IMG/VR virus record: IMGVR_UViG_3300008107_000576 | Span: 1 to 36,678 of that record | From: a virus | DNA length: 36,678 nucleotides | Direction: 5' to 3' (one strand) | Part shown: in pieces, positions 1 to 36,678 of the stretch | How positions within the stretch are numbered: the first letter of the stretch is position 1 | How the letters are laid out: each line of letters starts with the position of its first letter | Made by a program: the position numbers and the translations under genes | The notes under the pieces: generated by a model | The model's input: the letters and a program-made list of their open reading frames with translations, nothing else | The model's database searches: none | What the model was told of the DNA's origin: nothing

Positions 1-3000
1 CAGTTGTACCATCGTAATCAATTATTATCTCAAATTCACCGTCCTCAGATATTGAGGAAACGCTATAGATAACATCAGTAAGACCAACCACGGGACCTAA
101 GTCAACGCAGTAAGTAGTAGAATTGGTTTCTGCTGCTAATGTAGTTAGTGTAAATGTCTGAGATATTCCGCACTCTAAACACTCAATATTATATGGTAAG
201 TCTAATTCATTGCTTGAAAGAACGTACTCGTTCATATAAGGGTCGAATCCTCCAAGTTTCTGTGTATTAAATGAAGCATTGAACTCATCTCTAAACCAAG
301 TTCTCATATTCATTTCAGAGATAACTTTTAATTGGTCTTGAGCATAAGAGTCTCCTCTTAATTGAATCACTGCTCCACGCTTTACGTCAGTAAAGAACCT
401 GTCATATCCCCACTGAACATAACTCTCAGGGTTAAAACTGATGCCATATTTTTCGCTACGAGCAATCTGCGTACCTAATACCTCAGGCACAGACGCTACA
501 ACCCCACCACCTGTAGAGTCAGAAATAAGGTTCTTGTCAGCCAATACGTATGAAATCTTGTCTTCTTGAAGAACAAGAATATCTGTTTGTCTTCCATCCA
601 TTAAGTAGATACCACCGAATGAAGGCTCGCAAACTTTATAGTTAAGAAGACCTAAGTTAAATTCATTTAGCTTATTTACATTAGACTCATCGCTATATAC
701 GCCACTGTATGTAATGTCAGCAAATCTATCAGCTTCTTTATAATCTTGAGCAGATACGCTTGTAACCCTGTTGCCAAAGCCAAACGAGTTGCCTACAATT
801 GAGTCTCTAATCTTATAACTCTCTGCTCCGTTACCGAACGCAAAGCAGTTAAAGAACTTGGTATCTACTATAGCAGGGGTACCTGAGCCAATGTTTTGGT
901 TCTGAATATTACCTTGATGGTTGCCATTCACAATAGCAAATGACATTTCATTTTCAAAGAACACGTCAGGCAAAGCCTCACTTGGCAGTGTCTCAAATAT
1001 TAAAGTCTTATCAGAACGGAATACAGTAATACTCACCTCAACACTTGATGCACGAGCATTAGGATAACCAACACCCGTACAAGGTAATGTACCCGTTACC
1101 ATCAATTGTAATTGATTGGTTGATGTATTTCTGTAGAATTTATAATAGTTAATACATAGGTCAGTTAAAATATCACCTGCTGTATTAGTAATTGTTGGGA
1201 TAAACTCATTGTCAGGAATACATTGACCTGCTCCTGCATATCTTGAGCCGTCATTTAAAAACTGCTCAATATTATCTCCTATCCACCAATCATACATATT
1301 GTCATATGTATTAGACGAAACAAGAGTCTTTTCTAAACTGTTTCTTCTTTCCTCACAGCTATTACCTACACCACTTCTTGTTTGCTTGATTGTCATTACA
1401 ATCCTACTTCCTGCAGGAATATCATAATCAACCCAAGCAGATGTAGCCGTGTCATAACGGTTCATTGGGTAGTAAAGAATAGGGAATGTCCCTCCTCTTG
1501 GTTGAGTTTCAATTATTTTACCCGGACCGATAATAGCTAATTCATCCTGAACGATATTAAAGCTGTTAGGATTAATCTTCATATAAACACCTGCAGGAAT
1601 TGGCAACATTACAGTTGGGTCTAATTCACTTGGTATTTCTAAGAAGCCTGAAGCCTGAGCACTCTTCTCAAGTACAGTTGCGTACACACAAGAAGTAGTT
1701 GCTCCGTTAGAGTCAGCCTTTACAATAAGCCTATCTCCTGCCTCAATCTTACGTGCGTTTTCACCTTCAAGTAAGAAGTACGCATTGTTTGTTAATGGGT
1801 CCTCAAAGAATATGCTACAATAAATTGTCTCATAGTTCTCTTCGTCAGGCTTGATAACAAACTTGTATCTCGTAGCCCAAGACGGAGGTAATTGTGTTGG
1901 CGGTATTGTGACCTGAATTGAGTTTTTGTACGCAGACAATCCACAAGGAACGTGCTCCGTATTGTTAGGGCTTACAAGAGCGGTTGTAGCTCTATTAAAC
2001 TCATCCATGTACACAATACCAATCTCGTAATCTCTATTGCTATGCAAACTTTGAGGGTTTGCTATTTCTTGAAAAGTTGCCTCCGCAAATGATACTGCAT
2101 AGTATTCATAGAATGTTTGCGTTGGAGTGCTTAAGCTATCTACATAACGCATTGCAGGGAACTGCAATCCAATTACGCTACTGCCCGGACTTGTAATAAT
2201 CCCTACAGGCTGACCTACTGCACTGATACCACTGCCATTCTTAATGAACGCATCTAAGTTATTTGGTATTGCACAGTTGAAAGCATCTGTAAATGTTGTA
2301 CCGTTACAAGAATTTGCTACTGTTTGAATATTAGCTGCCGTACCTACTGCATTTTGGAACTCAACACTTGTTGCCAACTGATACACTGATGTGTATGTAG
2401 TAGACAAAAAGAAAGCAAAGTTCAACCTAACTGTATCTGTTTCTTCTGTAGGGAATGGCGTTTGTCCTGAAAATTGAGAATGCGCAATAGCTACATCTAA
2501 GTTTATTGCTGACCCTGCAACTAAATTTTGCCCTGTCAAATCAAATGTAACTGTAGCATTTGCCACACTCACACTTCCATTAATAGAATAGTTACCTGCA
2601 GCAAGTCCATCACTAATATCGGTATTACCAATTGGGGTAGATACCAAACTCGTTGTGTACTCAAACTTTACCGGTGCACCATATTGGTCTATTAAATCGT
2701 AGCCTTCAACATAGTTGCCATACATCAATCTGTTACCCATAATTGTCTGAGCCTTTGCAAATCGAGGTACGTTGTCGTACAATCTAAGCAATTCAGCCGC
2801 AGATAGGATGGTAAAGATTTTGCTATTGGTAAATGTATATTGATAGTCTGTGTTGTTTGCAAGACCTAAGTTAGACTTGTCAAGTTTCTCAATAACCTTG
2901 ATGACATTGCCATCTGACCTCTTGAACAATAAGTCAATGCCAACCACAAGTGAACCACCTGAGTTGTATGTGATTATTGCTGAGTTGCAGAAGTTGGTCA

Positions 3001-3757
3001 TACCCTCGTTCAAAAAACTCTCAATGCTAAAACTAAATGGATTAGGTACAAACGCAGGCTGAGACCACTGAGAAGTGGCACTGTACTCCCCATCAATGTA
3101 CCTGTATCTATAAGCAAAGCAGATAAACCTTGTATCCAAATAGTTCTCTTGACCATTGGTTACAATTGGCTCAACGCCCGGAGACTCAACCGGTGGTTTC
3201 TTGATAACAAGTAGTGACTCTGCACTAACTTGGTCAATATTGGCAATAGGGTTTGGATAGTTCCTATTTATATTAATAAACCTTGGAGCATTATAATCAT
3301 CTGTAAAAAAGAACAAATCATTTAAAATATCCATACCCGTAACCAAATAGTTAGGGTTAAAGTTTAATGTAGTGTTTACACCACCACCATCGTCAATACT
3401 GACAACGTGGTAGGTTAATATGTTTGTTGAAACATTAAAAGAAACAATCAGGTCAAGTTTACCTGTAGCACCTTCTGAAAAGTTTGGGTCGTGAACAAGC
3501 CAATAGATGGTTTCATTTACACTATTCTGAAGCGCACCAATACATCTTGCTTGAGAGCTAAGAGGAGTTCCATCAATATATGACAATGAAGTAAGAGGAA
3601 GATTCCCCTTTGTATTCTCAATAACTCCAACCTCTGAGTTCTCGGTTGAACCCATTCTAATATTCATAGCATCTATATACTCACCTTCAGGAAGAAGTCG
3701 TTCATCAACGACTTTATTCATCCTGCCTGCTATAAAGTTTCTTGTAAAATTTGCCAT
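1..3757 (-). CDS. Giant crAss-like tail (muzzle/stabilization-type) structural protein, 3' end outside window
   Basis: The minus-strand frame opens at ATG 3757 and stays open to the left edge, giving more than 1250 residues with the C-terminus missing. The start reads MANFTRNFIAGRMNKVVDE. Further in are signatures I recall from large crAss-like tail proteins: DILVLQEDKISYVLA, EVLGTQIARSEKYGIS and KLGGFDPYMNEYVL. The sequence is rich in beta-strand and Asn/Gly turns with no membrane segment, as expected for a large beta-propeller-like virion protein. It begins 1 nt after the preceding gene's stop, at the end of the capsid-ring-tail series, which fits a tail-tip role. The start is preceded by an AAATCAAATAAG context. 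The exact position in the tail is inferred; that it is structural is fairly secure. Confidence 0.75.
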   Translation of the reverse strand, partial: MANFTRNFIAGRMNKVVDERLLPEGEYIDAMNIRMGSTENSEVGVIENTKGNLPLTSLSYIDGTPLSSQARCIGALQNSVNETIYWLVHDPNFSEGATGKLDLIVSFNVSTNILTYHVVSIDDGGGVNTTLNFNPNYLVTGMDILNDLFFFTDDYNAPRFININRNYPNPIANIDQVSAESLLVIKKPPVESPGVEPIVTNGQENYLDTRFICFAYRYRYIDGEYSATSQWSQPAFVPNPFSFSIESFLNEGMTNFCNSAIITYNSGGSLVVGIDLLFKRSDGNVIKVIEKLDKSNLGLANNTDYQYTFTNSKIFTILSAAELLRLYDNVPRFAKAQTIMGNRLMYGNYVEGYDLIDQYGAPVKFEYTTSLVSTPIGNTDISDGLAAGNYSINGSVSVANATVTFDLTGQNLVAGSAINLDVAIAHSQFSGQTPFPTEETDTVRLNFAFFLSTTYTSVYQLATSVEFQNAVGTAANIQTVANSCNGTTFTDAFNCAIPNNLDAFIKNGSGISAVGQPVGIITSPGSSVIGLQFPAMRYVDSLSTPTQTFYEYYAVSFAEATFQEIANPQSLHSNRDYEIGIVYMDEFNRATTALVSPNNTEHVPCGLSAYKNSIQVTIPPTQLPPSWATRYKFVIKPDEENYETIYCSIFFEDPLTNNAYFLLEGENARKIEAGDRLIVKADSNGATTSCVYATVLEKSAQASGFLEIPSELDPTVMLPIPAGVYMKINPNSFNIVQDELAIIGPGKIIETQPRGGTFPILYYPMNRYDTATSAWVDYDIPAGSRIVMTIKQTRSGVGNSCEERRNSLEKTLVSSNTYDNMYDWWIGDNIEQFLNDGSRYAGAGQCIPDNEFIPTITNTAGDILTDLCINYYKFYRNTSTNQLQLMVTGTLPCTGVGYPNARASSVEVSITVFRSDKTLIFETLPSEALPDVFFENEMSFAIVNGNHQGNIQNQNIGSGTPAIVDTKFFNCFAFGNGAESYKIRDSIVGNSFGFGNRVTSVSAQDYKEADRFADITYSGVYSDESNVNKLNEFNLGLLNYKVCEPSFGGIYLMDGRQTDILVLQEDKISYVLADKNLISDSTGGGVVASVPEVLGTQIARSEKYGISFNPESYVQWGYDRFFTDVKRGAVIQLRGDSYAQDQLKVISEMNMRTWFRDEFNASFNTQKLGGFDPYMNEYVLSSNELDLPYNIECLECGISQTFTLTTLAAETNSTTYCVDLGPVVGLTDVIYSVSSISEDGEFEIIIDYDGTT

Positions 3758-3758
3758 C

Positions 3759-4682
3759 TTATTTGATTTGCTTGTCCAATCCTCTTAAGTTCATTAAGAG
3801 TCTGCCGGGATGAATGTTACTGATTCTAATCTTTGCGTTTCTAAGCAATGCGCTTTTTTCCTTACGAGCACGTGCAACAATATATTCCTGCACGCCTAAT
3901 TTAGAACTTAAAATGTCATATTGAATAGAAGCGTAAATATATTTCTCAAACAATTTATTGACTGTAATCAAAGAGTTATCTCCTCCTTCCATACCATCAG
4001 AAACATATTCCAAAATACATTGCTGACCTGACATAGATGAATCAAAATTAATTACTCCTGATTTTCTGTCAACGTTAAATGTAGGATTAAAGTTTGCAGT
4101 TTCTGTATTCAATCCATATGCAGTTCCAATATTAGCCTCAAAGTACCACATACCATCATAGTTCCATCCTAATTGACCGTTGAATTGGTTTCCTTGGTTC
4201 AAATAGATACTCTTCTTGATATGCGTTAATCTGTCATAGTCAATCTCAGAATACTGAGGACTCAATGCGTTTCCGTATTGGTCAAATAAAATACGACCTG
4301 TATTATCTTGCAGGTATGCCTTAGATGAAAGTGTTTGGATATTCTCTGTTAATGGTCTTAACCAACCATCTTTGTATAAAGATATACGTACCCAATTGAC
4401 ATAGTCAGATGGTAAGATGTATCTCAACATATCAGGAACTGTAAGCTCCAATACTTTAATTTCTTTAAATGCATCATAGTTTAATTCCTGTATAGCACGC
4501 TTAGCGTGGAACAATACTTTGTAACGCTCTTCATTGTTAACCAATGAATGGTTACCTGAGTACATCAACAAGAAGTTGTTTACGATGTCTTGTAGGCTAA
4601 CGTATTGATACGACCCCCAATTGGCGTCCTCGGGCTGAACTCCTCCGTTTTCGTAGTATTGATACTGTGATATATATGCCAT
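3759..4682 (-). CDS. crAss-like tail ring / tail-tubular (T7 gp11-like) protein
   Basis: This 307-residue protein starts at ATG 4682, 11 nt after the previous gene's stop. The N-terminus is aromatic and polar (AYISQYQYYENGG). A helical stretch around residues 45-75 (ERYKVLFHAKRAIQELNYDAF) is followed by LPSDYVNWVRIS. That layout is typical of head-tail connector ring or tubular proteins. The C-terminal third is basic (ARARKEKSALLRNAKIR). I recall close homologues in crAss-like phages at this position, between the capsid and the large tail protein. It probably forms a ring below the portal. The assignment rests on gene order and remembered similarity, not on a catalytic motif. Confidence 0.65.
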   Translation of the reverse strand: MAYISQYQYYENGGVQPEDANWGSYQYVSLQDIVNNFLLMYSGNHSLVNNEERYKVLFHAKRAIQELNYDAFKEIKVLELTVPDMLRYILPSDYVNWVRISLYKDGWLRPLTENIQTLSSKAYLQDNTGRILFDQYGNALSPQYSEIDYDRLTHIKKSIYLNQGNQFNGQLGWNYDGMWYFEANIGTAYGLNTETANFNPTFNVDRKSGVINFDSSMSGQQCILEYVSDGMEGGDNSLITVNKLFEKYIYASIQYDILSSKLGVQEYIVARARKEKSALLRNAKIRISNIHPGRLLMNLRGLDKQIK

Positions 4683-4693
4683 ATCTTAATATT

Positions 4694-5632
4694 TTATGGA
4701 TTTTTTTCTTGCTGTTGTTTAGCCATATTGAATTGCGTAACTTCAGTCTCACGAATAGATACACCACAATACTGAAGAATCCTTGTAACCAATTTGTATT
4801 CATCCTCAATAGGTAATTCAAAATCTTGATAATCATTTTGCGATTGGTCAAATACCGGCTCACCATTTGAAAGTGTAATATAGGTCCACTTAGGAACCTT
4901 AGGAAATCTAAAGTAAGTAGCCTGAACTTGACCCTTGTTGCTTATTGTTGCAGGGTAAATAGTCAACTCAGTGCCCTGTATAGTATATGCAGGATATTGA
5001 ATTGTAGGCGCAGTTAAATTAGAATTATTAAGAAGTGTCATATTTGAATTAATAACCTTCTCTGCTTGCGTAACAGTTGCAGATGAGAATACGCTATAAG
5101 CATTTCCTGCTGCTAAAAATATATTTGAATCTAAAAGGATTGCCGTGTTACTAAGTACTGACGAAACTGTTGATACCAACCCTGTTGTAAGGTTTGTAAC
5201 AACATCACCTGCTACAATATCATCGGTTGTAAAAGTTGCTGTACTGTCAACTAATTGACCACTTACAACTGACGTGTTGGTTCCTGTCTTTAAATTAACA
5301 GGCTTGCACTCAACATCTAATAACATATAAGCATAATATCCTGTTGTAGTAGGAGTAGGTACTGAAAATCTATTAGCAGAAATTTTAGATAAATAGTCTT
5401 TTCTTAAAAAAGATTCCATTGTCTCAGCAATTGGTTGCTCCATATCGGCATAATTAACGCCTGCACCACGAGCATTTTCTAAATTGATAACAGCATTGTA
5501 GCTGCTAAAATACTCCTCATAGATTTCCATTTGTGCATTCTGAGCATACAAATTAAAATCAGAAGGAGAGATGTATCCGTAGTTATTTTTATTCAGTACA
5601 GACAACACCATATTTCTTACTGAGTTTATCAT
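4694..5632 (-). CDS. crAss-like head-tail connector/ring protein with inserted beta module
   Basis: The frame extends to 5695, but I chose ATG 5632 (MINSVRNMVLSVLNKNN), giving 312 residues. The upstream part crosses a terminator and promoter, and this N-terminus is the one I recall for the crAss-like family. The first 85 or so residues are helical (YISPSDFNLYAQNAQMEIYEEYF). Roughly residues 115-185 form a Ser/Thr/Val-rich beta module (TNTSVVSGQLVDSTATF ... ILLDSNIFLAAGNAYSVF). That module recurs in the separate protein at 29111-29602. A TATATTTG -10 box lies only 15 nt before the start, implying a very short leader. It is probably a portal-proximal ring protein, called by position. Confidence 0.6.
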   Translation of the reverse strand: MINSVRNMVLSVLNKNNYGYISPSDFNLYAQNAQMEIYEEYFSSYNAVINLENARGAGVNYADMEQPIAETMESFLRKDYLSKISANRFSVPTPTTTGYYAYMLLDVECKPVNLKTGTNTSVVSGQLVDSTATFTTDDIVAGDVVTNLTTGLVSTVSSVLSNTAILLDSNIFLAAGNAYSVFSSATVTQAEKVINSNMTLLNNSNLTAPTIQYPAYTIQGTELTIYPATISNKGQVQATYFRFPKVPKWTYITLSNGEPVFDQSQNDYQDFELPIEDEYKLVTRILQYCGVSIRETEVTQFNMAKQQQEKNP

Positions 5633-5646
5633 TAGTTCTTTTTTTA

Positions 5647-5677
5647 CAAATATACATAAAAAAAAAGAGGGCACAAT
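5647..5677 (-). promoter_or_regulatory. Bacteroidota-type promoter for the ring/tail genes
   Basis: On the minus strand TATATTTG (5647-5654) matches TAnnTTTG. It is preceded by a 19-nt spacer and ATTG (5674-5677) as the -33 element. The start codon at 5632 is 15 nt beyond the -10 box. The promoter sits inside the upstream gene's terminator hairpin. Confidence 0.55.
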
Positions 5678-5690
5678 AAGTGCCCCCTCT
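5658..5690 (-). terminator. Rho-independent terminator after the 247-aa gene
   Basis: Minus-strand hairpin with arms AGAGGGGGCAC and GTGCCCTCT around a short TTATT loop, followed by nine T. It ends the transcript from the gene at 5720-6463 and overlaps the next promoter. Confidence 0.75.
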
Positions 5691-5719
5691 TTCAATCATC
5701 AATCAATAATCAATATCTA

Positions 5720-6463
5720 TTATCCTAAAGTAGATTCTAACATCTTTAAGGAATCAATGCCTTCATCGCTCCGTAAGAAGTGGGCTACCATATCATATGG
5801 GTCTTCCCCGAACGGAACTGACAACATCTTTTTCTTATTGGTTGCGGTATTAAACCACACCTCTTTGTCGCCATTTCTTAATATCAATAACTTGTTCTCG
5901 AAGAATAAACGAACCTTGGCTTGGAACTTCAATTCAGGGTCGTTTAATATGCTCAAGAACTCCTTAGGTTCTCTTTTAGCAAATACCAAGATATCACGCT
6001 TTAACTCAGCAGTTGACACGGTAGATGGGTCTTTACCAAACATTACTCTCGTAAGAGTCTCAATTTGTTCTATTGAAAGCTGACGGGCTTCAACTAATGC
6101 CTCAATCTCTAAGTCCAAATCCTGAACCTCTGCAGCAGCGTCTTTCTCTTTGTCCACTTCAGAGAAGATGGTACCATTCAATGGATGGTAATGTAAGAAT
6201 TGCTGTAATACAGGATTGTTTTTTGGAACACGTAGGAAGCCATCTTCAAAGATGATAGGCTCAATAATAAAGTTTCCGTCTTGCTCGTCCTCAAATGGGG
6301 ACTTTTGGTTAGATGCATATCTCAATGCACGGTTCACATTGTTCTTCTCGTCAAACCACATTAGTGGGAATCGAGGATGGTTTCTTGAAGCTAAAGTGTA
6401 GCTCAGTGGATTACCTATTTTTAACTTGTAGACTTTGTCTACAGCTGTTGTACTTTTTGCCAT
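5720..6463 (-). CDS. Conserved crAss-like virion-region protein of unknown role
   Basis: This 247-residue soluble protein has no signal or membrane segment. Residues 30-110 carry the block I recall from crAss-like relatives: FDEKNNVNRALRYASNQ, SPFEDEQDG and VPKNNPVLQQFLHYHPLNG. An acidic helical stretch follows (about 110-135, VQDLDLEIEALVEARQ). The C-terminal half is mixed alpha/beta. It lies between the capsid gene and the ring genes and has its own terminator on both sides. It could be a capsid-associated or minor head protein. I do not recognise an enzymatic motif. The start at 6463 is preceded by AATTAAATCAAATACAA, the A-rich context seen across this genome. Confidence 0.6.
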   Translation of the reverse strand: MAKSTTAVDKVYKLKIGNPLSYTLASRNHPRFPLMWFDEKNNVNRALRYASNQKSPFEDEQDGNFIIEPIIFEDGFLRVPKNNPVLQQFLHYHPLNGTIFSEVDKEKDAAAEVQDLDLEIEALVEARQLSIEQIETLTRVMFGKDPSTVSTAELKRDILVFAKREPKEFLSILNDPELKFQAKVRLFFENKLLILRNGDKEVWFNTATNKKKMLSVPFGEDPYDMVAHFLRSDEGIDSLKMLESTLG

Positions 6464-6486
6464 TTGTATTTGATTTAATTTGATTT

Positions 6487-6519
6487 AAAAAAAGGAGAGT
6501 GTCTTTGAAGACACCCTCC
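6487..6519 (-). terminator. Terminator after the major capsid gene
   Basis: Minus-strand hairpin with stem GGAGGGTGTCTTC / GAAGACACTCTCC-type arms (6494-6519), followed by seven T. Its core is one of four copies of a 16-bp palindrome found in the window. Confidence 0.75.
6499..6514. repeat. 16-bp palindrome GTGTCTTTGAAGACAC, copy 1
   Basis: Copy of a dispersed palindrome, here forming the core of the capsid-gene terminator. Other copies are at 13131-13146, 30069-30084 and 36180-36195. Confidence 0.8.
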
Positions 6520-6539
6520 CTATAGATTTTCTTCCTTTA

Positions 6540-7784
6540 TTATCCGTAACGGAACAATACGAAGTTGTTTGCACCAAGGGTACATACGCAACGCTCAGAA
6601 AGGAAGTTAACCTCCATTGCATCCAAGTCGCTTGTAGCAGCACCACCGGCAGAACCTGTAATCCAAGTTTTGTATCTGCGGTCTTCAGCTTCAGAAGCAC
6701 GGTAACGAACGTGTAAGAAAGGACGCTTAGCGTTCTTGCCCATAATTTGGTCGTACACTGAAGTAGAACCTGCAGGAACCATTAAACCTGTAATAGTACC
6801 GGTTGCAGTTGCAGCAGTAGTATTTAAACCACCACGCATTGTTGGGTCATTTAGGTATTTCCAATCAGACTTGTAGAAGTCATAACCTCTACGGAAACCT
6901 GTGAAACCTAAGTTTAACGCCATATCAACATCGTTGTCGAAAAGACCGAAAGAAGCTGATTGAGCAACACCACCTGAAGTGTAGCCGTTCAATGTAGCTA
7001 ACATATTGTCAATGTCGAAACTTAAACCACGATTTACGAATACAACGTTCTCTTCGATAGCACCTTGCTTGTCAAGACGAGAAACGATAGAATCCCAATC
7101 GCTTAAAGTTGTTGGAGTACCACCACCCCAAACGTTACCACGGTTGTTTACAACGTAGAAGATACCTTCAGAACCAATGTAACCTGCAGTAGCAGCACCT
7201 GAAGAAGATGCAGCCGGAACAGCTTCAATCATTGAAGTCTCTAAGTAATCTTCAAAACGTAAACGAGTTTCGTGCTCACTCTTTAAATACCAAAGGTATC
7301 CTGTAGCACCATTCTCAGTTGTAACTTCTACCCAACCGATTTGAGCCATGTCAGAACCGTTAACCGCATACTTATCTTTGATGATAATTGGGTTGTTGCT
7401 GTAGATGTCATCTTCTGATTCTAATGAACCAACCATTCCGTTAGTTCCTTTTTTGAACTCAGAACCGTAAATGAATACAGTACATTGAGTACTTACTGCG
7501 AAAGCCTGACCTGCAGTTTCGTAGTACGCTACTGTGAAAGTAGTTGCACTTGGAACTGCTGTTACGATAGCCTTGTTGAAAACACCTGAAGTGTTATTTT
7601 GAATCATCAAAGTTTGTCCAACACGGATAGCGATGTAAGTCACACCACTGTCAGCTACAGTGAAAGTTGCGGTTGCCGCACCTGCTGCTGCTGCTGAAGT
7701 ACAGTTTGTGTACTTGATGTGTAAACGTCCTTGTTCTGCCCATTTGATTTGGTCAGAGTTAGAAGGCATCTCTGCTCCTACCAT
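6540..7784 (-). CDS. Major capsid protein, crAss-like, N-terminus apparently lost
   Basis: From ATG 7784 the product is 414 residues. MVGAEMPSNSDQIKWAEQ near the start, the LNDPTMRGG block and the C-terminal ERCVCTLGANNF match crAss-like major capsid proteins as I recall them. A Thr/Ala-rich beta insertion lies around residues 30-105. The frame stays open upstream to 7850, and those 22 codons (TYEKEFERYGNRTIASFLR) look like genuine capsid sequence. They contain no ATG, GTG or TTG before a TGA at 7851-7853, and they overlap the end of the scaffold-like gene. The real N-terminus has therefore probably been lost by a deletion or assembly join. Family members are longer, as I recall. The terminator at 6487-6519 follows. 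Confidence 0.8.
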   Translation of the reverse strand: MVGAEMPSNSDQIKWAEQGRLHIKYTNCTSAAAAGAATATFTVADSGVTYIAIRVGQTLMIQNNTSGVFNKAIVTAVPSATTFTVAYYETAGQAFAVSTQCTVFIYGSEFKKGTNGMVGSLESEDDIYSNNPIIIKDKYAVNGSDMAQIGWVEVTTENGATGYLWYLKSEHETRLRFEDYLETSMIEAVPAASSSGAATAGYIGSEGIFYVVNNRGNVWGGGTPTTLSDWDSIVSRLDKQGAIEENVVFVNRGLSFDIDNMLATLNGYTSGGVAQSASFGLFDNDVDMALNLGFTGFRRGYDFYKSDWKYLNDPTMRGGLNTTAATATGTITGLMVPAGSTSVYDQIMGKNAKRPFLHVRYRASEAEDRRYKTWITGSAGGAATSDLDAMEVNFLSERCVCTLGANNFVLFRYG

Positions 7785-7821
7785 ACGTAAGAAAGATGCG
7801 ATTGTTCTGTTACCATAACGC

Positions 7822-8889
7822 TCAAATTCCTTCTCGTATGTAAACCGCCTTCACCTGCATTCCTCCTGATATAGTGCCAACTTCGGGTGCTTTTCGCTCT
7901 GACATATTGATGTTCTTGATTTTACGAGTAACATCATCAGTTGCGTCAGCCATACCTTGTTCGTAAAAATACTTAGCGAACTTGTCAGGATTCATTGCTA
8001 TAGACAAAGACCTATGATAACCTGTTGCGTCTTTCATTAAACCTTGGTCATCCAAGAACTTATTAATAAAGTTCTGTGGAGTTGCTTGGTTCTTTTTTAA
8101 CTCATTGGCGTCTCCCGGAGCAAACGTGAACTTCTTGTCATTAACATTGAACTCAAAACCTTTGAACTCTCCGCCAAAAACTTCGTTCGTCTTTTGGTCA
8201 AACCATTGACGCTTACGATTGTTCTCCTCTTCTATTGTCTTTGCCTGTTGGGTATATTGCTTATAGCTTTCGTAGATTTCCTTTTCTCCGTCAGGAATGA
8301 ATGCCGTACTTGACTCAAGGGGCATTTTATATTGTTCCTTTTGAGAATTGAAAAATTTCTTGGCTTCAGCAAGAACTTTCTTTTTTGCGATTTTTACTTT
8401 CTTAATGGTTGCCTCATCATCCAACTCTTCATCGAATCTGTAATCATCCATTAACGTCTCAATGTCATCACTATCAAGACCTTCCTGTGTGGAAGAAAGA
8501 TACTCTTTAAGAAGTTGCTCAGGATTCATTGCGTCAAAGTCCTTCTTTAACTTAAGAAAGTCTTCAAACCCACGACCTGTCTCCTTCTTGTATTTCATAT
8601 AAGCAGCTACATCTTCAGGTAGTGGCTCAGCTTCTTTACGCTCAGCAACCAAATCATCCAATGAGTTAATCTGCTTGTTATATCTTTTACCAATATATGA
8701 AAGAACGTCTTCGTCTTTTAACTCAACCTCAGTTGGTTGATGTTCCGGTTCAGGAACACTTTGCAATGGTTCCGGTTCCGTATTATTCTCTTGACTTAAC
8801 GATTCCTCGTGTTTCTCAAGTAATTGTTGTTCCACTTCTTGAACACTCTTTGGTTCAATTATGTCTAATGCTCTAACTTTTAATTCCAT
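7822..8889 (-). CDS. Scaffold-like acidic coiled protein upstream of capsid
   Basis: This 355-residue, highly charged protein has a Glu-rich N-terminus (residues 1-60, repeated EPEP/EHQP) and long helical segments (for example IKKVKIAKKKVLAEAKKFF). It lacks hydrophobic core blocks. This composition and a position directly before the capsid gene suit an internal scaffold. The last residues (VKAVYIREGI) are read out of frame across what looks like capsid coding sequence, so the true C-terminus seems replaced by a join near 7850. The start at 8889 has the AATTAAATTAAATCAA context, with a candidate TAAGTTTG -10 box 20 nt upstream. The role is inferred. Confidence 0.6.
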   Translation of the reverse strand: MELKVRALDIIEPKSVQEVEQQLLEKHEESLSQENNTEPEPLQSVPEPEHQPTEVELKDEDVLSYIGKRYNKQINSLDDLVAERKEAEPLPEDVAAYMKYKKETGRGFEDFLKLKKDFDAMNPEQLLKEYLSSTQEGLDSDDIETLMDDYRFDEELDDEATIKKVKIAKKKVLAEAKKFFNSQKEQYKMPLESSTAFIPDGEKEIYESYKQYTQQAKTIEEENNRKRQWFDQKTNEVFGGEFKGFEFNVNDKKFTFAPGDANELKKNQATPQNFINKFLDDQGLMKDATGYHRSLSIAMNPDKFAKYFYEQGMADATDDVTRKIKNINMSERKAPEVGTISGGMQVKAVYIREGI

Positions 8890-8909
8890 TTGATTTAATT
8901 TAATTTATA

Positions 8910-8917
8910 CAAACTTA
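8910..8917 (-). promoter_or_regulatory. Candidate -10 box for scaffold/capsid genes
   Basis: Minus-strand TAAGTTTG fits TAnnTTTG and lies 20 nt before ATG 8889. No TTTG element is found 19 nt further upstream, so the call is weak. Confidence 0.3.
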
Positions 8918-8936
8918 TACAAAAATTTTGACATTT

Positions 8937-9917
8937 TTAACGAGGCTCAAATTCAGCTAAGTCAAACCCATCTAAGCTATCCTCGTTTGACTCAAAAGTC
9001 ATAGGAGGAAGATTGTTCTTTCTTTGATTAATTAACTTAGATTGCTCGGTGTTTTGTTGACTAATTCTTTTTGCTTTTGCGTCCTCTTTCATCTCTTCTC
9101 TTGACTTTAAGTCGTTCATCTCCATACCACGTAATTGCATACTATACTCAAACTCCTCACGCATTAATTGAGACTTAAGTCTTGCTTCACTTTCTGAACG
9201 CTGAATATCAAAAGCCACCTCAGCCTGTTTAATCTGCATCTTTGAATTGGTTTCCATTTCAATCTTCTGCATAGCTACCTGACCTGCCAACTCTTGAGAC
9301 TTCAATTGTTGTTGAGAAATCATAGCTTGCTTCTGCATCTCCATCTTCTCCTCACGCTCTTGAGTCTTAACTCTCTTAAGTTTCAATAGCTGATTGGCAA
9401 GTTTAAGATTGCGAATCTCACGGATGTCAATTGCGTCCTCAAGATTAATGTCACCCTTAGATAATGCCATTTGGATATTAGCCTCAAGCTGTGCTTTTTG
9501 CTCTTCATCAGGTGAAACCTCAATGAATATACCAAAGTCATAAATATAAAGTTCTTTAATCTCTTCTAATATAGATACGTTGTACTTTCCAATTTGATTT
9601 GCAAACTCATCTTTAAAGTCAGCATATTGTAAAATGTCAGCAATTCTGTAAGTTAAAGCCTCCGCTAATGTACGATATACATACAAAGAACCTTCAAGGA
9701 TATGTCTTGTAGCTGTATTAGAGTTTAACGCAGCCAACTTCTGTAGACCAACCAATGAGTTAGGGTCAGGGTTAGAACCATCACGTGCCTCATTAAGACC
9801 GGTCACCGACCTAATCATATCAATGTAGTGGTTCATATTTGTAATCAACATTTGCGTTTTAGCTGCAGCATAGTGATTCAATAGCACCTTTGTACATACG
9901 AGGAGCGCAAGCAACAT
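8937..9917 (-). CDS. Portal protein, C-terminal part (frame-disrupted)
   Basis: This 326-residue frame continues the portal. Residues 36-70 hold MIRSVTGLNEARDGSNPDP, VGLQKLAALNSNTATRHIL, a highly conserved crAss-like portal block as I recall. Then comes LAEALTYRIADIL. The C-terminal half (about 150-290) is a long charged Gln/Lys/Glu-rich coiled coil (KMEMQKQAMISQQQLKSQEL), as expected for the portal's extended helical region. The first 12 or so residues (MLLALLVCTK) are read from the N-terminal part's sequence in another frame and are probably not real. The two parts overlap by 59 nt, and their combined span is one base more than a multiple of three. Confidence 0.75.
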   Translation of the reverse strand: MLLALLVCTKVLLNHYAAAKTQMLITNMNHYIDMIRSVTGLNEARDGSNPDPNSLVGLQKLAALNSNTATRHILEGSLYVYRTLAEALTYRIADILQYADFKDEFANQIGKYNVSILEEIKELYIYDFGIFIEVSPDEEQKAQLEANIQMALSKGDINLEDAIDIREIRNLKLANQLLKLKRVKTQEREEKMEMQKQAMISQQQLKSQELAGQVAMQKIEMETNSKMQIKQAEVAFDIQRSESEARLKSQLMREEFEYSMQLRGMEMNDLKSREEMKEDAKAKRISQQNTEQSKLINQRKNNLPPMTFESNEDSLDGFDLAEFEPR

Positions 9918-11109
9918 AGTTAGGTATTGCGTGTTGAGATGCTGACTTAGGACGAACCATATTCTCAGACAACTTCCACTGCAATAAGATATTGGTACCC
10001 ATTACCATAATACCCTCATACCAAACATCAATAACTTTTTCAATCTTTTCAAAGTTACCCTCTTCCATCATTTCAACAGGAGGGTTGAAAGTTTCGTCTT
10101 TCTCAATTACTCGAGAACCACCACCTTCAAGTTTCTTCTTTTTGTAAACAACTTTTTTAGTTGACTTATAATTAAAATACAACAACGTGCAAGTATCTCT
10201 GTAGAACATATCGTTCTGATAGAACTGTGCTACGTTGTAATAATCATACCACGCTTGACTGTATTGAGTAATTTCTTGTAAGTCTTCTTTCGTTAAAGAT
10301 TGGTCAATCTTCATTAACTCAGTTAATGGCAATGTCTTAATCTCTCCCCAATAAAAACAATCCTTGAAGAATGGGTCTTCTGTGTAGCTGTAAACAACGT
10401 TAGCCGGGTCTACATAACTTATCTTAACGCCTGTGCCTTGTAGGAACTCGTGCTTTGCAATACTAATACCAATAACAGTTTGGTCGTAATTTAATCTTCT
10501 ACGAGTATCTTCATAATGATTCTCATCAAAGATTGTATTGATTGCTTCTTCTTCTGCTATTTCAATTGCAGGCTTATATTTAAGCTGCATATATAATGAC
10601 AACTCATCGTCTGTTTCAGGAAGTTCTTCAGGGTCCATTAAAAATGGATTAGCACCTGTTAACTCTTGAATTTTTGTAAGAACAGGCTTACCTGCCATTT
10701 GTGTTTCAAGCATATCTTGATACTTGTTTCTTTTAGCTTGAGACATTGCATCTTGTGCATATGCTTTCACTTTAAACAATCTATCAGACATTCCATTAAC
10801 AACAATATCAATAAACTTTGGTATAATAGGAACAGGAGTCCAATCAAGATTCAAGTAAGACAAATCACCATCAATAGCCAACTCATTTTTGTATTTACCA
10901 ATCGGCTGTTCACCTCTCGCATATAGTCTTAGTCTGCGGAAATCTTGCCATTGACCGTAGTATCTACAATTGTTTCCATCTTTTCTAAACCATTCATATT
11001 GAATAGCCTGACCCACTTGCAACCCAAACGCATCAGATGCTTTTTCGGCATCAGTCGCTAACTGACTTGGGAATGCTGCGGTGTTTATGTTGATTGTTAC
11101 ATTTTTCAT
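9859..11109 (-). CDS. Portal protein, N-terminal part (frame-disrupted)
   Basis: The 416-residue product starts at ATG 11109, which overlaps the TerL stop by 4 nt (ATGA) and suggests translational coupling. It contains the portal clip/stem beginnings: EWFRKDGNNCRYYGQWQDF, DLSYLNLDWTPVPIIPKF and DIVVNGMSDRLFKVKAYAQD. It then runs through KISYVDPANVVYSYTEDPFF to CAPRMYKGAIESL, after which it meets a stop (LCCS*). In crAss-like portals I recall roughly a hundred residues between MYKGxIESL and the VTGLNEARDG block; here that segment is absent. This is therefore a portal with a deletion and a frame change near 9876-9883, or an assembly join. Confidence 0.75.
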   Translation of the reverse strand: MKNVTININTAAFPSQLATDAEKASDAFGLQVGQAIQYEWFRKDGNNCRYYGQWQDFRRLRLYARGEQPIGKYKNELAIDGDLSYLNLDWTPVPIIPKFIDIVVNGMSDRLFKVKAYAQDAMSQAKRNKYQDMLETQMAGKPVLTKIQELTGANPFLMDPEELPETDDELSLYMQLKYKPAIEIAEEEAINTIFDENHYEDTRRRLNYDQTVIGISIAKHEFLQGTGVKISYVDPANVVYSYTEDPFFKDCFYWGEIKTLPLTELMKIDQSLTKEDLQEITQYSQAWYDYYNVAQFYQNDMFYRDTCTLLYFNYKSTKKVVYKKKKLEGGGSRVIEKDETFNPPVEMMEEGNFEKIEKVIDVWYEGIMVMGTNILLQWKLSENMVRPKSASQHAIPNYVACAPRMYKGAIESLCCS

Positions 11110-13355
11110 CTAATCAATTGACTTGTTGTTCCTTCGTTTTTATACTTAGCGAAGTTAATAATTAATTTTGATTCTTTTTTCTCCGGTATATATAAGTGCT
11201 TCTGATTAGCCATAATACATAATCCTGAACTAATGGAAGCATCGAATTTCGTTCTATCGTTGATGTCAAATTTTGCCCAATCCTCAAGTGTCCTTGTGAA
11301 CGGCATTGTACCCATTTGCTCCGGGTCTCTATACTTTGCTTCTAAATCAAAACCTACAAACTTCTCTACATAAGACTCAATTGCTGATGCGTGTGCTTGC
11401 TTAACATCCTCAGATGAGTTTGGAATACCACCCAACTCACGCTCGGTTTTTGTCAACTTTGCTAAGTGCTTGTCAGGTCTATTGATTGAATAACCTCTGT
11501 ACCCTCTATTCTTAAGATGGTATAAAAGTCTCGGCTTATTATTCTCTACTAAGATAGGCATTCCGTAGAATACTATTGCCATAAGAACTTCCTCAAAGAA
11601 TATTTCCGCAGTTTGTGGACGGGCAATATATTCTAAGAAAAACTCATTTACAGGAGCATCATCCATATGAAACTTGGTCATACCGTGCAGTGCACCATTA
11701 GACCCACGTCCACCGACTACTGCTGAGATGTCATAGGAGTCACAACCAAATGAACCAAGATGCTCATTGCCGGGATACTTTACACCATTACGTGTATGTA
11801 CATTGTTTTGCATATGCTTAGGCGGTGCCCAACTAATATTGAACCTTCCTCTTGGGTCAGGCGTCCATATCACCTCAGTATCTTTAATACCATCCTTCCA
11901 CGAAAACATTCCACGAGTAAGGTAATGTTCCTTAATCATTGAGTCGTTATAGTCAATCTGCTGATAAATCTTTGTAAGGTTAAACAGAGCTTGCTTGCTC
12001 TCATCACGAAATGCGTGTGACTCTGTACGTGGGAACTGACGGTAAAATTCGTTTAATGCGTCAGCGTCACTCTTTAATGAGTCAACCTCCGCTTCCCAAT
12101 AGTCAATGGCTCCGTTTTTAATCATCATTCCGTCCACGCCCATAATTGGCTCCTCGGGTTTGCGAAATACAGGATGCCCATGTCTATCAATGAACCCTTC
12201 CATATTCCACTCCATCGGAATAAATATAGCGTATAGTCCACTCTTAGTCTGCCCGTTGGCATTACGAACCTTCACATTAGAATCCTCGTAAATATCTTTA
12301 TAGTTCTGCCCCCCTTTGCTAAGTGCATTGGACGTTGAGCCCATCATACACTTGCCAATAATCTTGCTACCTAAGCGCAGACAGGTTTTGGTTACACGCC
12401 AATTCTCTTTGATGTTTACAGGCTTGGTCCACTTGGCGGATTCATCGTGCGCCAAGAATAGCAGCTTTTCTCCATCGTAGGAGTTGTCCTCTGTATTCTT
12501 CCAATCTATTGACGTATCAAGACCATCGACATCATTGTCGTCAGTCTCGTACATATTCTTCTTGGTAATCTTAGCTGCCGGAACTCTGTACGCAAGCTCA
12601 GTCTTTGGCTTATCCATACCATCCATAACCGGTTTGAAAAAGAACGGTAGACGGCTATTGATAGGTACAACCTTGTCGGTGAACATCTTCTTAGCATCGG
12701 CACCCGTCTTTGATAAGATGCCTATACGTGCGTCACGTGCAAGCGTACCTATGTTGACACACTCAGACGATGACATAAAAGAGAACCCTGAACGTCTAAT
12801 CTTAAGGTATATCATACCAAATGACCTTGGGTCAGCACGACAGGCTTCCCAAAATATCCAATAGATTCTATTGGCTTCACGGAAATCAGGATAACCCACG
12901 TCAATACTTGACCACTGCAGGTACATATAATGTGAGCCTGTTATGTAGGTTTTCTTTCCGTTGTTCATAAACCAAAAGCCTTGCTCTCTATAATCAAACT
13001 CCTGCTCGATGTAATCGACCCAACGGTTCTTAAATTCTTTTGGCTTTTCGTTCCACTGAAATATGGATTGGATTTTAGCTAAATCTCTTGGCAATGGTTG
13101 ACGTTCCCAATACTGTTCAGCGTTAGCGGAGTGTCTTTGAAGACACTTATCAGGAGTGGCGGGTAACGCAATGCGTAATCCTTCTATCTCGTATATCTCA
13201 CCTATCTGTCCGGTCTTTGAAATAACAACAACATCGTATTGGTCGTTATAGCCGTAAAGCCACGACTTGACTCTATTTTTATTAGAGACAACTGCAGGTG
13301 GGATATAATCCTTGAGCACCTTGCATAGACTATTGTTTTGACCTTCGTTCTGCAA
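11106..13355 (-). CDS. terL: Terminase large subunit
   Basis: This 749-residue packaging motor pumps DNA through the portal and cuts concatemers. The ATPase domain shows a crAss-type Walker A-like RRSGFS at residues 187-192 and a Walker B region LLFLAHDESAKW at about 298-309. The latter has the acidic pair at D304/E305. The nuclease domain begins near FGCDSYDIS (D539), with GSNGALHG after it and DVKQAHASAIESYV further on. The N-terminal 130 residues are an extension typical of crAss-like TerL. The gene overlaps the 96-aa gene before it by 26 nt and the portal by 4 nt. A copy of the 16-bp palindrome lies inside it around codon 72. Confidence 0.92.
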   Translation of the reverse strand: MQNEGQNNSLCKVLKDYIPPAVVSNKNRVKSWLYGYNDQYDVVVISKTGQIGEIYEIEGLRIALPATPDKCLQRHSANAEQYWERQPLPRDLAKIQSIFQWNEKPKEFKNRWVDYIEQEFDYREQGFWFMNNGKKTYITGSHYMYLQWSSIDVGYPDFREANRIYWIFWEACRADPRSFGMIYLKIRRSGFSFMSSSECVNIGTLARDARIGILSKTGADAKKMFTDKVVPINSRLPFFFKPVMDGMDKPKTELAYRVPAAKITKKNMYETDDNDVDGLDTSIDWKNTEDNSYDGEKLLFLAHDESAKWTKPVNIKENWRVTKTCLRLGSKIIGKCMMGSTSNALSKGGQNYKDIYEDSNVKVRNANGQTKSGLYAIFIPMEWNMEGFIDRHGHPVFRKPEEPIMGVDGMMIKNGAIDYWEAEVDSLKSDADALNEFYRQFPRTESHAFRDESKQALFNLTKIYQQIDYNDSMIKEHYLTRGMFSWKDGIKDTEVIWTPDPRGRFNISWAPPKHMQNNVHTRNGVKYPGNEHLGSFGCDSYDISAVVGGRGSNGALHGMTKFHMDDAPVNEFFLEYIARPQTAEIFFEEVLMAIVFYGMPILVENNKPRLLYHLKNRGYRGYSINRPDKHLAKLTKTERELGGIPNSSEDVKQAHASAIESYVEKFVGFDLEAKYRDPEQMGTMPFTRTLEDWAKFDINDRTKFDASISSGLCIMANQKHLYIPEKKESKLIINFAKYKNEGTTSQLIR
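13131..13146. repeat. 16-bp palindrome GTGTCTTTGAAGACAC, copy 2
   Basis: Identical to the copy at 6499-6514 but located inside the terL coding sequence, so it is not there as a terminator. Confidence 0.8.
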
Positions 13356-13620
13356 ATCCTTGTTTTGTATCGGTTTTACTTACTCCACGTTCTGCGGAGT
13401 CTAAGTTTTCTTTCTCTGCTTCTATTCTGCTTAGTATCTCAAACGCATCAAAGATGGCTAACTTCTTAGCGGCTGCTGCATTCTTCATCTTATCGGCAGC
13501 CACATCAGGGTTATCTGAGTCAGTATTAATAATGTCTTCCTCAGCCACTTTCACAAGATGGTTGACAGCTTTGTAGCCGGCTTCAATAATACGGAGCTTT
13601 ATTTCTTTGGTGTCTCTCAT
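13330..13620 (-). CDS. Small-terminase-like protein directly upstream of terL
   Basis: This 96-residue helical protein reads KEIKLRIIEAGYKAVNHLVKVAEEDI at its start, then an Ala/Lys-rich helix (ADKMKNAAAAKKLAIFDAFEILSRIE). The length, helical makeup and position immediately before TerL suggest a small terminase subunit that recognises packaging-site DNA. No clear helix-turn-helix can be assigned by eye. Its ATG overlaps the previous gene's TAA (TAATG), and it overlaps terL by 26 nt. It could instead be an unrelated conserved protein of the module. Confidence 0.5.
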   Translation of the reverse strand: MRDTKEIKLRIIEAGYKAVNHLVKVAEEDIINTDSDNPDVAADKMKNAAAAKKLAIFDAFEILSRIEAEKENLDSAERGVSKTDTKQGFAERRSKQ

Positions 13621-14093
13621 TACTTTGCCTTTAAAAATATAATCTGAACCAATCTTGCTGTTTCTCCTTCTCCAAAGTTATTAAATAAATTCCTCGAGTG
13701 TGGAGCGTCAGAAGTAAACGCAATCATACGATTGAACTTAGAGTACATTGTAAAGATTGGTTTTTGATTCTCATCATAGATGGTTGTGCCATCATCCTCA
13801 GGAGCCTGCTCGTTTAGATATAACAAACAAGTGATGTCACCCATCATCTCATCTGTATGTATGAAGTTTGGTTCTTCTTGGTTGAGCGGAGACTTACGAA
13901 TAAAGTTTAAGTCTACCTTATAACCAACGAATAAGTTGGTGACATATAAGGCGAACTCATCATTATTGTCACGAGGTTGAATGTTCCTGAATACGTTGTC
14001 ACCATCTGCCACGTCTTGGAACTCGTGAATGTGGATGTCTGATACATAAGCAATTGGGTCTTTAATAATGTTGTCGAATGTGATTAGATTCAT
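13620..14093 (-). CDS. 2-oxoglutarate/Fe(II)-dependent oxygenase-like protein
   Basis: The 157-residue product has the metal-binding triad of the family: H79-x-D81 (FIHTDEMMGD), distal H132 (DAPHSRNLF) and R147 (ARLVQIIFL) for 2-oxoglutarate binding. These sit on the expected strands of a double-stranded beta helix. Such enzymes hydroxylate protein side chains or other substrates; the substrate here is unknown. DUF6445-type phage proteins look similar. It is embedded in the packaging operon, overlapping its upstream neighbour by 4 nt and its downstream one by 1 nt, so it is expressed late with virion genes. A virion or host protein target is therefore possible. Confidence 0.65.
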   Translation of the reverse strand: MNLITFDNIIKDPIAYVSDIHIHEFQDVADGDNVFRNIQPRDNNDEFALYVTNLFVGYKVDLNFIRKSPLNQEEPNFIHTDEMMGDITCLLYLNEQAPEDDGTTIYDENQKPIFTMYSKFNRMIAFTSDAPHSRNLFNNFGEGETARLVQIIFLKAK

Positions 14094-14653
14094 AATTTAA
14101 TTGTTATTTGGTGGTCGTACATTCTATATAATTTCTCATCATCTACGGTAAACTCATATTCACTATCAGGACTAAAGCATACCATATCGCCCTCTTTGAT
14201 GCCACGTTCAAGTAAGTACTCGTTAGGGTATTTCATTAAACCAACAAGAGGCTCGTTGGTAAATGGCTTTTTAATATAGCTTTCAGTTACAGGTACAGGC
14301 TTGACAAAACAGAACCTGTCATAAGCATTCCATTTACCATCCTGCTTATACATAAAGAACTGCTCGGTCTCTATAAAGAATAGGTCGTCTTTAAAAAAAG
14401 ACTTGCCACTCTTTTGTCTACCCCGCATATCATTGTAAAACTTAAATACGTTATGGTGCACAAGCAAAGTGTCACCTTCCTTGATGGGACCTTTGTAACC
14501 TAATGGAAGTTCTACTACTTCTGCAAATCGGTTAGAAAACTTATGGTCTTCCTCTGAAGTGCTGACAATAAACTCTACCCCACCAATGTCTTTGGTATTG
14601 TCATATCGTTTTCCGTTTACCGGCTTAGCTATAAAATAGAATGGTGACTTCAT
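14090..14653 (-). CDS. Possible double GroES-fold (co-chaperonin-like) phage protein
   Basis: This 187-residue protein has two halves that each resemble a chaperonin-10 barrel. In the first, GGVEFIVSTSEEDHKFS occupies the mobile-loop position and IKEGDTLLVHHNVFKF resembles the VKVGDxVxF strand. In the second, GIKEGDMVCFSPDSEYEF and a terminal LYRMYDHQITIKL resemble the GroES end (xVGDxVxF ... LxMSExDILAIV). Similar phage proteins have been annotated as GroES-like, as I recall. A separate short GroES candidate lies next to GroEL at 32416-32673. The gene sits in the packaging operon with 4-nt and 1-nt overlaps. The fold is inferred by eye, so an unrelated beta protein remains possible. Confidence 0.45.
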   Translation of the reverse strand: MKSPFYFIAKPVNGKRYDNTKDIGGVEFIVSTSEEDHKFSNRFAEVVELPLGYKGPIKEGDTLLVHHNVFKFYNDMRGRQKSGKSFFKDDLFFIETEQFFMYKQDGKWNAYDRFCFVKPVPVTESYIKKPFTNEPLVGLMKYPNEYLLERGIKEGDMVCFSPDSEYEFTVDDEKLYRMYDHQITIKL

Positions 14654-14880
14654 TAAAAGTTTATATTGTATTCAATTGAAATTGGTATTGTAGCATTAAA
14701 CTCTTTCCAAAGTAAGACCTCCGCTTTGTCGTTAATAATATATATTTTAATAGATTGTCTTTCGGCATCAAGTTTAATTAAGTGTATCTCATTGGTATCA
14801 CCAAGAATTTTCTGCCCTACAATGTAGTGCATTGCTCCTCCTTTATAATCCGGTCCTATTGATATTTTGCGTATGTCCAT
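14653..14880 (-). CDS. Small conserved phage protein, unknown function
   Basis: This 75-residue product starts MDIRKISIGPDYKGGAMHY and contains KIYIINDKAEVLLWKEFN, a predicted all-beta pattern ending in IEYNINF. I recall similar small proteins in Bacteroidota phages but no function. It overlaps the DUF2061 gene by 38 nt and shares its stop region with the next start, so it is translated from the same operon message. Confidence 0.55.
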   Translation of the reverse strand: MDIRKISIGPDYKGGAMHYIVGQKILGDTNEIHLIKLDAERQSIKIYIINDKAEVLLWKEFNATIPISIEYNINF

Positions 14881-15100
14881 TATTATTACTTTTATTATTT
14901 AGACCAAATTTAATCCATTTATACCAAATACGCTCGTGAATATAATATTGAATAGGCTTATATACTAATTCGGCAATACTAAATGCTGCTCCAACTTTTA
15001 CTGAGCCACTCATAAACCACATTATAAAAAATCCAATTGCAGTGCTTAAGATTCTGTAACTAATAGTTTTAGCTATATGTCTTTTCTTTTGAACTATCAT
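14843..15100 (-). CDS. DUF2061 family small membrane protein
   Basis: This 85-residue protein opens with KKRHIAKTISYRILSTAIGFFIMWFMSG, the usual N-terminal motif and first membrane helix of DUF2061. A second hydrophobic stretch follows (VGAAFSIAELVYKPIQYYIHERIWYKW), containing the family's IAELVYKPxxYYxHERxW signature. The function of DUF2061 is unknown. In other genomes it often sits near sulfate-activation genes, as I recall, and here an APS-kinase-like gene lies two genes upstream. It overlaps the nucleotidyltransferase gene by 4 nt. Confidence 0.8.
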   Translation of the reverse strand: MIVQKKRHIAKTISYRILSTAIGFFIMWFMSGSVKVGAAFSIAELVYKPIQYYIHERIWYKWIKFGLNNKSNNNGHTQNINRTGL

Positions 15101-15474
15101 AGTCCTAAATCTTTTCTTATTTTGGTTGCAGATATTTCAGCTATTTCAGTTGGAGGTATATGCTCAATAATGTCGTAACCTACACCTCTACCAAAGTTGA
15201 CAGAAGAAATATCAGGAACAATAATAACTTGTACGTTTTCATTATCCCAATACTCTTTTGATATGTTTTCAAATACTTCCCTTGTAGTAAATGGATTCTT
15301 CTCATTAACTTCACCATCTCTTACAGCAATGCATACCCTTCCCCCATTATCAAGAATTTGCTGAAACATTTCTTTATGACCATTATGTAAAGGTTGCCAA
15401 CGTCCAATAAATAAAGACCATTGACTATCCTTACACTCCATTGAACTTGCAACGTGTACTTTTTTACTCCACAT
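15097..15474 (-). CDS. HIGH-motif nucleotidyltransferase (cytidylyl/adenylyltransferase-like)
   Basis: The 125-residue product has the nucleotidyltransferase signatures GRWQPLHNGH at residues 24-33 and ISATKIR at about 114-120, which bind the nucleotide triphosphate. In between are a Rossmann pattern (CIAVRDGEVNEKNPFTTRE) and IIVPDISSVNFGRGVGYD. It transfers an AMP or CMP group to a phosphorylated acceptor; the acceptor cannot be read from sequence. NMN or pantetheine-type acceptors, or a sugar phosphate, are options. It is shorter than cellular NadM or RibF. The first 18 residues precede the core strand and may be non-catalytic. It overlaps the kinase gene by 11 nt. Confidence 0.75.
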   Translation of the reverse strand: MWSKKVHVASSMECKDSQWSLFIGRWQPLHNGHKEMFQQILDNGGRVCIAVRDGEVNEKNPFTTREVFENISKEYWDNENVQVIIVPDISSVNFGRGVGYDIIEHIPPTEIAEISATKIRKDLGL

Positions 15475-15880
15475 ATGACTTGATTTTATTTAAGCATTCT
15501 TCTACCGTTAAGTTGTCTGTGTTAATCTGTAGAAATGTTTCTAACTCAGGCTCTTCAAAGTCACTTACGTGAAATTTTTCTCTGCCTCTTGGATTTGTAT
15601 ATGTTAGATAAACCCACTTCACATCATCAGTAAGACTGTTTAAGTAGTCTCTTGCTTCTTTGTATGGATACACCAACGATAAAACAACAGACTCACCTTC
15701 GCTATTTATATAATGAGCAATATCACTTGCTCTATTTAAGTTTTTAATTCGACCTTCTTTGCTATAATCTTTGTTGGCAAATAGTTCTCTTAGCTTATCT
15801 CCATCTATATTATGAACACCGATTTTATTAGCTAAAGTACTTTTACCACTATGAGGTTGACCAAATAATACTATTATCAT
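15464..15880 (-). CDS. APS-kinase-like (CysC-like) P-loop kinase
   Basis: This 138-residue kinase has a Walker A GQPHSGKST at residues 7-15, then NIDGDKLRELF (about 24-34) and DYSKEGRIKNLNRASDIA. Those are the substrate-site motifs of adenylylsulfate kinase, which makes PAPS from APS and ATP. SVVLSLVYPYKEARD follows, as in CysC. It is somewhat shorter than cellular CysC at the C-terminus. The adjacent sulfotransferase would use PAPS, which strengthens the call. A related small-molecule or polynucleotide kinase is the alternative. It is joined to both neighbours by 4-nt and 11-nt overlaps. Confidence 0.7.
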   Translation of the reverse strand: MIIVLFGQPHSGKSTLANKIGVHNIDGDKLRELFANKDYSKEGRIKNLNRASDIAHYINSEGESVVLSLVYPYKEARDYLNSLTDDVKWVYLTYTNPRGREKFHVSDFEEPELETFLQINTDNLTVEECLNKIKSYVE

Positions 15881-16326
15881 TTTGAGTATTTAAATTGTTG
15901 AAAGAACCATTGATAGTTATCCCATATCCAATTAGTCACGTCTTTCCCTAAAAGTTGTTTTGCTCTTGAAGGAACCGGCTCTAATTTAGTTCTAATGACG
16001 TGGTCGCCAAAGCTGCCATATACCTCATCGTCCTCTTTGGTAACTTGCTCTATGTTATCCCAATCGTGTTTAAAATATGGAATACCTAAGTACTCGTATA
16101 TCTTAATCATAGTAGTGTCAGGATATAAGCATAGGTCTTCAAACTTTACAAACAATATGTGCTTGTCTATACCTAATCTATACAACTCTTGAAGTCTTTC
16201 AATAGCTAATCCAATAGGTTGAGACTGTGCCCATATGTCAATACGCTTGGGTACTGTTGTACCTTGCATCTGTGCCCAATTAAGAATGGCATTTGCTTTT
16301 TCTGTAGTTATTCTCCATAGAAGCAA
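15877..16326 (-). CDS. Sulfotransferase, C-terminal part (frame-disrupted)
   Basis: This 149-residue frame continues the sulfotransferase. ANAILNWAQM follows the frame change, then LYRLGIDKHILFVKFEDLCLYPDTTMIKIYEYLGI, the FEDL / LxxDPxxxxxxIxxFLG-type block common in sulfotransferases. VPSRAKQLLGKDVTNWIW lies near the end. The first 11 or so residues (MLLWRITTEK) are out of the true frame. The shift maps to a 5-base homopolymer at 16297-16301. Removing one base would join this to the N-terminal part as a protein of about 268 residues, the usual length. Confidence 0.7.
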   Translation of the reverse strand: MLLWRITTEKANAILNWAQMQGTTVPKRIDIWAQSQPIGLAIERLQELYRLGIDKHILFVKFEDLCLYPDTTMIKIYEYLGIPYFKHDWDNIEQVTKEDDEVYGSFGDHVIRTKLEPVPSRAKQLLGKDVTNWIWDNYQWFFQQFKYSK

Positions 16327-16684
16327 ATACGTCTCTAAGGTCCCTGACCATACATATAATCTTTGGCTCAGGATGAATGAAGTTCAGGAAGTCGTAATGG
16401 ATTCCCCATCCACGAGATTTATCTACAACGTATTTCTTATCAGTAATAGCATTGTAATAAGCTGTCATACCTTCTTTACAGAATGCTTGGAAAGCAGTTT
16501 TCATTATCTCAGGGTCCTGTGCTTTAAACTCAGGAGAGTCTGTGTAATTACCTCTTGCAGCAAAGACAAGTTCTAATACACCTGATGTAGGTGTTGCGTA
16601 TATGTCAGGATTTTGTGCTAATATATTTTGTAATAAAGTTGACCCTGCTCTTGGCAAGGAACTTTGATAGAATATTTTGTCCAT
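16280..16684 (-). CDS. Sulfotransferase, N-terminal part with PAPS-binding motifs (frame-disrupted)
   Basis: Residues 8-18 (SSLPRAGSTLL) form the 5'-phosphosulfate-binding loop. VRDLRDVFAS (113-122) is the 3'-phosphate-binding motif. Together they define a PAPS-dependent sulfotransferase that moves sulfate to a hydroxyl or amine acceptor. Between them are DKSRGWGIHYDF and HPEPKIICMVRD. After MENNYRK the frame fails (SKCHS*), while the rest of the domain continues in the +1 frame from 16326 downward. Acceptors are not evident; the neighbouring glycosyltransferase suggests a glycan. The start follows the glycosyltransferase stop by 1 nt. Confidence 0.75.
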   Translation of the reverse strand: MDKIFYQSSLPRAGSTLLQNILAQNPDIYATPTSGVLELVFAARGNYTDSPEFKAQDPEIMKTAFQAFCKEGMTAYYNAITDKKYVVDKSRGWGIHYDFLNFIHPEPKIICMVRDLRDVFASMENNYRKSKCHS

Positions 16685-16685
16685 A

Positions 16686-17561
16686 TTATTTTTTAAGAGA
16701 TGCTATAATCTTATCTACGTCAAATATTTCGTCCTCATTGTTATAAGGGAACTCTAATAAATCACCTGAAATATTGTACTTCTGTAAGAATGAATTTCTT
16801 AACTCAGGTTTTTTAGTTTGAGGATTTGCTAAAATATTGTCGTGTAAGCTATGACCAAAGACAACCGGACTATTGGCAATCCAACATACAGTACTTGGTT
16901 TGTTAATGGCAGCAGCAGCGTGCTGACCAAAACTATCCATAAGTAATCTTTTTTCGCTTAGTTCAATTAAAACTGCTAAGGCTCTAAAGTTATCTGTAAC
17001 GGTGTATGTGCCATCGTATGATGGTTGGTCTTCTCTCCTAATATGGATGATATTATATTGACCTTTAAATTCTTCTATTATTTTGGTTACAACTGTGGCA
17101 GGAATATCTCTTGCCCAAGAATACTTTAATTCTTGTTGTGCTGCACCTCCATTAGTTTGTAATAAAAAGATAGGTTTGTCTGATGCAAACTTTTTAGAAA
17201 AGAAAGACTTCTCTCTATCTGTAATAAATAATTCGGGATTGGTTGACTCAGGTGTTTCAATGCCAAACATTTTACACCACGTGTCTACTAAATGTTCTGA
17301 TTGAGACAAATGACCTGCTTCAAAATAAGGGTCATGTCCAAGAAACTTAAACTCTTTGTTCTCGATATAGTCTTGGTAAAAGTATTGAGTGCCTCCAAAC
17401 GAAAACGCTCTATCTACATATGGGTTATCTAAAAAAACTTCAGCATAACCGCTCATTACTATTAACTGAGAATCCGGGTATTGCTTTTTAATTTGCTTAC
17501 ATACCGCTGTAGACATAATTGCTTTGCCAATACCACCATTAACTTGTAGTATTATATTCAT
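16686..17561 (-). CDS. GT9-like (heptosyltransferase-type) glycosyltransferase
   Basis: This 291-residue protein has the ADP-heptosyltransferase-like layout. The N-terminal Rossmann domain begins IILQVNGGIGKAIMSTAVC, with QYPDSQLIVMSGYAEVFLDNP after it. The second domain holds IIHIRREDQ and, near residue 208, MDSFGQHAAAAINKPSTVCW, which corresponds to the family's nucleotide-sugar site. It should add a sugar to a saccharide or a protein; donor and acceptor are unknown. It is the first gene after the terminator at 17585-17615 and leads the accessory/packaging operon. A phage might use it to alter host surface glycans or decorate virion proteins. Confidence 0.75.
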   Translation of the reverse strand: MNIILQVNGGIGKAIMSTAVCKQIKKQYPDSQLIVMSGYAEVFLDNPYVDRAFSFGGTQYFYQDYIENKEFKFLGHDPYFEAGHLSQSEHLVDTWCKMFGIETPESTNPELFITDREKSFFSKKFASDKPIFLLQTNGGAAQQELKYSWARDIPATVVTKIIEEFKGQYNIIHIRREDQPSYDGTYTVTDNFRALAVLIELSEKRLLMDSFGQHAAAAINKPSTVCWIANSPVVFGHSLHDNILANPQTKKPELRNSFLQKYNISGDLLEFPYNNEDEIFDVDKIIASLKK

Positions 17562-17584
17562 ATTAGATTAGATTTAATTGCAAT

Positions 17585-17615
17585 AAAAAAGTTCCTTCTA
17601 CTCAGTAGGAGGAAC
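17585..17615 (-). terminator. Terminator of the fibre operon
   Basis: Minus-strand GTTCCTCCTACTGAGTAGAAGGAAC hairpin (17591-17615; arms GTTCCTCCTACT and AGTAGAAGGAAC) followed by six T. It overlaps the stop codon of the gene at 17598. No convincing promoter lies between it and the glycosyltransferase, so read-through is likely. Confidence 0.75.
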
Positions 17616-17901
17616 GTAAGCTAAAACCTCAGTTGCTAACTTGTCTAACAACGCTTGGTCTAAGTCAGCTGCTTGAACTCTAAATGACTGAGCATTTGGT
17701 TCATTAGGAAGCCAATCAGAAAATAACGTGTTAAAGTTATTGATAGCGTGGTATGTTTTAGGACCGGTATAACCTTCAGGTTTGCCTGCCCATACGTTAT
17801 CAACTACAGCATCAACGTCTGCTTGAAAATCAGCAATTGGTGCTTGTACATTTTGCTGTTCCGAATCCAAAAATGTGGAGTGTATTCCATGAATTTGCCA
17901 T
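17598..17901 (-). CDS. Small protein downstream of the fibre, unknown function, likely one-base frameshift
   Basis: The long open part runs from 17870 (TTG) to 17598 and encodes VQAPIADFQADVDAVVDNVW ... FNTLFSDWLPNEPN. A better start is ATG 17901, 20 nt after the fibre stop, reading MANSWNTLHI. It enters the long frame only if one base is removed from the A5 run (plus strand) at 17869-17873. The span 17598-17901 is one base over a multiple of three. The repaired product would be 100 residues. I do not recognise a function. Its position after the fibre suggests an accessory tail or fibre-assembly protein. Confidence 0.5.
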
Positions 17902-17920
17902 GATATTTTTTTTTATAAAA

Positions 17921-20900
17921 TTAAGCTAAATTATTGTTTTTGAGAATATTTTTTATTGATTTAAGCTCATCACTTATTTCTTTGAAAGCGTTTACATAAG
18001 AAGCGTAAATGGCATCTTTCTCAAATTGTAGAATTGGACTGCCACCTTGTTCAGTAATAACTTCTAAGCCATTTTCATCAACTCTAGCTATTGGGTTGGT
18101 TTCTACCACACAAGACATTGCTTGTTGTACCTCTTGAGCTATGAATCCATACTTTTTGTGGCAAGACCTATCACCATTCCAACAGTAACTTACCGGTCTT
18201 AATTTGATAATATCATCTAAGCCAAAGCATGTATCTTGAATGGTATTTTTTCTTCTACCATCAGATATACCACCACCCCATTGACATAAGTTGTTTACAA
18301 ATGTGAAGTTGTTTGCTACAGCTGGTATGCAAGAACCTATGATATGTGCGTTGGTAGCACTATTTGTACTATTACATAGCCCTGCAAGAACAGATGAAAA
18401 ACACGAGTTAGCTATGTTATTTAATCCACCACCAACAAATGTATAATTTTGACAACAAGCTCTATTGCCTTCTCCTCCTACTATAGCTGAATATGTAGTT
18501 GATGCAATATTATTATATCCACCACCTACGAATGAACTAGTGCCTGAAGCGGTATTTGTTTGACCCCCTACTATAGTTGATAAATAACCTGATGCTGTAT
18601 TAGTAAGACCTCCTCCAATTGTAGCCCTAGTGTTTGATGCTGTATTACCATTACCACCTCCTATGAAAGAACGCCCACCTGAAGCAGCATTTCCATCTCC
18701 TCCGCTTATTGTTGCAAGATAACCACTTGCTGTATTGCCTACACCTCCTGCAATAGTAGTCCATCCATTATTAGCAGTGTTAGAAAGACCACCACCTACA
18801 AAACTACAAGCTCCTGATGCTGTGTTATTTTGTCCTCCTGCTATTGTTGAGTGTGTACCTGTAGCTACATTATATTTACCACCTGATACTGTTGTCCAAG
18901 GTGCTGATGCAGAATTACCATAACCTCCTGATACTGTAGCATATGAGCTTGTTGCACCATTTGATAAACCACCTCCAACAAAAGAATCATATCCTGAAGC
19001 TGTGTTTGATATACCTGCACCTACAAATGCTTGAGAGCCTGATGCTGTATTACAACTACCACCTAAAACAGCTGCGTTTGTACCTGATGCTGTATTTGTA
19101 TTGCCGCCACCTACAGTAGAACGAGAACCTGAAGCTGTACTTCTATATCCACCGCTTACTGTAGAATTACTATTATTTGCTACATTACAATAGCCCCCTG
19201 ATACTGTACTACTATTTGCTAAGGCTCTGTTACATTTTCCACCACCAACAAAAGATGCGTACCCTGAAGATGTGTTAATATATCCTCCTACAATAGCTGA
19301 GTAAGTATTAGATGCTATGTTAGAATCACCTCCAACTACAGCTCTTGTTCCTGATGCGGTATTTAATCTACCTCCCATAACAGCAGAATCATCTCCTGTT
19401 GCAACGTTAGACCTGCCGCCTAATATCATTGAATAATAACCACTTGCTGAGTTGTTTATTCCTCCTAATATAGAAGCTGCTTTCCCTCCTGCTCTATTTT
19501 GAAATCCACCGCCTACAAAAGAGAAACATCCTGTATTTACTTTTGTAGGAGCTACGCTAAATCCTGCACCTGCCCATGTACCACCTGTAGTATTATTACC
19601 AACTCCACCACCTACAGCAGCTCCTAAGTTACATAAATCATTTACTGAATGATATATTGTATTACAATAACCACCACTTAATGTTGTATATCTACCTGAA
19701 GAAGTATTTAATGCACCACCTCCTATTGTAGCATAAACTGAACACGCTACGTTTGCATAACCATTTCCTATAAATGAAAAGTTAGCAGTAGCACTATTAG
19801 TTTGTCCACCCACTACTACTGAATGAACAGCAGATGATGTGTTACCTCTACCGCCTCCTATAAAAGAACAAGTTCCTGAAGCTGTGTTTCCTTGACCACC
19901 TCCAAGAAAAGACCATCCTCCTGAAGCTATGTTATTAGCACCTCCTCCTATTGTTGAACAAGCAGCTGAAGCTGCGTTTAAAACACCACCTCCCACAAAA
20001 GAAAGTGTTGCAGAAGCTGTATTGCTCGACCCACCTGCTATTGTTGCGTAGTAATTACCTGATGCTGTATTTACTTCTCCACCTCCTATAAATCCATAAG
20101 AAGCACCACAAACTTTATTATTATTACCTCCTGCAACAGCACCATATACTGCTGATACTCTGTTATTAGCACCACCTCCTATAAAAGACCATCCTGCACA
20201 AGCGGTATTAAGACAACCACCACCAACAAAAGCAAATCCTTGTGTTGTACAGTTGTATCTTCCACTAAATGTTCCTGAACATCCTGCTGCTGCACTATTT
20301 TGTAATCCACCACCTACAATAGAATGTCCTGATGTTGCTGTATTAAATTGTCCACCAAGAACAGAAGCATGTCCTGCTGATGCAGTATTTCCTTGTCCAC
20401 CTCCTATTGTTGCACAGTTACCTGAAGCTGCGTTAGATATACCACCTCCAATTTTTGCACGATAGCCTGATGCTGTATTACTTTGACCACCTCCAATAGA
20501 AGAGCTGTATTGTGAGGCAGTGTTATTAAGACCTCCTGATATAGTGGCATAAAAATTACCATTTGCACAGTTGTTTTGACCACCTCCTATAGAGTTAGAC
20601 TCTCCTGAAGCACAGTTATTTCTACCTCCTGCTATGACAGATAAAAGACCTGAAGCAGTGTTGGAACATCCTCCACCTATAAATGATATATTACCACTTG
20701 CTGCGTTAGCTTTACCACCAACAATTGCACCACAGTTACCTGCCACTCCATTGATACTACCTGCTCCTATAAAGGAATAACTACCACTCGCTGTGCTTGC
20801 ATAACCTCCTGCTACTACACTATAAGAATTTGATGCTGTATTGCTTGCTCCTCCTCCAATAAAGGCTTGAGTGCCACTTGCAATGTTTAAACTTCCACCT

Positions 20901-23900
20901 ACTATAGCCCCTCTATTTCCTGAAGCTGCATTTGTATTACCACCACTTACAGTAGAACGATAGGCTGAAGCTGTGTTACTAATACCACCACCAACAAACG
21001 CCCATGAAGATGAGGCTATGTTACTTTCACCACCTGCTATGGTTGCTCTTGTTCCACTTGCTGTGTTACATCTACCACCACCCACTGCACCAAATCCACC
21101 ACATGTAATATTGCAAAAACCACCTGAAACAACATCAGTGTAATCAGTTGCTCTATTTTGAAATCCACCTCCTATGAAAGAGAATTTACCTGCTGCATAG
21201 AAAGTTGATGGTGCTGTTGTAAAGTATCCTGCATCATTCCACGTACCTCCTGAAGAGTTGTTACCTGCTCCTCCTGCAATTGTAGCACCTGCTGTACAAG
21301 TACTATTTAAAGAATTACATATTCTATTACAACTACCTCCCCCTATTGTTCCTGAATTTGAATAGTTATTATTACCATAACCACCACTTATTGTTGATGC
21401 ATAAGCTGTAGCATAATTCGCAATACCACCACCAATAGTTGAATATTGTGCTGATGCTGTGTTACCTGTACCACCTCCAACTTTTGCTCTATTATTTGAA
21501 GCTGTGTTATTATCACCACCTGATACTGTAGAACAGTTTCCTGATGCTATATTTAATTGACCACCTGATACAGTTGATGCTGAACCTGAAGCTGTACTTG
21601 TAAATCCACCTCCAATAGTAGCACATCCTGATGATGCTGTATTGTTTTGACCACCTCCAATTGTTGAAACTCCACCTGATGCTGAGTTAGCTCTACCTGA
21701 ACCTACAAAAGCAAAACTTGTTGCAGAGTTTTGATAACCTCCTACCACTACACTATAGTATCCCGATGATGTGTTATCATAACCACCACCTATAAATGCT
21801 CTGTATTGTGTAGCAGCATTTTGGTCACCACCAACCACTACTGTATATGGTGCTGTTGTACAGTTAGCTTGACCACCACCTATCATAGAGTACGCACCTG
21901 ATGCAGTATTAGTACATCCACCACCTACGAAAGAGCAATTGCCTGATGCTGTATTAAACCTACCTCCACCAACGAATGAAGAGTTACCGCTTACTGAGTT
22001 ACTAAGACCACCACCCATTATTGAATAAGTACCTGATGCCGCATTGCCTTGACCACCTGCAACTGTTGAACAAGCACTTGATGCTATATTTGATATACCA
22101 CCACCTACAGCTGAATGATTATTTGAAGCTGTATTGCATTGTCCACCACCTACAAAACTATATGTTCCTATTGCTACGTTTGAATGACCTCCAACAACTC
22201 CTGAAAAAGAATTACAAGTAGTATTGTTATAACCACCACTAATTGTTGAATAATTACCACACGCTTTATTATTATACCCACCACTAAGAGAAGAAGAATA
22301 TCCACTTAATGTATTAGTTCTTCCTCCTCCTAAAAATGACCAAGCTCCACTATTAGTGTTTCCACAACCTCCTCCTACGAAACTGCAAGCCCCTGAAGCT
22401 GTGTTAGATTTACCTGCTCCAATAAATGTCATAGAAGCAGAAGCAGAGTTATTTAAACCACCAACTATTGTAGCATGATTCACATTAGCAACGTTACCTT
22501 CACCTCCTGCAATTGTACTTGCATAGCTTCCGCTTGATGTGTTTCCATAACCACCTGCAATAAGCGAACCATATCCTGACGTATTGTTTGATGTACCACT
22601 TAGAGAAGCACTGAATTGTCCTGATGCAGTATTGGCTACACCACATCTTACTGATGAACAAGTTCCACCTCCAAGCACAATAACAGCTTCACCTGAATAA
22701 GGTGCTGTATTGGTAATACAGAACGTACCTGATGTTGTAATTGGAGACCCGCTTATGCTTATTCCGCCACCACCATTTGCAGCAACACAAGTCACCGTAC
22801 CTACGCAAGTGGTTTTATTATTGAATGTATTCCAATCAGTAGAACTTAAGAATCCATTGCAAGCTGTGCCTGCTTGTGTGATGCTAATAGCACCTGTGCC
22901 ACTATTGTAAACAATTGGAGCACTTCCACTTAATGAACCTAATGTAATATAATTAGAACCATTGGTGATTTGATTATTATTAGTTGGGATAGTTATAACA
23001 CCCGTAGTGCTATTGTAAGCACCACTGCCTGCTGCAAATGATAATGCAGCACGTGCTCTACTATTTAAGAAATATTGATTTGTAGTTCCTTCAGGAATAT
23101 TGTCAGTAGTCAAACTAACAGCACCTGTAAATCCGTTTACACTTACTACAGCGTCAGTATTATCTACTTGCTGCCACGCTGTACCGTCAAATATTGCCCA
23201 ATCCCCTACGAACCAATCTGTGATTCCGTCAAGGTTTGTACTACCTGCTACTGATACGATATAGTAATAACCTCTTGTACCAACACCACTTGTTAATGTA
23301 GGTGTGTTAGTCGATGCATTCCAAGTACCTTGGTAGATTGTACTACCAATGAGTCCATTAATTTGATTCTGAACTTTACCAAATGCAGTAAGAATACTAT
23401 CAGTAGCACTAATTGAACCACCGGTAATATTAACACCGGTAAGAACCTTTCCTGTTACTGCAGCATTATTTAAAGTCACTGAAGCAGCACCCGGACCTGT
23501 TGCCGTAGCCTCACCCGTAAGTGAAGTAATGTAGTTACCTGCTGCTTGCTTATTATTGAAAGTGGTCCAATCATTTGAACTTAAATATCCATCCTGACTG
23601 CCACTTGCTTGTTGAATTGTAATATTTGGAGTAGAACCACCGCTTGATGCCAATGGACTACTTGCTGTAACGTTACCTACCTTAGTATTAAATGTTGACC
23701 AATCTGCAGCACTTAAAGCACCACGATTAGCAGCACTCGCTGTAGGAACGTTTAATGTAATTACAGGAGTTGTTGTACCGTTAGCTACACTTGAACTTAA
23801 GTCGGTGCCACTTGTACCCAATGTCAATGCAGCTACTGATGTAACTGTACCAACACTCCAACTTCTATCTGCACTCAAATCATATTGAGTACCATTGATA

Positions 23901-26644
23901 GAAAGTAATCTTGATGTAGGCACATAACTTCCTGCCGGCTGCTTGTTATTGAACGTGTTCCAATCTGTAGAAGAAAGGTATCCATCACTCGCTGCACCTG
24001 CTTGTGTAATACTAAATGTTCTATTTGCACTCAAGTTACCACCGCCTTGTAAAGGAGCCGTAGTTGAAATAGTTGTTGCAGCATTTGCAGGAGTGTATCC
24101 TAATATGCCACCAATTGTATTTAATTCGTATCTGCTATTAGTAGTATTCCAATAAATACTTTGATTAGCCGTAGGGCTTGGAGCATATACGTTGTGCAAT
24201 TCCCCGAGTTCGTAGCCCGTATCAATTGCCATATAAATCTTACCATTGTTAGCGTGAGCATATGTCACGTATCCAACAGTAACTGCGTGATTAGGTGCTA
24301 CAGGTCTGATATTTGTAAGCTGACCTGCAACTGAAGTTGAAACATATAAAATGTCCCCATCTACCCAAGTTTCTCCTTGTAAAGAACCTGTAGTATTAAT
24401 ATTTTTTACCTCACCAAATGCAGTAACAAAACCTTCTTGGTTAGCATTGATAGTCTCTGTAACTAATCCTAATACCTCTGTACTATTATTCTCATTATTA
24501 CCTTGCGCTAACACTACAGCAAGACGCTGTCCTTGTGCTCCACCCTCTGCAACTTTTCTTACTCTTACAACTTGATAGTTTGCTTCAAGTAAGTCAATAC
24601 CTGTTTTATTTACTACACGAGTAACGTTTTCCTGTCCGATTTGAAGTGTAACATTATTACCCATCAAACGTAAATCCATTGTCCCATCAGTAGAGTTCCA
24701 CTGCATACGTCCAACCTGTAATGCACCCGTTGGTGTTAAGTCAGCTTGAAAATATCCTGCAGAAATGCCAAACTCACCAAGGTCAACATTGGTAGTTGCT
24801 CCTGTGTAAGGTACAAATCCTGTTAATCCCGGAAACGTTTGTAACGCACCTGTTCCATCAATGTACTGAAGTGTTGTACCGGCTCCCGTAATGGCGATTG
24901 TGCCATTGGAAGTTAATGGGCTGTTCGCCACACTAAATGCTGCCGGCATACTTACACCAACTGAAGTAAGACCTGTGTCTAAATCAGTCCAAGATGCTTG
25001 AATAGTATTACCATCTTGCTCAGTAAGTGTTAATGTCTTTGTAGTTGTACCTGTAACCGCAGCACTTACGATACTTCTATCATAAGCTGTATTCCAATTG
25101 CCTGAGTTATCAGTAATGTATGTGATGGTTCCGGCTGTAGACTTAACTAAGCCCGTTCCACCTAAATAGTTTTGTTTATTATTGAAAGTGCTCCAATCAG
25201 TTGCACTAAGGTATCCATCTACTAATGCTGTTGCTTGAGGAATACTAAATGCACCTGTAAGATTATTATAAACTAAAGGACTACTTGCACTAAGCGAACC
25301 AAGTGTAATATAATTTGCTCCGTTTAAAATCTGATTGTTATTGGTAGGAATAGTAATAACACCTGTTAAACTGTTATACGCTCCACTGCCTGCAGCAAAA
25401 CTAAGAGCACCTCTTGCTCTACTATCTAAATAGTAAAGATTGGTAGCACCCTCAGGTATGTCATCAGTTGTAAGACTCACTGCTCCAATTTGTCCATTGA
25501 CAGAAGTAACTGACTCCGTATTATCAACCTTACTCCAAGCACCTCCACTAAATATAGCCCAATCACCAATCTTCCAATCAGTGATGCCATTCAAGTCAGT
25601 ATTACCTGCTACGCTAACAATATAAAAATGTCCTTGCGTACCTACGCTACTTGTTAAAGTAGGCGTATTTGTTGCTGCATTCCAAGTACCTTGGTATTGA
25701 ACACCACCTATTAGTCCATTGATTTGGTTTTGAACCTTACCAAAAGCTGTTAAAATGCTATCACTTGCACTAATTGAGCCGCCTGTTACGTTAAGACCTG
25801 TTAAGACCTTAGCAATAACTGATGCATTGTTAAGTGTGATAGGAACTGAGCCCGGTCCGGTTGCCGTAGCTTCACCTGTAAGAGCAGTAATATACGCCCC
25901 TGCATTTTGCTTACCATCAAATGTAACCCAATCAGACGCAGTTAAGTAACCACCTTGCGTGCTGTTGGCTACCTGAATACTAAATGTATTTGTCCCTGAA
26001 TTAAATAATAAAGGAGAAGTTGCACTATATACCGGAAGATTTGTCCATTGAACACCTGTTACAGTGCTCTCTAAAACCTGTCCTGCTGTACCTGCTGACT
26101 CATTGTAATCTACAACAACACCTTGAATAGATAACTGAGTTCCAATATTTGCAGTATCTGCTGTAATATTTATAGCTTCTAAGTCAGCATCTAATATGAT
26201 GTCAAGGTCTGCTGTATTACCTTCCTCTAATACTTGTTGTAAGTTTGGAGTAAAGATGGGAGGTAGTGTGAACCACTCTACTCCATCACCTGTACTTGTA
26301 AGAACCTGACCTGCCGTACCAATTGAATCAGCAGAATCAAATAAGCTACCTACTATGTGAGTCTCCTCATTTAAGTAAGTTATAAATAAATTTGCGGTAT
26401 CAGTTACGTCAAGATTAGTAGTGGTTATGGTTCCAAACAAGTTAATGTCTTGTGTGGCTGTATTGCCATAATCCAAAATACCTTGCAAGTTGTTTGCAGG
26501 AATTACGGGAAGAAATACATCTAACAATTCCTGTAAGGTAAAGTTATACGTTACGTCTTCTATCTCACCACCAACACTTGTACCGATTAATTTATCGGAC
26601 AACTTAGGCACCGGGGCGACCTCGTATGTACTAATCTTTGACAT
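17921..26644 (-). CDS. Giant tail fibre/adhesin with YadA-like repeat array and S74 chaperone domain
   Basis: This 2907-residue receptor-binding fibre has five regions. (1) An N-terminal virion-attachment domain (about 1-45: KISTYEVAPVPKLSDKLIGT ... TYNFT) is shared with the 88-aa protein just upstream. (2) Fibre-shaft modules run to about 1330, with a duplicated unit (SISASDSILTAFGKVQNQIN ... GITDWxxGDWAIF ... LTTDDIPEG) near 25.3-25.8 and 22.9-23.5 kb. (3) A beta-roll array of 15-residue repeats of the form xxNTASGxxSxxGGG spans about 1335-2765. (4) A chaperone domain of the endosialidase/S74 type follows (SDGRRKNTI near 2790, then YGFIAQEVQQAM); its Ser normally self-cleaves. (5) A C-terminal coiled coil (KEISDELKSIKNILK). 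It is probably trimeric. Confidence 0.9.
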   Translation of the reverse strand: MSKISTYEVAPVPKLSDKLIGTSVGGEIEDVTYNFTLQELLDVFLPVIPANNLQGILDYGNTATQDINLFGTITTTNLDVTDTANLFITYLNEETHIVGSLFDSADSIGTAGQVLTSTGDGVEWFTLPPIFTPNLQQVLEEGNTADLDIILDADLEAINITADTANIGTQLSIQGVVVDYNESAGTAGQVLESTVTGVQWTNLPVYSATSPLLFNSGTNTFSIQVANSTQGGYLTASDWVTFDGKQNAGAYITALTGEATATGPGSVPITLNNASVIAKVLTGLNVTGGSISASDSILTAFGKVQNQINGLIGGVQYQGTWNAATNTPTLTSSVGTQGHFYIVSVAGNTDLNGITDWKIGDWAIFSGGAWSKVDNTESVTSVNGQIGAVSLTTDDIPEGATNLYYLDSRARGALSFAAGSGAYNSLTGVITIPTNNNQILNGANYITLGSLSASSPLVYNNLTGAFSIPQATALVDGYLSATDWSTFNNKQNYLGGTGLVKSTAGTITYITDNSGNWNTAYDRSIVSAAVTGTTTKTLTLTEQDGNTIQASWTDLDTGLTSVGVSMPAAFSVANSPLTSNGTIAITGAGTTLQYIDGTGALQTFPGLTGFVPYTGATTNVDLGEFGISAGYFQADLTPTGALQVGRMQWNSTDGTMDLRLMGNNVTLQIGQENVTRVVNKTGIDLLEANYQVVRVRKVAEGGAQGQRLAVVLAQGNNENNSTEVLGLVTETINANQEGFVTAFGEVKNINTTGSLQGETWVDGDILYVSTSVAGQLTNIRPVAPNHAVTVGYVTYAHANNGKIYMAIDTGYELGELHNVYAPSPTANQSIYWNTTNSRYELNTIGGILGYTPANAATTISTTAPLQGGGNLSANRTFSITQAGAASDGYLSSTDWNTFNNKQPAGSYVPTSRLLSINGTQYDLSADRSWSVGTVTSVAALTLGTSGTDLSSSVANGTTTPVITLNVPTASAANRGALSAADWSTFNTKVGNVTASSPLASSGGSTPNITIQQASGSQDGYLSSNDWTTFNNKQAAGNYITSLTGEATATGPGAASVTLNNAAVTGKVLTGVNITGGSISATDSILTAFGKVQNQINGLIGSTIYQGTWNASTNTPTLTSGVGTRGYYYIVSVAGSTNLDGITDWFVGDWAIFDGTAWQQVDNTDAVVSVNGFTGAVSLTTDNIPEGTTNQYFLNSRARAALSFAAGSGAYNSTTGVITIPTNNNQITNGSNYITLGSLSGSAPIVYNSGTGAISITQAGTACNGFLSSTDWNTFNNKTTCVGTVTCVAANGGGGISISGSPITTSGTFCITNTAPYSGEAVIVLGGGTCSSVRCGVANTASGQFSASLSGTSNNTSGYGSLIAGGYGNTSSGSYASTIAGGEGNVANVNHATIVGGLNNSASASMTFIGAGKSNTASGACSFVGGGCGNTNSGAWSFLGGGRTNTLSGYSSSLSGGYNNKACGNYSTISGGYNNTTCNSFSGVVGGHSNVAIGTYSFVGGGQCNTASNNHSAVGGGISNIASSACSTVAGGQGNAASGTYSIMGGGLSNSVSGNSSFVGGGRFNTASGNCSFVGGGCTNTASGAYSMIGGGQANCTTAPYTVVVGGDQNAATQYRAFIGGGYDNTSSGYYSVVVGGYQNSATSFAFVGSGRANSASGGVSTIGGGQNNTASSGCATIGGGFTSTASGSASTVSGGQLNIASGNCSTVSGGDNNTASNNRAKVGGGTGNTASAQYSTIGGGIANYATAYASTISGGYGNNNYSNSGTIGGGSCNRICNSLNSTCTAGATIAGGAGNNSSGGTWNDAGYFTTAPSTFYAAGKFSFIGGGFQNRATDYTDVVSGGFCNITCGGFGAVGGGRCNTASGTRATIAGGESNIASSSWAFVGGGISNTASAYRSTVSGGNTNAASGNRGAIVGGSLNIASGTQAFIGGGASNTASNSYSVVAGGYASTASGSYSFIGAGSINGVAGNCGAIVGGKANAASGNISFIGGGCSNTASGLLSVIAGGRNNCASGESNSIGGGQNNCANGNFYATISGGLNNTASQYSSSIGGGQSNTASGYRAKIGGGISNAASGNCATIGGGQGNTASAGHASVLGGQFNTATSGHSIVGGGLQNSAAAGCSGTFSGRYNCTTQGFAFVGGGCLNTACAGWSFIGGGANNRVSAVYGAVAGGNNNKVCGASYGFIGGGEVNTASGNYYATIAGGSSNTASATLSFVGGGVLNAASAACSTIGGGANNIASGGWSFLGGGQGNTASGTCSFIGGGRGNTSSAVHSVVVGGQTNSATANFSFIGNGYANVACSVYATIGGGALNTSSGRYTTLSGGYCNTIYHSVNDLCNLGAAVGGGVGNNTTGGTWAGAGFSVAPTKVNTGCFSFVGGGFQNRAGGKAASILGGINNSASGYYSMILGGRSNVATGDDSAVMGGRLNTASGTRAVVGGDSNIASNTYSAIVGGYINTSSGYASFVGGGKCNRALANSSTVSGGYCNVANNSNSTVSGGYRSTASGSRSTVGGGNTNTASGTNAAVLGGSCNTASGSQAFVGAGISNTASGYDSFVGGGLSNGATSSYATVSGGYGNSASAPWTTVSGGKYNVATGTHSTIAGGQNNTASGACSFVGGGLSNTANNGWTTIAGGVGNTASGYLATISGGDGNAASGGRSFIGGGNGNTASNTRATIGGGLTNTASGYLSTIVGGQTNTASGTSSFVGGGYNNIASTTYSAIVGGEGNRACCQNYTFVGGGLNNIANSCFSSVLAGLCNSTNSATNAHIIGSCIPAVANNFTFVNNLCQWGGGISDGRRKNTIQDTCFGLDDIIKLRPVSYCWNGDRSCHKKYGFIAQEVQQAMSCVVETNPIARVDENGLEVITEQGGSPILQFEKDAIYASYVNAFKEISDELKSIKNILKNNNLA
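18340..22650 (-). repeat. Array of about 95 degenerate 45-bp repeats inside the fibre gene
   Basis: Protein period is 15 residues with consensus GGG-x-x-NTASG-x-x-S-x-x. The Gly, Asn, Ala-Ser-Gly and Ser positions are strongly kept, while the two residues after NTASG and those around GGG vary. Many repeats carry Cys before or after GGG. Two long non-canonical interruptions (about 21160-21330 and 19490-19670) resemble each other. Confidence 0.85.
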
Positions 26645-26657
26645 CCGCTAAGAAATT

Positions 26658-26924
26658 TTAATGAACAATCTTCAGATTGTCCCCTGTTCTATAAAGTTTA
26701 CCTGCTGTTAATCCACCCGCTAAAGCTGCAGTATTATCTGCATATACAGGTACATTAGCTATTACGATGGCTGTAGCACTAAAGTTTGCCTCAAATAAAG
26801 CCAACAACAATGCCGGAGTAAAATTATACGTTGCATCGGGAGGCGAATTACCAACCCTTGTACCTACAAGTTTATCATTTAACTGAGGTGTAGAATTTTC
26901 AGGATACGAATTAATTTTTCCCAT
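26658..26924 (-). CDS. Small fibre-attachment-domain paralogue
   Basis: The 88-residue product begins GKINSYPENSTPQLNDKLVG and continues to DATYNFTPALLLALF. That matches the N-terminal 45 residues of the adjacent giant fibre (KISTYEV..PKLSDKLIGT..TYNFTLQELLDVF) position for position. The rest (VIANVPVYADNTAALAGGLT AGKLYRTG by parts) is a short Ala/Gly-rich tail with a YADNAAALAGGLTAGxLY-type pattern found in fibre proteins. It ends 14 nt before the fibre start and overlaps the 83-aa gene by 14 nt. It may be a short fibre, a fibre-base adaptor, or a remnant of a swapped fibre. Confidence 0.65.
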   Translation of the reverse strand: MGKINSYPENSTPQLNDKLVGTRVGNSPPDATYNFTPALLLALFEANFSATAIVIANVPVYADNTAALAGGLTAGKLYRTGDNLKIVH

Positions 26925-27162
26925 CTTCTTTTTGTTTTACTTCCCCTGTCTGCATATTAATTACAGAGTTAGGACCATATTTTTCAATAAGAACTTTCTC
27001 ATTGTTAGCAAAAGCCTCTCTAATTTTTTCAGCTTGAAAAAGTAATCCTTGCTTTTGTAACTCAAGTTCTCCAATATTAATTTTAATCTTAGTGTACTCT
27101 TGAGTGCCTTTCTTAATAAAGTCTAATTCTTCTGCTGTTAAGTTTACTGTTTCGTTTGTCAT
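26911..27162 (-). CDS. Small helical protein, conserved in Bacteroidota phages, unknown function
   Basis: This 83-residue protein is largely one helical hairpin (LTAEELDFIKKGTQEYTKIK, then ELELQKQGLLFQAEKIREAF). It ends in a polar tail (EKYGPNSVINMQTGEVKQ). I recall similar small proteins beside tail genes in Bacteroidota phages. It is first in the fibre transcript, preceded by an unusual structured leader (27179-27227) and the AAATAAATCAAATCAA start context. Confidence 0.55.
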   Translation of the reverse strand: MTNETVNLTAEELDFIKKGTQEYTKIKINIGELELQKQGLLFQAEKIREAFANNEKVLIEKYGPNSVINMQTGEVKQKEDGKN

Positions 27163-27178
27163 TTGATTTGATTTATTT

Positions 27179-27227
27179 ACTTTGTAGAGTAGTACAAAGT
27201 ATATCTTTTATTTCCGTACTACTCTAC
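27179..27227 (-). promoter_or_regulatory. Structured leader with two mutually exclusive hairpins
   Basis: GTAGAGTAGTAC (27184-27195) pairs with GTACTACTCTAC (27216-27227), a perfect 12-bp arm with a 20-nt loop. The first arm also lies within ACTTTGTA (27179-27186) / TACAAAGT (27193-27200), an 8-bp hairpin with a 6-nt loop. Both cannot form at once. The element sits between the candidate promoter and the first gene of the fibre operon. Confidence 0.55.
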
Positions 27228-27252
27228 GGAGTGACTTAATTTTTAATTTATA

Positions 27253-27260
27253 CAAATATA
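27253..27260 (-). promoter_or_regulatory. Candidate -10 box for the fibre operon
   Basis: Minus-strand TATATTTG fits TAnnTTTG, about 90 nt before ATG 27162, leaving room for the structured leader. No clear TTTG at the -33 spacing. Confidence 0.45.
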
Positions 27261-27274
27261 GTAAATAAAAATTA

Positions 27275-27730
27275 TCATTTTGGTAAGTACTTCCTCGCAA
27301 ACCATAGTGCCACAAACACTAAAATCAACCATAAAAAACCAAAGTAACTCGCTTTCTTCTCCACCTTCTTATCAAAGATTTTCTCCTTCACCTCTTTCTT
27401 AACCGAAACCGTTTTCTCAATAGACTTAGATACAGTAGATTTTGAAGAATCCACTGTGTGTCTACGTGTTTTTTTGAGCCTAACTGTGGCATTAAAGTAC
27501 TGTTTGCCATCAATTATTAATGGCTTGGCTGTATCAATGGGAACTATCTCAACCTCATCAATGTCCTCTTTAATAGAAATAGCGTTCTGTTGTACAGAGA
27601 CGCTATCCTTCTTTTCGACAGCAGTGCTGTCTATTTTTGTTTCTACTTGGGTCTTAGTTACGGCTACTTTCCTTGATGCACAAGAGAATAATAGAAAACT
27701 AAGTAATATTAACGTAAGATGTTTTGCCAT
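27275..27730 (-). CDS. Unimolecular spanin (lipoprotein with C-terminal membrane anchor)
   Basis: The 151-residue product has a lipoprotein signal (residues 1-17, LILLSFLLFSC with the acceptor Cys at 17). A long Lys/Glu/Ser/Val-rich periplasmic segment follows, probably coiled (VSKSIEKTVSVKKEVKEK). A C-terminal membrane helix lies near 128-146 (YFGFLWLILVFVALWFARKY). An outer-membrane lipid anchor plus an inner-membrane helix in one chain is the u-spanin architecture, which fuses the two membranes at the last step of lysis. It overlaps the endolysin gene by 32 nt, completing the lysis cassette. A general lipoprotein is the alternative, but context favours a spanin. Confidence 0.75.
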   Translation of the reverse strand: MAKHLTLILLSFLLFSCASRKVAVTKTQVETKIDSTAVEKKDSVSVQQNAISIKEDIDEVEIVPIDTAKPLIIDGKQYFNATVRLKKTRRHTVDSSKSTVSKSIEKTVSVKKEVKEKIFDKKVEKKASYFGFLWLILVFVALWFARKYLPK

Positions 27731-28163
27731 TTGATTTGACTGCTTTTAAAATTTGACCCCTGTTTTTACCATTAGTATAAGATACGTGTACCCAATCAGG
27801 ATTAGAATTAGAGCCAAACTCCCAAATCAATTGGTCAAACTCTAAGTTGTCCTTAATGTAATCAAAGACCATCTTATTAGTCACACCATTTGGAGTGCCG
27901 TCCATATCAATGTCAACAGCCTGACCCTTGCAATGCTGAGAGGTAGATGACCCACCAATGCATTTGTTAAGTTCAGCAGACCTGTATCCACTTGAGATAT
28001 GAATAGGGCATCTGAAGTTATTACGAATAGGCTCAAATACCTTCTCGGCTAATAACTTAAAGTTGGCAATATGCTCTTCTGTAGGCATATTACTAATCCC
28101 ATTGCGTTTAGCTGACTCACTCCTGATTAACTCAGATAAGTCTAAATGTTCGCTAATTTTCAT
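27699..28163 (-). CDS. Endolysin, peptidase M15 (D-Ala-D-Ala/L-Ala-D-Glu type)
   Basis: I chose ATG 28163 (MKISEHLDLSELIRS), the usual family start, rather than ATG 28184, giving 154 residues. The zinc ligands are visible: H77 and D84 in SQHCKGQAVDID and H126 in WVHVSY, with SSGYRSAELN before them. This is the M15 metallopeptidase that cuts peptide bridges of peptidoglycan. There is no signal peptide, so it needs a holin to reach the wall. It overlaps the holin candidate by 11 nt and the spanin by 32 nt. Confidence 0.88.
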   Translation of the reverse strand: MKISEHLDLSELIRSESAKRNGISNMPTEEHIANFKLLAEKVFEPIRNNFRCPIHISSGYRSAELNKCIGGSSTSQHCKGQAVDIDMDGTPNGVTNKMVFDYIKDNLEFDQLIWEFGSNSNPDWVHVSYTNGKNRGQILKAVKSNGKTSYVNIT

Positions 28164-28458
28164 TTTTAGTATTTTTTGTTCCAAAATAATAACTAAATAT
28201 CATCAATATCAGAGTTTTTATTAAGTCAAATAACTCTTTATTTATCTCATCGGCTAATAGTTTTATTTTAAAAGCTATTACTTTATCTACAATAAATAAA
28301 GCCACTAATGATGTAAAGACTAAAATTATAAACCTTACAAGAACATCTTTAGTGTCATTGACAAACATCTTGTTTACAAAGTAAACACCTGATATAATAA
28401 TGGTAAGACCCATTACTATACCTGTTATCATTATCCATATATTGGGATAACTAAACAT
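28153..28458 (-). CDS. Holin candidate, three membrane segments
   Basis: The 101-residue protein has hydrophobic helices at about residues 8-28 (IMITGIVMGLTIIISGVYFV), 41-61 (VRFIILVFTSLVALFIVDKVI) and 80-93 (LIKTLILMIFSYYFG). It ends in a charged tail (TKNTKNEN). Size, helix number and position directly before the endolysin fit a class I holin. Function is inferred from context only. The 71-aa neighbour is a second candidate. Confidence 0.55.
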   Translation of the reverse strand: MFSYPNIWIMITGIVMGLTIIISGVYFVNKMFVNDTKDVLVRFIILVFTSLVALFIVDKVIAFKIKLLADEINKELFDLIKTLILMIFSYYFGTKNTKNEN

Positions 28459-28666
28459 TCTTTTTAAATATCTTTTCGGCTGTTGTTAACCCAAGACATC
28501 CAAATGCCAAACTTGCTACTGACCAAACTAAAGATTCACTTGGAGAATTTTCTAATGAACTAAAAGAATTATGGTACATTGTTACGCATAATGATACTAC
28601 ACACAAAAGACCACAAAGCCTTTTCATTGATAAATGACCATTTTCTTCACAAAAAAATTGTTTCAT
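28451..28666 (-). CDS. Small membrane protein, holin/antiholin candidate
   Basis: This 71-residue protein has two hydrophobic stretches (RLCGLLCVVSLCVTMY near 17-32 and SLVWSVASLAFGCLGLTTAE near 44-63) and a basic C-terminus (KIFKKNV). The N-terminal EENGHLSMKRL pattern is common in small holin-like proteins of Bacteroidota phages, as I recall. It overlaps the next gene by 8 nt. It may form the lesion or modulate the neighbouring holin. Confidence 0.55.
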   Translation of the reverse strand: MKQFFCEENGHLSMKRLCGLLCVVSLCVTMYHNSFSSLENSPSESLVWSVASLAFGCLGLTTAEKIFKKNV

Positions 28667-28678
28667 ATTGATTTACTT

Positions 28679-28810
28679 TTATCGACCTTGACCTCTGTAC
28701 GCTTTTTTATAAAGTTTACTTGTCTTAGTCTTGCTTGTTTGTGTTTTTGCTGCAAGTCCTCTTTTCTTTGGTTTCTTAATATAAGAACTGCCACTTGTTG
28801 CTTTTGCCAT
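28679..28810 (-). CDS. 43-residue basic protein
   Basis: The product is MAKATSGSSYIKKPKKRGL followed by AAKTQTSKTKTSKLYKKAY and RGQGR, about one third Lys/Arg with almost no acidic residues. The ATG overlaps the previous stop (TAATG). It is likely a nucleic-acid-binding or virion-interior peptide, one of a series of similar genes to 31.9 kb. No family is recognised. Confidence 0.55.
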   Translation of the reverse strand: MAKATSGSSYIKKPKKRGLAAKTQTSKTKTSKLYKKAYRGQGR

Positions 28811-29103
28811 TATTTTCTAACTATATATTCAGTAATAACTTTTAATGCACCTAATCCAACCAAAGTAACCAACGCATAGAAGTAAGCCTTGTACTTTTTT
28901 AGTTCGGCTTTTAATTCATATACCTCCTTTTTAACTTCTTTGAAGTTACCAATCAGTCCACTTGAATCTTTGTCAATTGGGTTGCCGGCTAAAAGAGTAT
29001 ATACATCTTTAAGCATAGCCTTCATTTCAGAAACCTCTGTCTTGATAGACTCTAATTCGTCTGCCATAATATCAAGTCTGTTGTTATCTTGGTTACTCAT
29101 CAT
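28810..29103 (-). CDS. Coiled-coil protein with C-terminal membrane anchor
   Basis: This 97-residue product has a heptad-like N-terminal half (LDIMADELESIKTEVSEMKAMLKDVYTLL), a second coil (FKEVKKEVYELKAELKKYKAY) and a single C-terminal membrane helix (FYALVTLVGLGALKVITEYI). Two adjacent ATG codons allow starts at 29103 or 29100. The layout recalls hemolysin-XhlA-type holin accessory proteins, and it lies just upstream of the lysis genes, so a role in lysis is plausible. Confidence 0.55.
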   Translation of the reverse strand: MMSNQDNNRLDIMADELESIKTEVSEMKAMLKDVYTLLAGNPIDKDSSGLIGNFKEVKKEVYELKAELKKYKAYFYALVTLVGLGALKVITEYIVRK

Positions 29104-29110
29104 AATTAAA

Positions 29111-29602
29111 TTACCAAAGTGCTTTAATAAGAGTTGCTGTTGTACCGCTACCTGAAGCCTTTACTTTTAATACTTGTACCGGTAATACTGTGCCCACAGG
29201 AACAGCGTTGAATGTTACCTCATCACCACCGATGGTTGTAACAGCTACGTTACCTGCGCCACCAACAAACAAGAAACATCCTTGATTGCCAATAGTTGTT
29301 TGAGAACTTGCTTGATAGATAGTGTATGCTTTACCGCTTGCAGCAAAGATGTCATCGTTTAATAATAAAGCTGTTTGGCTTACAACAACAAGAACTGTTG
29401 CCGCAGTGCCATCAGTAGTGTTATATACGATGTCACCTGTCTTAACATTATTGGTTTCAAATGTAGCTGCACTATCTATAAGAGATGCTACACTAACAGA
29501 TGTATTTGTTCCGCTTGCATTTGTTGCAGGGTATGGCACGTTTGCGTTGTCCGTAGGGATAACAGCTAATGCTCTTGAAAATGTTGTTTTAAAAACTGAC
29601 AT
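29111..29602 (-). CDS. Virion surface/decoration-like beta protein sharing a module with the ring protein
   Basis: The 163-residue protein is rich in Thr, Ser, Val and Ala. Residues 30-100 (TNTSVSVASLIDSAATFETN ... ALLLNDDIFAASGKAYTIY) closely match residues 115-185 of the ring protein at 4694-5632, roughly half identical by eye. The remainder (CFLFVGGAGNVAVTTIGGDE, AVPVGTVLPVQVLKV) is typical of phage head-decoration or baseplate-type beta proteins. It has no signal peptide. It precedes the lysis cassette and follows the island of small proteins. It is probably structural. Confidence 0.6.
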   Translation of the reverse strand: MSVFKTTFSRALAVIPTDNANVPYPATNASGTNTSVSVASLIDSAATFETNNVKTGDIVYNTTDGTAATVLVVVSQTALLLNDDIFAASGKAYTIYQASSQTTIGNQGCFLFVGGAGNVAVTTIGGDEVTFNAVPVGTVLPVQVLKVKASGSGTTATLIKALW

Positions 29603-29606
29603 ATTT

Positions 29607-29786
29607 TTATTTTTTATCTTGATAAGGAAATGCTCTGTTTAAAGCGTCTCTGCGTTCTTTGCATCCACAATCTTTACCTGTTGCTTTCGCTACAGTATCT
29701 ACTACCTTCTTAATACCGGTAGCAGTTGTGAACTTCTCAATAGTGTCGCCAAGACCTTTGCTTTTGTTTTGTTGTTGTTGTGGCAT
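29607..29786 (-). CDS. 59-residue conserved phage protein with CGC motif
   Basis: The product reads MPQQQQNKSKGLGDTIEKF, TTATGIKKVVDTVAKATGKD, then CGCKERRDALNRAFPYQ. I recall the GLGDTIEKFTxATGIKKVV ... DCGCxERxxxLN pattern from many Bacteroidota phages, always small and of unknown role. The CxC pair could bind metal. The start at 29786 has the TTTAAATCTAATCAA context. It ends 4 nt before the next gene. Confidence 0.6.
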   Translation of the reverse strand: MPQQQQNKSKGLGDTIEKFTTATGIKKVVDTVAKATGKDCGCKERRDALNRAFPYQDKK

Positions 29787-29803
29787 TTGATTAGATTTAA
29801 ATT

Positions 29804-29962
29804 TTATTTCTTTTTACCCTTATTAGCTTTAGTAGCTAATTTAGAAAACACATTCGCACCGTATTTGTTGCGACCAATAGTTGCAGCGATAGCATTAGCT
29901 GCTTTCTCGCCAAGACCTTGTTTCTTTTGGATGCTTTCGCTTAGTTTTTTAAACTTACTCAT
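29804..29962 (-). CDS. 52-residue basic protein
   Basis: Product MSKFKKLSESIQKKQGLGEK, then AANAIAATIGRNKYGANVFS and KLATKANKGKKK. It is a basic helical peptide of the KISExIxKKQGL type that I recall in phage small-protein clusters. The KKQGL / AAAIAATIGR helix might contact DNA or capsid. No further function is seen. Confidence 0.55.
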   Translation of the reverse strand: MSKFKKLSESIQKKQGLGEKAANAIAATIGRNKYGANVFSKLATKANKGKKK

Positions 29963-29973
29963 AACATTGGTTT

Positions 29974-30312
29974 TTAAATATTAGAAACTCTTCTTCCCAT
30001 ACCAACTCTTGACTTCTCAGCTTTCTTAGCGGCAAGTTTAGAAGGACTTATTTCCGACTTTGTTGTTGGTGTCTTTGAAGACACTCTCTTTGTTGGTCTG
30101 CAATATTCATTGCTACCACCTGCACCACAGGATTTACCTGTCTTTGTATCCTGCCACTTTTCTTTCTCCCACCTTTTCAAACTACTACCTGCCTCAGTCT
30201 TGCGAACAGTACCTGAACTCTTTCGACATTTAGCAATGGCTTGAGAAGCCCTTGCCGATGGGAAGACATCGTAACTCGCTTTGACTTTTTTATAACAGGC
30301 GTCTTTTGGCAT
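29974..30312 (-). CDS. DUF5872-like small basic Cys-containing protein
   Basis: I chose ATG 30312 (MPKDACYKKVKASYDVFPSA), giving 112 residues. The frame extends to 30360, but that part overlaps the neighbouring gene. The block KDxCYxKVKxxYxVxPSAxASxAIxKCRK resembles DUF5872 proteins found in phages and large DNA viruses. Further on are LKRWEKEKWQDTKTGKSCG and NEYCRPTKR, with four or more Cys that could bind zinc. A copy of the 16-bp palindrome is inside the C-terminal third. The C-terminus is Lys/Ser-rich. Function is unknown. Confidence 0.6.
   Translation of the reverse strand: MPKDACYKKVKASYDVFPSARASQAIAKCRKSSGTVRKTEAGSSLKRWEKEKWQDTKTGKSCGAGGSNEYCRPTKRVSSKTPTTKSEISPSKLAAKKAEKSRVGMGRRVSNI
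30069..30084. repeat. 16-bp palindrome GTGTCTTTGAAGACAC, copy 3
   Basis: Identical to copies 1 and 2, here within the coding sequence of the 112-residue DUF5872-like gene. Confidence 0.8.
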
Positions 30313-30313
30313 C

Positions 30314-30439
30314 TTACTTCTTTTTAATAGAAATAGAATTTTTCTTAGTCTTGCTAACATTTCCTTTCAAAAACTTCATTGGTCCTTCCAATGACTTCTT
30401 TGATTCATACTTTGCAGCTTTCTTGATTACGCTTTTCAT
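30314..30439 (-). CDS. 41-residue Lys-rich protein
   Basis: Product MKSVIKKAAKYESKKSLEGP, then MKFLKGNVSKTKKNSISIKK K. More than a third is Lys. It is tightly spaced between its neighbours (stop 1 nt from the next start). It belongs to the small basic protein island; no family is recognised. Confidence 0.5.
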   Translation of the reverse strand: MKSVIKKAAKYESKKSLEGPMKFLKGNVSKTKKNSISIKKK

Positions 30440-30440
30440 A

Positions 30441-30659
30441 TTAATAAGATTTACCTACAGATACACGTTTACCGTTTATTTTTTCTACAGATTTGTAGCC
30501 ACGTTTGCTGTCAACTTCTTTAGCAACTCTTTTGTTACCACTTTCGTCAACAGATGTTCTTTTAACTACCGTTCTTTTTGGAGTTTCTTTTACTGAAACA
30601 TTACTTGAAAATGAAGCATACGCTTCAGGGGTTGGTGCTAATGGATAATCTCTGTTCAT
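30441..30659 (-). CDS. 72-residue basic protein
   Basis: I chose ATG 30659 (MNRDYPLAPTPEAYASFSSN), because the longer frame to 30830 would run through the conserved 96-aa gene in another frame. The remainder is Lys/Arg/Val-rich (VKETPKRTVVKRTSVDE, KRVAKEVDSKRGYKSVEK). It is likely disordered with possible nucleic-acid binding. No family is recognised. Confidence 0.5.
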   Translation of the reverse strand: MNRDYPLAPTPEAYASFSSNVSVKETPKRTVVKRTSVDESGNKRVAKEVDSKRGYKSVEKINGKRVSVGKSY

Positions 30660-30663
30660 AGTT

Positions 30664-30954
30664 TTAATATTTACCTCTTCGACCTTTTGGATTACTTGTT
30701 GTTGAACCACCGGGACCTGCCCATAGATTTTTACACGCCCAATATCTTGGAGTAAGTTTATCACTTGCTGTATCACAGCTATGTCTTGCTTTGAAACTCT
30801 TACGTGCAGCAGAACTATAGTTGTTGCCATAGCCTTTGGCTCCGAAGTGAAGGAGTTTTTCCTCCCCCCCGGAACAGGCTTTAACCATCTTCTTCTTCCC
30901 CGGTCTGTCTGAAGCAGTAGGACGGTTACATTGCATCTTTGACTTGTCTGCCAT
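30664..30954 (-). CDS. DUF6321-like small Cys-containing protein
   Basis: This 96-residue product has the block LLHFGAKGYGNNYSSAARK, SFKARHSCDTASDKLTPRYW and ACKNLWAG, which matches DUF6321-like viral proteins as I recall. C and H positions (C8, C27, H58, C60, C73 approximately) could form a small metal site. The Lys/Arg content is high and there is no signal peptide. It probably travels with the other small basic genes as a virion or nucleoid component. The function of the family is not known. Confidence 0.65.
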   Translation of the reverse strand: MADKSKMQCNRPTASDRPGKKKMVKACSGGEEKLLHFGAKGYGNNYSSAARKSFKARHSCDTASDKLTPRYWACKNLWAGPGGSTTSNPKGRRGKY

Positions 30955-30994
30955 AACTTAAAGTTTCTGATTCTGTATGCTACGCAAACAGAAA

Positions 30995-31171
30995 TTAGTT
31001 TCTGAAATCACGTCTTGCGTGACCCGGAGTTTCTACAATATCTTTCTTCTTTAACTCAGGAAGAGCATATGCATCTTTAGGTGCAACTGCTTTCTTTACT
31101 TCAGCAGCAACCTCTTCTGATACCACAACGTCATCTTGAATTACTTCTTCGATTAATTTTGACTTTGCCAT
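30995..31171 (-). CDS. 58-residue acidic-then-basic small protein
   Basis: Product MAKSKLIEEVIQDDVVVSEE, then VAAEVKKAVAPKDAYALPEL and KKKDIVETPGHARRDFRN. The N-terminal half is acidic and the C-terminal half basic. The start MAKSK has a good A-rich upstream. No family is recognised; it is spaced 6 nt from the next gene in the same direction. Confidence 0.5.
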   Translation of the reverse strand: MAKSKLIEEVIQDDVVVSEEVAAEVKKAVAPKDAYALPELKKKDIVETPGHARRDFRN

Positions 31172-31177
31172 TGTTTT

Positions 31178-31363
31178 TTATTTTGCTTTTTTAACTAATT
31201 TCTTAGCTACACCTGCAGCTTTAACAGCTACTTTAGCACCTTTAGAAGGTACGCCACCTGACATTTGCATTGCTTTTGCTTTTAATGCATTTTTGATTTG
31301 AGGACCACCACCTGATGGGTTCTTCATTCTTGATGATGCCGGTAAGTTTGGAGTTGATTTCAT
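31178..31363 (-). CDS. 61-residue basic Ala/Lys-rich protein
   Basis: Product MKSTPNLPASSRMKNPSGGG followed by a helix-forming tail rich in Ala and Lys (KNALKAKAMQMSGG, AVKAAGVAKKLVKKAK), reminiscent of histone-tail-like or internal virion peptides. No family is recognised. It shares the small-gene operon. Confidence 0.5.
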   Translation of the reverse strand: MKSTPNLPASSRMKNPSGGGPQIKNALKAKAMQMSGGVPSKGAKVAVKAAGVAKKLVKKAK

Positions 31364-31393
31364 CTTTTTGTTTTTTAAAATTTTTGAATTTAT

Positions 31394-31681
31394 TTATTTA
31401 CGACCATAAACATTAGCCATAGCTGTGCTGTCTAACCATTTGTATCCTTTCTCAGGATTAGCTTTCTCAGCAGCGTCATATGCTTTTGTATATTTCTTTT
31501 GAAATGATGCACCTTCACGTGCGCTTTGTCTTACTTGTTTGTTAGACTCACGCTGTTGTTGTCTTGCACCTTTAGCAAGACTGCCTGCAGACTGTCTGTC
31601 TTCACGCATACCTTCACTTGTAGTTGCTGCACAACTTTTACCCGGTGCACATTTTGGATTTCCTAATTGTTTAGTTGCCAT
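31394..31681 (-). CDS. 95-residue Arg/Gln-rich small protein
   Basis: The N-terminus reads MATKQLGNPKCAPGKSCAA with two Cys. A strongly helical polar segment follows (GMREDRQSAGSLAKGARQQQ, RESNKQVRQSAREGASFQKK), and the C-terminus is YKWLDSTAMANVYGRK. The composition (Gln, Arg, Ser, Lys) suggests a virion-interior or DNA-associated protein. The family is unknown. Confidence 0.55.
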   Translation of the reverse strand: MATKQLGNPKCAPGKSCAATTSEGMREDRQSAGSLAKGARQQQRESNKQVRQSAREGASFQKKYTKAYDAAEKANPEKGYKWLDSTAMANVYGRK

Positions 31682-31685
31682 TTTT

Positions 31686-31910
31686 TTATCCTTTAAATTG
31701 ATTACCTAATGAACTATTTAATGTTTGCAATCCACTAATTCTACCTGCAGCAGACACACGTCTTTGTCTATTTCTACCCAATCTTTCTTTCAATTTTTCT
31801 TTACCTTCTTGGATAGCTTTTATTTTTTTTGCTTGCTCGTTTTTAAATGTTATAGCATCCAACTGCTGTTGGAGTGTAGGTTTCTTTACTTCTTCTTTTT
31901 CCTTTGCCAT
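31686..31910 (-). CDS. 74-residue basic coiled protein, first gene of the small-protein operon
   Basis: I chose ATG 31910 (MAKEKEEVKKPTLQQQLDA). The frame reaches 31973, but that extension would overlap the divergent gene's start. It has helical charged segments (FKNEQAKKIKAIQEGKEKLK, ERLGRNRQRRVSAAGRI) ending LNSSLGNQFKG. The pattern resembles small phage proteins of unknown role. A candidate TACATTTG -10 box (31935-31942) lies 25 nt upstream. Confidence 0.55.
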   Translation of the reverse strand: MAKEKEEVKKPTLQQQLDAITFKNEQAKKIKAIQEGKEKLKERLGRNRQRRVSAAGRISGLQTLNSSLGNQFKG

Positions 31911-31942
31911 AATAAAATTATTAACTTTGCCATACAAATGTA
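31903..31942. promoter_or_regulatory. Divergent promoter region
   Basis: On the plus strand TTTG (31903-31906) and TAACTTTG (31922-31929) precede ATG 31958. On the minus strand TACATTTG (31935-31942) precedes ATG 31910. The plus-strand spacer is 15 nt, shorter than ideal. The two units overlap, so a regulator here would control both directions. Confidence 0.4.
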
Positions 31943-31957
31943 ATAAAATTAAATCAA

Positions 31958-32419
31958 ATGAAAACACCACCAAACGACTACCTAAAATTTTGGCGAGTCA
32001 TCCGGTATTATATGAAGGCAAAGCATAATCTGAGCCAAGCCGACCTCGACATAATCCTATTCCTATACTCAGAAGGATACTTCGGTCAGAAGGACTTTGA
32101 CAAGTTCTCTGAACTCGTAAGTTGGGAAGTGGGTAGGTTCAAACGCCTACAGAAAGAAGGTTGGATTGTCCATTTTAGAAAAAGACGTGGCAACAGCCGT
32201 GCCTTATACCAACTTGGAGAAAAGGCTAATCGAGTTGTTCTCGATATATACCGCAAACTAAATGGGGAAGAAATCCCGACAAGTATGTCTGCAAACCCTA
32301 TGTTTTTAAGAAATGTATCTTATAACGATAAGGTTTACAGAAATATGATTCTTGAAATGAACGCCTACAATAAGACGCACAAATATAAAAAGCCTAAGGC
32401 TGAAGAGGTCGAAGACTAA
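31958..32419 (+). CDS. Winged-helix (MarR-like) putative regulator
   Basis: This 153-residue protein is the only gene on the plus strand between the left edge and 36.4 kb. Helical segments (KFWRVIRYYMKAKHN, SQADLDIILFLYSEGYFG) are followed by a recognition-helix-like SWEVGRFKRLQKEGWIVHF. The wing is FRKRRGNSRALYQLGEKANR. This matches a MarR/PadR-type wHTH. I recall similar proteins in phages of Bacteroidota. The C-terminus is polar and basic (NAYNKTHKYKKPK). It is divergent from the small-protein operon and convergent (4-nt overlap) with groES, so it could repress the operons on either side. The start has the AAATTAAATCAA context. Confidence 0.55.
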   Translation: MKTPPNDYLKFWRVIRYYMKAKHNLSQADLDIILFLYSEGYFGQKDFDKFSELVSWEVGRFKRLQKEGWIVHFRKRRGNSRALYQLGEKANRVVLDIYRKLNGEEIPTSMSANPMFLRNVSYNDKVYRNMILEMNAYNKTHKYKKPKAEEVED

Positions 32420-32673
32420 AGTACAACGACTACGTCACGCTCTGAGATGATAGTGTACTGCGTATCATCTATCAGCATTGTAAAGCTGTGCGCCTTGTCG
32501 TAGTACAACTCATCACCCTCGTCAATAACTGACACGTCAGTCCCGGATGCTATGACCATAGCACGCTTGTAGCGTAGCTGATTGGTATCCTCCCCTGACA
32601 ATATCAGTCCCGACTCAGTCTTGACATTCTCCTGAACGTCTTTAACGATAATGTATTTGCCTATTGGTTTCAT
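32416..32673 (-). CDS. groES: GroES-like co-chaperonin (phage-encoded)
   Basis: The 85-residue product has GroES layout. The N-terminal strand is PIGKYIIVKDVQE. The mobile loop TESGLILSGED holds the hydrophobic LIL triad that docks on GroEL. The strand YKRAMVIASG is followed by DEGDELYYDKA (the VGDxVxF position) and a terminal ISERDVVVVL (GroES SESDILAIV). It is 10 or so residues shorter than bacterial GroES, chiefly around the roof hairpin. It ends the four-gene operon with GroEL. The chaperone pair could enlarge or specialise the folding cage for phage proteins. Confidence 0.75.
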   Translation of the reverse strand: MKPIGKYIIVKDVQENVKTESGLILSGEDTNQLRYKRAMVIASGTDVSVIDEGDELYYDKAHSFTMLIDDTQYTIISERDVVVVL

Positions 32674-33020
32674 TATAAAAACTTTTTTAAACTGTGAACT
32701 ACCTGACGAAATAAATAGTCTTTGAATTGCTGCTGCATAGGTAAATCCTCAAAAGGTACAATGCAAGGATGCTCTTTTTTGTCAGCATCTTTAACTTCAC
32801 CATATACCCATCCGGTGTCAATTTTTTGCTTCATCCAACTGTTGTGACTTGCATCAGGTCCCGCATTAGGATTCTCCACGTGGAACATCACACCCAATAC
32901 TGCTGACTCTTTTTGCCAAGCCGGTGCTTCGTCCCAAGGTAATTGAGAACTATCTCCCATTGCTAAACAATACTCTTTGTTGATTTCGTGTGCCACTTGG
33001 GCAATGTCTGTTACTGTCAT
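32673..33020 (-). CDS. RyR-domain protein
   Basis: The 115-residue protein is essentially one RyR domain: AHEINKEYCLAMGD at the start, PWDEAPAWQKESAVLGVMFH, NPNAGPDASHNSWMKQK, GWVYGEVKDADKKEHPC and VPFEDLP...QQFKDYLFRQVV. These are the conserved positions of the family named after ryanodine receptors. In prokaryotes RyR domains have been proposed as nucleotide-ligand sensors in conflict systems. Here it lies between groEL and groES, sharing its start base with the groES-side stop. The ligand and role are unknown. The start at 33020 has the AAATTAAATCAA context. Confidence 0.85.
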   Translation of the reverse strand: MTVTDIAQVAHEINKEYCLAMGDSSQLPWDEAPAWQKESAVLGVMFHVENPNAGPDASHNSWMKQKIDTGWVYGEVKDADKKEHPCIVPFEDLPMQQQFKDYLFRQVVHSLKKFL

Positions 33021-33035
33021 TTGATTTAATTTTTT

Positions 33036-33051
33036 GTAGGCTAAAGCCTAC
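33036..33051 (-). other. Intercistronic hairpin after groEL
   Basis: GTAGGC-TTTA-GCCTAC (minus strand) lies 4 nt after the groEL stop and is followed by AAAAAA rather than T, so it is not a terminator. It could protect the upstream message or separate translation of the two genes. Confidence 0.5.
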
Positions 33052-33054
33052 GGA

Positions 33055-34671
33055 TTATTGTTGTTGCTCGTATGTACGAGCCATTGTGATAATTGCATTA
33101 GTGCTTAGGATGGTTACAGCTACACTCACTGCGTTTTGCAATGCTGACCTTGTAACTTTCAACGGGTCAATAACACCCATCTCAACCAAGTCACCCATCT
33201 GTCCGGTCTTTAGGTTGTACCCGTGACCGATAGGTGTTCCATCTTTGTACACATCACTTGGTTTAAGACCTGCGTTAGCAAGTATTTGTTGGAACGGAGC
33301 CATTAGTGCATTACGCATAATAGACATTGCTGCGTCATACTCACGACTATCACTTGGTCCTTCTATATCAACACTCTCATCAAGTAATGCCTTGCCGGCA
33401 CCCGGTAAAATACCTTCCTCAAGTGCTGAACGAACTGCACACACAGCGTCATCAACCCTGTCGTACAACTCTTTCTGCTCAAGGTCAGTCTGACCACCAA
33501 CAAAAATAACACCTATGCCACCTGTAAGTGAGGCAATACGCTCAAGCAAGAAGTCTTTGTCAGCTTTTTTAGTTGCTTCTTTGTGTGCGTCCCACAACTG
33601 ACGAACACGTTCGTCTACAGATTTCTCATCTGACTTAGCGGCACTGCGAATAATGACAGTCTTGTCCTTGCTCACAATCACCTTGCCTGCGTGACCTAAG
33701 TCTCCGTAGTTGATATGGCTTAAATCATCACCCGTCTTCTCACTATAGTAAGTAGCACCCACACTAATCGCAATGTCTTGCATCAACTCGTGCTGCTTAT
33801 AGCCAAAGTTTGGCGGAGGCACAGCTACAACTTTCAAGTTCCCCTTAACTGAGTTCGCTGCAAGTGTATTTACTACGTTTGTGTTACACGGTGAGATGAT
33901 AAGTAGCTTCTTTCCTTCTGAGATAATTGGTTTCAATACGTTCTCAATCTGCAAGATGTTAGCTATCTCCATATCACATACCAAAACCATCACATCTTCA
34001 AAGACACACTCATCTTTCTTTTGGTCATTGATAAACATCGGGCTCAAATACCCTCTGTCAAACTTCAAACCCTTAGTTGTCTCTGCATACGTCTCATTAG
34101 TTTGGCTTCTTTCCACTGTCACAATACCGGTCTTACCCACGTCCTTATACACCTCAGCAATAATGCGACCAATCTCTCTGTCGTTGTTAGCTGAGATAGC
34201 TGCCACGTCAAGTAGCATACTACTACTCACCTTTTTGGCTTTCTTTCTCAACTTGTCCACCACCTTGTTACTAATGTCCACCATATGTCTTAGCACCTCA
34301 GTCCTGTTCATATCTTCTTTGATATGCTCAAGTCCTCCAAGTACCAATCCTTCTGTAAGAACAATAGCCGTGGTCGTGCCATCACCTGCTGATGTAGCTG
34401 TCTTGTCTGCCGCCTCTTTCATCATCTTAACCGCAAGGTTCTCCGATGGGTCAATAAGGTCAATTGACTTAGCAACTGTTACACCATCCTTAGTAACTGT
34501 AATGCCGTGTGTGTGATGCGGACTCTCAATGAGTACAGTGTTACCACTTGGTCCGAGTGTTGACTTAACAGCCTTTGACATCTTAACGACACCACTGATA
34601 AGTTTCTTTCTGCCGTCACTTCCGAACTGTAAATCCTTGGGTGAGTACCCAATTCCTGATGTTTCTACCAT
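33055..34671 (-). CDS. groEL: Phage-encoded GroEL chaperonin (60 kDa type)
   Basis: This 538-residue group I chaperonin has LGPSGNTV (39-46), the ATP-site GDGTTT (96-101), the apical-domain block RGYLSPMFIN (206-215) and RVDDAVCAVRSALEEGILPG (405-424). D408 corresponds to the ATP-hydrolysis Asp (D398 of E. coli). The family's GGG after EEGIxPG is GAG here. The C-terminus ends TYEQQQ with no GGM repeats. The hydrophobic substrate-binding positions are partly changed (M in place of the Y203 equivalent). It forms an operon with its upstream Acb2-like gene and with the RyR and GroES genes downstream. It is likely to help fold virion proteins; cellular origin by transfer is likely. Confidence 0.93.
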   Translation of the reverse strand: MVETSGIGYSPKDLQFGSDGRKKLISGVVKMSKAVKSTLGPSGNTVLIESPHHTHGITVTKDGVTVAKSIDLIDPSENLAVKMMKEAADKTATSAGDGTTTAIVLTEGLVLGGLEHIKEDMNRTEVLRHMVDISNKVVDKLRKKAKKVSSSMLLDVAAISANNDREIGRIIAEVYKDVGKTGIVTVERSQTNETYAETTKGLKFDRGYLSPMFINDQKKDECVFEDVMVLVCDMEIANILQIENVLKPIISEGKKLLIISPCNTNVVNTLAANSVKGNLKVVAVPPPNFGYKQHELMQDIAISVGATYYSEKTGDDLSHINYGDLGHAGKVIVSKDKTVIIRSAAKSDEKSVDERVRQLWDAHKEATKKADKDFLLERIASLTGGIGVIFVGGQTDLEQKELYDRVDDAVCAVRSALEEGILPGAGKALLDESVDIEGPSDSREYDAAMSIMRNALMAPFQQILANAGLKPSDVYKDGTPIGHGYNLKTGQMGDLVEMGVIDPLKVTRSALQNAVSVAVTILSTNAIITMARTYEQQQ

Positions 34672-34675
34672 TTGA

Positions 34676-34999
34676 TTAATATTTGAATGTTAAAACTTTT
34701 ACTACACTCATCTGAGCATTTAAGATTTCTCCAATTGCGTGTTGGAACAATGTCTCATACAATGGTCTATCAGTTCCCATATTGGGATTGTGATACTTTT
34801 TGTTCATCAAGTCAGCCAACTCAGCACATAACTCTTTTGCTCTTTGAACGGAAGGGTCATTACTTGGGTTAAATGTTAATCCAACTAATGCCTCTCCAAA
34901 AGTCAATGTGATTTCTGACTCAGGCATAACGCTGTTTGTACTGTGTGTTTTTAACACTTCTTCGATTGGTTTGTCAATTTTTAATTCAAAATCACTCAT
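34676..34999 (-). CDS. Acb2/Tad1-hairpin-like protein, candidate cyclic-nucleotide sponge
   Basis: The 107-residue product opens with a polar stretch (residues 1-30). LTFGEALVGLTFNPSNDPSV leads into helix 1 (QRAKELCAELADLMNKKY), a 15-residue polar linker and helix 2 (YETLFQHAIGEILNAQMSVVKVLTF). This two-helix pattern, with FNPSxDxxV before helix 1 and AQMxVVKxLT ending helix 2, is what I recall of the Acb2/Tad1 hairpin domain (formerly DUF7681). Its members bind cyclic nucleotides and block CBASS or Thoeris. It is the first gene of the chaperonin operon, behind a TATATTTG box. The ligand is inferred; some family members may have other roles. Confidence 0.55.
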   Translation of the reverse strand: MSDFELKIDKPIEEVLKTHSTNSVMPESEITLTFGEALVGLTFNPSNDPSVQRAKELCAELADLMNKKYHNPNMGTDRPLYETLFQHAIGEILNAQMSVVKVLTFKY

Positions 35000-35034
35000 T
35001 TGATTAAATTTAATTGTTAAATAATAATAAATCT

Positions 35035-35063
35035 CACGCTTTGCGTGCTATTGTACAAATATA
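35035..35063 (-). promoter_or_regulatory. Promoter and leader hairpin of the Acb2-groEL-RyR-groES operon
   Basis: Minus-strand TATATTTG (35056-35063) fits TAnnTTTG, about 57 nt before ATG 34999. The leader contains a CACGC-AAA-GCGTG hairpin (35035-35047). No CIRCE-like inverted repeat is present. Confidence 0.5.
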
Positions 35064-35102
35064 GTCAACTCGTGGTATATTAAGTGGTATTTTAAAAATA
35101 AA

Positions 35103-35137
35103 TTTATACCATAAGGTATAAATCACCCGTTAGGGTG
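35103..35137. repeat. Two adjacent perfect hairpins
   Basis: TTTATACC-ATAA-GGTATAAA (35103-35122) is followed by CACCC-GTTA-GGGTG (35124-35137). They lie upstream of the chaperonin promoter in non-coding DNA. Operator sites or replication-region structures are possible. Confidence 0.5.
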
Positions 35138-35167
35138 TTGGGGATTACACTGCAAATGCTATGGGTA

Positions 35168-35484
35168 ATGTCGGTTTTTCAAACCTCCATGTCGATTTCT
35201 GACGATAATATGTCGATTATGTAAAAGTCGACATTGGCTGAAACGTAATGTGGTAAAGGATTTCACTATGCTTTGGCATAGCAAATGTCTGAAATGCGAA
35301 TAAAATTCCCCTATTACTCTATATATATTTCCCTCCTTTTATTATTTTTTTCCCATATTATTTTCTCTTAAAAATCGACATTTTCGACATTAAAAGAATA
35401 AAGTATTAATAATCAATAAGTTAGAAAAATAAAATCGACATAAAAACGACATAAAATCATGCTATAAATGTCAATATTGACATT
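35168..35484. repeat. Iteron-like ATGTCGA cluster in non-coding DNA (candidate origin or operator)
   Basis: This is the gene-free stretch between 35000 and 35600. ATGTCGAT-type sequences occur at 35189-35196 and 35210-35217. In inverse orientation they are at 35227-35234, 35374-35381, 35383-35390, 35434-35441 and 35445-35452. A variant ATGTCGG is at 35168. The perfect 18-bp palindrome AATGTCAATATTGACATT is at 35467-35484. A CTATGC-TTTG-GCATAG hairpin (35266-35281) and a very AT-rich stretch (35310-35420) lie between. Direct and inverted short repeats beside an AT-rich region are typical of a replication origin; a multi-site operator is the alternative. Confidence 0.5.
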
Positions 35485-35548
35485 AAGTAGTACAAAAACT
35501 GCTTTTGTTATCTGACTACCCATATAAGAAACTAAGTGGTCAGGTAAC

Positions 35549-35583
35549 GAAAAAAGAAAGAGAGCTCAAGATTGAGCCCTCCT
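35549..35583 (-). terminator. Terminator of the 85-aa gene
   Basis: Minus-strand hairpin with arms GAGGGCTCA and TGAGCTCTC around an ATCT loop, followed by TTTCTTTTTT. It lies 26 nt after the stop at 35610. Confidence 0.65.
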
Positions 35584-35609
35584 TATTTACTATAACCACA
35601 AACAAAATC

Positions 35610-35867
35610 TTAGTCCATCTCAGGACCTTCCATCATCTCTGCTTTGATGTTACCCAAGTAAACAGCCTCAGACATCATCTGAACTTTCTCTGCCTTCTTG
35701 ATAACCTTCTTAACCTCAGCAGCCTGTTGAATGCCGGTCTGACCATCAGGACGATTGTTAATCAACATACCACCATTAACAGTCAAACCGAAGTTTGCAC
35801 CGCTCTGTTGGTATATGCTGTTTGACAAGTCTTTCTTGTAAACAGAATTTCCAAATTTTAGTTTCAT
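35610..35867 (-). CDS. 85-residue small protein, unknown function
   Basis: I chose ATG 35867 (MKLKFGNSVYKKDLSNSIYQ), because the upstream extension to 35915 has no family-like sequence and this start follows an A-rich stretch. The N-terminal half is polar with NFGLTVNGGMLINNRPDGQT. The C-terminal half is helical (AAEVKKVIKKAEKVQMMSEAV) with an acidic tail (MMEGPEMD). It stands alone between the iteron region and the G/C island, with its own terminator. It could be an origin-associated or early regulatory protein; no family is recognised. Confidence 0.55.
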   Translation of the reverse strand: MKLKFGNSVYKKDLSNSIYQQSGANFGLTVNGGMLINNRPDGQTGIQQAAEVKKVIKKAEKVQMMSEAVYLGNIKAEMMEGPEMD

Positions 35868-36039
35868 AATAATTGTTTTAAAACGAATGCGAAATATTTC
35901 AGGGTAAAGATACAAATTTTATCAAATGGTTTTAGTGTTGGGGCTATATAGCGGTTTGACGTTGCGGCTCGCAAAACGAAAACGACTTTTTTTTGATGGG
36001 GTGGGGGTCTGTTTTGATTCGTCCTTGTCTGATTTTTTA

Positions 36040-36178
36040 GCTTTTCCTGTAGCCGTCCTGTATGGCTGCAGTGACCCGCTACATAGTGACCGCCTCCCAC
36101 GTCCTCCCCCGTTACCGCTCACCTCGTCCGCTCCGCTCCCCGTTACCGCCTCCGCTCCCCCGCTCCCCCCGATAAAAT
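36040..36178. other. C-rich island with G-quadruplex potential on the minus strand
   Basis: The stretch from 35868 to 36397 holds no convincing gene. From about 36080 the plus strand is a run of C-tracts (CCCGTTACCGC occurs twice, then CTCCCCCGCTCCCCCCG). The minus strand therefore carries several G4-G6 tracts with short spacers. Upstream, GGGGTGGGGG (near 36000) is on the plus strand. This contrasts sharply with the AT-rich surroundings. Confidence 0.6.
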
Positions 36179-36179
36179 A

Positions 36180-36195
36180 GTGTCTTCGAAGACAC
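36180..36195. repeat. 16-bp palindrome GTGTCTTCGAAGACAC, copy 4
   Basis: Fully symmetric version of the dispersed palindrome (C in place of T at the centre), at the edge of the G/C island. Confidence 0.8.
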
Positions 36196-36204
36196 AAAGC
36201 ACAA

Positions 36205-36229
36205 AGAAAGGGGGCTTTACCCCGCCCCC
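36205..36229. other. Strong GC hairpin, terminator-like on the minus strand
   Basis: GGGGGC (36210-36215) pairs with GCCCCC (36224-36229). On the minus strand it is followed by TTTCTTTGTG. It may stop transcription entering the island from the right. A weaker AGGGCT/AGCCCT hairpin lies near 36262-36280. Confidence 0.45.
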
Positions 36230-36326
36230 GTATATTTCCCGTCTAAATTTTGCACATATCACAGGGCTACCTCAAGCCCTTTAGACACAGGATAAAAAAA
36301 ATATTTTTAAAAAAGATTCATTTTTA

Positions 36327-36357
36327 TTTGGTGATATAAAACATTAGACTATATTTG
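36327..36357 (+). promoter_or_regulatory. Strong Bacteroidota-type promoter
   Basis: TTTG (36327-36330), a 19-nt spacer and TATATTTG (36350-36357) give an exact match to the consensus. The start codon follows 40 nt later at 36398. It opens a plus-strand gene block leading out of the window. Confidence 0.75.
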
Positions 36358-36397
36358 TGAAAGATTTAGACAATTATTAATCAAAATTTAATCAAAA

Positions 36398-36678
36398 ATG
36401 AATCAGTTACTAAGCATTGAACAGGCTTTCCTAAGCCTCCCACAGGTCAAACAGGCTTTGAACCTACAGGAAATTAGGAGCGTACAAAGAACCATCACAA
36501 ACGCTAAAAAGAAGAAATTTGAACAGACGCTCACCCTGTCGAAATTAGTGGTGAAGGCGGTAGAGTGGTTTTCGTCTGAAGAGGGCAAAAATGCCTGTAG
36601 TGAAGAGGGCATAACGTGGAGCAATGAAGAGATAGGGCAAAAGGTTTTCGGATGGCAAAAAAGTTTTTTCTACAAAGT
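36398..36678 (+). CDS. Plus-strand protein truncated by the window edge, unknown function
   Basis: The frame from ATG 36398 is open to the right edge (93 codons). It starts MNQLLSIEQAFLSLPQVKQA. A basic helical part follows (RTITNAKKKKFEQTLTLSKL), then VVKAVEWFSSEEGKNACSEE and EEIGQKVFGWQKSFFYK. The start has the TTTAATCAAAA context and a strong promoter. As the first gene of an opposite-strand block next to iteron-like repeats it might be an early replication or regulatory protein. That is position only, and I do not recognise a domain. Confidence 0.6.
   Translation, partial: MNQLLSIEQAFLSLPQVKQALNLQEIRSVQRTITNAKKKKFEQTLTLSKLVVKAVEWFSSEEGKNACSEEGITWSNEEIGQKVFGWQKSFFYK

Follow-up and report, generated by a model that had tools for sequence, protein, structure and literature searches.

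A phage chaperonin gene cluster encoding an RyR-domain protein and a likely diverged member of the Acb2/Tad1 hairpin superfamily

The viral stretch analyzed here (36,678 nucleotides, the IMG/VR record IMGVR_UViG_3300008107_000576, hereafter the window) encodes, as the first gene of a cluster with groEL, groES and a gene for an RyR-domain protein, a conserved 107-amino-acid protein that almost certainly belongs to the Acb2/Tad1 hairpin superfamily (PF24729), in a diverged branch of it. Proteins of the Acb2/Tad1 family take up the signaling molecules by which bacterial immunity raises the alarm, and Acb2 (Vs.4 of phage T4; also known from Pseudomonas aeruginosa phage p26) is a hexameric cyclic-oligonucleotide sponge. 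The window protein is likely to be a stoichiometric sponge for a nucleotide signal, encoded together with an RyR protein probably directed against cyclic ADP-ribose (cADPR). With it the superfamily gains a large branch, with relatives encoded in 173 viral-contig stretches in one scan, that standard profiles have missed and that is linked, through neighboring and fused genes, to the RyR proteins recently described as anti-Thoeris factors.

The hairpin gene, its cluster and its phage

The open reading frame at 34676–34999 on the minus strand starts with ATG and its translation reads ...TLTFGEALVGLTFNPSNDPSVQRAKELCAELADLMNKKYHNPNMGTDRPLYETLFQHAIGEILNAQMSVVKVLTFKY; the two peptides singled out in the sequence-only reading, FNPSNDPSV and AQMSVVKVLT, are both found in it. 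The number of its viral-contig relatives and their conserved motif, TFGExLVGLTFNPSGD...K...AE...GEILNAQM.VVK.LT, show that the frame is real and did not arise by chance. An alignment of 27 family proteins has 18 invariant positions, including F34, G35, V39, G40, K55, A59, E91, A95, Q96, M97, K101 and T104, and among the matches listed in a genome-contig scan at least one contig with a relative is a Bacteroidia MAG. Alignment and structural model together delimit a hairpin domain, residues 32–106 (34682–34906, minus strand), and an N-terminal extension, residues 1–31 (34907–34999, minus strand). The extra N-terminal 30 residues noticed earlier are thus present in frame, but the targeting or oligomerization role proposed for them finds no support; the segment varies within the family and is predicted to be flexible, AlphaFold2 confidence before residue 31 being low (block means 61–67). 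In most relatives TFGE is preceded by no more than some 10 residues, and M25 is an alternative start; the start at 34999 is plausible because its AATCAA-ATG context is common to the groEL and RyR gene starts.

The hairpin gene, groEL, the RyR gene and groES lie nearly without gaps on one strand. The gene for GroEL (Cpn60, 538 amino acids; 33055–34671, minus strand) follows the hairpin gene after 4 nt, and that for GroES (85 amino acids; 32416–32673, minus strand) shares one base with the RyR gene; both were recognized from their ORFs and profile matches. The 115-amino-acid RyR product (32673–33020, minus strand) matches PF02026 at 1e-11 (45.4 bits with a cut-off of 27.4) and is of RyDEP type, with H59, W62, H84 and D101 corresponding to RyDEP H75, W78, H100 and D117 at identical spacings of 3, 22 and 17. 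The same tetrad pattern and spacing are present in all 79 of the 79 RyR ORFs of the loci fetched for comparison. According to a 2026 report, RyR-domain proteins of phages either break down Thoeris signals or sequester them, and the characterized ligands of RyR domains are 2′/3′-cADPR (PMC13232231, preprint). Cleavage was seen with the founding RyDEP only; six of eight other homologues bound signals and none of these cleaved them, so that a conserved site is no guarantee of cleavage (PMC13232231). The presence of this gene so nearby, which the sequence-only reading did not bring up, bears directly on the function of the hairpin protein.

At 35056–35063 (minus strand), 56 nt ahead of the start of the hairpin gene, is TATATTTG, which resembles a Bacteroidota-type −7 element (TAnnTTTG), a likeness that carries little weight when 41 such octamers occur in the window. 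It is followed, just upstream of the hairpin gene and within 35034–35063 (minus strand), by an inverted repeat, GCACGC-AAA-GCGTG, and TATATTTG and the repeat are possibly promoter and operator. At the other end of the cluster an opposite-strand gene (31958–32419, plus strand) ends against groES; its product has weak similarity to a PHROG transcriptional regulator and the gene in its place in the podovirus ctfjg026 is annotated as a repressor.

The sequence-only reading took the phage to be crAss-like, which the large terminase subunit, TerL (11106–13355), contradicts. It is 79% identical to that of Manatee Spring podovirus ctfjg026 (60.9 kb), 44% to that of Flavobacterium Elemovirus and 39–32% to those of Cellulophaga and Tenacibaculum phages. 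Its 87 matches comprise 68 from Flavobacterium Elemovirus and 15 from Cellulophaga phages, the rest being from Tenacibaculum, Maribacter and an unclassified podovirus; the Cellulophaga phages listed are of the phi46:3, phi38:1 and Calle type, and no crAss-like record is among the matches listed. Judged by TerL, the window phage is close to flavobacterial podoviruses. Elemoviruses themselves have a canonical hairpin protein. Within the annotated phage collection ctfjg026 is the nearest phage by TerL; it has groEL-groES, and the 42 kb of it that were examined contain neither a hairpin gene nor an RyR gene, so that in this lineage the two have the look of accessory additions at the chaperonin locus. 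Elsewhere in the window the portal gene is split, with overlapping ORFs at 8937–9917 and 9859–11109 (minus strand) matching the C- and N-terminal parts of one PHROG portal family, phrog_6547, which may reflect a frameshift, a fault of assembly or a gene that is truly in two parts. A 2907-amino-acid ORF (17921–26644, minus strand) separates the small genes from the terminase/portal block.

Superfamily membership and predicted fold

Scanned as a single sequence, the window hairpin protein had no useful match in Pfam, PHROG or PADLOC, a DUF4290 hit at E 0.037 being noise. The profile search that had been suggested for the Acb2/Tad1 hairpin also came out negative when run on this protein alone, as PF24729 was not matched at its gathering score. 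The reason is that the whole branch scores under the Pfam cut-off: relatives 57–69% identical to the window protein reach 14–22 bits where 27 are needed, and 11 of 30 aligned family proteins match PF24729 at E values up to 1. T4 Vs.4 matches the same model at 7.1e-20. BLAST ties the window protein to proteins of phages EcP1, DSL-LC05 and Pmp11 (from 2e-8 for EcP1 to 3e-5), all of which are above the PF24729 cut-off at 37–42 bits.

Similarity chains may mislead for short helices, and for this reason an independent profile was built from eleven hairpin proteins (two of them, L088 and L089, under the PF24729 cut-off) with the window branch and the EcP1, DSL-LC05 and Pmp11 proteins left out. The window protein scores 48.3 bits against it and T4 Vs.4 22.9, whereas none of 1,029 scored shuffles exceeds 7.3. 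With hhalign, the window branch aligns to canonical hairpins, a set that includes EcP1, DSL-LC05 and Pmp11, at E 1.7e-21 over 77 columns. Its alignment to the validated Acb2 proteins of the T4/p26 group is not significant (E 0.058, probability 0.9%), and the canonical hairpins do match that group, in helix 2; as judged from these alignments, the link from the window protein to validated Acb2 runs via intermediates. Searches of PDB sequences with phmmer and the family profile found no Acb2 and no Tad1, while the canonical-hairpin profile retrieved Vs.4 at 0.0014, on par with a designed protein, and a mixed profile did so only at 0.11.

AlphaFold2 predicts helices at residues 34–39, 49–69 and 79–104, with block-mean pLDDT of 83–98 from residue 31 on. 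The two-helix hairpin anticipated from the letters is thus borne out by the model, where the latter two helices are antiparallel and C-terminal and are accompanied by a short N-terminal helix; the model has no beta-strands. When predicted viral structures were searched with it, the two best-ranked entries, at E 2.9e-4 and 1.3e-3 and each with probability 1.00, were proteins carrying the annotation Acb2/Tad1 hairpin. Comparison with PDB folds placed Acb2 (8h2x) at Z 6.1, over 64 residues and with 3.5 Å rmsd, level with unrelated helical hairpins; a PF24729 member used as control gave the same level for T4 Vs.4 (7uq2, Z 6.2) and Z 5.3 for Tad1 (8kbb), so this comparison is unable to separate members from look-alikes. 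Foldseek against the PDB returned weak generic helical matches alone for the window and control models alike and therefore has little power for this fold. The Acb2/Tad1-hairpin assignment of the sequence-only reading is accordingly supported strongly, though indirectly, by the BLAST bridge, the independent profile, hhalign and the viral fold matches.

The comparison of pocket residues leaves aside Y11 and K26 of PaMx33 and takes T4 Acb2 as its reference. The T4 Acb2 mutant Y8A is reported to be defective in binding cyclic dinucleotides, and F82 makes a stacking contact with the ligand (PMC12657218). The PF24729 coordinates put T4 Y8 at model position 2, where the window family has a nearly invariant phenylalanine, F43; this register comes from the Pfam model coordinates, the T4 IKGY segment not being alignable by MAFFT or local HMM. 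From F43 to the helix-1 lysine (the invariant K55) the spacing is three residues shorter than in T4 Acb2. Further along, A95-Q96-M97, K101 and T104 are the residues of note in helix 2, and the invariant T104 occupies the position of T4 F82, so the cyclic-dinucleotide pocket is not fully kept. On these alignments the aromatic residue and the lysine appear to be retained and one stacking residue to be lost relative to T4 Acb2.

Linkage and fusion to RyR domains in other phages

Linkage was counted starting from the RyR domain alone, in 80 viral-contig loci. A hairpin gene is present in 11 of these. It adjoins or overlaps the RyR gene in seven, is fused to it in frame in two (L017 and L121) and is 1.7 and 2.9 kb distant in the other two, so that nine of the 11 are contiguous or fused, and either gene order occurs. 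The ten newly fetched RyR-hairpin loci represent ten different clusters of the 68 formed at 90% DNA identity; five of the 11 contigs had already been found by the hairpin search. Some of the RyR-linked hairpins are of the window branch and some are canonical, above the PF24729 cut-off. Viewed from the hairpin side, RyR is close by in five of the 80 best relatives, making the link recurrent and not obligatory, and groEL is close by in nine of the 80.

The single protein of L121 has RyR and hairpin Pfam domains that are both above cut-off, but as L121 and L017 are short metagenomic contigs their fusions may be assembly faults. Both domains are also above cut-off in SUFG_00048 of Sulfitobacter phage phiCB2047-B (AGH07415.1, 188 amino acids; L175:3977–4543), a protein annotated as hypothetical that is an RyR-Acb2 hairpin fusion in the isolate genome of a cultured phage. 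The notion that a single protein could block two classes of immune signal is thereby directly testable, and the neighborhood of RyR genes offers a route to further signal-blocking proteins. DUF5522, with a CCNNxCRHCPY motif, shares a reading frame with both RyR and the hairpin in L017:143–871 and with the hairpin alone in L004:4842–5228. Beside its window-branch hairpin gene (L049), contig G016 has a second one (L090:1101–1340, minus strand), above the PF24729 cut-off and with T4-like aromatic-lysine spacing, giving two candidate sponges in one phage. No paper naming both the RyR domain and Acb2 was found in the literature searched, mostly without subscription journals, and earlier notice is possible; neither Acb2 nor Tad1 is named in the RyDEP preprint (PMC13232231).

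Proposed function and relation to known systems

The hairpin protein is proposed to be a phage signal sponge, most likely an Acb2-like oligomer formed via the helical hairpin, that would bind without cleaving a nucleotide immune signal, either a cyclic di- or trinucleotide of CBASS or the cADPR of a Thoeris system. The signal would be held in pockets between protomers with the use of F43 and K55 and so be kept from host effectors. The co-encoded RyR protein, perhaps expressed along with it, would sequester or hydrolyze 2′/3′-cADPR, and with both in one cluster two signal classes would be disabled at once. The flanking GroEL and GroES probably help phage proteins to fold, and their genes probably mark a hotspot of insertion.

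That the protein is a generic two-helix hairpin, whose likeness to Acb2 is a coincidence of short helices, would fit with the lack of a direct PF24729 match and with PDB fold matches to generic helical hairpins, but it is very hard to reconcile with 48.3 bits against 7.3 for the best shuffle in the independent profile test, which argues strongly against it, with the hhalign and viral fold results and with the FNPS and AQM..VK motifs that the window protein has in common with proteins above the PF24729 cut-off; we give it hardly any credence. A superfamily member that is devoid of sponge action and has some role internal to the phage, for instance as a nucleotide-sensing regulator or a chaperonin adaptor, is improbable to a lesser degree. 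The groEL neighbors of some relatives, GroES a few genes off in phage DSL-LC05 and the non-conservation of the F82 position could all be taken that way, yet most relatives have no groEL neighbor, pairing and fusion with a signal-binding RyR domain recur, and the gene is accessory in its occurrence, ctfjg026 having its chaperonin genes and, in the part examined, no hairpin gene.

Within the sponge reading itself, with which it is compatible, specificity for Thoeris cADPR instead of CBASS cyclic oligonucleotides is unlikely, though it has more to commend it than either of the foregoing. The coupling to RyR domains, given their characterized ligands (PMC13232231), and the loss of the T4 F82 stacking residue speak for it; against it, Tad1 binds gcADPR with an N-terminal antiparallel beta-sheet plus helices (PMC12043709), of which the strands are lacking in the window model, and a second protein for the signal of its RyR partner would be redundant. 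On balance we lean towards a cyclic oligonucleotide, and not cADPR, as the ligand of the hairpin protein. A wider proposal, which we make tentatively and rate at a little under an even chance, is that an Acb2-type hairpin sponge and an RyR domain, side by side or in one polypeptide, may form a recurrent phage counter-defense module that neutralizes the cyclic-oligonucleotide signals of CBASS and type III CRISPR together with the cADPR signals of Thoeris, the window hairpin representing a large unrecognized sponge branch with its own ligand preference.

In its architecture, a short N-terminal helix ahead of a two-helix hairpin with no beta-sheet, the window model is like Acb2 (PMC12043709), with which the protein shares a Pfam superfamily, by the Pfam-coordinate register an apparent aromatic residue at the Y8 position, a lysine in helix 1 and, at equal spacing, a methionine and a basic residue in helix 2. 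It differs from Acb2 in having no significant direct alignment to it, in an entry to helix 1 that is about three residues shorter, in T104 for F82, in an FNPS loop and a GEILNAQM helix where Acb2 has IKGY and LKEASMW, and in its flexible N-terminal extension. With Tad1 it has in common the hairpin domain named in PF24729, and the N-terminal antiparallel beta-sheet of Tad1 is missing from the model. The RyR product belongs to the same PF02026 group as RyDEP and keeps its H75/W78/H100/D117 tetrad, while pairing or fusion with an Acb2-type hairpin goes unmentioned in the RyDEP report (PMC13232231). The window protein is almost certainly a new member of a known superfamily, a variant marked by its sub-cut-off branch and by the recurrent pairing and fusion with RyR.
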